NCBI GenBank assembly: GCA_016213785.1
Contig: JACQZQ010000104.1
Coordinates: forward strand, 1 to 64,000
Direction of reading: 5' to 3'
DNA: 64,000 nt
Source of the DNA: Acidobacteriota bacterium
GTDB taxonomy: Bacteria > Acidobacteriota > Blastocatellia > Chloracidobacteriales > JADJPF01
Shown: piece by piece, positions 1-64,000 of the stretch
Layout: each line of letters starts with the position of its first letter
How positions within the stretch are numbered: the stretch's first letter is position 1
The notes under the pieces: generated by a model
What the model was told of the DNA's origin: nothing
Database searches by the model: none
Seen by the model: the letters and a program-made list of their open reading frames with translations, nothing else
Program-made: the position numbers and the translations under genes

Positions 1-2139
1 TAAGCTCAAATTTACTGTCTCGTCATTTTCATCAATTAAGTCATCTATCACTGGAACCGAGAAAGTCTGACTAGTTACACCATCCCCAAAAGTTAGAGTA
101 CCATTACTAGCAGTATAATCACTTCCTGCTATGGCTGTTCCGTTACTTGTTGCATAATTTACTGTTACTGTCCCGCTAGAACCGCCTGTGCGGGTAACAG
201 TGATTGTTGCACTTGTTCCATTTTCTGCAACTGAGTAAGTAGCACTACTAAATTGTAAACTCCCTGCTGCCATAGCAGTACCAGTAATATTTATATCATC
301 TATACCAACCCATTCATCATTACCATTAGCATTAGCAGTAATAACGCGAACTTGGACAGTTGATTGATTATTAGCAGCAGAAGGTAATGTAGCGCTAACA
401 GCAGTAACTTGTGTAGCTAGGTTTGGGCCAGAAGTCGCATCAGCAACAAAACCTGCTGGTACATTAGTAAAATTGCCTGTTGTGCCAACTCGATATTGTA
501 AAGCTACAGGTTGAACAGCATTATCTGCTGAACCATCAAGGTCACGCAAATTATAGGCAACATTGACATTAGTAAAACCTGTTGTGTTAAGGTTTATAAT
601 AATATTAGGAGCATCTGCTGTACCCGAGCCATTTAATGCTACACTTGGGTTAGTAATTCCATCAAATTCTGCAACACCACCTGTAGCTAATGCATTAGGG
701 TTATTTTGGTTAGCAATTACATCAATGGTTATAGTACCTTCTCCAAGTAGGGTTTGTGGATCTACTGCTGTTGCATTAGTTATATCATCGCCTCGATAAC
801 CAACAATTCCAGGGACATTATTCCAATTATCATCAGTAGTTATTAACCCTGTATTGCTCCAATTCTGTGTAAAAGGCAGTGTTTGAGTAGTTGTATTATT
901 TGGGTGTATATTTAGAAGTAAATTAACGCTATTACTCTTAGAATTAGCTGTTGCTAAGTCTAAATATCCATCACTATCAATATCTGCTGTTATAAGAGAA
1001 AATGGCTTACTATTTTTAGCTAAATCAACATTTACTGCACTAGCTGTAGCAAACTTTCCATCATTGTTAGCTAAAACTGTTAGATTATTACTCTCTTGAT
1101 TTGCAGTAATTAAATCTAAGTCACCATCTCTATCTAAATCTCCTATTGCCATTGATAATGGGGCAGCTGCATTTTCTGGTAAATCAAAAGTGCTTTCAAC
1201 AAACCTATTGTCTTGGTTAAGTAATATTGTAATTGTACTATCTTGGTTACTAGTGATTATGTCTAAATTACCATCTTTATTTATATCGCCTATGAGTAAG
1301 GATGTAGGAGCTTTTTCTAGAGAAGTTATTTTATCGTTAAACTCAAAGTTTCCATTATTAGTTAATATTGTGAGGGACTGACTATTTTGACTAATAGTAA
1401 TAATATCTAAGTTTTGGTCTTTATCTAAGTCTGCTACTGCTAGAGAACTAGGATCATAAGCTTGTAGTAGTTTGATATTAGAATCTATAAATTTAGCTGT
1501 ACCATCGTTATTTATAATTGCAATGGTATTATTAATTTGGCTTGCAGTGATAATATCTAAATCACCGTCTTTATCAAGATCGGCTGATAATATTGATGTT
1601 GGGTTAGTGATTTTAGAAAGATAGGGGGTTTCTACTATAAAGTTGCCTGTCCCATTATTAGTTAGAATGGTTATGTTAGAGCTAAGTGTATTAGCTGTAA
1701 CTAGATCTAAATCGCCATCACCATCTAAATCGCCTACTGTTAAAGCCCTAAGACCTCCGACTTCAGAAAGAATTATATCTTTAGCAAAAAAATTTCCTTT
1801 TCCATCATTCTTTAAGATACTAAGAGAGTTACTATCAGAGTTAACTGTAACTAAATCTATATCTCCATCCTTATCAAAATCACCAGAGTTTATTGACAAA
1901 GGATTAAGAGCTTGGGGCAAATCAAAACTTCGAGTATTAAAAGTAGTTCCTTTTAATGTTGTGGCTAAAGCAATGTTTTTATCTTGTTTAGAGTTTTTGC
2001 TACCTGCTAAAACTCCTGAGAGTAGCAGGTTAGTTTTATTAGACAAATTAAAGTTTTTACTATTAGCTTGTGAAGATAAATAAATAATATTTGAACAAGC
2101 TAGCAGAAAAACTAGTAACAATAGTCTTGTTTTTTTCAT
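1..2139 (-). CDS. Exported FG-GAP/VCBS-repeat protein with Calx-beta domain (C-terminus beyond window)
   Basis: The minus-strand frame is open from ATG at 2139 to base 1 (713 codons) and continues outside the window. An N-terminal signal peptide (MKKTRLLLLVFLLACS) could be cut by signal peptidase I or, less typically, as a lipoprotein at Cys15. Residues about 80-310 carry seven tandem repeats, each with a calcium-binding loop of the type DLDGDGDLDL or DINKDGNLDI, as in FG-GAP/VCBS beta-propellers. A roughly 240-residue region without a motif I recognise follows, and then a Calx-beta domain (SATYSVAENGTSATITVTR; DYTASNGTLTFGDG) that reaches the edge. Such proteins are usually secreted or surface-bound, with adhesive or calcium-binding roles; the substrate or partner is unknown. 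The sixth and seventh loops match the consensus as well as the first, so the propeller appears intact. Confidence 0.85.
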   Translation of the reverse strand, partial: MKKTRLLLLVFLLACSNIIYLSSQANSKNFNLSNKTNLLLSGVLAGSKNSKQDKNIALATTLKGTTFNTRSFDLPQALNPLSINSGDFDKDGDIDLVTVNSDSNSLSILKNDGKGNFFAKDIILSEVGGLRALTVGDLDGDGDLDLVTANTLSSNITILTNNGTGNFIVETPYLSKITNPTSILSADLDKDGDLDIITASQINNTIAIINNDGTAKFIDSNIKLLQAYDPSSLAVADLDKDQNLDIITISQNSQSLTILTNNGNFEFNDKITSLEKAPTSLLIGDINKDGNLDIITSNQDSTITILLNQDNRFVESTFDLPENAAAPLSMAIGDLDRDGDLDLITANQESNNLTVLANNDGKFATASAVNVDLAKNSKPFSLITADIDSDGYLDLATANSKSNSVNLLLNIHPNNTTTQTLPFTQNWSNTGLITTDDNWNNVPGIVGYRGDDITNATAVDPQTLLGEGTITIDVIANQNNPNALATGGVAEFDGITNPSVALNGSGTADAPNIIINLNTTGFTNVNVAYNLRDLDGSADNAVQPVALQYRVGTTGNFTNVPAGFVADATSGPNLATQVTAVSATLPSAANNQSTVQVRVITANANGNDEWVGIDDINITGTAMAAGSLQFSSATYSVAENGTSATITVTRTGGSSGTVTVNYATSNGTAIAGSDYTASNGTLTFGDGVTSQTFSVPVIDDLIDENDETVNLSL

Positions 2140-2367
2140 ATGCACTTCCTAGTTTTTTATAAAATTTAGGTATATCTGTCTTACCTAAGGGGTTTGACCT
2201 AGTGAGAAATGAGATTTAGCAAAACTATCATTATCTATTAACAAATTATTTATTGCAAGTAGCCTTAAAGTAATAAAATGCAGAAATGCTTAAAAATAAA
2301 AGTACTTTTTCTTTATCTGCCTTAGGTGTGTGTAAAAATCTTGTAAATAAGCTAAAATGGGCAAGTT

Positions 2368-2859
2368 ATGAATCAACAAACAAATTTTCGTATAGGCACA
2401 GGTTACGATATTCACCGACTAGAAATAGGTCGTCCTTTAATTCTTGGCGGGATTGAAATCCCTTTTGAAAAAGGCTTGGTTGGTCATTCTGATGCAGATG
2501 TAATAAGCCATGCTATTTGTGATGCTTTACTTGGGGCTATTGCTCTTGGTGATATTGGTGAACATTTTCCTGATACAGACCCTAATTACAAAGGAGTTTC
2601 TAGCTTAAAATTTTTAGAAAAAGCTTTAACCCTTTTAAGAGAACATGGTTATAAAATTTCTAATATAGATATTACCATTTGTGCAGAACGGCCTAAACTA
2701 GGGAAATGGAAAAATATCATAAAAGAAAAACTGGCTGAAACACTGCAAATATCTATCACACAAATTAATATAAAAGGAAAAACTAATGAAGGGCTAGATA
2801 GTATAGGTCGTGGCGAAGCCATTGCTGTTTCAGCCATTGCGCTTATTTACTCAAACTAG
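2368..2859 (+). CDS. ispF: 2-C-methyl-D-erythritol 2,4-cyclodiphosphate synthase
   Basis: IspF converts 4-diphosphocytidyl-2-C-methylerythritol 2-phosphate to the 2,4-cyclodiphosphate with release of CMP, in the non-mevalonate isoprenoid pathway in the cytosol. The 163-residue protein has the normal family length. The metal ligands are visible: Asp14 and His16 in GYDIHR and His48 in the HSDADVISH stretch. DIGEHFPDTD and the C-terminal TNEGLDSIGRGEAI box are also present. The gene stands alone, with no ispD next to it, 73 bp upstream of the nucleoside phosphorylase. The start is the only reasonable ATG, with a weak GGGCAAG ribosome site in front. Confidence 0.97.
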   Translation: MNQQTNFRIGTGYDIHRLEIGRPLILGGIEIPFEKGLVGHSDADVISHAICDALLGAIALGDIGEHFPDTDPNYKGVSSLKFLEKALTLLREHGYKISNIDITICAERPKLGKWKNIIKEKLAETLQISITQINIKGKTNEGLDSIGRGEAIAVSAIALIYSN

Positions 2860-2931
2860 AATATATTATTTTTGAGCTTAAAACTAATATAATAGAACAC
2901 TAAAAAATTAGCTAATAAATAAACAATAACT

Positions 2932-4239
2932 ATGCTAAATACACTAGATATTATAAAGAAAAAACGAGATGGAGATGAGCTATCAGCAGAAGAGATCTCT
3001 TATTTTATTAAAGGCTTTTTGGGTGAAGAAATAGCTGATTATCAAATGGCTGCATTTTTAATGGCAGTTTATTGCAAAGGCTTTAACGATAAGGAAACAC
3101 AGGCTTTAACAGAAGAAATGCTTTATTCTGGTGAGGTAATAGATTTTTCTTATCTCTCACCAATGAAAGTTGATAAGCATAGCACTGGAGGTGTAGGGGA
3201 TAAAACATCTTTAGTAATTGCTCCAATTGTTGCTGCTGCTGGGCTTAAAGTGCCAATGATTTCTGGTCGTTCTCTAGGCCATACAGGAGGAACTCTTGAT
3301 AAACTAGAGTCAATTCCTGGCTATAATACAAGGCTTTCTTTAACAGAATTTCGCAAAGTTATAGAAGATATTGGTGCTGCAATTATTGGTCAAACCAAAG
3401 AAATTGCTCCTGCTGATAAACAAATCTATTCTTTAAGGGATGTTACTGCTACTGTAGATTCTATCCCGCTAATTACAGCAAGTATTATGAGTAAAAAACT
3501 AGCTGAAGGTCTAGATTGCTTACTGCTTGATGTTAAATGTGGTAATGGCGCATTTATGCGAACAATTGATGATGCACGTAGCTTAGCCCAAGCTATGGTA
3601 AATGTAGGTAAACGAATGAAAAAACGTACAGCAGCCTTTATTACCACAATGGATCAACCGCTTGGCTGGGCAGTAGGTAATTCGCTAGAAGTAATGGAAG
3701 CCATAGAAACACTTAAGGATTTAGGAGGAACAGATTTTAGAGGGCTTTGTATTGAGCTTGCTGCAATGATGCTTTATTTAGGTAAAGCAGTTGTAGATGT
3801 AGAAGAAGGACAAACCCTTGTCCGTAAATTACTTAGCTCAGGTATTGCACTAGAAAAATTCCGCCATATGATAGAGGCTCAAGGCGGCAACCCTAAGGTT
3901 GTTGATGATTTTTCTCTCCTACCCCATGCTAAGCTTAAATCAGAAGTCTTAGCCCCTTCAAAAGGTTATATTACAGCTATAGACACTCTTGGCGTAGGTA
4001 ATGCTGCAATGCATTTGGGTGCAGGCAGACGGCGTATAGACTCAGAAATTGACTACTCTGTAGGTTTACAAATTAATGCAAAAATCGGCGATTATGTAGA
4101 AAAAGGACAATCGCTTTGTACTATTTACTATAATGATGACCATTTTCTTGCTATGACAGAAAAACGCTTAGAGCAAGCCTATAAAATAGGTGACGAAAAA
4201 CCACCTTTATCTGTTTTAGTAAAAGAAATTGTTGAATAA
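2932..4239 (+). CDS. pdp: Pyrimidine-nucleoside (thymidine) phosphorylase
   Basis: This enzyme cleaves thymidine or uridine with phosphate to the free base and (deoxy)ribose 1-phosphate for pyrimidine salvage. The 435-residue length fits PyNP/DeoA (433-440). The N-terminal helical lobe is residues about 1-70. The phosphate-binding loop KHSTGGVGDK lies near residue 80, the family signature SGRSLGHTGGTLDKLESI near 110, and the C-terminal PYNP_C-like domain follows residue about 340. Sequence alone does not separate thymidine-specific DeoA from the broader PyNP. It lies 30 bp before lptE and may be cotranscribed with it. No clear Shine-Dalgarno sequence precedes the ATG. Confidence 0.93.
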   Translation: MLNTLDIIKKKRDGDELSAEEISYFIKGFLGEEIADYQMAAFLMAVYCKGFNDKETQALTEEMLYSGEVIDFSYLSPMKVDKHSTGGVGDKTSLVIAPIVAAAGLKVPMISGRSLGHTGGTLDKLESIPGYNTRLSLTEFRKVIEDIGAAIIGQTKEIAPADKQIYSLRDVTATVDSIPLITASIMSKKLAEGLDCLLLDVKCGNGAFMRTIDDARSLAQAMVNVGKRMKKRTAAFITTMDQPLGWAVGNSLEVMEAIETLKDLGGTDFRGLCIELAAMMLYLGKAVVDVEEGQTLVRKLLSSGIALEKFRHMIEAQGGNPKVVDDFSLLPHAKLKSEVLAPSKGYITAIDTLGVGNAAMHLGAGRRRIDSEIDYSVGLQINAKIGDYVEKGQSLCTIYYNDDHFLAMTEKRLEQAYKIGDEKPPLSVLVKEIVE

Positions 4240-4268
4240 ATTGATTATAAATCTATTTAGGAATATTT

Positions 4269-4796
4269 ATGCAAAGAAGAAATTTTCTTACCTTTTTATT
4301 ATTTGGACTCTCTTTAGGTGCAGGCCCTTGTGGCTATGAAAAGGCTGGTCAAGGACGCGCCTTACCTAATCATATTAAAACTATTGCAGTACAAACTTTT
4401 CGTAATGAAAGCTTACGCTTTAAGGTAGAGCAAAAATTTACAACTGCCTTAATTAATGAATTATTACTTCGCACCAGTCGATTTAAGTTTACCTCTGACC
4501 TAGAACAAGCCGATGCCGTCGTAAGTGGTAATATTCGTAACTTTGGCTTTAGACACGTATTACTAGATAATAACGGGCGTACTAGGGTCTTTGAAATTAC
4601 TATTAATGCAGGTATTTTAGTTAGAGATCAAACCAATAATAAAATCATTTATGATAATCAGCGCTTAATTTTTCGTGGAGAATATGAACTCTCTGATGAT
4701 CCAGGATCTTTTTTTAATGAAGAAGATCCTGCTGTAGAACGCCTAGCACGCGATTTTGCAAAAAGTGTTTTGTCTACAGTAATGGAAGGGTTTTAG
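4269..4796 (+). CDS. lptE: LptE-like LPS-assembly lipoprotein
   Basis: LptE is the outer-membrane lipoprotein that plugs the LptD barrel during lipopolysaccharide insertion. The protein (175 residues) starts with a hydrophobic signal and a GAGPC|GYE site at Cys21, followed by the family pattern of a central stretch (IKTIAVQTFRNES) and conserved ADAVVSGNI and ITINAGILVRD strands. The residue before the cysteine is proline rather than the usual Gly/Ala/Ser, so lipidation at Cys21 is not certain, although the CGYE context is typical of LptE. LptD and the other Lpt components are not in the window. An inverted repeat follows directly and probably ends the transcript. Confidence 0.8.
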   Translation: MQRRNFLTFLLFGLSLGAGPCGYEKAGQGRALPNHIKTIAVQTFRNESLRFKVEQKFTTALINELLLRTSRFKFTSDLEQADAVVSGNIRNFGFRHVLLDNNGRTRVFEITINAGILVRDQTNNKIIYDNQRLIFRGEYELSDDPGSFFNEEDPAVERLARDFAKSVLSTVMEGF

Positions 4797-4800
4797 ACTA

Positions 4801-4842
4801 TAAGTAATGATCCTAAACTTAAAAATTTAGGATTATTACTTA
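4801..4842. terminator. Inverted repeat between convergent lptE and nitroreductase genes
   Basis: The arms 4802-4817 and 4826-4841 pair over 16 bp with one mismatch (flanking T/A adds one pair) around an 8-base loop. The position between two convergent gene ends suggests a bidirectional terminator. No long T-run follows on the plus side, so efficiency is unclear. Confidence 0.6.
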
Positions 4843-4855
4843 TTGAACTAAATTC

Positions 4856-5485
4856 TTATAAATTGATAAAAAGTTTTTCCTTTGGTCGTCTAACTTTTTT
4901 AGCGTTAGCTAAATAGTCATTTTTAGCATCACGATAGCCTAAAGCTAATAAAGAAACACTTCGCAGACCTTTTTCTGGAAGTTGTAGTAGTTCATCAAAA
5001 GCTTGAGGATTAAAACCTTCCATAGGTGTAGCATCTACGCCTTCAACCGCAGCAGCTACTAAGGCTGTTCCTAAAACAATATAGGTTTGTTTCTCTGCCC
5101 ATGCAGAATTTTCTTTTGCTGTTTTATTAATAATTAGGTTTTCTATCATAGATTGATAAGCTTTTAAGCTATCTACAGTCACGCCTCTAGTTTCAGCAAT
5201 ATCACTAATAAATTCTTTTACTTGTTCTATGGTGATATTTGACCATGCTGCAAATATAAGTAAATGTGAGGCTTCTACAATTTGTGGCTGATTATAAGCA
5301 AGAGGTTGTAGTTTTTTGCGTAGCTCTTTGTCTTCTAAAATTAGTATTGTATAAGGTTGAAGACCTGTAGAAGAAGCAGATAGCCTTATTGCTTCTAATA
5401 TTCTATCTAATTTTTCTTGTGGGACTTTTTCCCCTGTCATTCTTTTTGTAGCATAACGCCAATTTAACGCTTTATTTAGTTCCAT
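4856..5485 (-). CDS. Nitroreductase-family FMN oxidoreductase (NfsB-like)
   Basis: The 209-residue protein belongs to the NAD(P)H-dependent nitroreductase family, FMN-binding dimers that reduce nitroaromatics, quinones or related compounds. Seen motifs are the N-terminal RYATKRM (phosphate-binding Arg region), SASSTGLQPY (FMN-binding serines), the helix with AWAEKQTYIVLGTALVAAAVEG, the loop DATPMEGFNPQAFDE, and C-terminal SLLALGYRD. I start at ATG 5485, with AAGGAAAAG in front. The frame extends to 5554, but that position lies between the -35 and -10 boxes of the predicted promoter, so the longer form cannot be made from that promoter. The substrate cannot be told. It has its own promoter and possible operator sites, so it may be induced by stress or by an electrophile. 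Confidence 0.9.
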   Translation of the reverse strand: MELNKALNWRYATKRMTGEKVPQEKLDRILEAIRLSASSTGLQPYTILILEDKELRKKLQPLAYNQPQIVEASHLLIFAAWSNITIEQVKEFISDIAETRGVTVDSLKAYQSMIENLIINKTAKENSAWAEKQTYIVLGTALVAAAVEGVDATPMEGFNPQAFDELLQLPEKGLRSVSLLALGYRDAKNDYLANAKKVRRPKEKLFINL

Positions 5486-5524
5486 ATACTTTTCCTTTTC
5501 AACATCAGTTATTAAGCTATTTTG

Positions 5525-5590
5525 TACTGTTCGGTAAAGAATATAACAATACAAAAATAACCTGTCAACATAATTTTGTACTTTTTGGTA
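5525..5590 (-). promoter_or_regulatory. Sigma70-type promoter flanked by two TAC-N6-GTA operator-like repeats
   Basis: On the minus strand TTGACA (5563-5568) is followed after exactly 17 bp by TATATT (5540-5545), a near-consensus housekeeping promoter for the nitroreductase gene. Two similar imperfect palindromes flank it. On the plus strand they read TACTGTTCGGTA (5525-5536, at the expected transcription start) and TACTTTTTGGTA (5579-5590, just upstream of the -35). They lie in the same orientation 54 bp apart and are each preceded by TTTTG. The arrangement suggests a repressor, perhaps TetR-like; no such gene is adjacent. Confidence 0.7.
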
Positions 5591-5745
5591 AAAAATTATT
5601 TTTTTTTGTAGATTAGAAAATTTATTTTAATAAGAATATAGTTATCTAATAGATAATATTGATTTTATATAGACATAAACTGTATTTTAATACTAAGGTT
5701 TTTGCTAGTAACTCAACATATAAACCTATTCAGTTTACAATGTAA

Positions 5746-7257
5746 TTATTCTACCATCTCAGCAGATTTATTATTTTTTATAGATAAAATTTCTGCCATT
5801 GCTAAACCTAGAATTAGCCAAAAAACTATTACTACTTCGCCATCACCAAAATTAAAATGTACTAGCGAGCTAAAACTAAAACCGACTAGTCCGCCTAAAG
5901 CACCAAGTATTATTGCCCTCTGTTGCCAATTAAGCGCATCTGCTTTTACTGTAAGTAAAAAATTAGCAAAAGTTTTTATCATCTGTCCAATTACAGCTAA
6001 ATAAAGTAATAAGGCTGGAATACCCCACCAAACCGCTATTTGTAAAAAAGTAGAATGAAAATGTCCAGGCGGGAGTTCTCCATTACGAAACATTCCCCAT
6101 TCTTTCCAATGCTTACGCTCACTCCCTTTACCTATGCCTAAAATAGGGTGCTTCTTTACTAGATTTAGACCTTCTTGCCAAATTTCTAGCCTCCAAGTTG
6201 TGCTACCATCTTTTAAGTCTATTAATCCAACACCTCTCCATTTAGCTATAGCATAAGCCCCTACTGGCAAAATTACTAAGAGCAATGCTATTAAAATCAA
6301 ACGTCTTTGACCTTGAGAAAAAATTGTAATAATAAAAGCTGAAAGCCCAAGTGCAGCCAATGGAGCGCGTGTTGCAGTAAAAACAAGTGTTGTAGTAAAA
6401 GCTAAGGCAAACAATCCAAAAAATAAAAGCCAATTAACTTTCCTTGGACTAGCAAGAAGAAAACCAAAAACAAGCGATGTAATTAATTGTAAAACCTCAG
6501 CATAAGTTGAATAGTGGTTGTAAAAACCCTGGGAGCGAAAATCTCTAGCAGGCGAAACTTCTATTGCAAAACGCTCAACACCAACTAACTTTTCTTGTTT
6601 TTGAAAACGCCTCCTAAGAATTTCTCCTGTAAGTAAGAGTTCGTTATGTCGAAAATCTACTTTTACCATACTATCAGCAGGGCCATTATCTACTGCATCA
6701 GAAAGCACTTGTAAAGATGTAATAGCTTTACCATCAGCCCTTAAAAGCACATCGCCTTCAACAAAAATAATATTTGTTCTACGATTTATTAAACTCCCCT
6801 CATAAATTTTATCTATTCGTAAACCTTCGCCTTTAATTTTCTGATAAATTGAGTAACAAACATTAATTGAACAGGAGCAAATCAGCACTAATGCAAGTCG
6901 TCTTGCTCTTTGTCCATCACAAGCCCGAGTAGCAACAAAATAAAATAAGCTAAAAAAAGCTAGCTGTTTTAATCCACTAAAACTAGTCATTCTTTCATAA
7001 GAAAAACAAGCAGAAAGGCTTGCCCAAGCAAAAAGCCCTAATAAGGGGAAGTCTAAAGGGGTTCTTTTAATAGAAAATTCTTTTTTAAGTAAACAGCTTA
7101 TTAGCCAAAAAAAAGCTGCCGCTAAAAAGCTACCTTGTGAGCCTGCAATTGTATGTGGTGCAGCCAAGGCGCAACAGTAGAGGAAAAAAGTAGATGTTTT
7201 CTCAAAATAATTGCCAAAAGAAAGCCTAGAATCACTAATAGAAATAGCTTGAGTCAA
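5746..7257 (-). CDS. O-antigen ligase-family membrane protein with PDZ-like periplasmic insert
   Basis: The 503-residue protein has about ten hydrophobic segments. A Wzy_C/O-antigen-ligase-type region covers residues about 260-420, with RAPLAALGLSAFI, the long loop after about residue 340 (STTWRLEIWQEGLNLVKKHP, then GIGKGSE) and GHFHSTFLQIAVWWGIPAL. Proteins of this type polymerise or ligate undecaprenyl-linked glycans on the periplasmic face. Between the membrane blocks, residues about 150-215 do not look like a ligase. They contain VEGDVLLRADGKAITSL and a following strand pattern that resembles a PDZ domain. The start is TTG at 7257 (AAAGGA 11 bases upstream); no ATG lies early enough to keep the first membrane helix. 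It ends next to the nitroreductase promoter and begins 14 bp after the preceding unknown gene, probably in one operon. Confidence 0.85.
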   Translation of the reverse strand: MTQAISISDSRLSFGNYFEKTSTFFLYCCALAAPHTIAGSQGSFLAAAFFWLISCLLKKEFSIKRTPLDFPLLGLFAWASLSACFSYERMTSFSGLKQLAFFSLFYFVATRACDGQRARRLALVLICSCSINVCYSIYQKIKGEGLRIDKIYEGSLINRRTNIIFVEGDVLLRADGKAITSLQVLSDAVDNGPADSMVKVDFRHNELLLTGEILRRRFQKQEKLVGVERFAIEVSPARDFRSQGFYNHYSTYAEVLQLITSLVFGFLLASPRKVNWLLFFGLFALAFTTTLVFTATRAPLAALGLSAFIITIFSQGQRRLILIALLLVILPVGAYAIAKWRGVGLIDLKDGSTTWRLEIWQEGLNLVKKHPILGIGKGSERKHWKEWGMFRNGELPPGHFHSTFLQIAVWWGIPALLLYLAVIGQMIKTFANFLLTVKADALNWQQRAIILGALGGLVGFSFSSLVHFNFGDGEVVIVFWLILGLAMAEILSIKNNKSAEMVE

Positions 7258-7271
7258 AGTTAATTTTTCCT

Positions 7272-8198
7272 TTAACTTGGTGGTATAGTAGAAGAGGCAA
7301 TAGGGCTAAATGAAGTAGTAGGTTTTCCTGGTTTAGTATTAATTACAAAATCACTATCAGGAAACTCTAGCTTAAGAATTTGTTCTACTAGCTGATATTT
7401 CATAGCAAGAAATCGCCCAGAATAAAGTTCTGAAAGGGGTTTAGTAGTATCATCAAATAAAGGATCAAAAATATTACTACGTCCCCCAATCATAATTTTT
7501 TCATCTTCACGACGAATATAACCGCCTCCTACTACAAAGAATTCAACCGGATTTTCTTCAAATCGTTCACCAAAATTTTCTTCTAAATATTCACGTACTT
7601 TTGCAATAGCTAATGTGTTATTTCGCTCTGTATGAGGAAGAATGCTAATAATTGGATGATCTGCAAGAATAACTAAACAAAACTTAAAGGATTTTTCTTG
7701 AGGTGTTTGATTAGGGCTAGAAAAATACTCTTCTAGCATTTTTTTACTTTCAGGAACAATCGCATTTGTTGAACATAAAAGAGTGTCTAAATCAATACGA
7801 AACATTTCTGTACGATCTAGATGATCATTAACTTGTTCCTTAGTTAAATCAACTACGGTTTTACCTGCATCTCCATAGCTTTCCATACAAGAAAAAATTA
7901 AGTTATAGATTTCTTTACAAACAAAAGGAAAACTAAGTAGCAAGTCCCTTTGTTTAACAGAAATTAATCCTTCATAACGGTTTTGAAATAATACTGCATA
8001 TTGAATATATTTACGTAAGTCACCCCTACGAACTAAGAGCATACTTTTTAAGAGGGAAAGTTTATCTTCTAGCTTTTTATTAAGAAAACCACGATAGAAT
8101 TTATCAAAACTCTCCATTTCTGTTTCAGTTAGTGGAGTATCCGTAATACAACGCCCTTCTGCTACTAATTGATTAATTACTTTATCTTGGTTTTCCAT
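7272..8198 (-). CDS. Unknown protein, 308 residues
   Basis: I do not recognise a family. The protein is soluble, without signal peptide or membrane segment. It is mainly helical in its first 190 residues (for example KKLEDKLSLLKSMLLVRRGD), with a more mixed second half (EFFVVGGGYIRREDEKIMIG) and a Ser/Thr/Pro-rich tail. It lies 14 bp upstream of the O-antigen-ligase-like gene on the same strand, and about 100 bp after the S53 peptidase, so it may belong with the surface-glycan gene. No Shine-Dalgarno sequence is obvious before the ATG. Confidence 0.7.
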   Translation of the reverse strand: MENQDKVINQLVAEGRCITDTPLTETEMESFDKFYRGFLNKKLEDKLSLLKSMLLVRRGDLRKYIQYAVLFQNRYEGLISVKQRDLLLSFPFVCKEIYNLIFSCMESYGDAGKTVVDLTKEQVNDHLDRTEMFRIDLDTLLCSTNAIVPESKKMLEEYFSSPNQTPQEKSFKFCLVILADHPIISILPHTERNNTLAIAKVREYLEENFGERFEENPVEFFVVGGGYIRREDEKIMIGGRSNIFDPLFDDTTKPLSELYSGRFLAMKYQLVEQILKLEFPDSDFVINTKPGKPTTSFSPIASSTIPPS

Positions 8199-8302
8199 AA
8201 CAATATTTATGTTTTGACCTTCTTTTTCAAGACCAGGCCATTTTTACCCATCCTTATAGGGCTTCAAGAACTTAAAAATACTAATTTATTTAACCTCTAT
8301 AG

Positions 8303-11263
8303 CTATTTATTTATTGTAACTACTACTTCATTAGAAGCAGTGCTTTCACCATTTTCATAAACTGCCGTAACTACATAATTAAAAGTTGCTTTGTTAGTAA
8401 CAGAAACGCTATCAACAAAACTAGTCATAGTTACAGGAACAGTTGCAATTAAGTTTAATGGGCTAAGTAGCACTGGAGCATTAGCAGATCGATAAACATT
8501 ATAGCGTAATAAATTATTTGTCTGAGTAACTCCTGCTAAAGCAATAACTTTTACAGCGCTTTGATTACCAGCACTATCTACTAAGCTTACAGAAACCGCT
8601 TTTAATGTCCCTACTCTAACTTCTTTAAGAAGACCTGAAATAGAAAAATTAATATTAAACTTTGATTGTCCTTGGACAGGACTGCGTACTAAATCTAGGG
8701 TAAATGGAGAGAAATTCTGTAGTCCACTATCACCAACAATCCCTATAGCAAAAACAACTCGGTTAGTGGCATCAAGAAAGCCTAGCGTCATGCCTACTGT
8801 ATCAGCTTCATTATCCACCCCATCAATATTTACTCCAACAGTATCATCTTTATCAAAAATAGCAGCATTAGAGTTCATAATCATTGGTGCAGAGCCAGTA
8901 GCATTATTTCTGCCAATTATAGGAGCAACCTTAGGAGCCAAATTTAAGAACCCTGCATCGTCTCTAATACTACTAGCCCAAATTGCCGCGCTAGGAAAAG
9001 CTTTTACCCCCTTTAGAGTAAAAGGAAAAGTCCCGCTAGTTTGACCTGTAAAATCTAAAGGTTTATTAAATACAGCCTTATCACCAAAAAGCAATAAACT
9101 GCCATTACGAGGAGCAGTAATAGGCTTAATATCTTTACCTAAAAGTACTATTGACACCCCACTTCTTGCGCCTAGATCGCCATCAGGATCAGCAACAGTA
9201 AAACTTGCATTAGCTTTATTTTTTCCTTTTAAGGAAACCTGTAACTGAGAAATTTGTGGGGGTTGACCAGCTAAAAGAGGGTTAGGAGCATTTTCTATTT
9301 GAGAGCGCACGATCCCAAATCTATAGGGGATAAATTTTCCTGTTTTAGAAATAAAAAATTGATCTTGCCCGCTATTTTCTAGCTCAGATAAATCTATGTT
9401 TTGACTTGTAAGCATTGATGTTGCAGGAGCTTGCCATTTAAGACTAACTTTATCTGTCCCTTGTGGTGTAGCCTCAAGACCTTTTACAGGCTGGAAATCA
9501 TTTTTCTGGCTAAATAGGTTAATAGCAAAATCTGTGGCATTAACTGAACCCCAACCACTAGCTAGATCAAAATTAGGTTGTGCAGTAAAGCCTGTTACTC
9601 CGCCACTACTATTATTTCCTGTAGTTACATCATTAAACACTTTTGGCCCACCTACAGCTTGATTTGCTCCTAGAGCATAAATACGGAAATTTGCATTCCC
9701 TAATCTAACACCTTTATTAAATTGTTCTGCTAATGTAAGTATTGCTGCCCAAGAAGGAGCAGAAGCACTTGTGCCTCCAATTACTGTAGTAATACCGCCT
9801 TGAACAATAAAATATCCTGGCCCAGTAGGATCAGCCATTAATGTTACATCTGGAATAGCACGTTTATTATCTCTAGGAACACCTGTTCCAACTTGAAAAA
9901 CAGGTCTTTGATATACAGTGCTAAACCCACCTCCGCCACCTCTTCCAGTATTCCAAACCACTTCCCCACCATAGCCAGTAGCCTCTCCACTAGCGTTAAA
10001 TAAAGGATTTAGTCTTGTACCACCTACAGCCACAACATTTGGAGAAGAAGCAAGCCCATTAACGGCTAAACGCCCATCACGACAATCATTTGCACCATCA
10101 TCACCAGAAGCAACAAAAGTTGTTTGTCCTTGTGTAACTCCTTGGGCATAAAGCATATTAAAGGCTTGTACACTATCCATTAAACGTTGTTCACATAAAC
10201 CAAAACTTAAACTTACAATAGGAATATTAGGAAAATTATTATAAATAGCCTGTAAAGACTGGTTAATTGTTGGAGCAATAACCACTTGAATATTAGCCTT
10301 TGGCGCAACAGCACCAGAAAGTTCTGTATCTAATAAAACTTCTGTTTCTTCAATTCCACCTCTATTAGCTACAGTCCCAAAAGGAAAAACTTTTTGAGGA
10401 TCTTTTTCTGATAAACCAAAATTTGCACGAAATCTTTGTACATCGCTTATATTAAAGTCGCTACGAGCAGCAATAGCAATATCTTGTCCTGTCCCGTCAA
10501 TACCTTGAGTAATTAATGGAGCAGTATTATAAGCAACCTGAAAATCCTTTGGTGCAAGCGATGTACGACCATTAAAAGTAAAGTTGCTAGTATTTTCATT
10601 AGTAGTTTGACTTGATTGTCTAACTTGATTATTACCTTGAGGTATTTTTACTAGAGGCTCTGGTTCAGAAAAATTTTCAAGCCCGCTAATCATCAATATT
10701 TCAGTTGCAAACTCTACAGGAATTTCTGGTGCATAATTTGGAGCAAAATATTCTTTTTCTTCAAATAAGTAATGATTCAGTTCAAGGTTAAAAACTTTTT
10801 CTATTTCTCCAACATTTCCTTGAAAGTCTATTGCTAAACGGTTAGGCCAAGTATGTGTAACTTCAAAACCTTCTGACTCTAGCCAATTAACCATAGCTTG
10901 ATATTTAGTTTCTTCTACGCCAAAACGCTGCCCAAAATCTTTTGGAGTGATCCATTTATGATACTGAGAGGATTTTTCATTATGAAGCTCTTCTATAAAA
11001 GAATCTAGTTTAATAGGGTCTGGCAAATTTAAGACTAAAGTCAGGTTCATTTTTCTCTCTTTAGCCATTCTAGAAAGAAAGCTAGCTTGGTTTAGTTCAG
11101 GGCGAAGTTGTCTAACCAAAGTGACTTTGCCTAATAAATCTTGACTAGCTGAAAAAGCAATTTGCTCAGAATATAAAATCTGAGTGCTAAAAATTCCTAA
11201 AATCAAAGTAATTAATAGTAATATTTTTTTAAAGGAAAATGTGTCTAAGCGATACTGTAGCAT
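8303..11263 (-). CDS. S53 family (sedolisin/kumamolisin-like) secreted pro-peptidase
   Basis: This is a secreted serine-carboxyl peptidase of 986 residues. A signal anchor is at 12-32. The pro-kumamolisin activation domain is at about 45-195 (SSQYHKWITPKDFGQRFG is its hallmark). The catalytic domain is at about 235-585, with the Glu308/Asp312 pair (EVLLD), the oxyanion-hole Asp in VASGDDG (about 388) and nucleophile Ser499 in GGTSASAPSWAA. The calcium site DVTTGNNSSGG...ASGWGS closes the domain. The last 400 residues are not part of the minimal enzyme: Ig/FN3-like segments, ending with an FN3 pattern (LRYNVYRSANAP...TFNYVVTAVYENG). All catalytic residues are present, so it should be active after propeptide removal, probably at acid pH by analogy with the family. 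The ribosome site AGAGG precedes ATG 11263. The gene is probably monocistronic. Confidence 0.93.
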   Translation of the reverse strand: MLQYRLDTFSFKKILLLITLILGIFSTQILYSEQIAFSASQDLLGKVTLVRQLRPELNQASFLSRMAKERKMNLTLVLNLPDPIKLDSFIEELHNEKSSQYHKWITPKDFGQRFGVEETKYQAMVNWLESEGFEVTHTWPNRLAIDFQGNVGEIEKVFNLELNHYLFEEKEYFAPNYAPEIPVEFATEILMISGLENFSEPEPLVKIPQGNNQVRQSSQTTNENTSNFTFNGRTSLAPKDFQVAYNTAPLITQGIDGTGQDIAIAARSDFNISDVQRFRANFGLSEKDPQKVFPFGTVANRGGIEETEVLLDTELSGAVAPKANIQVVIAPTINQSLQAIYNNFPNIPIVSLSFGLCEQRLMDSVQAFNMLYAQGVTQGQTTFVASGDDGANDCRDGRLAVNGLASSPNVVAVGGTRLNPLFNASGEATGYGGEVVWNTGRGGGGGFSTVYQRPVFQVGTGVPRDNKRAIPDVTLMADPTGPGYFIVQGGITTVIGGTSASAPSWAAILTLAEQFNKGVRLGNANFRIYALGANQAVGGPKVFNDVTTGNNSSGGVTGFTAQPNFDLASGWGSVNATDFAINLFSQKNDFQPVKGLEATPQGTDKVSLKWQAPATSMLTSQNIDLSELENSGQDQFFISKTGKFIPYRFGIVRSQIENAPNPLLAGQPPQISQLQVSLKGKNKANASFTVADPDGDLGARSGVSIVLLGKDIKPITAPRNGSLLLFGDKAVFNKPLDFTGQTSGTFPFTLKGVKAFPSAAIWASSIRDDAGFLNLAPKVAPIIGRNNATGSAPMIMNSNAAIFDKDDTVGVNIDGVDNEADTVGMTLGFLDATNRVVFAIGIVGDSGLQNFSPFTLDLVRSPVQGQSKFNINFSISGLLKEVRVGTLKAVSVSLVDSAGNQSAVKVIALAGVTQTNNLLRYNVYRSANAPVLLSPLNLIATVPVTMTSFVDSVSVTNKATFNYVVTAVYENGESTASNEVVVTINK

Positions 11264-11424
11264 TTTCTAAACCTCTGCTATCTCTCGTTAAATATTGATG
11301 ATATTTAATATATGTTTGAAAAGATATAAACTATGATAGCTATTTTCCTAAAATCAGTCCAGAAAATTAACCTTTGTAGTTTACCTAGTAGATAGTGTAT
11401 ATTTTTATTTATCTTTATATCTTT

Positions 11425-11943
11425 ATGAGTTTAATCAAACATAATTGTAGCCATTGTGATGCAGACTTAGAGTTTCCAGAACAACTCTCTCGTGTGTGTT
11501 GTCCACAATGTCATAATCAATTTCTAGTAGAAATCTATGAAGATGTGGTTAGCTTAAAATGGCTAAAAGATGCTCCACCTCTTCCTAAATTTGATTTATC
11601 CAACTCAAATAACTCTAAAAACCAAGCCCTTAGTTTAAGCGAACAATTAAAAGTCTTAGATCAACAAATTTATGAAATAGATCGCAAGGTAAAACAGCGC
11701 CGTAGTTCAGCATCTTCAAGCTTTTTAGTAGCGTTTATGTTTTTCTTTTTTGCCTTTTCAGGACTGTTAATTAACCGAATTGTAATTGCGGTTTGTTGTG
11801 GCACTATTTCTACAGCAATGATCTTACTTACAGGAAGTTCTTTACAAGAGTCTGCACGCTCTCGCAAATCTCTAGCTATTTTAGTTTACCAACGCGAACA
11901 ATTAGCTAGAGAACTTAGTTTTAGCCAACCTAGAATATTTTAG
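11425..11943 (+). CDS. Zinc-ribbon membrane protein with coiled coil
   Basis: The 172-residue protein begins with a zinc ribbon (CSHC near residue 8 and CPQC near 26). A charged coiled-coil stretch (LSEQLKVLDQQIYEIDRKVK) and two adjacent hydrophobic segments (about 99-134) follow, then a cytoplasmic-looking basic tail. I place the start at ATG 11425 because the extra ten residues of the longer frame are only aromatic and hydrophobic and carry no ribosome site. There is no clear Shine-Dalgarno sequence at either start. The function is unknown; proteins of this layout are common in bacteria with many zinc-ribbon membrane proteins. Confidence 0.65.
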   Translation: MSLIKHNCSHCDADLEFPEQLSRVCCPQCHNQFLVEIYEDVVSLKWLKDAPPLPKFDLSNSNNSKNQALSLSEQLKVLDQQIYEIDRKVKQRRSSASSSFLVAFMFFFFAFSGLLINRIVIAVCCGTISTAMILLTGSSLQESARSRKSLAILVYQREQLARELSFSQPRIF

Positions 11944-11956
11944 CTTTCAAAATAAT

Positions 11957-12394
11957 TTATCCAAAAAGCCATGCCATTAATCTTGCTAAAAAACCCTTTT
12001 TAGGTTCTTCTACTTTATTAGAAGCACTTTGAGATGATGCAATTTTATTAGATGGGTCTTCCCAAACTTGTGCTTTAGGCTGCTCTTGATTTTCTAGTGA
12101 AACAGTTTGTTTTTCAGCTACAGCTTTTCTTAGCTGATCAACTGTAAGTCCTCCACCTACAACTGTTGCCATATCTTCAATAGGTTTAGAGTCTTTAGCC
12201 TCAGCAGCTTGTTTTTCGGCTACAGCTTTTCTTAATTGATCAACTGTAAGTCCTCCACCTACAACGGTTGCCATATCATCAACAGGTTTAGATGCAGCTT
12301 GTTTTTCGGCTACAGCTTTTTTTAAATCGTTGACATTAAATCCTCCGCCTATAACGGTTGCCATATCATCAATATTTTTTTCGTCTGACATCAT
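11957..12394 (-). CDS. Small triple-repeat protein with amphipathic C-terminus, function unknown
   Basis: The 145-residue protein has three tandem units of roughly 30-35 residues, each DMATV(V/I)GGG followed by a short helix (LTVDQLRKAVAEKQ in units two and three). A linker rich in Ser/Gln/Glu and a basic-hydrophobic tail (KKGFLARLMAWLFG) that could bind a membrane follow. The repeats are also visible in the DNA (about 12100-12370): units two and three are nearly identical and unit one is more diverged. The threonine in an acidic context (DDMATVVGGG) resembles Ser/Thr-kinase target sites that bind FHA domains, but that is speculation. Start ATG 12394 follows AGGG; the next codon is also ATG. 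It is convergent with the zinc-ribbon gene. Confidence 0.7.
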   Translation of the reverse strand: MMSDEKNIDDMATVIGGGFNVNDLKKAVAEKQAASKPVDDMATVVGGGLTVDQLRKAVAEKQAAEAKDSKPIEDMATVVGGGLTVDQLRKAVAEKQTVSLENQEQPKAQVWEDPSNKIASSQSASNKVEEPKKGFLARLMAWLFG

Positions 12395-12650
12395 AATATC
12401 CCTAATTTTTAAGATTTTTCTTAGCTATCAAAAATGCCCATATTTTTGCATAAACTACTGAAGCCATCAAGATTGAGGAGAAAGACACTAGACTAAGTGT
12501 TATTTTGTATATTTCCTCATAGGCAAATGTGTGGAAAACATAAACTCTAACTGACATTCTCCACATAGGAGCTATTTAGCCCCAAGTATTAGTATTAGGC
12601 CATCAAATTTTTCTTCTATTTTTCTTCTAATTTTCTTCTAAGGAGTTTTT

Positions 12651-13382
12651 ATGAAAAGCAACCTAAGATACTACGTATTAGCAATAATGATGGTTATATG
12701 TATAATCCGCCTTACCTATAAAGAGCAAACCCTTCCTACAAAACCTATAGACGACCAAACCCAAATAACCCCTACTGTTAGCGTCCAACCACTTAATCCA
12801 ACTGTTGCATTTAATAGCAATATTGCTAGTGATTATACAAATAACACAGCTACAATAAATACAGATAGTAACACTACTTTAGCAGAAGAAGATGAGCCTG
12901 TAGAAGAAAGTTGCGTTGAGCCTAGTGATATAAAGCTAATAAAAGAAACCTCTTTAGACGAGCTAAAAGCACAGGGTTGGCGATTTCCTCAAAAAACAGA
13001 CTACTACTCTGAGACTTATACTGAAATTAAAAAATATTATAAAAACTCTTTAGAAGCAGATTTTGATAATAATGGCTTAAAAGATAAGGCTGTTTTTATG
13101 CTTAGAGATAACCATGATGCATATGATGGAAAAGAACACGCTTTATTTGTTTTACTAGCTCAAAAACAAACTGCCCCTAAAATATTTTATATGAAGCAAG
13201 GAGAAGGATTTGTTTATGGTGGGTTAACACTACAAAAACCTGAACTTTTTGAGTTAGGAGACTGCAAAATAGATTTGCAAAGCCCTGCATTAAACCTCTC
13301 TAATTATGAAAGTTGTGGCGGAGAAATAATGTATTGGGATAAAGAACAAGGTAAGTTTTTAAGTATTTACACTGGCTGCTAA
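12651..13382 (+). CDS. Unknown membrane-anchored or exported protein, 243 residues
   Basis: Residues 7-22 form a single hydrophobic segment after a short basic N-terminus, so the protein is exported or anchored. A Thr/Asn-rich linker (about 24-85) leads to a folded domain with ADFDNNGLKDKAVFML, an EF-hand-like Asp/Asn loop of the kind seen in VCBS/FG-GAP-type folds, and three cysteines that could form disulfides. AAGGAG directly precedes the ATG. In front of that, TTTTCTTCTA is repeated three times (12610-12640). A strong terminator follows. I do not recognise the family. Confidence 0.7.
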   Translation: MKSNLRYYVLAIMMVICIIRLTYKEQTLPTKPIDDQTQITPTVSVQPLNPTVAFNSNIASDYTNNTATINTDSNTTLAEEDEPVEESCVEPSDIKLIKETSLDELKAQGWRFPQKTDYYSETYTEIKKYYKNSLEADFDNNGLKDKAVFMLRDNHDAYDGKEHALFVLLAQKQTAPKIFYMKQGEGFVYGGLTLQKPELFELGDCKIDLQSPALNLSNYESCGGEIMYWDKEQGKFLSIYTGC

Positions 13383-13408
13383 TAAATCATTTTTGCTAAG
13401 TTACTTAT

Positions 13409-13437
13409 AGGAAGACCTTTAAAAGTCTTCCTTTTTT
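13409..13437 (+). terminator. Rho-independent terminator
   Basis: AGGAAGAC (13409-13416) pairs with GTCTTCCT (13425-13432) and is followed by a run of six T. It serves the gene ending at 13382 and overlaps the last codons of the convergent glcE-like gene. Confidence 0.85.
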
Positions 13438-14806
13438 AAATTCCCCCCAGAAACCTTCCTGGATTAAGTATTTCTAATGGATCAAGTTTTTGTTTTATTG
13501 TCCTCATCAAAGCTATACTTATAGGAGAAGTTCCCCATCTATCAAGCTTATCTTGAAAAGTATCATCCTCTAAAACTAAAACCCCGCTAGATTTTTCACA
13601 TACATCTCTTAGCTCTTTGATTACAGAATATAGCTTAAGATATTTCTCATCCTCTAAATTAATTTCTGCTACGCCATTTTGTAAAAATTCGCTCTGACTT
13701 ATAAAACCTCTTACTACGCCATTTCCAACATGGGCAAGTAAAGCAAAATTTTTAGTAACACTAGATAAGGCTTTTTCTATTATGCTAACTAAGCTAATAC
13801 ATTTTGAAGGAAGACTTGTAGCACGAAATAGTCCCAATGATAAGTAGTCGCTAGTAAAATCTATTACCTTTTGCCAACCTAAATATTCTTTATCAGATCC
13901 AGATAAACAAGTAATATTTTCTGCTCTATCTGACCAAAATTCTTTTGTAGAGTCTATTTGATATTTAATCGCTTGATTTGAGCCTACAAAATGAGCAGCT
14001 AAAACCCACTGATTTGATTTTATATTTAAGTGAGGAAAACAATTTTTAGCTGCTTGAAAATTAAGTAGTTCTAATGCATTTGGCTCAAGTTGGCTATCTA
14101 AAAGTAATCTAGATGCATCAGAAAGATTTGAAAAATTAAAGACTCCTAAAACCAAGCTTTCTTCTGTTGGTTTAGGACGCAACTTAAAGCTAGCTTCGGC
14201 AATAATACAAAGCGTTCCAAAACTCCCTGCATAAAGCTTCATTAAGTCATAGCCAGCAACATTTTTTACTACTTTTCCACCTGCTTTTGAAATTTCACCA
14301 TTAGCGGTAACAACTTTTATACCTATTAACCAATCGCGTACTGTTCCACCAGATAGGCGTGATGGGCCATAGCTACTTGTAGCAATAACTCCGCCTAAAG
14401 TGGCAAATTCAGCAAATGGTGGATTAAGCGGCAAATATTGGCCTAAGTTTCCTAAAGATTCTTGAAATTTAGCAAATTTACATCCAGCCTGAACAGTAGT
14501 TGTTAAGTCTGCGGCTTCGTGTTCTAAAATTTGGCTCATTTGTTCTAAGGAAAGAAAAAAATCTGCTTTTTTTGGAGCATTGCCTAATTTTAACTTAGTC
14601 CCTCCACCTAGAGGAACTACAGACCATTTTTCTAATGTTGCTAGTTTTAAGACTTCTGCTAATTCTTCTATAGACTTAACATACACTATTGGCAAAGGTT
14701 TTATAGTTGGCCGAAAATATTTGCTTTGCCAGCTATATTTATTGTTATTTTCGCCATCTACAACTTGCTTAGCACCTAAAAGAGCTTCTAACTTTTGTAA
14801 CTCCAA
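13436..14806 (-). CDS. glcE: FAD-binding oxidase, GlcE-like (glycolate oxidase FAD subunit family)
   Basis: This FAD-linked oxidase has a PCMH-type FAD domain (about residues 40-215) with LGGGTKLKLG, TLGGVIATSSYGPSRLSGG and GGKVVKNVAGYDLMKLYAG, the last being typical of GlcE, plus the C-terminal ILNPGRFLGG. GlcE forms part of a membrane-associated glycolate dehydrogenase with GlcD and GlcF, neither of which is in the window, so the substrate is unproven. The longest frame starts at TTG 14827. TTG 14806 is better: AGGAG lies seven bases upstream, inside the end of the DUF309 gene (CAGGAGTAA), giving 456 residues and translational coupling. It is the last gene of the guaA operon. Confidence 0.85.
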   Translation of the reverse strand: MELQKLEALLGAKQVVDGENNNKYSWQSKYFRPTIKPLPIVYVKSIEELAEVLKLATLEKWSVVPLGGGTKLKLGNAPKKADFFLSLEQMSQILEHEAADLTTTVQAGCKFAKFQESLGNLGQYLPLNPPFAEFATLGGVIATSSYGPSRLSGGTVRDWLIGIKVVTANGEISKAGGKVVKNVAGYDLMKLYAGSFGTLCIIAEASFKLRPKPTEESLVLGVFNFSNLSDASRLLLDSQLEPNALELLNFQAAKNCFPHLNIKSNQWVLAAHFVGSNQAIKYQIDSTKEFWSDRAENITCLSGSDKEYLGWQKVIDFTSDYLSLGLFRATSLPSKCISLVSIIEKALSSVTKNFALLAHVGNGVVRGFISQSEFLQNGVAEINLEDEKYLKLYSVIKELRDVCEKSSGVLVLEDDTFQDKLDRWGTSPISIALMRTIKQKLDPLEILNPGRFLGGI

Positions 14807-14810
14807 ACTT

Positions 14811-15203
14811 TTACTCCTGTAAAACAATAAGAGGATAAGTAAGGTTAAGATTTTCCCCTAGTATAGTTTCGCTCGTTTCTAAGACATCGGCAAGGAAATT
14901 GCGCAGTTCTTTAGTAAAAGATTTTAATTCTAAAGACATATAAGGTGAAGGAAGAGTTTCAAGCTTTTTTAATGCATTATTAATACAAAGATGTGCGCCA
15001 CGAGCATTATTTTTTTCATAATGAAAAAGTGCAGCAGCGACTTGGATTAACCCTTGATAAAAAAGCTTTTTCTCCCCCTTAGATTCTTTCCAAATATGTT
15101 CCCAAGCCTCATGAGCATGCCAATATTTTCCTTTATTAAAAAGGTCTATACCTTCAAAATATTCTTTTGGATAAAGCGCTTGATGCTCTTTTGTATAAAA
15201 CAT
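14811..15203 (-). CDS. DUF309 family protein
   Basis: The 130-residue all-helical protein carries the DUF309 pattern: FEGIDLFNKGKYWHAHEAWE, then FYQGLIQVAAALFHYEKNN with the small residues and histidines in place. Its biochemical function is not known; the conserved His/Glu pairs suggest metal binding. The start is ATG 15203, one base after the guaA stop codon, with GGGA as a weak ribosome site. The longer frame would lie entirely within guaA. Its stop codon overlaps the ribosome site of the following glcE-like gene, so the three genes are probably translated in a coupled way. Confidence 0.88.
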   Translation of the reverse strand: MFYTKEHQALYPKEYFEGIDLFNKGKYWHAHEAWEHIWKESKGEKKLFYQGLIQVAAALFHYEKNNARGAHLCINNALKKLETLPSPYMSLELKSFTKELRNFLADVLETSETILGENLNLTYPLIVLQE

Positions 15204-15204
15204 T

Positions 15205-16743
15205 TTATTCCCATTCAATTGTGCTAGGGGGTTTTGAAGAAACATCATAAACTACTCGATTAATTCCTTTTACTTCAGAGATAATCCGGCTAGAAATACG
15301 ATGTAGTACATCATAAGGAAGTCTTACCCAATCAGCAGTCATTCCATCTTGGCTATGTACTGCTCTAATAGCAGCAACATTTTCATAAGTACGAGAATCT
15401 CCCATAACTCCAACAGTTTGAATAGGTAAGAGAACTGCAAAAGCCTGCCAAATTTCATCATAAAGATTTGCTCGTCGAATTTCTTCAATCACAATTTTGT
15501 CAGCATTTTGGAGTATAATAATTCGATCTGCTGTAACTTCACCTAATATTCTAACTGCTAACCCTGGCCCAGGAAAAGGTTGTCGGCTAATAATTTCATT
15601 TGAAAGTCCTAGTTCTCGCCCTAGCTGTCTTACTTCGTCTTTGAAAAGCTCTCGTAGTGGTTCAACTAGTTTTAATGACATTTTTTCTGGCAACCCACCA
15701 ACATTGTGATGAGATTTTATTACTGCCGAAGGGCCTTTTACCGAAACTGATTCAATTACATCAGGGTAAAGCGTACCTTGAACTAAAAAGTCTACTTTTC
15801 CTAACTTATTTGCTTCTTCTTGAAAGACTTCAATAAACTCATTTCCTATTTTCTTACGTTTTAGCTCAGGATCTTCTACACCAATAAGTTTACCTAAAAA
15901 TCTTTCTCCTGCTGCTATACCAACAACATTTAGGTGCATATTTTCTTTATAAATTTTTAGAACTTCAACAAATTCATCTTTGCGAAGTAGCCCGTTATCA
16001 ATAAATAAACAGGTTAGACGAGAACCTATAGCGCGATCAACTAAGGCTGCGGCTACAGAAGAATCAACTCCTCCTGAAAGCCCACAAATTACATGTCTCT
16101 CTCCAACTTGCTCACGGATTGTCGCTACAGCTTCATCAATAAAGGCGCTCATTGTCCAATCTCTATGACAAGAACAAATATCTAGAAAATTACCTAAAAT
16201 TTCTTTTCCTTGTGCAGTATGAACAACTTCAGGGTGAAACTGTAATGCATAATAATTACGTGAAGTATCTTCAGCAGCACCTAAGGCATTTTCTGTTTTA
16301 GCTGTAGAGATAAAACCTGCTGGAAGTTCACTAACATAATCTCCATGACTCATCCAAACAGGTAGGGTAGTTGCAAATCCATCAAATAAACGGCTTGACC
16401 CACTTACATTTATTTCTGCTGCTCCATATTCTCGTTGTTTAGAAGGAGAAACTTTTCCACCTAAAAAATAGGCTAAAAGTTGAAAACCATAGCATATTCC
16501 TAAAGTAGGAACACTTAAGTTTAAGATTTCTCTATCACAATGAGGAGCATCTTTTTCATAAACAGAAGCAGGGCCACCTGAGAGAATTATGCCTTTGGGA
16601 TTTTTTGCTTTAATTTTCTCTATGGGCGTGTTAAAAGGTAAGATTTCACAGTAAACATTTAATTCGCGGATTCTTCTTGCAATTAATTGAGTGTACTGAG
16701 AACCAAAGTCAAGAATCAAAATAATATTAGATTTGTTACTCAC
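15205..16743 (-). CDS. guaA: GMP synthase (glutamine-hydrolysing)
   Basis: GuaA makes GMP from XMP, ATP and glutamine. The class I glutaminase domain shows GGPASVY, the nucleophile Cys84 in GICYGFQ, and the His/Glu of LQFHPEV. The ATP-pyrophosphatase domain follows with the PP-loop [12 protein letters not shown] and the C-terminal dimer domain with [12 protein letters not shown] and the invariant tail PPSTIEWE. The frame can be extended to 16818, but starting at GTG 16743 puts the protein (512 residues) in register with homologues, just before [12 protein letters not shown], with a weak AGAG upstream. It is the first gene of the operon with DUF309 and the glcE-like gene. Confidence 0.96.
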
Positions 16744-16864
16744 AATGTTAGCTCTATAAGTTAAAATACTAGGCTTTAGAAATTTGTCATTATAGAAGAC
16801 TAACCAAGTGAGGTGCAAATAAAGCTAGGGCATTATTGCCAACTTACTCTAGGATTAGGCGGTT

Positions 16865-18031
16865 ATGAAAAATTTAGTACTATCAAAATACTCTAAACTA
16901 ATTTCTTTATCTCTAATATGTTTGTTTTTATTTAACATAGATGTTTTTGCTCAACGTAAAAAACAAGAAAAAGAGCGTAGAGAAAGACAAAAACGTGAGA
17001 AAGTCAAAAAAAATGCTATGGCTAAACTAGATGGTCTACCATCTGCATTTGTCTTTGAGTGGCAGTTTGCAAGCCGTAACACTACAAAACTTCCTGCTTT
17101 AGCCTCAAGCGATACAGTTTATTTACCTCTTGATGATGGCAGAGTAATTGCGTTAGAAGCTCAAACAGGTCAACTACGTTGGGAAACACAGCCTGGAGGA
17201 AAAATAGTCTCTCCACTAATTGCAAATGATGAGCAGATCTATATTTCAAGCCGTCTAGAAACAGAAACCGGGTCTGAAGGAGTTTTAAGGGTAATCAATA
17301 AACGTTCAGGCTTAACATCTTGGACAAAAAAATTTACCCAAGCGTTTTCTAATCCATTAACTTTAATTGATCAAACAATTTACGGTGCAAGCCTAGATAA
17401 TAATTTTTACTCTTTAGATAGTAAATCAGGCAATATAAACTGGTCTATTTCCTTAGGCTCTGTAGCTAAAGCTAAACCATTAGTCACAGATGAAGAAATT
17501 TTTATTGGTACAGAAGCAGGGCTTATATATTCGCTTTCTAGAAATGATGGAAAAGAAATTTGGCAATTTCAAGCTCAAGGCCCTTTACGTGCTAGTGTAA
17601 GTATTGAAGGCGATGAAGTTTTTTTAGGTGATAGCCTAGGACATGTTTATTGTTTAGATAGAGATACAGGTAAGTTAATTTGGACAATTCGTACAGGTGC
17701 AGCAGTAGAATCAGCACCTCAAGTTTTTGGTAAACTCTTAGTTGTTACATCTTTTGATAATTTTGTTTATGGGTTTAATGCTAAAAATGGGGATACAGTT
17801 TGGAAAGTCCGCCTAAATGGACGTTTAAGCTTTGATCCTATTGTTAGTAGCAATCAATTACTAATCACTCCTCAAAGTAGCGATAAGCTATTTTTACTAT
17901 CAAGCACAGGAAAAGCTCTAGGACAATTTCAAATTGAAAATACTAACATAATTATTGCACCTCCTACGCTTGAGGCTAATGGGCTTTTTTTAGTAACAGA
18001 TGAAGGTTTAGTAGCTGCCCGTGCTAAATAA
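16865..18031 (+). CDS. Exported PQQ-type beta-propeller repeat protein (BamB-like)
   Basis: Residues 10-29 form a signal peptide ending FA|Q. A very basic segment follows (about 30-54, alternating Lys/Arg/Glu). The rest consists of seven or so repeats with the PQQ/pyrrolo-quinoline blade pattern, such as VYLPLDDGRVIALEAQTGQLRW, VYCLDRDTGKLIWT and VYGFNAKNGDTVWKV. These repeats build a propeller as in BamB of the outer-membrane barrel machine. It lacks the lipobox and the enzyme residues of quinoprotein dehydrogenases, so a scaffolding role is more likely. ligA begins 32 bp downstream with its own AAGGAG, so they may be cotranscribed. Confidence 0.85.
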   Translation: MKNLVLSKYSKLISLSLICLFLFNIDVFAQRKKQEKERRERQKREKVKKNAMAKLDGLPSAFVFEWQFASRNTTKLPALASSDTVYLPLDDGRVIALEAQTGQLRWETQPGGKIVSPLIANDEQIYISSRLETETGSEGVLRVINKRSGLTSWTKKFTQAFSNPLTLIDQTIYGASLDNNFYSLDSKSGNINWSISLGSVAKAKPLVTDEEIFIGTEAGLIYSLSRNDGKEIWQFQAQGPLRASVSIEGDEVFLGDSLGHVYCLDRDTGKLIWTIRTGAAVESAPQVFGKLLVVTSFDNFVYGFNAKNGDTVWKVRLNGRLSFDPIVSSNQLLITPQSSDKLFLLSSTGKALGQFQIENTNIIIAPPTLEANGLFLVTDEGLVAARAK

Positions 18032-18044
18032 TTGTGCTAAATAA

Positions 18045-20180
<2,136 letters not shown>

Positions 20181-20339
20181 CAAAGCTTAGGAGTTAGTAG
20201 AGAAAAAGCTCTTCTTTTCTAAAAAAATTTATGTAATAATTTAGGTGTTTTACCCAAAACAACCGTTTAAGTTAACATTAAAACAATTACTCTTAATTAA
20301 CTCTTAATTAAGAAAACAACTACTCAAAACATTAAACTT

Positions 20340-20357
20340 ACTTGGTAATCACCAAGT
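20340..20357 (+). promoter_or_regulatory. Short perfect hairpin in leader of the small membrane protein gene
   Basis: ACTTGGT and ACCAAGT pair perfectly around AATC, 57 bp before the ATG at 20414. Upstream, CTTAATTAA occurs twice in direct repeat (20291-20310). No further function can be assigned. Confidence 0.35.
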
Positions 20358-20413
20358 GTTTGAAAATAACCAAAAGTTAGATCTTAAATTTCTGAAAATG
20401 TGAGGGAATTACC

Positions 20414-20623
20414 ATGAGAGCGGCTTTACTTGGTGGAGCAGTAGTTTTAGCCATTGCGGCGCTTTTCTTGTTCTCTAAATATACTAGGGTAGATATAGAC
20501 TCAGGTTTTGGCTATTTGGTAGGTTCCATTGCTTGCTTAGTACTAGCAATGGTGTGTGGCGGTGCTTGGTTCTTAACTAAACCTAAAGAAAGTATGGAAG
20601 ATATCAGTATTACCAAGATCTAG
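20414..20623 (+). CDS. Small two-helix membrane protein
   Basis: The 69-residue protein has two hydrophobic helices (about 3-21 and 33-54, the second GYLVGSIACLVLAMVCGGAW) joined by a short polar loop, and a charged tail. GAGGGA precedes the ATG at normal spacing, and a perfect 13-bp hairpin follows, so it is a self-contained small gene between ligA and mutS. The family is not recognised. Confidence 0.75.
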   Translation: MRAALLGGAVVLAIAALFLFSKYTRVDIDSGFGYLVGSIACLVLAMVCGGAWFLTKPKESMEDISITKI

Positions 20624-20685
20624 TTTATATCGTAAGGTTAACGTGTTTTTACCTAAGAAGTTACAAATTATTTAGTTTTAAGTTT

Positions 20686-20720
20686 AAGAAACCAAGAAAA
20701 GTAACCCTTCTTGGTTTCTT
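20686..20720 (+). terminator. Hairpin terminator after small membrane protein gene
   Basis: AAGAAACCAAGAA (20686-20698) pairs perfectly with TTCTTGGTTTCTT (20708-20720) over 13 bp with a nine-base loop. Only a short, interrupted T-tract follows. Confidence 0.7.
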
Positions 20721-20856
20721 TAGGTATAGTTTTGTCATCAGGTTTATTATTTTCCAGCCTAATTTAATAGATTTTCTGCCTTAAAACTGCTAAAAAGTGC
20801 ATTTATTTCCATTATATTCTTAATTTTCTAACAAACAGGAAGGTATTTTTTCTTGC

Positions 20857-23481
20857 ATGGATAACTCTACACCAATGCTTCGACAATATCATGAAATCAA
20901 ACGCCAATACCCAGGAACACTTTTATTTTTTCGCTTAGGTGATTTTTATGAAATGTTTTATGAAGATGCTATTATAGGCGCACGTGAGCTTGAAATCACG
21001 CTTACAGCAAGAAATAAAGAAAAAGGCTCACCCGTTCCAATGTGTGGTATTCCCTACCATGCTACTAGCGGTTATGTTGCTAAATTAGTTCGCAAAGGCT
21101 ACCGCGTAGCTATATGCGATCAGTTAGAACCAGCAGGAAAAAACATAAAATTAGTTAAAAGAGAAGTTGTCCGTATTATTACACCAGGAACAGCTATAGA
21201 TTCTCAATTACTTGAGGGTAAAGATAATTGTTATTTAGCTGCAATTGCTGGAGAAAAAGATAATTTAGCAGTTGCTTTTGTAGATGTTTCTACAGGTGAA
21301 TTTATTACTACACAGTTTGTAGGCAATGATGCTTGGAGTAGTTTAGCAGATGAGATAGAAAGTTTTTCTCCAAAAGAAATTATTTATCCTGAATCTCTTT
21401 CTACTTTACTTGGTTTAAGTGCTTCAAATAGCTCTAGTCCAACACTTTTTGCAGGAGCAGTTACAACAGCTTTAGAAGATTGGCAATTTGAATATGATAG
21501 GGCTTATGAACTACTTTCTAGCCATTTTAAGGTTGCATCTTTAGATGGGTTTGGGCTTGAAAAAAAGCCTGTGGCAATACAAGCATCAGGAGCAATCTTA
21601 AACTATGTTCGTGAAACTCAACGCGACGTAGCAGCACATATTACAGGAGTTAATTACTTTGAACCTGCTGATTTTTTAGTTCTTGATAGCGCAACTTTGC
21701 GTAATCTAGAATTAATAGAATCTATAGAAGGCCGTCGTAACACACTCTTTTCTGTTTTAGATCAAACACAAACTAGTATGGGAGCAAGACTCTTAAAACA
21801 ATGGCTAATGCGCCCATCAATAAAGCTTGGAGAACTTAACACTAGACTTGATGCTGTAGCAGAAGCCCGCCGTAGCACGATTATGCGTGATCGCCTATGT
21901 CAAGAATTAAATAAAATTCAAGATTTAGAAAGGCTACTAGGGCGTATTTCACTGGGTAATGCTAGCCCTCGCGATCTACTTTCACTAAAAAATAGCGCTG
22001 ATCTTGTCCCTAAAGTTAAAGAACTTCTATCTGAAGCTAGTTCATCTTTACTAGAAGTTTTACGTGACGATCTAGATGAATTAGAGGATTTAAGAGAATT
22101 AATTTTTAATGCAATTGCTGATGAACCCCCCGCAAATCTTAGTGATGGTGGAGTAATTAGAGGAGGTTATCATCAAGAGCTTGATGAATTAAGATCCATT
22201 AGACAAAATGCCCAAGGAATAATTGCTAGCATTGAAATAAGAGAGCGTAACCGTACAAATATAGGTTCCTTAAAAGTCCGTTTTAATAACGTTTTTGGCT
22301 ACTTTATAGAAGTTAGTAAAGCAAATCTTAAACTTGTTCCTAGTGATTATGAAAGAAAACAAACCCTAGTAGGCGCTGAGCGCTTTACAACAGCTGAATT
22401 AAAAGAACTTGAGGCTAAAGTATTGGGCGCAGAAGAAGAAATTCTTAGAATTGAACAAGAACTTTTTCAAGAACTAAGACAAAAAATAGCCGCTGAGACT
22501 TCAAGAATACAACGCACAGCCCATATTTTAGCAATAATCGATCTACTTTTTACTTTTGCAGAAGTCGCAGCAAAAAGAAATTATTGCCGTCCAACTCTTC
22601 ATGAAAATGATGAAATAATCCTACGTGCTTCTCGCCATCCTGTAGTAGAAACCCAAGTTGATAGGTTTATTCCAAATGATCTTTATATTAATAATACTAC
22701 TCATCGACTATTAATTATTACAGGCCCAAATATGGGAGGAAAATCTGTTTACTTGCGTCAAAGTGCTTTGATTTCAATTATGGCTCAAATAGGTTCGTTT
22801 GTGCCTGCGGAGGAAGCACATATGGCAATAGTTGATCGTATATTTACTAGAGTTGGGGCTTCAGATAATTTAGCTAGGGGACGTTCAACATTTATGGTAG
22901 AGATGACAGAAACAGCAAATATTCTTAATTCTGCTACTGCACGAAGTCTAATTTTACTAGATGAAATAGGGCGAGGAACTGCTACTTTTGATGGGTTATC
23001 TTTAGCTTGGGCTATAGCTGAATATTTGCACGATAATGCCAAACACTCAGCTAAAACCATTTTTGCTACTCATTACCATGAAATGACTGAGCTATCAAAA
23101 TTACTAGCAGGAGCAAGAAATTTTCAAATGGCATTAAAAGAACAAGGCGGTCAAATAGTCTTTCTAAGAAAACTACTTGAAGGCTCTGCTAGTAAATCCT
23201 ATGGTATTGAAGTAGCTAAACTTGCTGGGCTTCCATCTGCTGTTATAGAAAGAGCTAGAGAAATTCTAAGTAACCTTGAAGCAAATGAACTAGATGTTAC
23301 AGGTAAACCAAAACTAGCAAAACATCTTCCCTCTCAAGGCAGTAATTGGAAGAAACAACCTAGCCTTTTTGATCTTGCTAATGAAAATATTCTACAAGCG
23401 CTTAGGGATTTGTCTTTAGAAGAACTTTCTCCCCAAGAGGCTTTAAAATATTTAAGCGATCTAAAACGGCAATTGCTTTAA
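20857..23481 (+). CDS. mutS: DNA mismatch repair protein MutS
   Basis: MutS recognises mismatches and starts repair. The 874-residue length is normal. The mismatch-reading Phe-x-Glu motif is in GDFYEMFYEDA near residue 30. The connector, core and clamp follow, and the ABC ATPase domain shows Walker A GPNMGGKSVYLRQ, the signature region, Walker B LILLDEIGRGTATFDG and the switch ATHYHEM. A helix-turn-helix dimer segment lies before the C-terminus. Start ATG 20857 follows AGGAAGG at a rather long 13-base spacing; no in-frame alternative lies closer. No mutL is in the window. Confidence 0.97.
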   Translation: MDNSTPMLRQYHEIKRQYPGTLLFFRLGDFYEMFYEDAIIGARELEITLTARNKEKGSPVPMCGIPYHATSGYVAKLVRKGYRVAICDQLEPAGKNIKLVKREVVRIITPGTAIDSQLLEGKDNCYLAAIAGEKDNLAVAFVDVSTGEFITTQFVGNDAWSSLADEIESFSPKEIIYPESLSTLLGLSASNSSSPTLFAGAVTTALEDWQFEYDRAYELLSSHFKVASLDGFGLEKKPVAIQASGAILNYVRETQRDVAAHITGVNYFEPADFLVLDSATLRNLELIESIEGRRNTLFSVLDQTQTSMGARLLKQWLMRPSIKLGELNTRLDAVAEARRSTIMRDRLCQELNKIQDLERLLGRISLGNASPRDLLSLKNSADLVPKVKELLSEASSSLLEVLRDDLDELEDLRELIFNAIADEPPANLSDGGVIRGGYHQELDELRSIRQNAQGIIASIEIRERNRTNIGSLKVRFNNVFGYFIEVSKANLKLVPSDYERKQTLVGAERFTTAELKELEAKVLGAEEEILRIEQELFQELRQKIAAETSRIQRTAHILAIIDLLFTFAEVAAKRNYCRPTLHENDEIILRASRHPVVETQVDRFIPNDLYINNTTHRLLIITGPNMGGKSVYLRQSALISIMAQIGSFVPAEEAHMAIVDRIFTRVGASDNLARGRSTFMVEMTETANILNSATARSLILLDEIGRGTATFDGLSLAWAIAEYLHDNAKHSAKTIFATHYHEMTELSKLLAGARNFQMALKEQGGQIVFLRKLLEGSASKSYGIEVAKLAGLPSAVIERAREILSNLEANELDVTGKPKLAKHLPSQGSNWKKQPSLFDLANENILQALRDLSLEELSPQEALKYLSDLKRQLL

Positions 23482-23722
23482 TTTAAATAAAATATGTAAT
23501 ATCACTAGTTAGAGTAAAATTAAGTGCTCTAATAAGCTAGAACTTATCAAAAGAAAGAAAAATTTTCTGCTGGTTTAACTTGGGTTGTGATGGCGTTTAA
23601 GCATATGATATCGGGTAATAAGAAAATTTATCCAAATAGCTCTTCGCATAAATTTGAATTCCATAATAAAAGCTTAATCCCTAGTAAATTATTGAACTCT
23701 GGAAGAAAGGCAATATATTTTC

Positions 23723-24523
23723 ATGCCATATAGAAATCTAAAGGCTACCGAGACAGCAGAAACTATTTTTAACGACTTCCTTGCACGATTAGAAGAAAAA
23801 ATAAATGATACAAGCCTAGACCGTAATGATTTAGTTCGTGACACCCTCTATGAGATTTACTTTGGGCAAAGACCTAATATAAAAAATTTTTATAGTCATA
23901 AACATCCTGTTGCTGCCCGCGCTCTTATAGCTTCATTAGATCCTCGTAATACAACAATGGAGCCAGAATACTATACAGATTTAGACCAAGAAAAATACGC
24001 TAATATTAAACCTTTGATTTGGCTATGGCAAATGTTTGATCGCTCTCCACTAGGTGGAAACCTGCTTTTAGCATTTAGTTTTCGAAGAATGCTTGCTCCT
24101 TATATCTTTCGTAAAGTAGGGAAAAATTTTAAGTGTTTTCACTTTGTAGAATGGAGCTTTGGATATAACCTTACTATAGGTGATAATGTTGTAGTGCATA
24201 GGAATGTTCTCTTAGATGATCGTGGGGAGATAATTATTGGTAATAACGTTAGTATTTCTGATTATGCTAATGTTTATTCTCATTCTCATAGTGTAACAGA
24301 TATACATGATATAACCTCTAGACCTACAATAATTCATGACAATGTTAGATTAACTTATCATTCAACGGTTTTAGCAGGCTTAACTATTGGCGAAAATGGG
24401 ATGGTTGGGGCAATGGGGTTAGCAACAAGAGATGTTAAACCCTATCATGTTAACGTAGGTATTCCAGCTAAAAGTATTTTATTAAAATCTAATGCACCAG
24501 AACAGTATAAAAAAATTGATTAA
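23723..24523 (+). CDS. Hexapeptide-repeat acyltransferase
   Basis: The 266-residue protein ends in a left-handed beta-helix (about 145-250): LTIGDNVVVHRNVLL, IIIGNNVSISDYANVYSHSH, LTIGENGMVGAMGL and VNVGIPAKSI. The pattern and SHSHSV histidines fit the LbH acetyl/acyltransferase group, which commonly modify sugars or cell-surface glycans. The N-terminal 110 residues (SHKHPVAARALIASLDPRN) are helical and not the usual short maltose-acetyltransferase cap, so the substrate is unclear. It is preceded by AAGG. The following 260 bp hold no gene. Confidence 0.85.
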   Translation: MPYRNLKATETAETIFNDFLARLEEKINDTSLDRNDLVRDTLYEIYFGQRPNIKNFYSHKHPVAARALIASLDPRNTTMEPEYYTDLDQEKYANIKPLIWLWQMFDRSPLGGNLLLAFSFRRMLAPYIFRKVGKNFKCFHFVEWSFGYNLTIGDNVVVHRNVLLDDRGEIIIGNNVSISDYANVYSHSHSVTDIHDITSRPTIIHDNVRLTYHSTVLAGLTIGENGMVGAMGLATRDVKPYHVNVGIPAKSILLKSNAPEQYKKID

Positions 24524-24784
24524 ATTTACTGAAATTATAAAAAATATATTGGAAAGCTTACAAAAAGAAGTTTAAAATATATAAATATTTAATCGCTGTT
24601 TTGTTAACTAAAAGTTTAATTTCCGGAAAAATTTTGCTAGGCTAATTATTAAGTAAATTGTTGGGAGACTCTGTTTTAGCTATTGTTTATTGATAACAAA
24701 GCGGCTTTGTGCTCTTTCTAATAGAAAAAAGTAGTTGACTCCAAGGTGTAAGAATGGTAAATCTATGAAAAACTTGGAGTAGAA
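24524..24784. other. Intergenic region upstream of the riboswitch
   Basis: No reading frame of note. A perfect 8-bp inverted repeat (ACTCCAAG 24738-24745, CTTGGAGT 24773-24780) ends five bases before the aptamer. TTGACT (24735-24740) is a possible -35 element, but no good -10 stands at the right distance, so the promoter of the pil operon is not located with confidence. Confidence 0.5.
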
Positions 24785-24884
24785 ACCTTTGCTGCTCAGA
24801 GCAAATTTCGGGAAACCGAAAGACGCAGAGCCACGGGACTAAAGATTCTAAGTAATCTATGTCCGCCGAGCCGCCAGGAAAGGT
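24785..24884 (+). ncRNA. GEMM-class riboswitch (c-di-GMP-I type; A at the cGAMP-subclass position)
   Basis: The transcript folds as the GEMM aptamer. P1 is ACCTTT (24785-24790) with AAAGGT (24879-24884). A stem TTTCGG/CCGAAA is capped by a GAAA tetraloop (24812-24815), followed by the conserved core GACGCAGAGCCACGGGAC. A second stem contains a tetraloop-receptor variant (CTAAAG opposite CTATG) and is closed by GATT/AATC. GCCGAGCCGCC completes it. Aligned to the V. cholerae Vc2 aptamer, the base at G20 is A (24800). A at this position marks the 3',3'-cGAMP-preferring subclass described for Geobacter. AAGGT of P1 can instead pair with ACCTT (24892-24896), extended by CGCCA/TGGCG, so a ligand-dependent alternative hairpin is present. 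It lies 240 bp before pilM on the same strand. Confidence 0.88.
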
Positions 24885-25123
24885 ATAATTAACCTTGGTG
24901 GCGACCTAAGTCTTTCATCAACAATAATTATCAAAAGGTTGTCATTAAAATTAAGCGATACAATTTATTTCTCTATTGTGCTAATAACTTAAAAACGTTT
25001 TTAACTATTAAAGTTAGGCTTTAGCCAAAGGTGTGTTGCCTGTAAGTCAAAACCTTTTAACTTTTGACCTATTTGGGGTTAAAAATTTTAAGTTTACGTA
25101 GTGAGGATAAGTGAGGACATATT
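24885..25123 (+). promoter_or_regulatory. Leader between riboswitch and pilM
   Basis: The expression platform (24872-24903) forms CGCCA/TGGCG plus AAGGT/ACCTT around a seven-base loop, mutually exclusive with P1. It lacks a following T-run, so it is not a textbook terminator. The rest is AT-rich, without a reading frame, ending in the ribosome site GTGAGGA before ATG 25124. Confidence 0.5.
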
Positions 25124-26188
25124 ATGGGCTGGTTCAGCAGTAAAAAGAGCGTTGTAGGATTAGATATTGGCTCCAGCGCAGTAAAAGCAGTAGAACTAAA
25201 AGGTTCTCGAGGTAATTATGAATTAGTAAGTATAGGCCATGTACAACTTCTATCTGATACAATTGTAGATGGTCACATAATTGACTTAAACCATGTTTCT
25301 GATGTCATCAACAGAATATTCCAAGAACAAAATATTAAAACTAATTTAGTTGGTACTTCTGTTTCTGGTCACTCTGTTATTGTAAAAAAAATAAACCTTC
25401 CTACTATGAGTCCAGAAGAGTTAGGTGAACAAATTCATTGGGAAGCAGAACAATATATACCTTTTGCCTTAGATGAAGTAAATCTCAGTTATGAGATCTT
25501 AGGTAATGATGCTTCAGGCAATGGTATGGATGTGTTATTAGTAGCCTGTAAAAAAGATAAAATAGCACAATATACTCAGGTTATTAATCAAGCTGGAAAA
25601 CAGCTAAATTTTGTTGATGTAGATTCTTTTGCAATACAAACCTGTTATGAGGTTAATTATAAGCCTCAACCTACAACTACCGTAGCCTTGCTTGATATAG
25701 GCGCTAGTGTAATGAACATTAATGTAGTGCGTGGTTCACAATCTATTTTTACCCGTGATATTTCTGTTGGAGGCAATCAATATACTGATTTATTGCAAAA
25801 AGAATTAAACCTAACCTTTGATGAAGCAGAAAACTTAAAAAAGGGTATGCCTACTGAGTCTGGAGTTAAACCAGACGATGCTCAGCCCTTAATTCAATCA
25901 GTTTCAGAAATCTTAGCTCTAGAAGTACAAAAAACTCTAGATTTCTTTCGTGCTACTAGTTCAATGTCTGACTCTAGCAAAGTTGATCGTATGCTAGTTT
26001 CTGGTGGTAGTTCTAAAGTTCCTGGACTAACTTCCTATTTAGCAGAGCGTTTTGGAGTTCCAGTAGAAAAATTTGATTCATTCAGAACAATTAAATATAA
26101 CACCAAAAATTTTGACGAAGGCTATGTTCGTGAGCTTTCACCCAATATGGCTGTAGCTATTGGGTTAGCGCTCAGAAGTGGAGATTAA
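25124..26188 (+). CDS. pilM: Type IV pilus assembly protein PilM
   Basis: PilM is the actin-like cytoplasmic ATPase-fold component of the pilus alignment complex and binds the N-terminus of PilN. The 354-residue protein has the typical start (VVGLDIGSSAVKAVELK), the second phosphate loop (TTVALLDIGASVMNINVVRG), the insert QYTDLLQKELNLTFDEAE and the adenosine motif MLVSGGSSKVPGL. It heads an operon with pilN five bases downstream. GAGGA precedes the ATG. The leader carries a GEMM riboswitch. Confidence 0.95.
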   Translation: MGWFSSKKSVVGLDIGSSAVKAVELKGSRGNYELVSIGHVQLLSDTIVDGHIIDLNHVSDVINRIFQEQNIKTNLVGTSVSGHSVIVKKINLPTMSPEELGEQIHWEAEQYIPFALDEVNLSYEILGNDASGNGMDVLLVACKKDKIAQYTQVINQAGKQLNFVDVDSFAIQTCYEVNYKPQPTTTVALLDIGASVMNINVVRGSQSIFTRDISVGGNQYTDLLQKELNLTFDEAENLKKGMPTESGVKPDDAQPLIQSVSEILALEVQKTLDFFRATSSMSDSSKVDRMLVSGGSSKVPGLTSYLAERFGVPVEKFDSFRTIKYNTKNFDEGYVRELSPNMAVAIGLALRSGD

Positions 26189-26193
26189 TTATT

Positions 26194-26811
26194 ATGCCAA
26201 AAATAAATTTATTAGATCAGGCTAAAACAGAATCAACTAGTTCAAAGGCTAGTTCTATTAGTGCTCAAACTGGTCAGCTTATTGTAATGGTAGCAGTAGT
26301 AGTATTGGGCGTTATTTCTTGGCTAGTCTATTCTTGGTACATCACAGACTTAGAAAATAAACGGGTAAAAGAAGACTTAGCCAATGAACAAAAAGTAGCT
26401 GCTGAACTGGCTAAATTAAAAGAAGATGCTGATAAACTACAAAAACAAATCACTTTAGTAGAAAATAGAGTAAAAGTTATTAAGCAATTGCGAGCAGAGC
26501 AACGTGGCCCTGTAGCAGTACTCTCTAGTATAAATGAGCTTGTTCCAATTGGAATAAGATTAGATTCTATCACCCAACGTGGTAGCGCAATGACAATAGT
26601 AGGCAACACCACCACAGAAGCTTTAATTTCAAGTTTTGCTAAGGATTTAGAGTTCTCACGCGGTCTTTTTAATGGTGTTGAAATTCAAACCCAGCAACAA
26701 GCTGGCACAGCCACTACTGAACCAGTTACTAATTTTACTATTCGTTGCGTTTATAACCCACCTGTTGCCAATCAAAAACCAACAGATGGTCAAACAGCTA
26801 GTGCTAATTAA
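26194..26811 (+). CDS. pilN: Type IV pilus assembly protein PilN
   Basis: PilN is an inner-membrane protein with one membrane helix. Here MPKINLLDQ (the conserved PilM-binding N-terminus INLL) is followed by a hydrophobic helix at about 29-47, a long coiled coil (about 55-95) and a ferredoxin-like periplasmic fold. The C-terminal tail is disordered (Asn/Gln/Thr). At 205 residues it has the usual size. It lies between pilM and pilO with gaps of 5 and 12 bp. Confidence 0.9.
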   Translation: MPKINLLDQAKTESTSSKASSISAQTGQLIVMVAVVVLGVISWLVYSWYITDLENKRVKEDLANEQKVAAELAKLKEDADKLQKQITLVENRVKVIKQLRAEQRGPVAVLSSINELVPIGIRLDSITQRGSAMTIVGNTTTEALISSFAKDLEFSRGLFNGVEIQTQQQAGTATTEPVTNFTIRCVYNPPVANQKPTDGQTASAN

Positions 26812-26823
26812 AGGAGAAATTTT

Positions 26824-27447
26824 ATGGCCGACGCAAAGGGCAATAATTTTTTAGCTGGAGTTCCTTGGTTTGTTCAGTTCATTGGCATAATTTTGATAGG
26901 TGTGATTATAGGCTACGGTGGAAGTAATTTCCTTTTTGCTGATACTCGCGAAGAAACCAGAAAAAAACAAGAAGAACTAAATAAACTTAGAGAAGATAAC
27001 CGTAAGGGCGCTATTGTTAGAGATAACCTTAAATCCTATCAAAAACGCTATGATGATGCACAAGCTGAGTTAAAAGTGCTTCGTGATTTTTTACCAGAAG
27101 ATGTTGAAATTTCTAGAGTCTTAGAAAATATTCAACAACAAGCTACAGAACAAAAATTAACTCTTAAAGTCTTTATTGGTAGAGATTTACAAAAGAAAGA
27201 CTTCTATAAAGAAAAACCTGTTAATATTCAAGTCTCTGGTCTTTACAATAGTTTAGGTAAATTCTTTCAACAAATAGCTACTTATCGTAGAATTGTTAGT
27301 GTATCAGACGTAGAAATTAAAAAAGCTAACCCACAAACCTTAAATCACGATATTGATGCTAGTTTTACTGTAACTGCATATGTAGCAAGTGAACAAGATG
27401 TTAGTAATGTTTCAGCACCAGCAGATGATAAAGGAGGCCAAAAATAA
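26824..27447 (+). CDS. pilO: Type IV pilus assembly protein PilO
   Basis: PilO pairs with PilN in the periplasm. The 207-residue protein has one membrane helix (about 14-33), a coiled coil (about 42-80, RKKQEELNKLREDNRK) and a C-terminal ferredoxin-like domain with the family pattern FLPEDVEISRVLENIQQQA and NIQVSGLYNSLGKFFQQIA. AAAGGAGAAA precedes ATG 26824. pilP begins two bases after its stop. Confidence 0.92.
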   Translation: MADAKGNNFLAGVPWFVQFIGIILIGVIIGYGGSNFLFADTREETRKKQEELNKLREDNRKGAIVRDNLKSYQKRYDDAQAELKVLRDFLPEDVEISRVLENIQQQATEQKLTLKVFIGRDLQKKDFYKEKPVNIQVSGLYNSLGKFFQQIATYRRIVSVSDVEIKKANPQTLNHDIDASFTVTAYVASEQDVSNVSAPADDKGGQK

Positions 27448-27449
27448 CA

Positions 27450-28049
27450 ATGCTCAAGCTCAATTTAAATCGCTTTGTTCTTTTCTCTCTAGTAGTCTTA
27501 CTATGTGTTTCTTTATCAATTATCTCTAATAGCTTTGCTCAAGCACCTGCTCCAGGTCAAAACCCTCAAGCTGACGCTGCTAAGGTAGGCCCAAATGTTG
27601 AGCTTTTTTCTACTACATATAAAGAACCTAAGGTAGATCCTTTTTTTGATGAGAAGCTACTTCCTAAAAAAGAAGAAGTAAAACCTATTAAAGAAAAAGT
27701 AGTAGTAGAAGTTGTTCCACCCCCTACTTTTGAAGATCGTGATTCAGCTTGGAAAGAAAAACGAGAAAGAACTAGAGGCTCAGGCCAACCAGAACCAGCA
27801 TCATCAGAAAAATACCTTATTGATGAAGTAAAAATTCTAGGAATTTATAAAAAGCCTGACTCTCAAGGTGTTTTCCTAAAACCAACAACTACTGCTAGTA
27901 CTATGATTTTTGCTACTGTAGGCCAAGAGTTTTGGAATGGAAAAATTACTCGTATTGAAAAAGATAAAGTAGAATTTGAAGTTAGAACTGTTTATTCAGA
28001 TAAGACAGTTAAAACTAAAACAGAATTTCGCCCCTTTACTCGCAAATAA
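27450..28049 (+). CDS. pilP: PilP-like pilus assembly protein, copy 1
   Basis: PilP links the PilN/PilO complex to the PilQ secretin. The 199-residue protein has a signal sequence (residues about 8-30, ending SFA|QA), a proline-rich disordered stretch (about 31-105) and a beta-domain with KYLIDEVKILGIYKKPDSQG. AAGGAGG precedes the ATG. It has a closely similar neighbour immediately downstream. Both are placed exactly where a single pilP normally sits, so function is inferred from position, size and the EVKILGIY-type strand. The cleaved protein would be periplasmic; no lipobox is seen. Confidence 0.8.
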   Translation: MLKLNLNRFVLFSLVVLLCVSLSIISNSFAQAPAPGQNPQADAAKVGPNVELFSTTYKEPKVDPFFDEKLLPKKEEVKPIKEKVVVEVVPPPTFEDRDSAWKEKRERTRGSGQPEPASSEKYLIDEVKILGIYKKPDSQGVFLKPTTTASTMIFATVGQEFWNGKITRIEKDKVEFEVRTVYSDKTVKTKTEFRPFTRK

Positions 28050-28065
28050 ACCTAAGGAGGCTAAT

Positions 28066-28644
28066 GTGTTAGCTAAATTTGATTTTCAAAAATTTGCTAC
28101 TTTTAGTTTAGGAGTAACTTTAACTTTACTTCTAGTCTCTGCTAATGGATTTGCACAAAATCTTACACAACAAATTACTGGCCCTCCAGAATCAGCTTTA
28201 TCAACAGATTATAGAGAGGCTAAATTATCACCTTTTGCAGATAGTAATTTAATAAATAGACCTACTATTAGAAATGACTTTACACCACCTGTTCTAGCTA
28301 GCCCTATTGCGCCACCAAGCTTTGAGCAAAGAGATTTAGCTTGGAAGGAAAAACGCTCTTTAGCTGTTAAAACCAATATGCCTAGCCCTTCTACATCTGA
28401 AAAGTACTTAATTAGTGAAGTTAAAATATTAGGCTTATATCAAAAACCTGAAGGCCAAGGTGTTTTCCTTAAGCCTACACTAGCAATGGGAACTACTATT
28501 TTTGCTATGGTGGGTCAAGAATTTTGGGACGGTAAGATTAAAAAAATTAATAAAGATAGTATAGAAGTGGAAAAAATAATTTTACTTAATACAGGTAAAA
28601 CCAAAACCGAATTTCAAACTATCCCTTTTACACGCAACAAATAG
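28066..28644 (+). CDS. PilP-like pilus assembly protein, tandem copy 2
   Basis: This 192-residue protein is a paralogue of the gene before it. Shared segments are WKEKR, SEKYLI-EVKILG-Y, QGVFLKPT, VGQEFW-GKI and the ending KTKTEF...PFTR. It has a signal peptide ending GFA|Q. The frame is open from 27976, but the start should be GTG 28066: AAGGAGG lies seven bases upstream and the signal peptide begins there. Sixteen bases separate it from copy 1. Whether it replaces, supplements or specialises copy 1 cannot be told. The proline-rich linker differs most. Confidence 0.8.
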   Translation: MLAKFDFQKFATFSLGVTLTLLLVSANGFAQNLTQQITGPPESALSTDYREAKLSPFADSNLINRPTIRNDFTPPVLASPIAPPSFEQRDLAWKEKRSLAVKTNMPSPSTSEKYLISEVKILGLYQKPEGQGVFLKPTLAMGTTIFAMVGQEFWDGKIKKINKDSIEVEKIILLNTGKTKTEFQTIPFTRNK

Positions 28645-28721
28645 CCGAGGAGTAATAGGGAAATATCATCAAGATTTGTTTTTAAATAATTCAATCATAA
28701 ATTTGAGGAGGAGGTACTCTT

Positions 28722-30974
28722 ATGCCTAGAGATTACCGAGTTAGAGCAGCCGTAATAATTGCAATGCTTCTTTTCTTAGGTACGCTTAAAGGAACATTTG
28801 CATATGAGACCAAGGCAAAGAGCGCGGTTTCTTTAACGACAATTAATAACATTACAACTAAATCTGAGAATGGACGTATAGCCGCAATTATTCAAGCTGA
28901 CGGCCCCCTCACTTATAAAGTATTCGCACTACATTCTCCTGAACGTGTGGTGATGGATATAACGGGAGCAACCAGCAATATAGCTAAAAATATCGATTCT
29001 ATTTCAGATAAATTAATTAGCATTCGTGTTGGTACTCAAGCTAGCAATGATTTACGTATTGTATTTGACTTAAAAGATAAATGTTCTTATCAAGTACAAA
29101 ATCTTGCTTCTGGTCTAGCAATATATTTCTCTGATTTTCAAGAAACTAAAAAACAAGAAGTAAGCGCTAAACCTGTTAGCAAAAAGCAAAATATTGCTCC
29201 TCTTGTAGCCCCACCAGATACTAATGGTATTTCTGTTGGTAGAGAAGAAAAAGAAGAAAAAACCTCAGCAAAAACAGGTAAAGAAGCTGAAGGTCGTACT
29301 TCTAGCAATCTACCAAGCGTAAAAGGGCCTAGCATCCGTCCAGGGCTTTCTAAATCAGCCGCAGCACGCCCAGCATTATCAGTAAATTCAACTAATAATT
29401 CTGCTGATGTAGATAATCCATCCGATCCACAAACAGCTAAAAGCCGTTTTGGTGAACCAGGGTTTATTGGTGATCCTATTAGTATTGATATTGCTGCTGT
29501 AGATCTTAATGACGTTCTACGCTTTATATCTGATAACTATGGCGAAAACTTTATTCAAGATAAATCTGTGGGTACAGTTAGTGTTACTCTTAAAGTAAAT
29601 GATGTCCCCTGGAATCAAGTTGTTGAGTCTATATTTAGGGCAAACCAACTTAGTTTTACTAGAGAAGGTTTAATTGTTCGTGTTGCTACCCTACCTGCAC
29701 TAGCACAAGAGCAAGCTCAAAAACGCGCATTAGAAGAAGAAAGAAATAATGCTTTACCAAAACAAACTAAGTTCTTTAGGTTAAAATATATTCGCTTAGG
29801 TTCATCTACCATAGGTTCTGGTGGAACAGGTGCTTTAGGAGGAACTCAAGCAGCTAGCAATATTAGCGGCCAAGGTGGTAATACAGGTGGAATTGGTGCA
29901 ACAGGCTTAGTTGGTATTATCTTAAAAACCCTCTCTAAATTAGGTCAAGTTGACGCTGATTTCCGCACTAATCAAATTATAGTTACAGACCTACCTCAAA
30001 ATGTTCTTGCAGTAGAAGACATTATTAGAAAACTTGATGTTCCAGAACCACAAGTAGAAATTGAAGCAAGAGTAGTACTTGCAAACCGAAGTTTCTCACG
30101 TACTATTGGTAATCAATTAGCCTTAGCAGCTACTCAAACAAGACCAGTTGGCCCATTCTTACCAGATGGTTCAAGAAAAGGTGTACTAGGTTTTGGCGCA
30201 ATTTTTGAAACTTCTCCACAACTCTTTAGCACTCCTATAAGAACAGATTCAGCAGGTCTAGCAGCAAATGGTAACAACGTAGGTGGTAGTGGGTTAATCG
30301 GCCCAGTAGCTAATGGGGCTTTAGCTGGCGCAGGAGCATCTGTATTAAGCTTAACTACAGGTGTAATAGGCACATCCATACTTTCAACAGCAATAACTGC
30401 TTCTGAACAAAAAGGTGTAGCTAAAACAATCTCTAACCCACGTGTTACAGTTCAAAATAACACACCTGCCGATATAACTAGTGGTACTCAGATAGCTGTA
30501 CAAACAGAAGTTAATAACACTATCACTACAACCTTTGTAACAGCAGCATTACGCTTAAACGTTATCCCTCAAATAGCTGATGAAGGCAATGTTTTAATGC
30601 GTATAGTAGTAGAAAATAACTCTGTTGATCGTTCATTAAGAACTACTGGTGGAACTCCTTCAATTAGTACTCAACGCGCTGAAACTCTGGTTTTAGTACC
30701 AGATGGAGGAACAACCATTCTAGGTGGTATTAATTTTGATACTGAAGCAAGTACTAATACTCGCACTCCTGGAATTTCTCGTGTTCCATTTCTAGGAGAA
30801 CTATTTAAGAGACGTTCATTAGATCGCAACAGTACAGAGTTATTATTCTTTGTAACACCTCGTATTTACAGACCAGAAACTTTTGGCGCACAAACAGCAC
30901 CTCCAAACCCAGCACAAACAGTCAGCCCACAAGCACAACCTCAAGTTGTTCCACAAAGCGGAGGCGAGCGCTAA
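28722..30974 (+). CDS. pilQ: Type IV pilus secretin PilQ
   Basis: PilQ forms the outer-membrane pore for the pilus. The 750-residue protein has a signal peptide (10-27), an AMIN domain (about 38-138), a disordered Lys/Ser-rich linker (140-240), an STN/N0-type domain (about 253-325), an N1/NolW region interrupted by a Gly/Ala/Thr-rich loop (about 361-394), and a secretin domain (about 445-715) ending with VLVPDGGTTILGGI and PGISRVPFLGELFKRRS. The tail is Pro/Gln-rich. GAGGAGG precedes the ATG. One AMIN domain is seen, whereas many PilQ proteins have two. The roadblock gene starts three bases after its stop. Confidence 0.95.
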   Translation: MPRDYRVRAAVIIAMLLFLGTLKGTFAYETKAKSAVSLTTINNITTKSENGRIAAIIQADGPLTYKVFALHSPERVVMDITGATSNIAKNIDSISDKLISIRVGTQASNDLRIVFDLKDKCSYQVQNLASGLAIYFSDFQETKKQEVSAKPVSKKQNIAPLVAPPDTNGISVGREEKEEKTSAKTGKEAEGRTSSNLPSVKGPSIRPGLSKSAAARPALSVNSTNNSADVDNPSDPQTAKSRFGEPGFIGDPISIDIAAVDLNDVLRFISDNYGENFIQDKSVGTVSVTLKVNDVPWNQVVESIFRANQLSFTREGLIVRVATLPALAQEQAQKRALEEERNNALPKQTKFFRLKYIRLGSSTIGSGGTGALGGTQAASNISGQGGNTGGIGATGLVGIILKTLSKLGQVDADFRTNQIIVTDLPQNVLAVEDIIRKLDVPEPQVEIEARVVLANRSFSRTIGNQLALAATQTRPVGPFLPDGSRKGVLGFGAIFETSPQLFSTPIRTDSAGLAANGNNVGGSGLIGPVANGALAGAGASVLSLTTGVIGTSILSTAITASEQKGVAKTISNPRVTVQNNTPADITSGTQIAVQTEVNNTITTTFVTAALRLNVIPQIADEGNVLMRIVVENNSVDRSLRTTGGTPSISTQRAETLVLVPDGGTTILGGINFDTEASTNTRTPGISRVPFLGELFKRRSLDRNSTELLFFVTPRIYRPETFGAQTAPPNPAQTVSPQAQPQVVPQSGGER

Positions 30975-30977
30975 GTA

Positions 30978-31349
30978 ATGGTATTTTCAGAGCTACTCAA
31001 GCAAATAATAAATAAAGTAGAAGGTGCCGTTGGAGTCCTAATTATGGGACTCGACGGCATCGCTATCGAACAGCAAATAGAAGACCCTCGCAACTATGAT
31101 GGTCAACTCTCTATTATTGCTGCCGCCTATGCCACCCTTCTGCGTAATTCTATACGAACCTCTTCTGATGTTGGAGTTGGTGCATTACAAGAAATGACTG
31201 TTATTTCAGGAAACTTAACTTTAGTGATAAAGTTAATTAATCCTGAGTATTTTCTTTTAATAGCACTAGGCCCAAATGGAAATGTAGGGCGGGCACGTTT
31301 TGAACTACGTAAAGCTCAACTCCTTTTAGAAGAAGAGTTTGCGTTCTAA
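30978..31349 (+). CDS. Roadblock/LC7 domain protein (MglB-like)
   Basis: The 123-residue protein is a single Roadblock/LC7 domain: VEGAVGVLIMGLDGIAIEQQ, then a helix and VISGNLTLVIKLINPEYFLLIAL. MglB, a protein of this fold, is the GTPase-activating partner of the Ras-like MglA, which sets the pole at which type IV pili work in Myxococcus. Here no MglA is adjacent, but tight placement (three bases after pilQ) argues for a role in pilus control. It is the last gene of the riboswitch-controlled operon. Other roadblock proteins regulate unrelated GTPases, so the partner is open. Confidence 0.88.
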   Translation: MVFSELLKQIINKVEGAVGVLIMGLDGIAIEQQIEDPRNYDGQLSIIAAAYATLLRNSIRTSSDVGVGALQEMTVISGNLTLVIKLINPEYFLLIALGPNGNVGRARFELRKAQLLLEEEFAF

Positions 31350-31376
31350 ACCAACCTATTATTAATTATAAAAATA

Positions 31377-32615
31377 TTATAAAAGATAGCGTCTTCTTAC
31401 TAGGTCTAAAGCTACTGTAGAAGCTAGCCACCTAACTCTTTCTCTATCTCCAGGAAGTTGTAGTTTTTTATGTGTTACTTCAACATCGCTAGCAAGCCCA
31501 ATATAAACTAGCCCAACAGGTTTTTCTGGAGTACCTCCATCAGGCCCAGCAAGTCCTGTTACGCTAACTCCAAAAGTTGCCCCTGATTTCTTTTTAACAC
31601 CAATAGCCATAGCTTCAGCAACTTCTGCACTAACAACACCTTTTTCTTCAATTAAATCAGCAGACACACCTAATAAATCTATTTTAGCTTGACTACTATA
31701 GGTTACTAACCCTTGTAAGAAATAACGAGAGCTACCAGCAATATCTGTTAGTCGAGTAGCAATAAGCCCTCCAGTACAACTTTCTGCTGTAGCAATAGTA
31801 AATTGTTTTACAGCTAACCATCTACCTACTATTTCCTCTAAACTTTCTCCTTGAACAGAAAAAACATTTGCCCCTAGTTTTTCCTCTAATTTATTTGATA
31901 GCTCTTCAAGTAAACGTTCTACCTCTTTATCTGTAGAACCACTTGCAGTTAAATGTATTTGTACCTCAGTACGGTTAAAAAGTATTGTTGTAGTTGGATT
32001 TTTATATTTAGAGTAAATAGGTGCAATTAAAGCATCTACAGCCGATTCTCCCATACCAGAAACTTTTAAGACTTTTCTCTTAACTCTTAAGCCATGAGAG
32101 AGCTTTTGTAAATTGGGTAAAACTTGCTCTTCAAACATAGGCTTCATCTCTCTAGGAGGCCCAGGTAACATTACTATCCTTTTATCAGAATCAATAATAA
32201 ACATTCCTGGAGCAGTACCCCTTGGATTATTTAAGACTTGTGCATTTTGAAGAATTAAAGCTTGGCGTTCATTATTAAGCGCCATTGGAAAACCACGACT
32301 CTCAAATAAATGCCTAATATTAGCTAGTATGTCTTCATGAAGAATTAATGGCCGTTTAAGCACTCTAGAAAACACTTTACGGGTAATGTCATCTTCTGTA
32401 GGGCCTAAACCACCTGTAGAAATAATGACTTGTGATCTCTGTAAAGCATCCTTAAGTACTTCTTCTAAACGGGCCTCATCATCCCCCACAATAGTTTTTA
32501 ACTTAACATCTATTCCAACACTATTAAGCTTTTCTGTTAGCCAAAGTGAGTTAGTATCTGTATGAAAAGGTGTTAGCAATTCCGAACCAATTGCAATAAT
32601 TTCAGAAGTTAACAT
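31377..32615 (-). CDS. cinA: CinA family protein (competence/damage-inducible; NMN amidohydrolase)
   Basis: The 412-residue protein has the MoCF-like N-terminal domain (STGGLGPTEDDITR, about 65-80) and the C-terminal CinA amidase domain (ATAESCTGGLIATRLTDIAG; SVTGLAGPDGGTPEKPVG). The C-terminal domain is known to deamidate nicotinamide mononucleotide; the N-terminal domain is an ADP-ribose pyrophosphatase in some bacteria. It starts at ATG 32615, two bases after the stop of the preceding DUF3352-like gene, whose last codons (GAGGAGTAA) provide the ribosome site, so the two are coupled. It is convergent with the pil operon. Confidence 0.94.
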   Translation of the reverse strand: MLTSEIIAIGSELLTPFHTDTNSLWLTEKLNSVGIDVKLKTIVGDDEARLEEVLKDALQRSQVIISTGGLGPTEDDITRKVFSRVLKRPLILHEDILANIRHLFESRGFPMALNNERQALILQNAQVLNNPRGTAPGMFIIDSDKRIVMLPGPPREMKPMFEEQVLPNLQKLSHGLRVKRKVLKVSGMGESAVDALIAPIYSKYKNPTTTILFNRTEVQIHLTASGSTDKEVERLLEELSNKLEEKLGANVFSVQGESLEEIVGRWLAVKQFTIATAESCTGGLIATRLTDIAGSSRYFLQGLVTYSSQAKIDLLGVSADLIEEKGVVSAEVAEAMAIGVKKKSGATFGVSVTGLAGPDGGTPEKPVGLVYIGLASDVEVTHKKLQLPGDRERVRWLASTVALDLVRRRYLL

Positions 32616-32617
32616 TT

Positions 32618-34420
32618 TTACTCCTCTGTTTTTTCAGTTTTTGATGTTTGCTTTTCTTGCAGTTCATTTGCTTGATTATCAAAAAGCATAGATAAATAAA
32701 CAAAAATACCTAAAGTAGATTCTTTTTCTATCATTAATCCTTCACTAGTGAGTTTTCCTAGGCCAATGGTTGGAGGTAAGTTTTCTATTAATGGCTTTAT
32801 AGTATCATTATTTAGTATATCCTTTGCACCATCTGTTGTACGTAGCAAGCGAGAAAGCCCAAGGAAAAAATCTCCTACTAAAGATTTTTCTATTTTTGAA
32901 GAAAGAAAAATAGCATTAGAAGAGTTTTTTATTATATCTAATCTGTTGTAACTATTTTGTTTAGCTTGCTGCCATAAATCAATAAATTTTATTAATTCTT
33001 TTTGTGTACCTAAAATTAAATAATCATCTAAAAAAGCTATTGCACGAGACTCAACATCAGGATTACTAACAATCTCAACCCCTTTATAATCTTCACTTTT
33101 AAGCGTTTCTGCACCTTTTCTTAAATAGCGCCCAACAGAAGGAAGCATTTTAAGTTTATTAGTCACAGGTAACATGATAATAAACTCATCTTTTTCTTCT
33201 CCTTTAAGCTTAACTAAAGCAACTTCATTTCCTATTAAATTACCTATTGGATCGCTAGGAAGAATTCCATATTTTTTTCCAAGCTCAATAACTAATTGAC
33301 GTAGAGCAAAACTAATAACCGCATCTGTACGAGAAGATACTATATTTACTATTTCATCTAAAAAAGCTGTTGGTTTATCAACCAGTAAGACAGTAAAATC
33401 CAGCGAAGTGTTTAGCAGTTTAGGCGTTAAGTTAAGAGCTTTAGTATTAGGCTTAATAACTAGATTTATTTTCTCCATAACTTCAGGTTTTATAAGTGTA
33501 AAATATTGCTCTACTACCTTTCCTCCCTTAAAACTAGCACTATAGGCAAGTCCTTCTATTAGTTGGGAAGAAATAATGCTTGGAATAGTTTGATTTTCTG
33601 AATTGGATATAGCAGCAAGATTAGGTAAAAAGGCTGTGCCTATTTGTAAAGTTTTAGAAAGAGTTTCTTTTTTAATAAAACCAAAGGCTATTGAATTACT
33701 GCCTATTTTTTCTCTAGCAAGTTTTAGGTTAGGATTATTCTTAAAACTCGGTTGTTTTCCTAGTAAAACACTTAAGCAATTTTGAACCATCTTAAGTGAG
33801 TTTCCTATTATTAAAACACTTCCTTTTTGGGCAGAAATAAGACTTCGATTTTGATCTTGAGATTGAAAAATTTTTATCTTTATATCATTAAAAACCTCTT
33901 CTTGAGTCACTAACTTGTTAGAGTAAATACGTTTGGCAAGTAAATCTACTCTATTAGCTAAATATTCTTCTACTTTAGAGGAACGTGAATGAGTTTCTAT
34001 TACTAATGCAAATCTAGGTGTAATTTCTAGCTCATTTTCTTCTTCTTTTTCTAAAGTTTTTTCTGTTGCTAATTCTAAATTATCTAGAACCAAAGCATAT
34101 TGAGCAACAGCTAGTAAACTTGCTTCAGCAGGTGCAAGTCCCGTAAATGTAAGTATATCAGCCGCACTAGTTAAATACTCTATTTGCTTAGAAATCCCAA
34201 AATTTGGAGCTAATTTTTTCCAAGTATCAGTTTTAACTATTTCTGAAAATACAGTAGATAAACTATTTATTTCTAAAAAAGCGGCAGCAGAATCAGGAAC
34301 ATATTCTGCCATATCTTTTCTTTCTATCTGATTAAGATATTTATAATAAGTAAATAGAGCTAGTAATAAGACTAGTAATAAACTTGTTAATAAGATTTTA
34401 TGTTTTGAAAGGAAGTTCAC
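32618..34420 (-). CDS. DUF3352-like membrane-anchored protein
   Basis: The 600-residue protein starts with one membrane helix (about 9-27) and then a long periplasmic or exported region. YVPDSAAAFLEINS right after the anchor matches what I know of DUF3352-type proteins, in which a similar phrase is repeated. A Glu-rich coil (about 120-135) and many short alpha/beta repeats follow, with a charged tail (NELQEKQTSKTEKTEE). The function is unknown. The start codon is GTG 34420. It is the first gene in a pair with cinA, and its promoter faces the permease across 260 bp. Confidence 0.75.
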   Translation of the reverse strand: MNFLSKHKILLTSLLLVLLLALFTYYKYLNQIERKDMAEYVPDSAAAFLEINSLSTVFSEIVKTDTWKKLAPNFGISKQIEYLTSAADILTFTGLAPAEASLLAVAQYALVLDNLELATEKTLEKEEENELEITPRFALVIETHSRSSKVEEYLANRVDLLAKRIYSNKLVTQEEVFNDIKIKIFQSQDQNRSLISAQKGSVLIIGNSLKMVQNCLSVLLGKQPSFKNNPNLKLAREKIGSNSIAFGFIKKETLSKTLQIGTAFLPNLAAISNSENQTIPSIISSQLIEGLAYSASFKGGKVVEQYFTLIKPEVMEKINLVIKPNTKALNLTPKLLNTSLDFTVLLVDKPTAFLDEIVNIVSSRTDAVISFALRQLVIELGKKYGILPSDPIGNLIGNEVALVKLKGEEKDEFIIMLPVTNKLKMLPSVGRYLRKGAETLKSEDYKGVEIVSNPDVESRAIAFLDDYLILGTQKELIKFIDLWQQAKQNSYNRLDIIKNSSNAIFLSSKIEKSLVGDFFLGLSRLLRTTDGAKDILNNDTIKPLIENLPPTIGLGKLTSEGLMIEKESTLGIFVYLSMLFDNQANELQEKQTSKTEKTEE

Positions 34421-34625
34421 CTATTTACCAACCTAGAATTTTAGATAAAATATTTCGTCTTTAGAGATTAAAGATAAAGCAAAGCAGTAAAGTAAATCTA
34501 TCAAAGTATGATGAGATTTTATCTGCTTTCCCGGATGAACTACTTTTAGGCTAGTGACGTATAAGCTATTTCGATTTAATTATACTTCTAGTATCATTGT
34601 AATATCATTTTTCTAAGCTCTAAGC

Positions 34626-34654
34626 TTAAACTTAAGACAAAAACTTAAGTTTAA
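34626..34654 (+). promoter_or_regulatory. Perfect 11-bp inverted repeat in the leader of the permease gene
   Basis: TTAAACTTAAG (34626-34636) and CTTAAGTTTAA (34644-34654) are perfectly complementary around seven A-rich bases, ending 26 bp before ATG 34681. It could be a protein-binding operator or a weak hairpin affecting translation. Confidence 0.5.
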
Positions 34655-34680
34655 CTAACTGTTTTAAGCAGGGTAACTAT

Positions 34681-35907
34681 ATGAATTTAATAGAAGCTAA
34701 TAAACTTGCATTTGATGCAATTTGGGCAAACAAATTACGTTCTTTTTTAACTTTATTAGGCATTATTTTTGGAGTTGCAACTGTAATCGTTGTAGTTTCA
34801 CTTATAGAGGGTTTTAATAAATATATAGATGAAAAGATTGCAGATATTGGAACAAACGCATTTCGTATTCAAAGATTTTCTATAGATGATTTTTCTAGTG
34901 TAAAGTCTTATGAAGATGCGCTTAAACATAATAAACGCATTGAAATGGGAGATCTAGAAGCCTTACGTGAGCGCGAAGGGGTAATAAATCAAGTAGGGGC
35001 AAAAGTTTATGCCCAATCAGAAGTAAAACATAATGGAACCTCCCTCTATGAAGTAACTATTACAGGAGTTACTTCTAATTTAATAGACATTGATCGTATA
35101 GATGTAGGTCAAGGTCGTTATTTTACTAAAAGTGAAGAAGAGCATAGTCGTTTTGTTTGCTTTATTGGTGCAGACATAGCAAGTAAGTTATTCCCTAATT
35201 CAACTGCCCTTGAGCAAACAATTAAGCTTGATGGAAGACCATTTAGGATTATTGGAATTGCTAAAACCTTAGGTTCAGTCTTTGGTCAATCCCGTGATAA
35301 ATTTGTTTCCATACCCTTAACAACTTTCTTAAATGTTTATGGCTCTAGGCGCTCTCTACTAATTAGTATTACTTCAACTAGTCAAGAAACCTATCAAACA
35401 GCTATAGATGAGGCTCGTATTGTAATGCGTGCTAGACGTAAACTATCCCCTGGGGAAAAAGATAATTTTGGAGTCCTTACACCTTCAGCAGTAAATAACC
35501 TTAGAGAAAAAATTTTTGGGACAATTCAAGTAGTATCTATTGGTGTTACATCTATTGCATTAATAGTAGGTGCAATTGTCATTATGAATATCATGCTAGT
35601 ATCTGTTACTGAACGAACCCGAGAGATAGGTATTCGTAAAAGTCTAGGAGCAAAACGCTGGGATATAATGAAGCAGTTTTTAGCAGAATCTACTATTTTA
35701 GCTCTTTTTGGTGGGGGGATAGGCGTTTTTATAGCCTATTTATTAAGTGTTTTAGTATCTGTTTTAACTCCTATTCCAACATCTCTACCACTTTTTGCTA
35801 TTTTTACTGCATTAACGGTATCAGGCGGAATAGGCATCATTTCAGGGGCTTACCCTGCTTGGCGAGCTTCAAGACTTGATCCAATTGTTGCACTTAGAGC
35901 CGAATAG
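34681..35907 (+). CDS. ABC transporter permease, MacB/FtsX type
   Basis: The 408-residue protein has the MacB layout: one N-terminal helix (about 17-40: LRSFLTLLGIIFGVATVIVV), a large periplasmic MacB_PCD domain (about 45-270) and three C-terminal helices with the FtsX coupling motif VTERTREIGIRKSLGAKR followed by WDIMKQFLAES. Such permeases work with an ATPase to move lipoproteins, peptides or signals. No ATP-binding subunit or periplasmic adaptor is adjacent, so the partner must be encoded elsewhere. The ribosome site is GCAGGG. A strong hairpin ends the gene. Confidence 0.92.
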   Translation: MNLIEANKLAFDAIWANKLRSFLTLLGIIFGVATVIVVVSLIEGFNKYIDEKIADIGTNAFRIQRFSIDDFSSVKSYEDALKHNKRIEMGDLEALREREGVINQVGAKVYAQSEVKHNGTSLYEVTITGVTSNLIDIDRIDVGQGRYFTKSEEEHSRFVCFIGADIASKLFPNSTALEQTIKLDGRPFRIIGIAKTLGSVFGQSRDKFVSIPLTTFLNVYGSRRSLLISITSTSQETYQTAIDEARIVMRARRKLSPGEKDNFGVLTPSAVNNLREKIFGTIQVVSIGVTSIALIVGAIVIMNIMLVSVTERTREIGIRKSLGAKRWDIMKQFLAESTILALFGGGIGVFIAYLLSVLVSVLTPIPTSLPLFAIFTALTVSGGIGIISGAYPAWRASRLDPIVALRAE

Positions 35908-35950
35908 CTAAAGCAGCTAATTAAAGAGTTATACAACTTTCTAACGGGTG

Positions 35951-35978
35951 AAGAGGATCTGATTTTTCAGATCCTCTT
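35951..35978. terminator. Strong bidirectional hairpin terminator
   Basis: AAGAGGATCTGA (35951-35962) pairs perfectly with TCAGATCCTCTT (35967-35978) around TTTT, located between the convergent permease and TM2 genes. Confidence 0.8.
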
Positions 35979-36001
35979 CAACTCTACTATAACCCAACCA
36001 A

Positions 36002-36709
36002 CTAAACTCTTTGCCCTGAATTAATTTTTTTAGCTGTAGAATAAGCATCATAAATTGACCAAAGAGTAACAACCCAACCAAGAAAAAATCCCCACATCAC
36101 AACACAAGCACCCAACATTAATAAACCTTTTCCTACTTGACCATTATAAAGCTGTCCGGCCCCAGTCAGTAAAAAACTTAGTACTACAGAGAGTGCAGGG
36201 CTTTTTCTTTCCTGATAAAGACCCATAGGATGAACATTATTAACAATAAAAACTTGTTGGCCTTGTGGTTGTCCCCAATTTGCTTGAGGATTCGACCATC
36301 TTTGCATCTGCATTTGGGGTGGTTGCTGTGTTTGAGGCAAAACTTGATAAGGGTTTTGTAGGTTTTGTCCTTGAGAATAAGGGTTTTGTTGATAAGGGTA
36401 AGGGTTATTTAAATTAGCAGGTGGTTGATTTTGATAGCCTTGCCAAGGAGCTACATTATTATTTTGATAATTATTGTTTTGATATTGATTTTGCCAATTT
36501 TGATTGTTGTTATGAGGAGAGTTATATTGATTATTATTAGGTTGATTCCATTGTGGTGGTTGATTTTGAGGGTTATTGTTATAAGAAGCAATTGAACCGG
36601 GGTTATTAATTACAGGCATTGAACCATTAGTTAAAACTGTTCCACAACCACGACAAATAGTATCAATTACACTACCAACCACACCACACTGACGACAAGT
36701 TAAAGCCAT
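36002..36709 (-). CDS. Zinc-ribbon, Q/N-rich, TM2-domain membrane protein
   Basis: The 235-residue protein starts with a zinc ribbon (CRQC at about 5, CRGC at about 19). Residues about 38-160 are dominated by Asn, Gln, Pro and Tyr with almost no charge, like yeast prion domains. The C-terminal TM2 domain (about 168-235) shows KSPALSVVLSFLLTGAGQLY, then NGQVGKG and WVVTLWSIYDAYSTAKKIN. TM2 proteins are two-helix membrane proteins of unclear role; in several bacteria they have zinc ribbons. The low-complexity linker is exceptionally long. AAGGAT precedes ATG 36709. Confidence 0.85.
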   Translation of the reverse strand: MALTCRQCGVVGSVIDTICRGCGTVLTNGSMPVINNPGSIASYNNNPQNQPPQWNQPNNNQYNSPHNNNQNWQNQYQNNNYQNNNVAPWQGYQNQPPANLNNPYPYQQNPYSQGQNLQNPYQVLPQTQQPPQMQMQRWSNPQANWGQPQGQQVFIVNNVHPMGLYQERKSPALSVVLSFLLTGAGQLYNGQVGKGLLMLGACVVMWGFFLGWVVTLWSIYDAYSTAKKINSGQRV

Positions 36710-36800
36710 ATTTTAATCCTTCACTACGTAAACTAAACTCATTATAGAAATTACTTCTTTAGATGGCAAATCTTAATAATAAGATACTTGCCTAAAATTA

Positions 36801-37940
36801 TTACTCATCAGAAGGCTGGTCTATGTTTTCCACTCCAATTTCTTCAAAAATATGGCGTTTTACTTGTAAATCATAAACTTTCCATTTCATTTTCATAAAA
36901 TCTTCATCAAAATTGCCTGAAAGAAAACCTATGGGAATTTCAAATCCTCCTGCCTCATATTTACCACCACCATAGTAGTTTCCTTGCCAATCTTTGCCAA
37001 AAGCATTTTTTAGAAAAGTATCAGGAGTTAATGTCACTTTAGAAGTACGTAAGCTTCCTATAATAACTTCTCTTTCTCCCTCTTTGCCAATAATTCCATA
37101 AACTACTGCTGTATGGATATTTTCTTCAGTAAGTAAAAAATCAGCTGTTTGAGGAATAGCGTCACGGTCTTCATAACGTAAAAATCCTATACCTGCAATA
37201 GAAAAATTATATTTAACAACCCTATTTTCGAGGGCAAGTCTTATTACATCAATAACTCTACGTGAGCGTTTTACACTTAAAATTTCGGCAAGTAGTGATT
37301 GGTCTACATAGCTACTTAAGAAAGCTGCTGCAAGAAAATCTTTTTCTTTTGCTCTTATAAGCCCTGCTGTTTCACTTCTTAGTCCATGCATTAAAGCTGT
37401 AGCTAGCCTGATGTGCTGGGCATTAGATTTGTCTAAGGTCAGTAAACCCTCTTTAATATATTCTGTATAAATTGTTGCTGTAGCATTAATTTTACGGATA
37501 TCAGTAAAAACACTTTCAATTATGCCTTGTTTTTCATGGTGGTCAACAATAGCTAAAGGTTTTACTCCAACATCTTTTAATTTTGAAGTTAGGGTAGTTG
37601 TAGTGCCCTGAGTATCAATAAAAATAGAATGTTTATAAACACTTAAATCCATTTTTTGATGATAACGGATTAAATCAATATCTAAGAGGCGAACCAAGGC
37701 AAGGTTTTCTTGATGAGATACAAGGCCATCATAAACTATATCAGCTTGAATACCAAATTCAGACGATATCATTTGATGAGCAATTGCACCTGAAATAGCA
37801 TCAGGATCAGGAAAATTCTGTATTGCTATGATGTGTCTTTCACCTCTATGTAGTTCTAGTAAGACTCTAAGTTCAGTGCTTTTGGAAGGAAGTTCTAAAG
37901 GTTCAACTTGTTGGGTTTCAAAAAGTTTTTCTTTTGCCAT
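36801..37940 (-). CDS. DHH-family phosphoesterase
   Basis: The 379-residue protein belongs to the DHH/DHHA1 phosphoesterases (NrnA/RecJ superfamily), which cleave oligoribonucleotides, pAp or cyclic dinucleotides. The second motif (FIDTQGTT), the name-giving DHH motif (AIVDHHEKQG) and the glycine-rich DHHA1 end (YGGGKYEAGGFEIPIG) are seen. The first motif is IQNFPDPDAIS: the His that usually precedes FPD by three positions is Gln here. That histidine is a metal ligand in most homologues. Because this organism may use cyclic dinucleotides, a c-di-AMP or cGAMP phosphodiesterase role would be interesting, but no evidence separates the options. Confidence 0.85.
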   Translation of the reverse strand: MAKEKLFETQQVEPLELPSKSTELRVLLELHRGERHIIAIQNFPDPDAISGAIAHQMISSEFGIQADIVYDGLVSHQENLALVRLLDIDLIRYHQKMDLSVYKHSIFIDTQGTTTTLTSKLKDVGVKPLAIVDHHEKQGIIESVFTDIRKINATATIYTEYIKEGLLTLDKSNAQHIRLATALMHGLRSETAGLIRAKEKDFLAAAFLSSYVDQSLLAEILSVKRSRRVIDVIRLALENRVVKYNFSIAGIGFLRYEDRDAIPQTADFLLTEENIHTAVVYGIIGKEGEREVIIGSLRTSKVTLTPDTFLKNAFGKDWQGNYYGGGKYEAGGFEIPIGFLSGNFDEDFMKMKWKVYDLQVKRHIFEEIGVENIDQPSDE

Positions 37941-38245
37941 AAAAAATTTTCCTTGTTTTTACCTAATGCTAAGTCTTCCATAAACTAAATAGGCTTATAG
38001 AATTAACAATAACTCTTATTTTTTCTAACTCTAAGCTATTACTTAAATTATTAATAACTAATATTTCAAAAAATATTTCTTAAGTAAATAAGAAATAACT
38101 TAAAAACACTAACAAATTCCACTACTTTTTACTATTAAGTTTTTTTACTCTAAAACTTTTTGTAGTAAGTCAAGGGTTAATAGGTTAGTAAAAATAAATT
38201 AGGCAGCCAAAAGGCTGCCCAATTCTGAAGCTTACCAGAAAGCTA
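37941..38245. other. AT-rich intergenic region
   Basis: Between the DHH gene promoter side and the end of the EamA gene I see only very AT-rich sequence and one terminator (38202-38219). No open reading frame or RNA motif is recognised. Confidence 0.6.
38202..38219 (-). terminator. Terminator of the EamA transporter gene
   Basis: GGCAGCC (38202-38208) and GGCTGCC (38213-38219) form a perfect 7-bp GC-rich stem with an AAAA loop. On the minus strand an AT-rich run (TAATTTATTTTTA) follows. Confidence 0.75.
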
Positions 38246-39232
38246 TTACTTTGCTAAACAAATAGCCTCTTCATCTACAGACTTATCATCAAGGTTTTCT
38301 TTTATTGGTTCATCAACTTTCTTAACTCTCCGGTGATTAGTAGTAATTAATATAACAGCAGAAACTAATAGTACAGCAGCAAATAAAGTGCGTTCTGTAA
38401 CAGGTTCATTCTTTAATACCCAACCTAATAACACTGCAATAGCAGGGTTTACATAGGCATAGGTTGATACTCGGCTTGGTGAAGCAACACGAGCTAGCCA
38501 ACTATATGCAGTAAAAGCAATTAATGAACCAAAAATTGTTAAATATAACCAAGCTAATATTGAACGCTCAGAAAAAGCATCAAAATTAACTTGTGCCCAT
38601 TCGCCAAAACTCGTTCCCATCAATGTTAATAGCGTACCACCAGCTAACATTTGCATCCCTGTCATTAGTAATGGAGAGGAAGGTAAAGTTGCACGAGATA
38701 AATATACTGAGCCTGTTGCCCAAAAGATAGAAGAGACTAATACAATTAAACAACCTAATAGATTGCTATTAGCTAAACCACTAAAGGCATTTGGGCCAAT
38801 TAAAACTATGGTTCCTATAAAACCTAAAACCAACCCTATAACAACACTTTGGTTAGGACGATTTTTGTCTAAAAACCATTCTAAAAGCACAACCCAAATT
38901 GGCTCAGTAGTAATAAGTAGTGCAACAATTCCAGAAGCTACATGTTGTTCAGCCCATACAACACTACCATTGCCTAACAAAAAAAGCATACCACCAATAA
39001 GTAAAGCCCGGCCCCAATGAGCTATTGTAGGTTTTTCAGCGCCTCTAAATCTTGCCCAACAATAGAGCAAACTCCCTGCAAAAAGAAATCTAGCTCCTGC
39101 CATTAAAAATGGTGGCATAGTTTCTAATACATACACAATTGCTATATAGGTCGAACCCCAAATTATATATACAGCAGCAAATGCCATTACTAACAACAAT
39201 AAGGAAGGATCTTTCTTCTCATTTAGACTCAT
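38246..39232 (-). CDS. EamA/DMT family transporter
   Basis: The 328-residue protein has ten hydrophobic helices in two EamA halves, each with family patterns (YIIWGSTYIAI near the start, GSLIAFTAYSWLARVAS near 240, and AYVNPAIAVLLGWVL). These drug/metabolite exporters remove amino acids, metabolites or toxins. The tail is acidic and cytoplasmic. It lies next to a DUF2917 gene and a MocR-type regulator, an arrangement that suggests the regulator controls the exporter. AGGA precedes ATG 39232. The transported molecule is not known. Confidence 0.92.
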   Translation of the reverse strand: MSLNEKKDPSLLLLVMAFAAVYIIWGSTYIAIVYVLETMPPFLMAGARFLFAGSLLYCWARFRGAEKPTIAHWGRALLIGGMLFLLGNGSVVWAEQHVASGIVALLITTEPIWVVLLEWFLDKNRPNQSVVIGLVLGFIGTIVLIGPNAFSGLANSNLLGCLIVLVSSIFWATGSVYLSRATLPSSPLLMTGMQMLAGGTLLTLMGTSFGEWAQVNFDAFSERSILAWLYLTIFGSLIAFTAYSWLARVASPSRVSTYAYVNPAIAVLLGWVLKNEPVTERTLFAAVLLVSAVILITTNHRRVKKVDEPIKENLDDKSVDEEAICLAK

Positions 39233-39282
39233 ATAATCAATTCCTACTAGAAAATGTATGGATATATCTATCCTAATAAACT

Positions 39283-39320
39283 AAGTAAAACCTTAATGGC
39301 TTTACTTTAAGGTTTTGCTT
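39283..39320 (-). terminator. Hairpin terminator of DUF2917 gene
   Basis: The arms 39283-39296 and 39307-39320 pair over 14 positions with one mismatch. It stands directly after the DUF2917 gene, read on the minus strand, and separates it from the EamA gene. Confidence 0.55.
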
Positions 39321-39334
39321 TAAGACTTTTCTTT

Positions 39335-39604
39335 TTAGTTGCGTAAGATCTCAACACAAGCATTATCAGAAAGTGACTGCATTACTACTAAACCTTCTTC
39401 TAAAGTCTCAAAAACTTCTCCAGATTCTAACAAGTGGTCTTCTTCATCACCCGTTTGAGTAATCCAAACAGTCCCTTGTTTACAATTAATTGATAAAAGA
39501 TGAAACTTGTCTGGACTCTTCCATAACTCGTCTTTCTTTAATCCAAACTGATCTGTTTCCATATGCCATTTACTTATTTGGCGATCATCAATTAGGTTCA
39601 ACAT
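39335..39604 (-). CDS. DUF2917 domain protein
   Basis: The 89-residue protein has the DUF2917 pattern: LLSINCKQGTVWITQTGDEE, then DHLLESGEVF. It has a single small beta-fold resembling a cupin half. I start at ATG 39604 because GGGGGT stands six bases before it; the longer frame from 39637 is less likely. The gene is divergent from the MocR-type regulator across a 172-bp region that carries repeats. DUF2917 genes sit next to such regulators and EamA exporters in other bacteria as far as I recall, but its function is unknown. Confidence 0.75.
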   Translation of the reverse strand: MLNLIDDRQISKWHMETDQFGLKKDELWKSPDKFHLLSINCKQGTVWITQTGDEEDHLLESGEVFETLEEGLVVMQSLSDNACVEILRN

Positions 39605-39663
39605 ATTTATACCCCCTATTATTCTGATTAATAACAAGATTAAACCAAAATTATTAAGCAGAA

Positions 39664-39712
39664 CAGATTCAGATTTTATATTTTTGACCAGATCAGATTT
39701 TTTAGTTAAGAT
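39664..39712 (+). promoter_or_regulatory. Divergent promoter with repeated CAGAT-type operator motifs
   Basis: TTGACC (39684-39689) and TAAGAT (39707-39712) form a sigma70-like promoter with a 17-bp spacer for the MocR gene. CAGATTCAGATTTT (39664-39677) and CAGATCAGATTTT (39690-39702) are direct repeats: the first lies just upstream of the -35 and the second covers the spacer. MocR regulators generally bind direct repeats, so these are candidate sites for autoregulation and for control of the DUF2917 gene. Confidence 0.6.
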
Positions 39713-39776
39713 AAAAAATAATGAAACACAAAAAACAAAATTAACGTATTTGGCCGAACTAGAAACTTTAGGAAAA

Positions 39777-41216
39777 ATGTCTATGCAACAAATTTCAACC
39801 CTAACAGATGATTTACTTTATCAACAAGTAGCCGGTCATATTGAACAAATGATTGAAAAAGGAGTTCTGCGTGCTGGAGAAAAAATTCCCTCTGTACGCT
39901 CTATATCACGTCAACAAGGGGTTAGTATGTCTACGGCTTTTCAGGCTTATTTTCTTCTAGAGAGTAAGGGTTTGATTGAATCAAGACCTCGTAGCGGCTT
40001 TTTTGTTAGATTAGTTAATAAAGATCTTCCTCCACAACCAAACCGCACAAACCCTCCATTAATTGCTAAAAATGTTAATATTGATGAAATGGTAGCAGAG
40101 GTTTTTGAAGCAGCACGACACCCTGATATTGTAGCTCTTGGTGCAGCTTGTCCTAGTCCAACAATTTTGCCTGTTAATAAGTTAAACCGGCTTACTATTG
40201 CTATTATTAGAGATTATGGTGAGCGTGCTTTGGAATATGAGTTTCCTCCCGGTAATGAGCTACTTCGTAGAAGAATTGCTCAAAGATCTTTTACCTGGGG
40301 AGGTAACTTAAGTGCGAATGATATTGTTATTACTTCTGGCTGTATGGATGCATTAAACCTTTGTCTACGAGCAGTAGCAAAACCTGGAGATACTATAGTT
40401 TTAGAATCTCCAACTTATTATGGAATCTTACAAACTATTCAAAGCTTAGGTATGCGTGCTTTAGAAATTGCTACTACCCCTAATGAAGGTCTATGTCTAG
40501 ATGCTCTAGAAAAAGCCTTAAATAATAATGAGGTTAAAGCTTGTTTAGCTGTAACCAACTTTAATAACCCTTTAGGAAGTTGTATGCCTACAGAAAACAA
40601 AAAGCGTTTAGTAGAGATGTTAGGTAAAAGAAATATTCCTTTAATTGAAGATGATCTTTATGGTGAGTTATATTTTGGCTCTACAAGACCGCAAAATGCT
40701 AAAGCCTTTGATAAAAAAGGCTTAGTCCTACTTTGCTCCTCTTTTTCTAAATCTTTAGCGCCCGGTTATCGTGTGGGATGGACTGCTCCAGGAAAATTTA
40801 AAACAAAAGTTGAAAGATTAAAATCCATGACCACAATTGCAACATCTTCATTACCACAAATGATAATTGCAGAGTTCTTAAAAGATAGCAGTTATGAGCG
40901 TCATCTAAACCAACTTAGAAAAGCTTTTTGTGAACAAATTCAAGCAGCAATGAAAGCGATTTGTAAATATTTTCCACAGGGGACAAAAGTAACACGACCA
41001 ACAGGAGGTTTTGTTCTTTGGGTAGAGTTGCCTAAACAAGTTAATGCATTAGAATTACATTATCGTGCCTTAGAAAAAAAGATAAGTATTACACCTGGGC
41101 CACTTTTTTCTGCAACGCGCAAATATAATAATTTTATACGTATTAGCTGCGGTAATCCTTGGTCAAAAGAGATTGAAGCAGCAATGGTTGAATTAGGAAA
41201 ATTAGCAAAAGGCTAA
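39777..41216 (+). CDS. MocR-family regulator (GntR helix-turn-helix fused to aminotransferase-like domain)
   Basis: The 479-residue protein starts with a winged-helix GntR domain (about 10-80: GEKIPSVRSISRQQGVS) and continues with a fold-type I aminotransferase domain with SSFSKSLAPGYRVGW, which includes the PLP-binding lysine. MocR proteins use PLP or an amino acid adduct as signal. The longest frame begins at TTG 39684, but this is the promoter -35, so I use ATG 39777 with TTAGGA in front. It controls nothing nearby except, probably, the DUF2917 and EamA genes; those are the best candidates for its targets. Confidence 0.93.
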   Translation: MSMQQISTLTDDLLYQQVAGHIEQMIEKGVLRAGEKIPSVRSISRQQGVSMSTAFQAYFLLESKGLIESRPRSGFFVRLVNKDLPPQPNRTNPPLIAKNVNIDEMVAEVFEAARHPDIVALGAACPSPTILPVNKLNRLTIAIIRDYGERALEYEFPPGNELLRRRIAQRSFTWGGNLSANDIVITSGCMDALNLCLRAVAKPGDTIVLESPTYYGILQTIQSLGMRALEIATTPNEGLCLDALEKALNNNEVKACLAVTNFNNPLGSCMPTENKKRLVEMLGKRNIPLIEDDLYGELYFGSTRPQNAKAFDKKGLVLLCSSFSKSLAPGYRVGWTAPGKFKTKVERLKSMTTIATSSLPQMIIAEFLKDSSYERHLNQLRKAFCEQIQAAMKAICKYFPQGTKVTRPTGGFVLWVELPKQVNALELHYRALEKKISITPGPLFSATRKYNNFIRISCGNPWSKEIEAAMVELGKLAKG

Positions 41217-41677
41217 GATCGAGATAATATGTAGTGTTAAGAAACCTGCTCTATAATTAAAGAGGTTTTGTTAAATAAGTTTAATAGCTTGGAATTTTTT
41301 TACCCATAAAGTTATTAAATACGATAGTAAACAAAGAAATTAATTTATAGCCTTGAAAAGAAAGGCTATTATCAAAAGCTACCATATGGCTTAAGATTTA
41401 ATATTAAAATATCAGCTTACTTGCTTTACAAGTTATTAAAAGTTATAAGAATGATTAAACTTTGGTTTAACTTAACGTTAATCAACCTAGTTATTAAAAG
41501 AAACATCGTAACTGCTATTAAACGTTTATGTTTGAGCTGATAAAATAAGGTTTTGTCTATAGATTCAAATCTTTTATAAAACTATAATCTTATTTTATTA
41601 AAACAAAATTTTCTCAATCTTACTTTTCATTAAACTTAAAACACCTATACTAAGGTTATTTTCTTAAGGTTGGAGTT
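41217..41677. other. 461-bp intergenic region between the MocR and dsbD genes
   Basis: I see no gene. There is a perfect 8-bp hairpin (ATAGCCTT 41347-41354, AAGGCTAT 41362-41369) with a seven-base GAAAAGA loop of unknown role, and a weak hairpin near 41240-41270 (AAACCT opposite AGGTTT) that could end the MocR gene. The rest is AT-rich without a recognised RNA fold. Confidence 0.5.
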
Positions 41678-43900
41678 ATGAAAAATATACTTCGTCAAGT
41701 TGTCAGTCAAATTTTATTAACTTGTTTAGTTATTTTTGTTTATTTAACGCCATCTCTTGCGCAAGTCGAGAAATCGCAACACTCTGAAGCTGAGCTAGTA
41801 TCAGAAGTTGAATCTATTGAACCTGGACAAGCTTTTTGGGTTGCACTTAGACTAAAAGCAGACCCAGAATGGCATACTTATTGGCAAAACCCTGGTGATT
41901 CAGGTCTACCAACTTCAATAAAATGGGAAATGCCTGAGGGTTTTACATCTGAATCTATAGTTTGGCCTTATCCAGAAAGAATTGAAGTTCCGCCTTTAAC
42001 AAGTTTTGGCTATGATGGAGAAATTTTTCTACTTGTTAAAATCACCCCTCCAACAAATCTAACTAGTAAATCTGTTAAGCTAACTGCTAATTCTAAATGG
42101 TTAATATGTAAAGAGTTATGTTTACCTGCTGGAGCTAAAGTAAGCTTAGAACTACCTGTAAAAAATGAATCGCCTAAAGCTAGTAAATGGGCACAAGCTT
42201 TTAACGATACTAGAGCAAAACACCCTCTAACCAGTTCTGATTGGCAATTTAGTGCAGCAAATAATAAAGATCAAATTTTAATTAAAGTTGTTCCTCCACC
42301 AAATTTTAAGAGTGAAGTATCTAAACTTACTTTTTTCCCTTTTGAAGGTGGCGTAATAGAACATGGTTCACCTCAAAACTTTAAAAAAACTGCTACTGAC
42401 TATTCTTTAGAAGTTAAACGTGCCAGTGATGCAACTGAGCCGATAAAAGAGTTAAAAGGCGTAATAGTTTCTTCTGAAGCTTGGAAAGAAAATGCTAAAG
42501 AAAAAGCTCTAGCTATAAGCATTTCTGTTGCTGGAGATATATCTGCACTAGGCGATATTGAAAATACAACTACTGTTAAAGTTACAACTCTTGAGCAACC
42601 TATTAGTATTTGGCAGGCTATTCTATTTTCTTTTATTGGTGGGCTTATCTTAAATCTAATGCCTTGTGTTCTGCCAGTTCTCTCTATTAAAGTGCTAGGA
42701 TTTGTTAAACAAGCTAAAGATGAGAGTACCAAAACTTGGCATCATGGAGTGGTATTTACTCTGGGAGTATTACTTTCATTTTGGGCTTTAGGTGGAGGAT
42801 TAATGTTACTTAGGGCTGGAGGAGAAAAATTAGGATGGGGGTTTCAACTTCAATCCCCTACTTTTCTAGTCTTTTTATCAGCCTTGTTTTTCCTTTTTGG
42901 GTTAAATCTTTTTGGCGTTTTTGAAATGGGAACATCTCTTATGGGTGTTGGGCAGGAGTCAATGAATAAATCGGGATTACTTGGCTCTTTTGCTAGTGGT
43001 GCTTTAGCTACTTTAGTTGCAACACCTTGTACCGCACCATATATGGGATCAGCCTTAGGTTTTGCAATTACACAACCTATTTGGGTTTCAATGCTTGTTT
43101 TTTCTTCCCTTGCAATAGGAATGTCTGCTCCATATGTCTTACTCTCTCTTAGTCCATCCTTACTTAAATATGTTCCTAAACCAGGCGCTTGGATGGAAAC
43201 ATTTAAGCAATTTATGGGCTTTTTAATGATGGCTACTGTAGTTTGGCTAATTAGAGTTTTAGGGCTGCAAGCTGGAATAGATGTTGTAGTAGTATTACTC
43301 TTATGTTTAATTATCATGTCTATAGGCGCTTGGATACTTGGTCGTTGGGGGAGTTTAATTAATGAAACTCGTACTCGTCGTATTGCTCAAGCAACTATGA
43401 TAATCCTTGTAGCTACAAGTTTAACTTATGCAATATCAACGGCTAGAAATGAGGCTGTAATTCCTGGTAAGACAAGCTCTATAGCTGAAGATGGAATTGC
43501 TTGGCAAGATTTTTCTCCAAAGTTAATTGAAGATTTACGTGCACAAGGTAAACCTATATTTCTAGACTTTACTGCTGCTTGGTGCTTAAGTTGTAAATTT
43601 AATGAAAAAGTTACTTTTAGCAGCCAGGAAATAAAAGATCAAATTACTAAACTAGGAATTATTCCAGTAAAAGCAGATTGGACAAACCGAGACGAGGAAA
43701 TTACCAAAATGTTAGAAAGTTTTGGTCGTAGCGGTGTTCCACTTTATGTGTTATATAATCCAAAGGAAAAAGATCCTGTTGTTTTACCTGAAGTAATTAC
43801 ACCTGATATTGTTTTAAGCGCCTTTAAGCGTTTAGAAGAAGGATCTCAAAAAACCGTTACTAATGATAGTGATAACACTACTGCTAGTGGACAAAAATAA
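41678..43900 (+). CDS. dsbD: DsbD-family thiol-disulfide reductase (cytochrome c/ScsB-like)
   Basis: DsbD passes electrons from cytoplasmic thioredoxin through the membrane to periplasmic disulfides. The 740-residue protein has a signal peptide (6-29) and an N-terminal periplasmic domain (about 35-260) with NPGDSGLPTSIKW and a Cys144-x3-Cys148 pair (WLICKELCLP). The DsbD membrane domain, about 8 helices, has cysteines in LNLMPCVLPVLSIKV and VATPCTAPYMG. The C-terminal thioredoxin-like domain has Cys636-x-x-Cys639 (AAWCLSCKFNEK). GGAG is near the ATG. The N-terminal domain resembles the ScsB/DsbD-gamma type rather than the classical one, which could mean a different partner protein. Confidence 0.92.
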   Translation: MKNILRQVVSQILLTCLVIFVYLTPSLAQVEKSQHSEAELVSEVESIEPGQAFWVALRLKADPEWHTYWQNPGDSGLPTSIKWEMPEGFTSESIVWPYPERIEVPPLTSFGYDGEIFLLVKITPPTNLTSKSVKLTANSKWLICKELCLPAGAKVSLELPVKNESPKASKWAQAFNDTRAKHPLTSSDWQFSAANNKDQILIKVVPPPNFKSEVSKLTFFPFEGGVIEHGSPQNFKKTATDYSLEVKRASDATEPIKELKGVIVSSEAWKENAKEKALAISISVAGDISALGDIENTTTVKVTTLEQPISIWQAILFSFIGGLILNLMPCVLPVLSIKVLGFVKQAKDESTKTWHHGVVFTLGVLLSFWALGGGLMLLRAGGEKLGWGFQLQSPTFLVFLSALFFLFGLNLFGVFEMGTSLMGVGQESMNKSGLLGSFASGALATLVATPCTAPYMGSALGFAITQPIWVSMLVFSSLAIGMSAPYVLLSLSPSLLKYVPKPGAWMETFKQFMGFLMMATVVWLIRVLGLQAGIDVVVVLLLCLIIMSIGAWILGRWGSLINETRTRRIAQATMIILVATSLTYAISTARNEAVIPGKTSSIAEDGIAWQDFSPKLIEDLRAQGKPIFLDFTAAWCLSCKFNEKVTFSSQEIKDQITKLGIIPVKADWTNRDEEITKMLESFGRSGVPLYVLYNPKEKDPVVLPEVITPDIVLSAFKRLEEGSQKTVTNDSDNTTASGQK

Positions 43901-43950
43901 AATAATAGCACTGGTAGTTAGATGCAGGTATTTCTAGTCTTTTTTTATAC

Positions 43951-43994
43951 TTGTGTTAGAATGCCGGTGTCAATATACTCCTAAAATTTAGGAG
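43951..43994 (+). promoter_or_regulatory. Ferredoxin promoter with palindrome over the transcription start
   Basis: TTGTGT (43951-43956) and TATACT (43974-43979) with a 17-bp spacer form a promoter. CTCCTAAAATTTAGGAG (43978-43994), a perfect palindrome with one central base, directly follows and covers the expected start. Its position makes an operator likely; an mRNA hairpin at the 5' end is an alternative. Confidence 0.6.
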
Positions 43995-44071
43995 AACATT
44001 AAATAAAATTCTAATACTTTATAAACAAAGACGAAGCATCGAGAAGTGCTAAGACATAAGGAGAGCAGATC

Positions 44072-44365
44072 ATGGGAGTTTTTGTTATTGCTTCGCCATG
44101 CATTGATATTAAAGATACTGCATGCGTAGAGGCTTGTCCTGTTGATTGTATTCATCCCCGTAAGGATGAACCAGAATTTGAAAAATATAGAATGCTTTTT
44201 ATCAATCCTGATGAATGTATTGATTGTGGCGCTTGCGAGCCTGCTTGCCCACCACAAGCAATCTTTCGTGAAGATGACTTACCTCCTAAAGAGGAACATT
44301 TCCTAAAAATCAATGCCGATTGGTATAAAGATCCTGACTCAATTCCTGATGAATTGAAAGCTTAG
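44072..44365 (+). CDS. 7Fe-type ferredoxin, FdxA-like
   Basis: The 97-residue ferredoxin has an N-terminal cluster region SPCIDIKDTACVEACPVDCI and a second cluster motif CIDCGACEPACP, with the layout of [3Fe-4S][4Fe-4S] FdxA ferredoxins. The C-terminal part (about 70-97) is acidic. It transfers low-potential electrons; the partner enzyme is not next to it. AAGGAGAG precedes ATG 44072. It is monocistronic, with its own promoter and terminator. Confidence 0.93.
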   Translation: MGVFVIASPCIDIKDTACVEACPVDCIHPRKDEPEFEKYRMLFINPDECIDCGACEPACPPQAIFREDDLPPKEEHFLKINADWYKDPDSIPDELKA

Positions 44366-44370
44366 TTTTT

Positions 44371-44392
44371 TGGAGGGGTGCTTTCCCCTCCA
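44371..44392 (+). terminator. GC-rich hairpin after the ferredoxin gene
   Basis: TGGAGGGG (44371-44378) pairs perfectly with CCCCTCCA (44385-44392) around six bases. T-rich bases precede the stem; no clear T-run follows. Confidence 0.65.
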
Positions 44393-44596
44393 CCTACTTC
44401 GATTAATCATTGCCTAATCGGCTAAAAAGTTATTTTAATTAAACCTACCTTTAATTTTTAGTCACTAATTAGGTGAAAAATCAACTAAAGTAGAAAACCT
44501 AAACAATGCTCTCAAGTACTTTAGCGATAGCAGATTGGATGGGTTTTTCTCTAATTTCTAAATAAATAAAAATGTTTAGAAACTTTGGAGGGTTGC

Positions 44597-45070
44597 GTGT
44601 CAGCAGATGTTAAGAAAAAATTAGAAGAAGAATTAAGAATACTTGAAACCGAACTTAAAATAGATTTACCTAGAGAACTACACAAAGCCGCCGCATTAGG
44701 TGACTTAAGAGAAAATGCTGAATATAAAGCAGCAAGAGACCGCCAAGAATACTTACAAGCTCGTGTAGGGGCATTACGTAAGCGTTTGTCAGATTTAGCT
44801 TTAATTAATATTGATACCCTACCTAGAGACCGTGCCGCCTATGGTTCAACTCTAACTGTTTTAGATCAAGACAAAGATGAAGAAGTCACTTACAAACTAG
44901 TAACAGCCGAAGAAGCAGATTTGTCAAAAGGTCTAATCTCAACAACTTCTCCAATAGGAAAAAGTTTTATGGGTAAAAGAGAAGGCGATGAAGTAGAAGT
45001 ACGCACCCCTCAAGGAGTCCGTCATTTTGAAATCCTTAAATTAATAACAATTCATGATGTACAAGAATAA
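44597..45070 (+). CDS. greA: Transcription elongation factor GreA
   Basis: GreA rescues backtracked RNA polymerase by stimulating transcript cleavage. The 157-residue protein has the N-terminal coiled coil with tip residues ([18 protein letters not shown]) and the C-terminal globular domain ([15 protein letters not shown]). I chose GTG 44597: GGAGGG lies five bases before it and the protein length becomes 157, matching the family. The longer TTG 44585 frame would place the ribosome site inside the gene. A strong hairpin follows. Confidence 0.95.
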
Positions 45071-45097
45071 GTGTTATCTAAGGTTTTTATAATAAGT

Positions 45098-45127
45098 CTT
45101 ATCAAAAGCCTAAAGGCTTTTGATAAG
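45098..45127 (+). terminator. Strong hairpin terminator after greA
   Basis: CTTATCAAAAGCC (45098-45110) pairs perfectly with GGCTTTTGATAAG (45115-45127) around TAAA. It lies between convergent genes, so it may serve both. Confidence 0.8.
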
Positions 45128-45152
45128 AGCTGATAAAGATTAAACATAGAAC

Positions 45153-45704
45153 TTAAAAACTTGTTTTTGCTAAAGTTAACAAATTTTTCTCATTTATTAT
45201 AGAAACAAGGCTTTGATATTTTTCTTGTGAAATCCCAAGAATTTCTAGCCAATTATCAAAATATATTTCTAGTTCCTTTGCTCTAGGATGAGTACTTTTA
45301 TGGTAAATTTCAAAATCCTTGCGGTTTTGGACTTTATCAGCTATTAACATTTGTTGGACATCTTCTAATGGACTAAGCTTAACCTCTGATAAAGATGAAA
45401 TAGTACGTGTAGAAAGATAGCCATTAGCGATCCAGCGATATTCCATAGCTAAACTAAGAGAATATAAATCAACATTATAGCGACAAAGTACACTGTCTTT
45501 TTGAAAAGCTTTAGCTAAATCTTCATCAGTTTGAACAATTGGGTGGAGGCAAAATCCTTCTTTTGCACAAGAACTAGCCTGGATTTCATCCAAAATTATC
45601 AAACCTTCATTTATATGATTTATATAAGGGATTTTAGACCTAGTAGCCTTTTTATCTTTATAAAAATCCAAAATAGCTTTGTAATGAGTATTTTCTTGAA
45701 ACAT
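45153..45704 (-). CDS. Conserved protein of unknown function, 183 residues
   Basis: The protein is soluble and mainly helical. Conserved-looking histidine and acid motifs occur: SKIPYINHINEGLIILDEI near 25, FCLHPIVQTDEDL near 51, and MLIADKVQNRKDFEIYHKS with HPRAKELEIYFDNWL near the end. These are of the kind found in metal-dependent HD-like hydrolases, but there is no plain HD doublet, so I do not assign a function. AAGGAAAGC precedes the ATG. It is divergent from the metallopeptidase gene, and an intergenic region of about 245 bp holds the promoters. Confidence 0.75.
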   Translation of the reverse strand: MFQENTHYKAILDFYKDKKATRSKIPYINHINEGLIILDEIQASSCAKEGFCLHPIVQTDEDLAKAFQKDSVLCRYNVDLYSLSLAMEYRWIANGYLSTRTISSLSEVKLSPLEDVQQMLIADKVQNRKDFEIYHKSTHPRAKELEIYFDNWLEILGISQEKYQSLVSIINEKNLLTLAKTSF

Positions 45705-45949
45705 TTTAGCTTTCCTTTTGCTCTAAAAAATACTTAATCTAAATTAATAGAATATCTTCTAGAAAGAATGTTAAAATGCAATATTTTTAATATCAATAAA
45801 ATTTTTCTTCTGTGTTAGGAAAAATTTAATCTCTTTGTCAGATTATCCTGATTATTAAAAGATATATACTTCTGTGCTACTCATAACTAGTGTTATAATG
45901 GGTTAATTATTAGGTTTTAGATTTACTTTTAGTTTTTTAAGGTAGTCTT

Positions 45950-46963
45950 ATGCACCAAACAAAAATAGGAAAAAAATCCTTACTAAAAACTAGTTGGGTT
46001 TGGTGTCTGCTTATTTTAATAAGCTTTCAATCTTTTGCTTGTGTAAATTCATCAAATGCCCGCAAAGAAACAGAAGTTAAACTGCCTCCTAAAGGAGTTA
46101 GGCTTAAACCCTCTCTAAATCGAGGGCACCAACGCTTAAGCTTAGCTGTTGAACCATTAGAAGATCACACCCCTAATTGGGTTAATCCAGATATGAAAAA
46201 ACAGCTAGTTAATGCACATAGGGATTTTGATAAAACCTTCTCTGTTACAGGGTTTGGGCCATTTATAATAATTTCTAATATCAAGACTTCTCGTTTAGAA
46301 GAAGTGAAAGAAAGTATTATTAGAGCTAGTTATAATGCCTTCTACAAAGATTTTTTCTCTGTTTCTCCTACTTATATTACTACAGTTTACTTATTTAAGA
46401 ACCAAGCAGATTATTCTTTTTATAGCCGTAAATTATTTCAAGAAAGCCCCAATACCCCTTATGGATATTACCGATCATCAGATCGCGCAATGCTAATAAA
46501 CCTCTCTACAGGAACAGGTACACTTGTCCATGAAATGGTTCATGCAATTATTGATGCTGATTTCCCATCTGCTCCTACTTGGTTTAATGAAGGGTTTGCC
46601 TCACTTTTTGAACAAAGCCGAATAGATGAAGGCTCAATTGTTGGGCTAAATAATTGGCGCTATCCTATTCTAAAAAAAGCAATTGATACTAACTCATTTG
46701 TAAAACTAGAAAAATTGCTTACAACAACAGAAGAGCAGTTTTATGACGATCAAGAAGGTTATAATTATGCTCAAGCCCGTTATTTATGCTATTACCTACA
46801 ACAACACGGACTTTTAACTACATTCTATAAACGCTTTAAGCAACAACAAACAAATGACCCTAGTGGCATTAAAACCCTAACGGAAGTTGTAAAAAAAGAT
46901 CTTAACTCATTTGAAAAAGATTGGATTGAGTGGGCTAAAACTTTAGACACTTCAGATAATTAG
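45950..46963 (+). CDS. Exported HExxH zinc metallopeptidase, probable lipoprotein
   Basis: The 337-residue protein has a hydrophobic N-terminal segment (about 15-31) ending in SFAC; Cys31 could be lipidated though the lipobox lacks the usual Leu at -3. The catalytic HEMVHAI (about 184-190) and the third zinc ligand Glu in NEGFASLFE (about 205-210) fit gluzincin peptidases of the MA clan. Residues about 60-170 are an unassigned domain. AAGG precedes ATG 45950. The next gene starts three bases after its stop. The substrate is unknown. Confidence 0.85.
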   Translation: MHQTKIGKKSLLKTSWVWCLLILISFQSFACVNSSNARKETEVKLPPKGVRLKPSLNRGHQRLSLAVEPLEDHTPNWVNPDMKKQLVNAHRDFDKTFSVTGFGPFIIISNIKTSRLEEVKESIIRASYNAFYKDFFSVSPTYITTVYLFKNQADYSFYSRKLFQESPNTPYGYYRSSDRAMLINLSTGTGTLVHEMVHAIIDADFPSAPTWFNEGFASLFEQSRIDEGSIVGLNNWRYPILKKAIDTNSFVKLEKLLTTTEEQFYDDQEGYNYAQARYLCYYLQQHGLLTTFYKRFKQQQTNDPSGIKTLTEVVKKDLNSFEKDWIEWAKTLDTSDN

Positions 46964-46966
46964 AAA

Positions 46967-47626
46967 ATGGAAGAAAAAAAAATTAATCTACTACCAGAAA
47001 ATACACAATCACCTATAGAACCTACCCAGGAAACATCTAAGCCTAGTTTCTTTCAACGAGCCTTTAAGCGTACAAAAGAAGCTTTTCGCAATGTTGATGA
47101 AGCAATTACTGGCCGAGAAGCTTTTCGTCGTATTGAAGAGCGTATAGAAAACCAAGCTGATTTAATAGAAATGCAAGCCGACTCAAATGAGCAGATTGGC
47201 ACTCAACTTAATAGCCTTGCAGAAATTACCCAAGGCGAACTTAAAAAACTTAATGAACGCTTGGATAAAGAAATAGAAACCCTAGTAAATACTAGCGCTC
47301 AACAAAGAACTACTTTTGAACGTACATTATCAGAAGTAACTGCTACAGTAACAGCCCTACATAATACTGCTAGCGAACTACGAACTACGGCTAGTGATGC
47401 TCAAAAAGCTTTAACAACAGCAACAACTCAACAACAGGAAATGCAAAAACAAGCATCTAGCCATTTAGCACGATGGAATAACGATTCTGAAACACTAAAA
47501 GCAGATGTTCGTAATCTTCAGTCACAAGTACAGCAATTACAACAATCCTTTAAGCAATTTTTCTTAACTGCATTAGTAGGATTTATAGCTTTAACTGCAA
47601 TAATTGGTTATTTACTATTTAGATAA
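46967..47626 (+). CDS. Coiled-coil protein with C-terminal membrane anchor
   Basis: The 219-residue protein has no signal peptide. Residues about 60-195 form long helices with heptad character, rich in Glu, Gln, Thr and Ala (IEERIENQADLIEMQAD), and the last 20 residues are one hydrophobic helix (LTALVGFIALTAIIGYLLF). This tail-anchored layout puts the coil in the cytoplasm. It follows the metallopeptidase gene by three bases with no separate ribosome site, so they are translated together. The function is unknown. Confidence 0.75.
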   Translation: MEEKKINLLPENTQSPIEPTQETSKPSFFQRAFKRTKEAFRNVDEAITGREAFRRIEERIENQADLIEMQADSNEQIGTQLNSLAEITQGELKKLNERLDKEIETLVNTSAQQRTTFERTLSEVTATVTALHNTASELRTTASDAQKALTTATTQQQEMQKQASSHLARWNNDSETLKADVRNLQSQVQQLQQSFKQFFLTALVGFIALTAIIGYLLFR

Positions 47627-47721
47627 AAATTTAGGCATTTTTTGCAATCTTTAGTAAAATTATTGTCTAGTGTTGCTAAAAGAAAATTGGATTTTTTGAA
47701 ATAAATTGGAGGAATGCTCTT

Positions 47722-48375
47722 TTGTCTTACTTAACTAAATATACTAACTATGTTTTTAGTTTACTAACAAATTCTTCCAATAACCCCAATAATTGCACAC
47801 ATATTTACCAACAAATTTATTATTGTTCTATATTTCGTTTAGCCCTAAGATTAATGCCTATATTTCTACCACCAATGATTGTTAGTAGTGTGCTTCTAGA
47901 TAATTATTTTAGTTTTAGCCCTTTTGCACCTTTTTTTACATTAAAAAATGTTTTTTTTGTCCCTGTTTCACTGTATCCAGTAGTAGTTATTGCAGCTTAC
48001 TTTTACAGCCGAAGCTTTCCAGTAAAAGTAATTTCAAAAGGTGTTTATGGTCGTGATTATAAGAGAAAGAAAGTATTCTTAAAATGGGATGAGATTTCTT
48101 ATCAAGGTATTACTTATAGGAATTTACTACCATACTATGAATTAAAATCTAAGGTTTCCAAAGAAGAAATTTTAATACCAACTTTTCTTAAAAATAGAGA
48201 AAACCTACTAAAAGAGCTTAAAGCCCATAATCTTATTAATGAGACTCAAGATACTTTACCTACAGATAATGCTTTTAAGGAAAAACAATCTAATTTTGAG
48301 CCTTTAAGAGAAGGTGGATATATAATTGTTACAACAGAACGAGTTAACAAGTTAAACAAAAACTTAATTAATTAA
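47722..48375 (+). CDS. Unknown membrane protein, 217 residues
   Basis: Two hydrophobic segments (about 40-58 and 78-95) are followed by a cytoplasmic-looking domain with VISKGVYGRDYKRKKVFLKW and many basic residues, perhaps PH-like, as in some bacterial membrane proteins. The start is TTG 47722 with GGAGG nine bases upstream; the nearby ATG is in another frame. Its end overlaps the next, convergent gene by four bases. I do not recognise the family. Confidence 0.7.
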   Translation: MSYLTKYTNYVFSLLTNSSNNPNNCTHIYQQIYYCSIFRLALRLMPIFLPPMIVSSVLLDNYFSFSPFAPFFTLKNVFFVPVSLYPVVVIAAYFYSRSFPVKVISKGVYGRDYKRKKVFLKWDEISYQGITYRNLLPYYELKSKVSKEEILIPTFLKNRENLLKELKAHNLINETQDTLPTDNAFKEKQSNFEPLREGGYIIVTTERVNKLNKNLIN

Positions 48376-49082
48376 TCAACTGCATAAGCTAATCTAAATA
48401 TTTCCTTAAAAGAACTCTCTAGCCATTGAAGTAAGTCAATTCCCTCTAAACCACGTGGTGCAGTAAGTATATATCTACGTCCAAGTACTGTAGTCTCTAC
48501 TCTACCCCCTGCTTTTTCTGTACGAAAGTGTCGGCTATCTTTGTCATCACCCACTTCATAAAGGTTAATTTCAAAAGTTACTTCCTTTGTAGGCTCACGC
48601 ATATAAGCAATAGTTACAGGAAAATTACGTCTATATTGGGCTTCACCAAAAGACACAATAAAGCGCATATAAATACGGTCTGGCTCATCTTTATGCTCTA
48701 TATAAAAGGAAAATAGGTTACTTTGAGATTTTAATTTATCAACAAAATACTGCATAGTTCGACAATGTAAATTAAAATCCTCCATCAGTTTCATTTGCTC
48801 TTTTACTAAAGATTGATCACTTTCACGTCGTTTCTTAAGTGCATCCATAGCAACATCTACTAGTAGGCTTGTATCAGTAGAGCCAAATTCTGCTAAAGAA
48901 TCTAGGAGTGTTTTTTGTAATCTTTGTAACTCATTAAACATCTCAAATTGAGGCTCAGCAGGCTTTGAGGCTAGCCTTTCAGCAGTTTCTTCTGGAGTTA
49001 AGTCTTTAAGTTTATATCCATCCCAAGGACAAAATACTTTATTGGCTTCCCAAGTCTTATCACATACAGGACAACGTTTCAT
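48372..49082 (-). CDS. Zinc-ribbon protein, function unknown
   Basis: The 236-residue protein begins with a zinc ribbon (CPVC at 4-7 and a single Cys18, WEANKVFCPWDG), followed by a helical stretch and a domain (about 120-236) that contains EIN and DRIYMRFIVSF strands. No membrane segment. ATG 49082 follows the stop of pepP by two bases, with GGAGA inside the end of pepP, so the two genes are translationally coupled. The family is not recognised. Confidence 0.72.
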   Translation of the reverse strand: MKRCPVCDKTWEANKVFCPWDGYKLKDLTPEETAERLASKPAEPQFEMFNELQRLQKTLLDSLAEFGSTDTSLLVDVAMDALKKRRESDQSLVKEQMKLMEDFNLHCRTMQYFVDKLKSQSNLFSFYIEHKDEPDRIYMRFIVSFGEAQYRRNFPVTIAYMREPTKEVTFEINLYEVGDDKDSRHFRTEKAGGRVETTVLGRRYILTAPRGLEGIDLLQWLESSFKEIFRLAYAVD

Positions 49083-49084
49083 CT

Positions 49085-50452
49085 CTAGATTCTCCGTCCA
49101 ATAATATTTTCTAAGTCTTTTATTTGTTTTGGAACAGCAGATGTAAGTATTTCTGCTCCCTGATTTGTAATTAAAAGGTCATCTTCAATTCGTACACCAA
49201 TATTGTGATATTTTATTGGAACATCTGGATTTTCCCCAATATAAATTCCAGGCTCAACAGTTAAAACCATACCTGGTTCTAGTTTTCTAGACTCTTCTTG
49301 GATTTTATATTTTCCTACATCATGAGTGTCTGTTCCCAGCCAATGGCTTGTGCGATGCATAAAGAATTTTTCATGCTTTTTCTCTTTAATTATTTCTTCT
49401 CTATCACCTTCGAGTAAACCTAAATCTAATAACCCATCAACTATTGTATTTAAGGCTACTTTATGAACATCATCAAAAGCAACTCCAGGTTTTACTTGTT
49501 CAATGGCTAGGAGTTGAGCAGACAGAACAATTTCATAAATCTCTCTTTGCTCTTTAGTAAAACGACCATTGACAGGATAAGTACGAGTAATATCTGAGCA
49601 GTAATATTCATATTCTGCTCCTGCATCTACTAGTAAAAGTTCATTATCTTGAAGTTGTTTATTATTTTCTACGTAATGTAAAATAGTAGCATTTGCACCA
49701 GAACCAATAATTGAGTTATAAGCAGGAGCAAGCGCCCCAGAACGCCGAAACTCATTTTCAATAATTGCCTCTATTTCAAACTCATACATTCCAGGCTTTA
49801 CTTGCTCCATTGCAGCAATATGACCTTTTGCAGCAATATTTGCAGAGTAGCGCATTAATTCTTGTTCTTCAGGGGATTTAATTAATCTCATTTCCTGTAA
49901 AATCTCTATAGGGTCAATTACTACATAAGGGCCTATTCCATTACGACGGCGCATTGAGCGAAAATATTTTATTTGATTAATTATTCTTTGATCAAAACGA
50001 GAATCTTGACCTAGTGAATAATAAATTAAATCTATTTTTTCTAGATATTTAGGCAATTCTTCATCTAGTTTTTCAATACTATAAGTTGCATCAGCATTAA
50101 AATAGGCTTGAGCACCTTCTGGGCCAAACCTACGCCCCTCCCAAGTTTCTTTTTCCTGATTTCGGGGTCGTACAAATAAAACAAATTTATGCTCAGGATG
50201 TTCTGGAGCTAATAAACATACTGATTCTGGCTCTGTTAAGCCTGTTAAATAATATAAATCGCTATTTTGTCTATAACGATACTCAGTATCGTTACTACGT
50301 ATTAAACTAGGAGCACTAGCAAAAATAGCAACTCCTTTACCTAAACGGGCAAGGAATTCTTGGCGACGTTTAGCATAAATTGATTGAGGTAAAATAGGCC
50401 GATTTTGATTTTTTAGAAAACTTTGGGCAACTAAACTTTCTGTGCTTAACAT
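49085..50452 (-). CDS. pepP: Xaa-Pro aminopeptidase (M24B)
   Basis: PepP removes an N-terminal residue that precedes proline. The 455-residue protein has the family layout: N-terminal aminopeptidase P domain (about 20-160: RRQEFLARLGKGVAIFAS) and the M24 pita-bread domain with the metal ligands Asp-Asp in VDAGAEYEYYCSDITR, His in HRTSHWLGTDTHD and two Glu in TVEPGIY and GVRIEDD. I start at ATG 50452 with AGGACA eight bases upstream; TTG 50476 would be the longer form. It is the first gene of the pair with the zinc-ribbon protein. Confidence 0.95.
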   Translation of the reverse strand: MLSTESLVAQSFLKNQNRPILPQSIYAKRRQEFLARLGKGVAIFASAPSLIRSNDTEYRYRQNSDLYYLTGLTEPESVCLLAPEHPEHKFVLFVRPRNQEKETWEGRRFGPEGAQAYFNADATYSIEKLDEELPKYLEKIDLIYYSLGQDSRFDQRIINQIKYFRSMRRRNGIGPYVVIDPIEILQEMRLIKSPEEQELMRYSANIAAKGHIAAMEQVKPGMYEFEIEAIIENEFRRSGALAPAYNSIIGSGANATILHYVENNKQLQDNELLLVDAGAEYEYYCSDITRTYPVNGRFTKEQREIYEIVLSAQLLAIEQVKPGVAFDDVHKVALNTIVDGLLDLGLLEGDREEIIKEKKHEKFFMHRTSHWLGTDTHDVGKYKIQEESRKLEPGMVLTVEPGIYIGENPDVPIKYHNIGVRIEDDLLITNQGAEILTSAVPKQIKDLENIIGRRI

Positions 50453-50555
50453 AAAAATTGTCCTAAAATATGGCAAAAAATTATTGATTTAGAGTTTTAT
50501 TAGATTAATCTAGCAAGCGGTCTTGGCGCTAGAGTTTATTGCAAGGATAAAGATT

Positions 50556-51086
50556 ATGCACCTACATGGTGATCGTAGAATTTATACAGGAAAGCTTGAT
50601 GAGCTAGTCTGTTTATGTCTAAAAGTTCAGCGTAGCAAAATCCTAGAAACTATTGAAGAATTAAATGCAGTAACAGTAGCACAAGTTAGGCGCAATTGTC
50701 GTGCTGGCGGAGGTTGCGGCTCTTGTCATGAAGAAATAGCCCGTTTAATTACAGAACATAGACTTAACTTGTCTTTAGATTTTGGTAATCATATTACAGG
50801 CGAAGATGAAGACCATAGCCATGACGATCTCGATTTTTTTCTTGCCCAAGAATCATCTGGAAAACTACTTGAAAATCAGGTGATCACAGAAATTAAAGAT
50901 TTTATTGAATCTGAAATTAATCCTTATTTAGCTAAATTTGATGTTGTGGCTCAAGTAATTGAAAGCGGGGAAGAACTAGTATTAGATCTAAAAGGTGCTG
51001 ACCAAGAATTAAAATATACTTTAGGTTTTTGGCTTGATCATCAATTCCATAAACAGTTTCCTTCTATAACTGTAATTATTGCTTAG
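50556..51086 (+). CDS. NifU-like protein with BFD-type [2Fe-2S] domain
   Basis: The 176-residue protein has the N-terminal Cys motif ELVCLCLKVQRS with RRNCRAGGGCGSCHEE, which gives the C-x-C...C-x4-C-x2-C pattern of the bacterioferritin-associated ferredoxin-like (BFD) module as in NifU. The second half (SEINPYLAKFDVVAQVIESG) resembles the NifU C-terminal fold but lacks its CxxC cluster ligands. It may bind or deliver iron-sulfur clusters. The start is ATG 50556 with AAGGA upstream; the longer frame from 50523 would have no ribosome site. Confidence 0.8.
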   Translation: MHLHGDRRIYTGKLDELVCLCLKVQRSKILETIEELNAVTVAQVRRNCRAGGGCGSCHEEIARLITEHRLNLSLDFGNHITGEDEDHSHDDLDFFLAQESSGKLLENQVITEIKDFIESEINPYLAKFDVVAQVIESGEELVLDLKGADQELKYTLGFWLDHQFHKQFPSITVIIA

Positions 51087-51113
51087 TTTAGCCATTAGCT
51101 AAAAGAATTTTTT
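51087..51113. terminator. Short hairpin between the convergent NifU-like and GntR genes
   Basis: TTTAGC (51087-51092) and GCTAAA (51098-51103) flank CATTA, followed by a run of six T (51108-51113). It overlaps the stop codon of the GntR gene. Confidence 0.55.
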
Positions 51114-52039
51114 AGTGCATTACCTAAATATCTAACAATTTGAGGTGAGATTAATTTTAAGGATAAAACTTTTTTGCCTGCAAAATTAGAAATTTTTTCA
51201 AAACAGTAGCTATCTGTAATAATTAAGTCAGCTATCTTAGATAGTGCTTGCCATTTTTTTGTTGATTCAAAAGTCTCTGTTCTAACCAAAAGATCTTCAC
51301 CCCTTAAAGAAACCATTATAACTCTTGCATACTCAAGCATAGTCTCACCAGTAGAAACAATTCCAACCATTGCTCCCTCAGGTAAGTGTTTAAGTTTTTC
51401 TACTAGCTCAGGCTGGAGGGTCTGCAAATTTATTGGGACAAGCAAAGCGTCTGAGGGTAAAAGTCTTTTTATCTCTGTTGCATGGTAGAAAGTTGAAACA
51501 GAAAGCGCTCCAGTTAACATTTCTTGTTTAGCTATAACTTCTTCAACTGTTGCAGCAACTATTTCACATTCAAAATGTTGTTTTAATTCATAAATTAATA
51601 TTTTCTGTAAATCCTTTGCTGGTTCAATAACTAACAAATGATCGGGAGGTTGTTTATCTAGCCATTTTTTTACTGATTCACGAATTGATTGCAAGGCATG
51701 GCCTTGTTTACGAGCAACATCTAAAAAATCACGAATTAGGCTATCTAAGTCATTACCTCTAGAAGAAGCTATACTAGTTTTACTAACATAAACTCCACTA
51801 CCATGCCTAACTTCAACTAAGTTTTCATCTGCTAAAACTCCATAAGCACTACTAATAGTGTTATGGTGAACATTTAGCCTACGTGCTAGGGCCCTAACAG
51901 AGGGTAACTTATCACCAGGCTTAAGTATTCCATTAACTATCTGTAAGCTTATTTGTGTTACTAGTTGCTCATTTAGTGAGACTACCCCACCACGAGAAAG
52001 CACTATATCAAAAGCTTTATTTGCTCGTAATTCTTTCAT
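51095..52039 (-). CDS. GntR-family transcriptional regulator
   Basis: The 314-residue protein starts with a winged-helix GntR domain (about 20-85: LKPGDKLPSVRALARRLNVHHNTISSAY). The C-terminal 220 residues are alpha/beta and are not an aminotransferase-like domain as in MocR. They contain DHLLVIEPAKDL and GALSVSTFYHATEIKR, suggesting a periplasmic-binding or Rossmann-like sensor. It is convergent with the NifU-like gene; its targets are unknown. No Shine-Dalgarno sequence is clear before the ATG. Confidence 0.85.
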   Translation of the reverse strand: MKELRANKAFDIVLSRGGVVSLNEQLVTQISLQIVNGILKPGDKLPSVRALARRLNVHHNTISSAYGVLADENLVEVRHGSGVYVSKTSIASSRGNDLDSLIRDFLDVARKQGHALQSIRESVKKWLDKQPPDHLLVIEPAKDLQKILIYELKQHFECEIVAATVEEVIAKQEMLTGALSVSTFYHATEIKRLLPSDALLVPINLQTLQPELVEKLKHLPEGAMVGIVSTGETMLEYARVIMVSLRGEDLLVRTETFESTKKWQALSKIADLIITDSYCFEKISNFAGKKVLSLKLISPQIVRYLGNALKNSFS

Positions 52040-52054
52040 AATAAAAGGATATTT

Positions 52055-53059
52055 TTAGAAATATTTCTTAAATTCTTCTAGAGATGCTATTTGTATAGCT
52101 TTTCTACGTAAACTTTTTAGTAAGGCTAAGTCTACTATTTGGCTAATAGTTTCCACCAAATCTTTTGGAAGCGCTCCAAACCTTATTTCTAAATTATCTA
52201 AAATGGCTTCTCTTGCTTCTTCAAGTAGACCTTCTTGGCGACCTTCTTGGCGACCTTCTTGGCGACCTTCTTGGCGACCTTGTTCTAAACCTTTTTGAGT
52301 AGCTCTACGTTCAATGCCAGTAATATAAGGCATATGATTACCTCCTTCAAATTCCTCTAATTCTTCATCTAATTTTTGCTCTAAGTATTCAGGCAAAATA
52401 ATTAACCAGTCTAAGAAATGAAATAGTTCTAAGATTTTTTCCTTGTTATATCCTTTTTGATATAGCATCTTTATTAGGTTTCTTTTCCATTTATAACGTT
52501 CATTTACGTTATCTTTGGTTTGCTGCACTTTCAAGTGAGCCATTACTACCAAGGAAAAAGGATTAGAATCTTGCTCTAGTTGTTCCCAAGAGTTTTTATA
52601 ATCTAATAATTTAGCTATTTTATACTCACATAAATGCCTTGTGCCTAGCAAATTATATTCAAACTTATTTGGCTTCCAGTTAGGGTTTTCATCTGTAAGT
52701 ACCACAAAAGTTGCTACTTTTCTTTTATATCTATCAAAAATACGGTATTGATAAATATAAATTCTCTCACTAAAATCCTCTTCCCATTGGTTTTGTATTT
52801 CTATATGAAGTAGTACCCAAGTTTCTTGACCATCTTTTAGCCATACTTTGACTAGTTTATCTACATAGCGTCTTTTTCCTACCGCTGTTCTTATTACTTT
52901 TTGTAATTCTTTATCTAAAAACTCATAGCCTTTTTCCCAATCTATTTGACTATAAGCATCTGGAAAAAAGTATTCCATAAATTCTTTTAAGTATTTCTCT
53001 AATAATTCTTTCCAAACACTATCATTATCAAAAGTTTCTGCTAATTGCTTTTTAGCCAT
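52055..53059 (-). CDS. Rpn-family PD-(D/E)XK nuclease with DUF4351 tail
   Basis: The 334-residue protein has an N-terminal nuclease core of the PD-(D/E)XK superfamily (WLKDGQETWVLLHIEIQNQ, with QYRIFDRY) as in Rpn proteins, which promote recombination and are often annotated as transposase-like. The C-terminus (about 280-334) fits DUF4351 (NLEIRFGALPKDLVETISQI). Between them the motif GRQE is repeated four times. Rpn genes are often mobile-element associated, but no flanking repeats or integrase are seen. Its real function, perhaps phage defence, is not established. Confidence 0.88.
   Translation of the reverse strand: MAKKQLAETFDNDSVWKELLEKYLKEFMEYFFPDAYSQIDWEKGYEFLDKELQKVIRTAVGKRRYVDKLVKVWLKDGQETWVLLHIEIQNQWEEDFSERIYIYQYRIFDRYKRKVATFVVLTDENPNWKPNKFEYNLLGTRHLCEYKIAKLLDYKNSWEQLEQDSNPFSLVVMAHLKVQQTKDNVNERYKWKRNLIKMLYQKGYNKEKILELFHFLDWLIILPEYLEQKLDEELEEFEGGNHMPYITGIERRATQKGLEQGRQEGRQEGRQEGRQEGLLEEAREAILDNLEIRFGALPKDLVETISQIVDLALLKSLRRKAIQIASLEEFKKYF
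52229..52276 (-). repeat. 12-bp tandem repeat inside the Rpn-type gene
   Basis: ACCTTCTTGGCG occurs four times in a row (52229-52276), then a partial copy. It encodes GRQE units. The unit is a multiple of three, so change in copy number keeps the frame; slippage could vary the length of the protein. Confidence 0.9.
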
Positions 53060-53077
53060 TTTTTTTTACCTATTTAG

Positions 53078-53893
53078 TTAGAACAGTTTAATATGTTGTT
53101 GGCAAGGCATACGTATGCGAATTTGTTCTAAATAATCAAAATCTAGCTCAGCCATAATTATACATTCTTTATCAGGCGCTTTTGCCAGTACAATTCCCCA
53201 GGGGTCAATAATCATAGCCCGACCATAGCTAGCACGGTGCAAAGTATGTTGTCCAAACTGCGCTGGAGCAACTATATAAACTTGGTTTTCTATAGCCCTA
53301 GCACGAAGAAGTGCCTCCCAATGATCACGACCTGTTTGCAAGGTAAAAGCAGAAGGAACAAAAATAACTTTTGCCCCAGCTTGTGTAAGCTTACGATAAA
53401 GTTCTGGAAAGCGTAAATCATAACAAATGGTCAATCCCATTTTATAGTTAGCAACTTCTACACACATAAGCTTATTGCCTGCTTCTACATAACGAGATTC
53501 CATAAGTACTGTTCCATCTGCCAAAGTAGCATCAAAAAGGTGTATCTTTCTATATTGAGCTAATATATTTCCTTGAGGGTCTATCATTAAGCTAGTGTTA
53601 GCTATTTTTTCTGAATTCTCTATTTTTTCTGGAAAACTTCCTGCAAGAATAAATAGTTGTAAACTTTTAGCTAAATCTTTTATCCAGGCAACAAGTTCTC
53701 CATCTAGAGTTTGACAGTATTCAATAGCTTCAGATTCTGAGCGTAAATAGGCAAAGTTTTCGGGCAATGCAACTAACTGTGCACCTCTTAAAGAGGCTTG
53801 ACGAATTAGTTTTTCTGTTCTTTTTAAGTTATCAGACACTTTATCTGTAGAATTTAATTGCACTACGGCTACTAAAAGAGAGTTTGTTTCCAT
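53078..53893 (-). CDS. Carbon-nitrogen hydrolase (nitrilase superfamily, Nit-like)
   Basis: The 271-residue protein has the Glu-Lys-Cys triad of the nitrilase superfamily: Glu in ALPENFAYL, Lys in YRKIHLFDA, Cys in GLTICYDLRFPELY. The overall pattern fits the Nit1/Nit2 branch, which includes deaminated-glutathione amidase and omega-amidase. The gene is in the same direction as the Rpn gene but 19 bp away, so it may be cotranscribed. Substrate is inferred only from the branch. Confidence 0.9.
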   Translation of the reverse strand: METNSLLVAVVQLNSTDKVSDNLKRTEKLIRQASLRGAQLVALPENFAYLRSESEAIEYCQTLDGELVAWIKDLAKSLQLFILAGSFPEKIENSEKIANTSLMIDPQGNILAQYRKIHLFDATLADGTVLMESRYVEAGNKLMCVEVANYKMGLTICYDLRFPELYRKLTQAGAKVIFVPSAFTLQTGRDHWEALLRARAIENQVYIVAPAQFGQHTLHRASYGRAMIIDPWGIVLAKAPDKECIIMAELDFDYLEQIRIRMPCQQHIKLF

Positions 53894-53965
53894 TAAATCA
53901 CCATTGATTATACTAAGTTATTTTAAGTAATATATTTACTTTTTAGGAGTAAAAAGAAACATATT

Positions 53966-54052
53966 ATGAATTATAAAAGTATAATCTTAGTATTTTCTCA
54001 ACTAACTGTTATAGCAATTTATATTTTTATGCTTCTTAAAGTTGTAATTTAA
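53966..54052 (+). CDS. Possible 28-residue transmembrane peptide
   Basis: ATG 53966 to TAA 54052 encodes 28 residues that form one hydrophobic helix (IILVFSQLTVIAIYIFMLL) with Lys and a Val/Ile end. AGGAG occurs 16 bases upstream, farther than normal. It precedes the MFS gene by 19 bp. It may be a leader peptide, a small membrane protein, or a chance reading frame. Confidence 0.3.
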   Translation: MNYKSIILVFSQLTVIAIYIFMLLKVVI

Positions 54053-54071
54053 GAAGTTATACAAAAAAATT

Positions 54072-55316
54072 ATGATAAATCCTTGGCACAATCTAAAAGG
54101 TTTACCTAAAGAAATGTGGTTAATTACAGTTGCAGTACTTGTAAACCGTGCTGGAACAATGGTATTACCTTTTTTAATGCTTTATTTAACTAAAGCTATG
54201 CAAATACCTGCACAAAAAGCTAGTTTAGCACTCATTGCTCATGGTGTGGGAGGGCTAGTTACAGCACCTCTTGCAGGCCGTATTTCAGATCTTTTTGGTG
54301 CAGAACGTGTAATGAAAATATCGTTAATATTTTCAGGAATATTTTTATTTTTCTTTCCATTAGTAGAAAATTTTTATGCAATTATTTTAATGGTATTTAT
54401 TTGGTCGATAATTAGCGAAGCATTCCGACCTGCTTGTATGGCAATTATTAGCGACTTAGTACCTACAGAAAAACTTAAACCTGCTTTTGCTCTAAATCGC
54501 TTAGCAATTAATCTTGGTATGAGTATTGGCCCTGCATTAGGAGGTTTTTTAGCATATTTTTCTTTTAGTTTTATATTTATTTTCGATGGATTAACTTCTC
54601 TTTTAGCAGGAGCTATTTTATTTTTCTTCTTAAATCTAACAAACAATGATATTTACACTTCCCGTAAAAAAATAAGTAAAGTAAATAATGAAGATAATAA
54701 TGTTATTGGTAATGGTAAAGACTCTCCATTTAATAATATACCTTTTGTAATTTTTCTATTAGCATTAATACCAACAGTATTAGTATTCTTTCAACTTGAA
54801 AGTACCGCACCTCTTTTTTTAGTTCGTGACCTAAAAATTTCAGAAGTCACTTTTGGTTTATTATTCTCTCTTAATACACTTATAATTGTTAGTCTAGAAA
54901 TTCCACTTAATTCTATTACAAATAATTGGTCATATAATCGCTCTTTAGCTTTAGGGTGTTTATTAACAGGGCTTGGATTTGGAGCAATGGTTTTTGTTAC
55001 GGATCCTATTTCTGCTGCTTTTAGCGTTGTTATTTGGACTTTTGGAGAAATGATTTTATTTCCTGCTGCTTCGGCTTTTGTTTCAGAAGTTTCTCCTGCA
55101 AATAAAAAGGGGATGTATATGGGAATCTACACCATGTTTTTTGGTATTGGAGCGACTTTAGGGCCTATTTTTGGCACAAATATTCTAGAAAATTATGGTG
55201 CTAAAACGCTTTGGTCTATTTCTTTAGTTTTTGGCATTATATCTTCATTAGTAATGTTACGAATAAAATCTAACAAAATCCAAGATAAATCTAGTGTTTC
55301 TCTAGTAAATAACTAA
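54072..55316 (+). CDS. Major facilitator superfamily transporter
   Basis: The 414-residue protein has twelve hydrophobic segments. The first half contains GLVTAPLAGRISDLFGAERV, the cytoplasmic loop 2-3 motif typical of MFS, and the second half PANKKGMYMGIYTMFFGIGA. It may export drugs or metabolites; the substrate is unknown. No Shine-Dalgarno sequence is clear. The next gene begins four bases after its stop, so it is probably the first gene of a transcript with the SAM hydroxide adenosyltransferase homologue. Confidence 0.88.
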   Translation: MINPWHNLKGLPKEMWLITVAVLVNRAGTMVLPFLMLYLTKAMQIPAQKASLALIAHGVGGLVTAPLAGRISDLFGAERVMKISLIFSGIFLFFFPLVENFYAIILMVFIWSIISEAFRPACMAIISDLVPTEKLKPAFALNRLAINLGMSIGPALGGFLAYFSFSFIFIFDGLTSLLAGAILFFFLNLTNNDIYTSRKKISKVNNEDNNVIGNGKDSPFNNIPFVIFLLALIPTVLVFFQLESTAPLFLVRDLKISEVTFGLLFSLNTLIIVSLEIPLNSITNNWSYNRSLALGCLLTGLGFGAMVFVTDPISAAFSVVIWTFGEMILFPAASAFVSEVSPANKKGMYMGIYTMFFGIGATLGPIFGTNILENYGAKTLWSISLVFGIISSLVMLRIKSNKIQDKSSVSLVNN

Positions 55317-55320
55317 TTAT

Positions 55321-56250
55321 ATGAAAAAGTTAATACTTATATCCCTCTCTATACTATTTAGCCTTCTAATACTAAACCCGATTTCTAGTTTAACTTATAA
55401 TGTAAGCGCTTATCAGGCTCAAGTTAAGTCTCAAGTTCCTACAGTTTTATTTATGACAGATTTTGGAGAAAATGATGACTCAGTAGCTATATGTAAGGGA
55501 GTAATGTTACAAATAGAGCCTAGGTTAAGAATTATAGATATAAGTCATCAAGTAACACCCTATTCTATTTTAGATGGAGCAAGGTTTTTAGCAGGAGCTT
55601 CACGTTATTACCCTAGTGGAACGGTTTTTGTGACAGTAATAGATCCTGGAGTTGGAAGCACTCGCAAAGCAATTGTAGCTAAATCAAAACGTGGTCAATA
55701 TTTTGTATTACCTAATAATGGCTTAATAACGCTAGTTGAAGCTCAAGACGGGCTAGAAGAAATTAGAGAAATTACTAATACTAAATTAATGATTGGACAA
55801 ACTCTTTCATCCACTTTTCATGGTAGAGATATTTTTGCCCCCATAGCAGCACACTTAGCACATGGAACAAATTGGACTAGAGTAGGTGCTAGAATTGCAC
55901 TTTCTGAACTAGTAAAGCTTAATATTAATATCGTAAAAATTGATGAAAAGGGGCTAACGGCTGAAGTAATAGCATTAGATGGTCAATATGGAAATTTAAT
56001 AACCAACATTGATGAGCAAGATTTTGCTAAGCTAGGTTATAAATTAGGCGATAAAGTTACTATAAAAATAGCTGATCACGAAATTTCTATGCCTTTTGTA
56101 AAGACTTTTAGCGATGTTGCTATAAATACACCTCTTTTATATGTAGACTCTCGTGGGCATTTAGCAATGGCAATTAATCAAAATAACTTTGCTCAAAACT
56201 ATAAAATTCAAATACCTTCACGAATTAGTATAGAATATAAAACTAAATGA
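55321..56250 (+). CDS. Exported SAM hydroxide adenosyltransferase family protein
   Basis: The 309-residue protein carries the SAM hydrolase/adenosyltransferase (DUF62) motifs: LFMTDFGENDDSV with the Asp/Asn ligands near 46-56, VIDPGVGS near 105, PNNGLIT near 131 and HGRDIFAP near 165. In the family the enzyme converts SAM and water to adenosine and methionine, related to fluorinase and chlorinase. Unusually, residues 1-36 form an N-terminal signal segment, so this version appears exported or anchored. ATG follows the MFS stop by four bases. SAM would not be expected outside the cytoplasm, so the substrate is open. Confidence 0.85.
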   Translation: MKKLILISLSILFSLLILNPISSLTYNVSAYQAQVKSQVPTVLFMTDFGENDDSVAICKGVMLQIEPRLRIIDISHQVTPYSILDGARFLAGASRYYPSGTVFVTVIDPGVGSTRKAIVAKSKRGQYFVLPNNGLITLVEAQDGLEEIREITNTKLMIGQTLSSTFHGRDIFAPIAAHLAHGTNWTRVGARIALSELVKLNINIVKIDEKGLTAEVIALDGQYGNLITNIDEQDFAKLGYKLGDKVTIKIADHEISMPFVKTFSDVAINTPLLYVDSRGHLAMAINQNNFAQNYKIQIPSRISIEYKTK

Positions 56251-56302
56251 TTAATATTTACATGGTTTTTTCTTATCCTTACCAACTCAAAACCCAAAAT
56301 AA

Positions 56303-56329
56303 CCTTGCATTTATCAAGCAAGGATTTTT
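56303..56329 (+). terminator. Hairpin terminator between SAM-hydrolase and YIP1 genes
   Basis: CCTTGC (56303-56308) and GCAAGG (56318-56323) form a stem with a nine-base loop, followed by TTTTT. Confidence 0.65.
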
Positions 56330-56347
56330 AGCTTATAAGGAAAATTT

Positions 56348-57148
56348 ATGAGTACAGTAGAAACACCAGCAACAGAAGACAAGCAAGTTTATGAACCTAA
56401 GCCTAAATATAGCGATTTTCAGCGCTTAATAGGAACACTGGCTTTTCCTAGTGAGGTTTTTAATGATATTAACATTAAGCCTAATCTCTTATTACCATTA
56501 GTAATGGCTATAGTAGTTTCTCTTGCTAGTGGATTAATTATTATAGAAAGATTAAATGTTAATTGGGAAAACATTTACTCAAAAGCTTTTGACGAACAAA
56601 TGGCTAAACAAGGTAAGAGTCGTGCTGATTTATCTCAACAAGAAAAAGATGCTTTAGACGGGCAAGTTAAGACTATGGCTAAAGTAGCGCCTTATTTTGT
56701 TTATATTAACCCTATTTTATTTTGTCTTGCCTTTCCTGCTATTTTAGCTGCGGTTTTCTTAGCTGGAGCTACCTTAATGGGAGGGGCTACATTATATAAA
56801 AAAGTGCTTTCTGTAGTTATACATGTATTTGCTATGGTAACAATTTTTGTCCAGAGTATCTTAAACATACTTATTGCATTCTTAAAAGACCCCAAAGATT
56901 TAGACATAACCAAAGGGACTTTAATTGCTAGTAGCCCTGCGGCTTTAATGCCAGAAAATGCTTCTAAAATACTAGTTAGTATTCTCTCTCAGTTTGATAT
57001 TTTTACCATTTGGTCATTAATCCTAATTTCCATAGGACTAGCGGCTATTTCCAAAAATTTATCCAAAAAATTAGCTTTTCTTACAATCTTTGGTCTATGG
57101 AGTATTTATGCATTAGTAGCAATTTCTCTAAAAATCTTATTCTCTTAA
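56348..57148 (+). CDS. YIP1-family membrane protein
   Basis: The 266-residue protein has five hydrophobic segments and the YIP1 pattern, beginning with a soluble N-terminus (FQRLIGTLAFPSEVFNDI), a cytoplasmic-looking loop with Lys and Gln (QGKSRADLSQQEKDALDGQ), and a core with FLAGATLMGGATLYKK. The bacterial YIP1 family is of unknown function. AAGGAAAA precedes ATG 56348. glnE begins 11 bp after its stop. Confidence 0.85.
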   Translation: MSTVETPATEDKQVYEPKPKYSDFQRLIGTLAFPSEVFNDINIKPNLLLPLVMAIVVSLASGLIIIERLNVNWENIYSKAFDEQMAKQGKSRADLSQQEKDALDGQVKTMAKVAPYFVYINPILFCLAFPAILAAVFLAGATLMGGATLYKKVLSVVIHVFAMVTIFVQSILNILIAFLKDPKDLDITKGTLIASSPAALMPENASKILVSILSQFDIFTIWSLILISIGLAAISKNLSKKLAFLTIFGLWSIYALVAISLKILFS

Positions 57149-57159
57149 GTAAAAGTTTT

Positions 57160-60069
57160 ATGTCTCTATCTTCTCGCCTAGAACAAGTTATTGATAAATT
57201 GCCTGATCCTATTGGTGTTCGTGTATTTATTGCGCGTTTTTTTGAAGAACAAGAAGAATTAGCCAAACAATATATTAAAAATGAAGAATTAATGGCTAAT
57301 CTTTTTACTTTAGCATCTTATAGCAACTTACTATCAGAAACTCTACTACAACGCCCAGAATATGTTACTTGGCTAGCAAGGGAAAAAGAACGAGATTTAA
57401 CTAAAATTAAAAGTAAGGAAATTCTATTAGAAGACCTAGCTAGATTTGTAACAATAAACCATTCTTTAACCGAATCTGCCCGCTTAGCTCGCTTCAAAAG
57501 ACGAGAATTACTAGGTATTTACTTAAGAGATTGTCTAAATTTAGCTACCTTATCAGAAACTACAGCAGAGTTATCATATCTAGCCGATAGCATTTTAGAA
57601 AGAGCATTACAAGTTTGTTACCAACCTTTACTTAATCGATATGGAATGCCGCAGATTGTAGATGAACGTGGGAGATTTATAACAGCAGAGTTTGCTGTTA
57701 TTAGCCTAGGAAAACTAGGAAGTTACGAGCTTAATTATTCATCAGACATAGACTTAGTATTTATCTACTCTGGAGATGGAGAAACATCAGGAACAAAAGA
57801 AACGGTTTCAAATAAATATTTTTTTACTAAGCTAGCTGAAAGCCTTGTTAAAACCATTAGCTCGCCTTTAGGAGAAGGAGCAGTATTTCGTATTGATTTA
57901 AGGCTTCGCCCAAGAGGACGCGAAGGAGATCTGGTAGTCTCACTAGCAGAGATGTTACGCTACTATAGAAAAGAAGCCCAAAATTGGGAACGTCAAGCCT
58001 TAATTCGTGCTAGATCTAGTGCTGGAAGTAGTAATTTAGTAGAAAAGCTTTTAATTCAATTACATGATCAAATATATAAGCCTGAGCCTTTAATTGATGC
58101 ATTAAAATCTGTAAAACAGACTAAAGAAAAAATCGATAGCGATGTAGCAAAACGCTCTGGGGGCTATAATGTTAAATTAGGCAAGGGCGGTATTAGAGAA
58201 ATTGAATTTATTGTCCAAGCTCTACAGATTTGTTATGGAGGCCAAGACGCTTGGCTTTGTGCACCTCAAACCCTTATTGGCTTACAAAGACTTACCGATA
58301 AAAATCTCTTAAGTGTTAATGAGCATACTCAACTTGCTCAAGCTTATACATTTTTAAGGATGGTTGAACATCGTTTGCAGATGGAATATGGGCTACAAAC
58401 TCATAGTCTGCCAAGTAGTGAGGAAAAATCAATTTTACTTGCTAAACGTTGCAGTTATGAAAATTATAAAGCTTTTGATCAAAGCTTACAGTCTCATTGT
58501 CAAAATGTTCAGACCATTTACAATAGGGTTTTTGGACAAACAGAGATTAAGTCTTCTAATAAATTTGATGTTTTAAGCCAGTCTGTATTAAATATTTCTC
58601 GTCAAACTCAAAAAAACTTAGCTACTCCTATTGCCAATGTAGAAAGCCTATTTCACGAAGCAATACTAGAAATAGCAAGTTTACCGAATATAACATTAAG
58701 CCAAACAGAGATTGCTGAAACAATTGCACTTGGACTAAATTCAAGTGTTAACTCTGCTCGTGCACTACGTAAGCTAAAAGACTTTTTGCTTTCTCTTAAA
58801 GCAGAATATTTAGAAAGCGAAAAAATCATACCCCTTAATTTATCTCAAATCCAAGAGTTAGTTATAATTGGTAGCAATAGTCAATATTTTACACAAATAC
58901 TAATTTCTTACCCTAGATTAATTTCTTTGCTTGGTGAACCTATAGATAAGCCAATGAAAATCACTACAAAAGAGGATTTTTGCCAAAAATTTTCTAAAGC
59001 CTTAGAGGGACTTTCCTTAGACCAAGCTTCAATAGCATTACGACTTTATTGGCACGAAGAAATACTTAAACTGGGTCGCTATGATTTACTAACAACACCA
59101 TTTAAGAAATCTCTAGAATTACTAAGAAAAATAAATATGGTGCAAACCTCACTAGCTGAAGCCTGTCTTGAGATTGCAACTCAACTTGCTTTTAATGAGT
59201 TATTTACAAAGTTTTCCCCTACAGGGATTTCTCCAGTTTATGCAATTTTAGGATTAGGCAGACTAGGGCACTGTGGAATTGACTATGGTTCAGATCTAGA
59301 TATTGTTTTTGTTTATTCTGATGAATCAGGGAATATAGTAGATGAGCTTACTAATCAAGAATTTTTTGCTAAGCTTGTAACTCTAATAGTTCAAATACTT
59401 TCTGCATTAAAACGTGAGGGAATGTTATATCGAATAGATTTGCGTTTACGGCCTGATGGTAAAAATGGATTACTTGCAACTAGTTTTGAAAAACTACAAA
59501 ACTACTTAAAAGAACGTGCGGCTATTTGGGAATTACTTGCTTACTTAAAAGCACGTGCAGTAGTTGGACAGGTAAATTTCTGTTGTGAGGTTGAAGGCCG
59601 AATTTTAGAGCTATTATTTACTCGTAGTACTAAAGATTTTTCTAAATTATCTAATGAAATCAAAGAAATGCGCTTAAAACTGCAAAACCAAAAGGCTAGT
59701 ATAAATGATTTTAAGTTTGGCGTAGGGGGAATGTTAGATGTTTATTTTGCTACTCGCTATCTTCAACTTAAATATCACATTGCAGACCCAGAAAACCGAG
59801 GAACGCTTTCTTTAATTTCGCATTTAGCAGAAAAACAAATACTTACAAAAACACAAGCACATATTTTACAAGAAGGTTATGGTTTTCTAAGACAACTAGA
59901 TCATAGAATTCGCCTGCAATTAGAACGCCCACAAACTTCTTTACCAAATAACTCTAATCAACGTTTAGAAATAGCTAAAGAGCTAGGCTATAAGGATGAA
60001 AGAGTTTTTCTAAAAGATTATAAAGAACACTTATTAGCTATTAGGCAAGCTTACGAGGAAATAATTTAA
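57160..60069 (+). CDS. glnE: Glutamine synthetase adenylyltransferase/deadenylase
   Basis: GlnE adds and removes AMP on glutamine synthetase in response to nitrogen supply. The 969-residue protein has two nucleotidyltransferase halves. The first, about 220-290, shows GKLGSYELNYSSDIDLVFIY and RIDLRLRPRGREG. The second shows LGRLGHCGIDYGSDLDIVFV and RIDLRLRPDGKNG. Helical domains follow each. I start at ATG 57160, 11 bp after the YIP1 stop; the frame is open from 57010, but that part overlaps YIP1 and has no ribosome site. glnA and glnB are not in the window. Confidence 0.94.
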   Translation: MSLSSRLEQVIDKLPDPIGVRVFIARFFEEQEELAKQYIKNEELMANLFTLASYSNLLSETLLQRPEYVTWLAREKERDLTKIKSKEILLEDLARFVTINHSLTESARLARFKRRELLGIYLRDCLNLATLSETTAELSYLADSILERALQVCYQPLLNRYGMPQIVDERGRFITAEFAVISLGKLGSYELNYSSDIDLVFIYSGDGETSGTKETVSNKYFFTKLAESLVKTISSPLGEGAVFRIDLRLRPRGREGDLVVSLAEMLRYYRKEAQNWERQALIRARSSAGSSNLVEKLLIQLHDQIYKPEPLIDALKSVKQTKEKIDSDVAKRSGGYNVKLGKGGIREIEFIVQALQICYGGQDAWLCAPQTLIGLQRLTDKNLLSVNEHTQLAQAYTFLRMVEHRLQMEYGLQTHSLPSSEEKSILLAKRCSYENYKAFDQSLQSHCQNVQTIYNRVFGQTEIKSSNKFDVLSQSVLNISRQTQKNLATPIANVESLFHEAILEIASLPNITLSQTEIAETIALGLNSSVNSARALRKLKDFLLSLKAEYLESEKIIPLNLSQIQELVIIGSNSQYFTQILISYPRLISLLGEPIDKPMKITTKEDFCQKFSKALEGLSLDQASIALRLYWHEEILKLGRYDLLTTPFKKSLELLRKINMVQTSLAEACLEIATQLAFNELFTKFSPTGISPVYAILGLGRLGHCGIDYGSDLDIVFVYSDESGNIVDELTNQEFFAKLVTLIVQILSALKREGMLYRIDLRLRPDGKNGLLATSFEKLQNYLKERAAIWELLAYLKARAVVGQVNFCCEVEGRILELLFTRSTKDFSKLSNEIKEMRLKLQNQKASINDFKFGVGGMLDVYFATRYLQLKYHIADPENRGTLSLISHLAEKQILTKTQAHILQEGYGFLRQLDHRIRLQLERPQTSLPNNSNQRLEIAKELGYKDERVFLKDYKEHLLAIRQAYEEII

Positions 60070-60101
60070 TTCTATACTTTCACAATTTTAGAGTTTTATT
60101 A

Positions 60102-60884
60102 TTAAGACTTTTTTTCTCCTGGAAACTTTTGCTTCCATCTTGTCCTAAGTAAGTCTACAGGTTTCCATTCCCCATCTGCATCTTGGAAAAGCCAGCAAAG
60201 CCAGCCATCACGCCGTCCAGAGGTAGCTAGGCTTGTAGCTGCACCTGAAAGACTACGATATTCTTCTTTTCCTACCTTAAAATTCCCATCACGAGTTACA
60301 GTACCTAATACATTTACCTGACTCTTATGTCTTAATTTTGTACCAACAGATAAAAGATTTGCATTTAATAAATCTGTTAAGTCTATACGTTCACTATGCT
60401 TAGTAGATTTTTTTCTCTTCTGTTCTTCTCTAGAAGATTTACTAGTAATTTTACTTTTACTTTCCTCTTTACTTAAAGAGCTTAGAGGTTTACTTTTTAT
60501 TTCTTGTTTAATAGATTTACTTTCTGTTTTACTAGGTTTAACTATTAAATCAGCTGTTTTAGGAGTTTTCTTAGTTGCGTCTACTTTAATAACTTCTTCA
60601 ATTCCCTCTATTTTAATATTAGGTAAAGAAGCGCTAGTAGCTACCATTTTTTTATTTTCTTCAATATTTGTTGTAGCAAAACTAACATCCCACTGACCAT
60701 TGTAGCTTACAGTTAAGGAGTCTGGTTCATAATCTTGAAAGAGTAAATGTTGAAAACGTTCAAGAAGTACAATAATGTCAGACTTTAACTTATCTTGGTG
60801 TTTAAGTTGTGTTAAGTAGTACTCAAGTTCTTCAGATGAGCTAAATTCCTTACGTAACCACTTAAGCTTAGTTTTTTCTGCCAT
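60102..60884 (-). CDS. Stand-alone RAMA-domain protein
   Basis: The 260-residue protein has three parts. The helical N-terminus (about 1-75) is of unknown kind. The linker (about 90-170) is Lys/Ser/Glu-rich and probably disordered. The C-terminal domain (about 172-258) fits RAMA (restriction enzyme adenine methylase associated): LSVGTKLRHKSQVNVLG, TRDGNFKVGKEEYRSL, and GWLCWLFQDADGEWKPVDLL. RAMA normally sits on DNA methyltransferases and probably reads DNA or nucleosome-like substrates; no methyltransferase is here. AGGAG precedes ATG 60884. The domain assignment is by pattern only. Confidence 0.75.
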   Translation of the reverse strand: MAEKTKLKWLRKEFSSSEELEYYLTQLKHQDKLKSDIIVLLERFQHLLFQDYEPDSLTVSYNGQWDVSFATTNIEENKKMVATSASLPNIKIEGIEEVIKVDATKKTPKTADLIVKPSKTESKSIKQEIKSKPLSSLSKEESKSKITSKSSREEQKRKKSTKHSERIDLTDLLNANLLSVGTKLRHKSQVNVLGTVTRDGNFKVGKEEYRSLSGAATSLATSGRRDGWLCWLFQDADGEWKPVDLLRTRWKQKFPGEKKS

Positions 60885-61108
60885 CTTATGCTCCTATATG
60901 GCACAGGGTTTGATAGACACAGGGTTTTTAATATGCTATCACAGCAAAAATAGTTAAGCTAGTCTAGGATTGAAACTTAGACTATAGCTAGTTTTTATTA
61001 TGAGCTAAAGCCTTCTCTTTCTTATGATTTCAATGTTTTATCACATTTCTATTCTCTTAAATAAGGCTCTAGCTATTTTGGATAGATTTTTGATGGGATC
61101 AAATATAG

Positions 61109-61879
61109 CTATAAATTAAATTTAGAATTAAATTGATCCAGCACTTCTAAAAGATCTTCTGTTAATAATTCCCTAGTTTTAGTCACTAGTTCTTCAGGAA
61201 TTTCTTTATAGTAAGCTTGCGCAATAGCCCCAGAAATACAAGCCATTGTATCAGCATCTCCTCCTAAGGAAATTGCATTTTTTACAGCACTTTTATAATT
61301 ATCCGATTCTAAAAAAGAAATAATTGATTCTGGAACAGAGCCTTGGCAAGAAACATCAAAACTATAGCTTGGACGAATTTCTGCTAAAGTGCGGTCAAGA
61401 TTATATTGAAAGTTATTTGAAATATATTCTTTAATTTCTGATTTTGAGCTACCATTACGGGCTAAAAACACAGCCACAGCCGTAGCTTGAGCGCCTTTTA
61501 TTCCTTCAGGGTGATTATGTGTTACTTCAGCACTTTTTTTAGCTTCTGCTAGTACTTCTTCTATAGTGTTAAAAGCAAACCCTACTGGGCTAACTCTCAT
61601 AGCAGACCCATTTCCCCAACTATTATAAGGCTGGTTATCTTGTGAAAGCATCCATTGAAAAAAAGTCCCCCCATAACCTGCATCTGGATAGGCTCTAGCA
61701 AAGTTTTTTATTGATATTTCGTAAGGAAGTTTTTTTAATATTGAATGTGCAACTGCAAGGGTTAAAACGGTATCATCTGTAAATCTAGAGTGCTTAGAAA
61801 ATAATGGGAAATGAGTTGATTTTAATGGCTTACCTTCATAGCAAGAGCCTATAATATCGCCTGCAATTGCACCTAACAT
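61109..61879 (-). CDS. ADP-ribosylglycohydrolase family protein
   Basis: The 256-residue protein removes ADP-ribose from proteins or small molecules in the DraG family. Metal ligands are seen in FTDDTVLTLAVA near residue 35 and in SLGGDADTMACISGAIAQA near the C-terminus, with the GSAMRVSPVGFA core. The start is ATG 61879 with AGGAGG five bases upstream; TTG 61894 would overlap the ribosome site. There is no adjacent DraT. It may reverse ADP-ribosylation by toxins or regulate metabolism. Confidence 0.92.
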   Translation of the reverse strand: MLGAIAGDIIGSCYEGKPLKSTHFPLFSKHSRFTDDTVLTLAVAHSILKKLPYEISIKNFARAYPDAGYGGTFFQWMLSQDNQPYNSWGNGSAMRVSPVGFAFNTIEEVLAEAKKSAEVTHNHPEGIKGAQATAVAVFLARNGSSKSEIKEYISNNFQYNLDRTLAEIRPSYSFDVSCQGSVPESIISFLESDNYKSAVKNAISLGGDADTMACISGAIAQAYYKEIPEELVTKTRELLTEDLLEVLDQFNSKFNL

Positions 61880-61906
61880 AATTCCTCCTAACAAGTTACT
61901 TCACTT

Positions 61907-63610
61907 CTAATGTAAGAAATCATCTAAATTTGTTTGCTCAAAATAAGTAGAAACTACACCTTGACAAAGATATATTTTATTTTTATAAGGTACTGCAATA
62001 TAAAGGTTTAATATTTTTCCACCTATAATATTACTAGATTTTGAGCCATTTTTTAGAGTTAAAATAAAACTTTGATCAAAATCTGCATTCTGATAATTAC
62101 CCACAACAAAATTAACTTTAGCAAGGATTTCAGCAAAATTTTCTAGTAAGTCTATTTCTTCTTCAAATAAAGGAGTTGCAGTAAGTTCTTTTATAACTAT
62201 TTTTTCTAAAATGCTGGAAATTTTTATAAATTCATCAAGTTCTGAAATAAAAATCCGCATTTTAATTAAAGTGTCTTGAAGAGTGCTAGACATTTTTCTT
62301 AGAGCAAAGAAAAATTCTGTGTTTGGCTCAACATAGCCATGAAAATCTTCATTATAACGGTTTGAACCCTCGCTAACAGTATTATTTTTTTCAGGAACAG
62401 TTACTATAAATTGATTTGCTAGCCAGCTTACACTAATTGTAGTGCTTAAGTTATTTTCCCATTCAGGAGTATTAATAAAACTTGGTAAATTGCTGTCTTT
62501 CTTTTTATAGAGCAGTGCCTTAAAACAACCTATTAACTCGCTTAAGTAATTTTTTGGGTTTTCCATTTGCCATCTTAATAGAGTTTGCCTAAGTTTTAAG
62601 TTTTTTGTATCTTCAAGTTTAAAAATTTTAGCAAAATCTAATTGAGAGACGTTAAAATCATTCCCAAAAGATTCTTGTAATTTTTCTTTTAATGTAATTC
62701 TTTTCCCCAAAAGCTTAAAAACTTGATTTCCTGGATTACTTCTAATAGCTAGACGCTGAAAGGTTTTTAAGTGATCTTCTGATATCTCTCTAACAGTAAT
62801 AGGGTTAGCACCTAAAATATATTTTATTATTGGAATAGTTTTTTCTATATCTAAGCTGCTAATTGTTCCAAATAAATAGCTAAAGGGTTGGTCTATTTCT
62901 TTCCAAAATAAAACTAACCTTTCATCTACAGCAAAATCTTGTAAAAGTAAAAATGTTTGATTTGATGAAAGTTCATCATTTAGGTTTAATTGCCAATTCT
63001 CTGCCCAAGTTAAAGCCTGAAAAAGTTTGGCACGCTTTTCGCTAATTCCTTTTGGTAGAATAAATTGGCGATAGTCAATTTTTATTCTTAAAATTGGCGA
63101 TTGCTCTATTTTACTAGCAGTTTCTATTAAGCGTAATTCTTCTTTAACTAATAGCAATGTTTTAGAAGGATTTTTTTCTAGAAGAGCTATTAAAGTTTGG
63201 AAAACTAAAAGGTTTCTTTCTAAAGCTATGCGGTTTTTTTCTGGAATATCGATGGATAAATAGCCTATGGTTCTCTCAGCTAATAACTTCAGGAATGTCA
63301 ATAGCTTATCTGCATTTGCTTCTTCAATTCTCGCTACTGATTCTCTGTAAAGAGTATGGAAAGTTTGTAGCATTGAATCTGCTGTTACATAAGGAGGTAA
63401 AGGAGAATTTAAATAAGGGCTGTAAATAGCTTTATTTGAAGTAAGGCTTAGAGCAAAACCCTTTTCTTTAATTTTTGCTATTACCTCTTGATTATCAGAC
63501 TGAAGTACTTCAAGACCAATTATTTCCGCATTTTGGTTTTGAGCAAATATAGGCGATATTACTAGCTGAAGTAAAATTAATAATATAACCAAGAGTTTAA
63601 TAAACTTCAT
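61907..63610 (-). CDS. DUF3160 family exported protein
   Basis: The 567-residue protein has an N-terminal signal (about 4-23, ending IFA|Q). Residues about 75-100 (YVTADSMLQTFHTLYRESVA) match the start of DUF3160, whose members are long helical exported proteins of unknown function. The rest is helical with few cysteines. GAGG precedes ATG 63610. The gene lies 27 bp before the ADP-ribosylglycohydrolase gene on the same strand, so they may be cotranscribed. A role at the cell surface is likely but not shown. Confidence 0.85.
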   Translation of the reverse strand: MKFIKLLVILLILLQLVISPIFAQNQNAEIIGLEVLQSDNQEVIAKIKEKGFALSLTSNKAIYSPYLNSPLPPYVTADSMLQTFHTLYRESVARIEEANADKLLTFLKLLAERTIGYLSIDIPEKNRIALERNLLVFQTLIALLEKNPSKTLLLVKEELRLIETASKIEQSPILRIKIDYRQFILPKGISEKRAKLFQALTWAENWQLNLNDELSSNQTFLLLQDFAVDERLVLFWKEIDQPFSYLFGTISSLDIEKTIPIIKYILGANPITVREISEDHLKTFQRLAIRSNPGNQVFKLLGKRITLKEKLQESFGNDFNVSQLDFAKIFKLEDTKNLKLRQTLLRWQMENPKNYLSELIGCFKALLYKKKDSNLPSFINTPEWENNLSTTISVSWLANQFIVTVPEKNNTVSEGSNRYNEDFHGYVEPNTEFFFALRKMSSTLQDTLIKMRIFISELDEFIKISSILEKIVIKELTATPLFEEEIDLLENFAEILAKVNFVVGNYQNADFDQSFILTLKNGSKSSNIIGGKILNLYIAVPYKNKIYLCQGVVSTYFEQTNLDDFLH

Positions 63611-63664
63611 GTTAAAAACCTCAAATTAATAACGCCATAAAATACAAATTGTGACAAAAATTTT

Positions 63665-63702
63665 AGATAATAGCCCAGTCATAAATGACTGGGCTATTAT
63701 CT
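63665..63702 (-). terminator. Long perfect hairpin terminator after the S9 peptidase gene
   Basis: AGATAATAGCCCAGTCAT (63665-63682) pairs perfectly over 18 bp with 63685-63702. On the minus strand the sequence TAAAATTTTTG follows. It terminates the S9 peptidase gene before the DUF3160 gene. Confidence 0.85.
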
Positions 63703-63738
63703 ATAGTATTTATAGCCACAAGTGGCACAATTTTTAGT

Positions 63739-64000
63739 TTACTCTCTAGCTTTAGCATTTTTTACATATTTATCTAACCATTGAATCATTTCCCATTGCA
63801 TATGTAAGATAGATTCACGGGCTTGATAGCCGTGATCCTCATTAGGTAGCATTACAAGTCTTACTGTTCCACCTAACCCTTTAACAGCTTGATAGAGTCT
63901 TTCGCTCTGGATTGGGAAAGTTCCAGGGTTACTATCTGCTTGACCATGAATAATTAACAAAGCATCTTTAATTTTATCAGCATGAACAAAAGGAGACATT
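63739..64000 (-). CDS. S9-family prolyl oligopeptidase-like peptidase, C-terminal fragment
   Basis: The gene enters from the right edge, and only the last 87 or so residues are present. ALLIIHGQADSNPGTFPIQ contains the catalytic Asp region and LVMLPNEDHGY the catalytic His of alpha/beta-hydrolase peptidases of family S9. The Ser nucleophile and any propeller lie outside the window. The ATG at 63999 is internal and is not a start. The stop codon is at 63739. Confidence 0.9.
   Translation of the reverse strand, partial: MSPFVHADKIKDALLIIHGQADSNPGTFPIQSERLYQAVKGLGGTVRLVMLPNEDHGYQARESILHMQWEMIQWLDKYVKNAKARE

Follow-up and report, generated by a model that had tools for sequence, protein, structure and literature searches.

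A GEMM-I riboswitch with adenine at position 20 before the pilMNOPQ operon of Blastocatellia: a probably cGAMP-responsive, perhaps promiscuous, variant

Background

In the Vc2 riboswitch, position 20 recognizes the ligand's alpha base, and the G20A mutant of Vc2 binds both c-di-GMP and cGAMP. The structure of this engineered mutant with cGAMP is 4YB1. The Vc2 letters and numbering used below for the comparison of J1/2 agree with the residue list in PMC7288161, and Vc2 G20A is listed as a cGAMP sensor (PMC11352751).

The pilM riboswitch of Geobacter metallireducens binds cGAMP, and in the Geobacter pilM leader the terminator sequesters C75, the counterpart of C92 (PMC9262584). In G. sulfurreducens the expression of pilMNOP depends on cGAMP (PMC6456294). 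Mutations in the lower part of P2 affect ligand selectivity, and in the c-di-GMP riboswitch Cd1 a G-to-A change at the equivalent base had no large effect on binding (both PMC9262584). Enzymes of the Hypr type are recognized by Ser348, a GGDE[F/Y] motif and the absence of Arg at position 304 (PMC6456294). The general idea of cGAMP control of pilM, offered as a novelty in the earlier note on this locus, is thus already published for Geobacter (PMC9262584, PMC6456294), and its extension to pilus biogenesis would be new for the present lineage alone. A search of open-licence papers found nothing about cGAMP riboswitches from Acidobacteria or Blastocatellia.

Results and discussion

A GEMM-I aptamer in the leader of the pilus operon

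The window, i.e. the whole stretch of 64,000 nucleotides that was analysed, derives from an uncultured groundwater acidobacterium (genome G000). Its single Rfam cmscan match is to RF01051 (c-di-GMP-I/GEMM-I), at 24790-24878 on the forward strand, the strand of all features described here. The match extends over the full model (1-87) and scores 63.8 bits (gathering score 35; E 3.7e-10). The covariance model thereby confirms, at the level of sequence, a real GEMM-I aptamer, of a sensor class for cyclic dinucleotides and with a putative ligand, 5' of the type IV pilus operon. The riboswitch and its limits (24785-24903) had been proposed accurately from the letters alone.

The structural traits of the class are present: a three-way junction with P1, a GAAA loop with its receptor, and equivalents of A47 and C92. 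The 5' strand of P1, ACCUUUGCUG (24785-24794), pairs with the 3' strand, CAGGAAAGGU (24875-24884), in nine pairs and one G-G mismatch (24791:24878); the equivalents of Vc2 G14-C93 are 24794:24875. According to the pair list of the covariance-model alignment, P2 occupies 24801-24826 and is capped by the GAAA tetraloop at 24812-24815, whereas P3 (24829-24872) carries the receptor-like strands CUAAAG and CUAUG; the tetraloop and a variant receptor had both been noticed before, and the strands CUAA and CUAUG are indeed there, with one extra A. The same alignment places the equivalent of C92, the Watson-Crick partner of the ligand guanine, at 24874 and that of A47 at 24827. In the Vc2 structures A47 intercalates between the ligand bases, and the same role is expected of 24827.

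The equivalent of Vc2 G20 is an A, at 24800 (Rfam model position 11), a reading first made from the letters alone that the covariance-model alignment bears out. It adjoins the basal pair of P2 (24801:24826), which is G-C, as is G21-C46 in Vc2. J1/2 reads GCUCAGAGC and differs from its counterpart in Vc2, GCACAGGGC, by A16U and G20A alone, so that, as judged from the alignment, these two substitutions are all that sets the ligand pocket apart from that of Vc2.

The first downstream gene is pilM (25124-26188; PF11104, E 1.7e-76), the start of which lies 245 nt 3' of the aptamer end. It is followed by pilN (26194-26811; PF05137), pilO (26824-27447; PF04350), a pilP-like ORF (27450-28049), a second pilP-like ORF (27976-28644), the secretin gene pilQ (28722-30974; PF00263 and PF11741) and, at the operon end, a gene for a roadblock/LC7-like protein (30978-31349; PF03259, just below the cut-off). 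ORF and Pfam matches thus agree with the previously suggested location of the switch upstream of pilM-pilQ. The two tandem pilP-like ORFs between pilO and pilQ (27450-28644) both lack a Pfam match; the assignment of the first follows from its operon position, whereas the second resembles it by eye and probably has its true start 3' of 27976. The arrangement looks like a duplication. Upstream of the switch lies a hexapeptide-repeat protein gene (23723-24523; PF00132), which served as synteny marker.

An alternative hairpin

In the predicted minimum-free-energy structure of 24778-24910, the segment 24870-24902 forms a hairpin that takes in the 3' strand of P1 and the C92 equivalent, so that it can coexist neither with P1 nor with an unpaired C92 equivalent. 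The state with the hairpin has a predicted energy of -40.0 kcal/mol, against -30.6 for the fold in which the aptamer and P1 are forced, the latter without ligand energy. The predicted folds therefore uphold the earlier suggestion that P1 can be exchanged for a downstream hairpin, but the hairpin is weaker than was claimed. Its z-score against shuffled sequences is a moderate -2.5 (-1.8, -0.6 and -1.3 in three relatives), whereas a control terminator of the Geobacter group reaches -5.1. It is not a classical terminator: no U-tract follows 24902, whereas the control leaders of Geotalea show a textbook terminator. Scans of the leader for sigma-70 promoters and terminators gave results near chance, with nothing convincing on the forward strand. 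Control of translation through occlusion of the ribosome site was considered and is unlikely, as the hairpin ends some 220 nt 5' of the pilM start.

We propose that ligand binding would join P1 to the three-way junction, and so keep the 3' strand of P1 and the C92 equivalent from the alternative hairpin. If Geobacter pilM is a guide, the ligand would then raise expression of the pilus operon; the mode of control, its level included, we can only infer.

Position 20 across the Blastocatellia

Base 20 could be read for 136 RF01051 matches in 72 genomes, among the 150 matches listed, in a search of 162 Blastocatellia genomes that used the stricter filters of Infernal and from which weak switches are missing. 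It was G in 124 matches, A in 11 and C in one. Nine of the 11 A20 switches occur in four genomes in which every listed match has A20, namely G000 (2/2), G001 (2/2) and G002 (2/2), which together with G003 belong to one family, and G017 (3/3), which belongs to another; outside these four, A was found in 2 of the 127 listed matches. Only two GEMM-I switches were found in the whole genome of G000, both of them A20. When the base-20 labels were shuffled, the observed number of A-A pairs within genomes was reached in 9 of 20,000 shuffles, and in 12 of 20,000 when a single member of the G000 family was kept, the shuffles ignoring relatedness between switches of one genome.

The base appears to have changed at more than one switch, because the second switch, which stands before a related TPR-type secreted protein, has A20 in G000, G001 and G002 but G20 in G003. 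In G000 this switch (contig C115, 55965-56058) is followed by the gene for the secreted TPR-type protein and then by a protein-kinase-like gene. In G017, A20 is also found in the third switch, whose J1/2 is different. As far as the alignments go, both cases argue for a repeated change to A20.

Two other matches deserve mention. Genome G058 has a Vc2-like A20 switch, CUGCUCAGAGC (contig C133, 4692-4777), before a lipoprotein-like ORF and with a U-rich stretch after it, while G20 is found in the remaining four switches of that genome, the pilM switch among them; acquisition by transfer is possible. One GEMM-I match in G061 (contig C263, 3069-3145) carries C as base 20 (AACGCAACC), a base expected for neither ligand, which may reflect an alignment shift.

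One syntenic switch, two specificity bases

A switch in the pilM leader, the position proposed here for a functional riboswitch, also occurs in other Blastocatellia. It has A20 in G000, G001, G002 and G017, and G20 in seven genomes of family f4 (G023, G027, G058, G079, G080, G093 and G094). Judged by eye, a gene similar to the hexapeptide-repeat gene also precedes the pilM switch in G023 and G080, and such an ORF stands before pilM in G003 as well. In the latter genome the upstream gene and pilM are kept with no recognisable switch between them, and the sole remaining switch has G20. The pilM leaders of G003, G004, G005, G008, G021 and G040 gave no riboswitch match even at E 5. The most informative finding of this analysis is a pilM switch that is shared between families but differs in its specificity base.

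Among the genomes with A20, the pairing of P1 is retained in G001 and G002 and, through pairs of other types, in G017. Both strands of the P2 helix are altered in G017, as they are in G002. J1/2 and A20 are nearly invariant across two families, whereas the pairs of P1 and P2 vary.

A possible source of cGAMP

Twelve GGDEF matches were found in G000, two of which have Ser at the Hypr position; canonical GGDEFs are also present. One of the two, a GAF-GGDEF protein (contig C52, 49415), combines the sequence GHLCGS with a GGDEF motif and a Pro aligned to Tyr304 of GacA, in agreement with all three parts of the Hypr rule (Ser348, GGDE[F/Y], non-Arg at 304). Of the PDB entries it matches GmGacA best (6d9m; E 5e-42), with the next entry at 2.5e-28. 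These residues fit a putative, GacA-like Hypr cGAMP synthase, which would be the source of cGAMP in this organism. No SMODS (PF18144) match was found in the G000 assembly, which is 96% complete. Of the two kinds of cGAMP enzyme that the earlier note proposed to look for, only a candidate of the GGDEF kind was encountered, and not a DncV-like synthase.

The second protein, an FHA-GGDEF on contig C91, has Ser at the Hypr position with a GGEEF motif, at odds with the Ser348/GGDE rule, and in its GGDEF domain it most resembles ordinary diguanylate cyclases. It belongs to a family (G000, C91, 153148-153630) with Ser at the Hypr position and GGEEF or GGEEY; this Ser/GGEE pattern occurs in 97 of the 162 Blastocatellia genomes, contrary to the published occurrence of Ser/Thr348 only with GGDE[F/Y]. 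In G008, a probable Chloracidobacterium, the only Ser-GGDEF found is of the FHA kind. The gene Cabther_A1065 is presumably also from Chloracidobacterium. According to eLife 2019, it encodes a Hypr enzyme producing more c-di-GMP.

Neither pattern serves as a marker of A20 genomes. Ser-GGDEF in general is present in 132 of the 162 genomes; the Ser/GGDEF kind is present in 84 of the 162 and, by pattern, absent from the A20 genome G017, in which the Ser-GGDEF is of the Ser/GGEE kind only. Since many genomes with G20 switches, G003 included, carry Hypr-type cyclases, the presence of A20 in a genome is not accounted for by its cyclases.

Comparison of scaffolds with the Geobacter group

In three genomes of the Geobacter group, 30 switches could be read, 17 with A20 and 13 with G20. 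All 17 A20 switches have C21-G46 as the basal P2 pair, and the pilM switches combine A20-C21 with U-tract terminators. The window switch shares A20 with these GEMM-Ib switches but has G21-C46, and all 11 Blastocatellia A20 switches, among the matches listed, have G21. Because the A20 switches are G21 in the Blastocatellia and C21 in the Geobacter group, they use a different scaffold, and A20 most likely arose independently in the former.

Which ligand?

Together these results suggest a member of a known riboswitch class in which A20 arose independently and which is probably cGAMP-responsive and perhaps promiscuous. With A20 in a Vc2-like pocket, the switch most likely responds to 3',3'-cGAMP and probably retains some binding of c-di-GMP; as with Vc2 G20A, a pocket of this kind is expected to bind both. 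The whole proposal, of an A20 GEMM-I switch before pilMNOPQ with these properties, has in our estimation an even chance of being right. cGAMP, alone or beside c-di-GMP, is the likelier physiological ligand, chiefly in view of the genome-wide occurrence of A20 and the presence of a GacA-like cyclase. This reading is not firm: the G-to-A change in Cd1 had little effect, and the C21-G46 pair of Geobacter is missing. The equation of A20 with cGAMP recognition in the earlier note is hence plausible and made more likely by the two A20 switches and the GacA-like enzyme of G000, but not by the scaffold.

A rather unlikely but serious alternative is a conventional c-di-GMP riboswitch in which A20 is tolerated and only lowers affinity or has drifted, c-di-GMP from the canonical GGDEFs remaining the physiological ligand. 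It would agree with the GEMM-Ia-like scaffold (G21-C46, GAAA loop, 11-nt-type receptor), with the G20 of the orthologous pilM switches in f4, and with the behaviour of Cd1 (PMC9262584). Drift, however, should not strike every switch of a genome, as it would have in four genomes (2/2, 2/2, 2/2 and 3/3 A20, against 2/127 elsewhere among the matches listed), nor does it sit well with an A20 that stays fixed in two families whose neighbouring helices vary. That the switch is instead fully selective for cGAMP, as in the GEMM-Ib kind of Geobacter, seems improbable: A20 at 24800, the identical operon and the GacA-like cyclase would suit it, but the window switch lacks the C21-G46 and U22 found in 17/17 Geobacter-group A20 switches, its J1/2 matches Vc2 and not Geobacter, and it has no U-tract terminator. 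Least probable is a remnant that still folds but has lost control of pilM. The distance of 245 nt to the start codon with no recognisable terminator or ribosome-site sequestration, the weak alternative hairpins of the relatives and the absence of a switch before pilM in G003 would suit it, whereas the conservation across two families of J1/2, A20, the J2/3 strand and P1 pairing, in leaders that have otherwise diverged, speaks against it.

If the preferred reading, cGAMP recognition through A20, holds here, RNA signalling by 3',3'-cGAMP would reach the Acidobacteriota, beyond the Geobacter group, and would again control pili; the C21-G46 feature of Geobacter would then not be needed in nature. 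More tentatively, and with somewhat less than even confidence, we suggest that two lineages of Blastocatellia moved their entire GEMM-I regulon from c-di-GMP to cGAMP by one single change, of G20 to A20, on a GEMM-Ia scaffold and independently of Geobacter. Were this true, cGAMP control of pilMNOPQ would have arisen twice. New in the present work are the base-20 census of Blastocatellia switches and the split of the syntenic pilM switch between families with G20 and families with A20, which offers a natural experiment on ligand change in a riboswitch.

Relation to known systems

The closest described relative of the pocket is Vc2: J1/2 is equal save A16U and G20A, and G21-C46, A47, C92 and the GAAA loop are kept, but A20 is natural here and engineered in Vc2 G20A, and the expression platform and the pilM operon differ. 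The pilM switch of Geobacter metallireducens, of the GEMM-Ib kind, resembles the window switch in A20, in its place before pilM and in a hairpin that sequesters the ligand-pairing C, whereas the Geobacter group has C21-G46 and, in the pilM leaders of Geotalea, a U-tract terminator, in place of the G21-C46, the Vc2-like J1/2 and the hairpin with no U-tract found here. The pilM-leader GEMM-I switches of family f4 stand before the same operon but have G20 and are expected to be of the c-di-GMP type. Finally, the putative cyclase on C52 agrees with GacA (GSU1658 and its G. metallireducens counterpart) in Ser348, GGDEF and a non-Arg residue at 304, but has a GAF sensor domain where GacA has a receiver domain.
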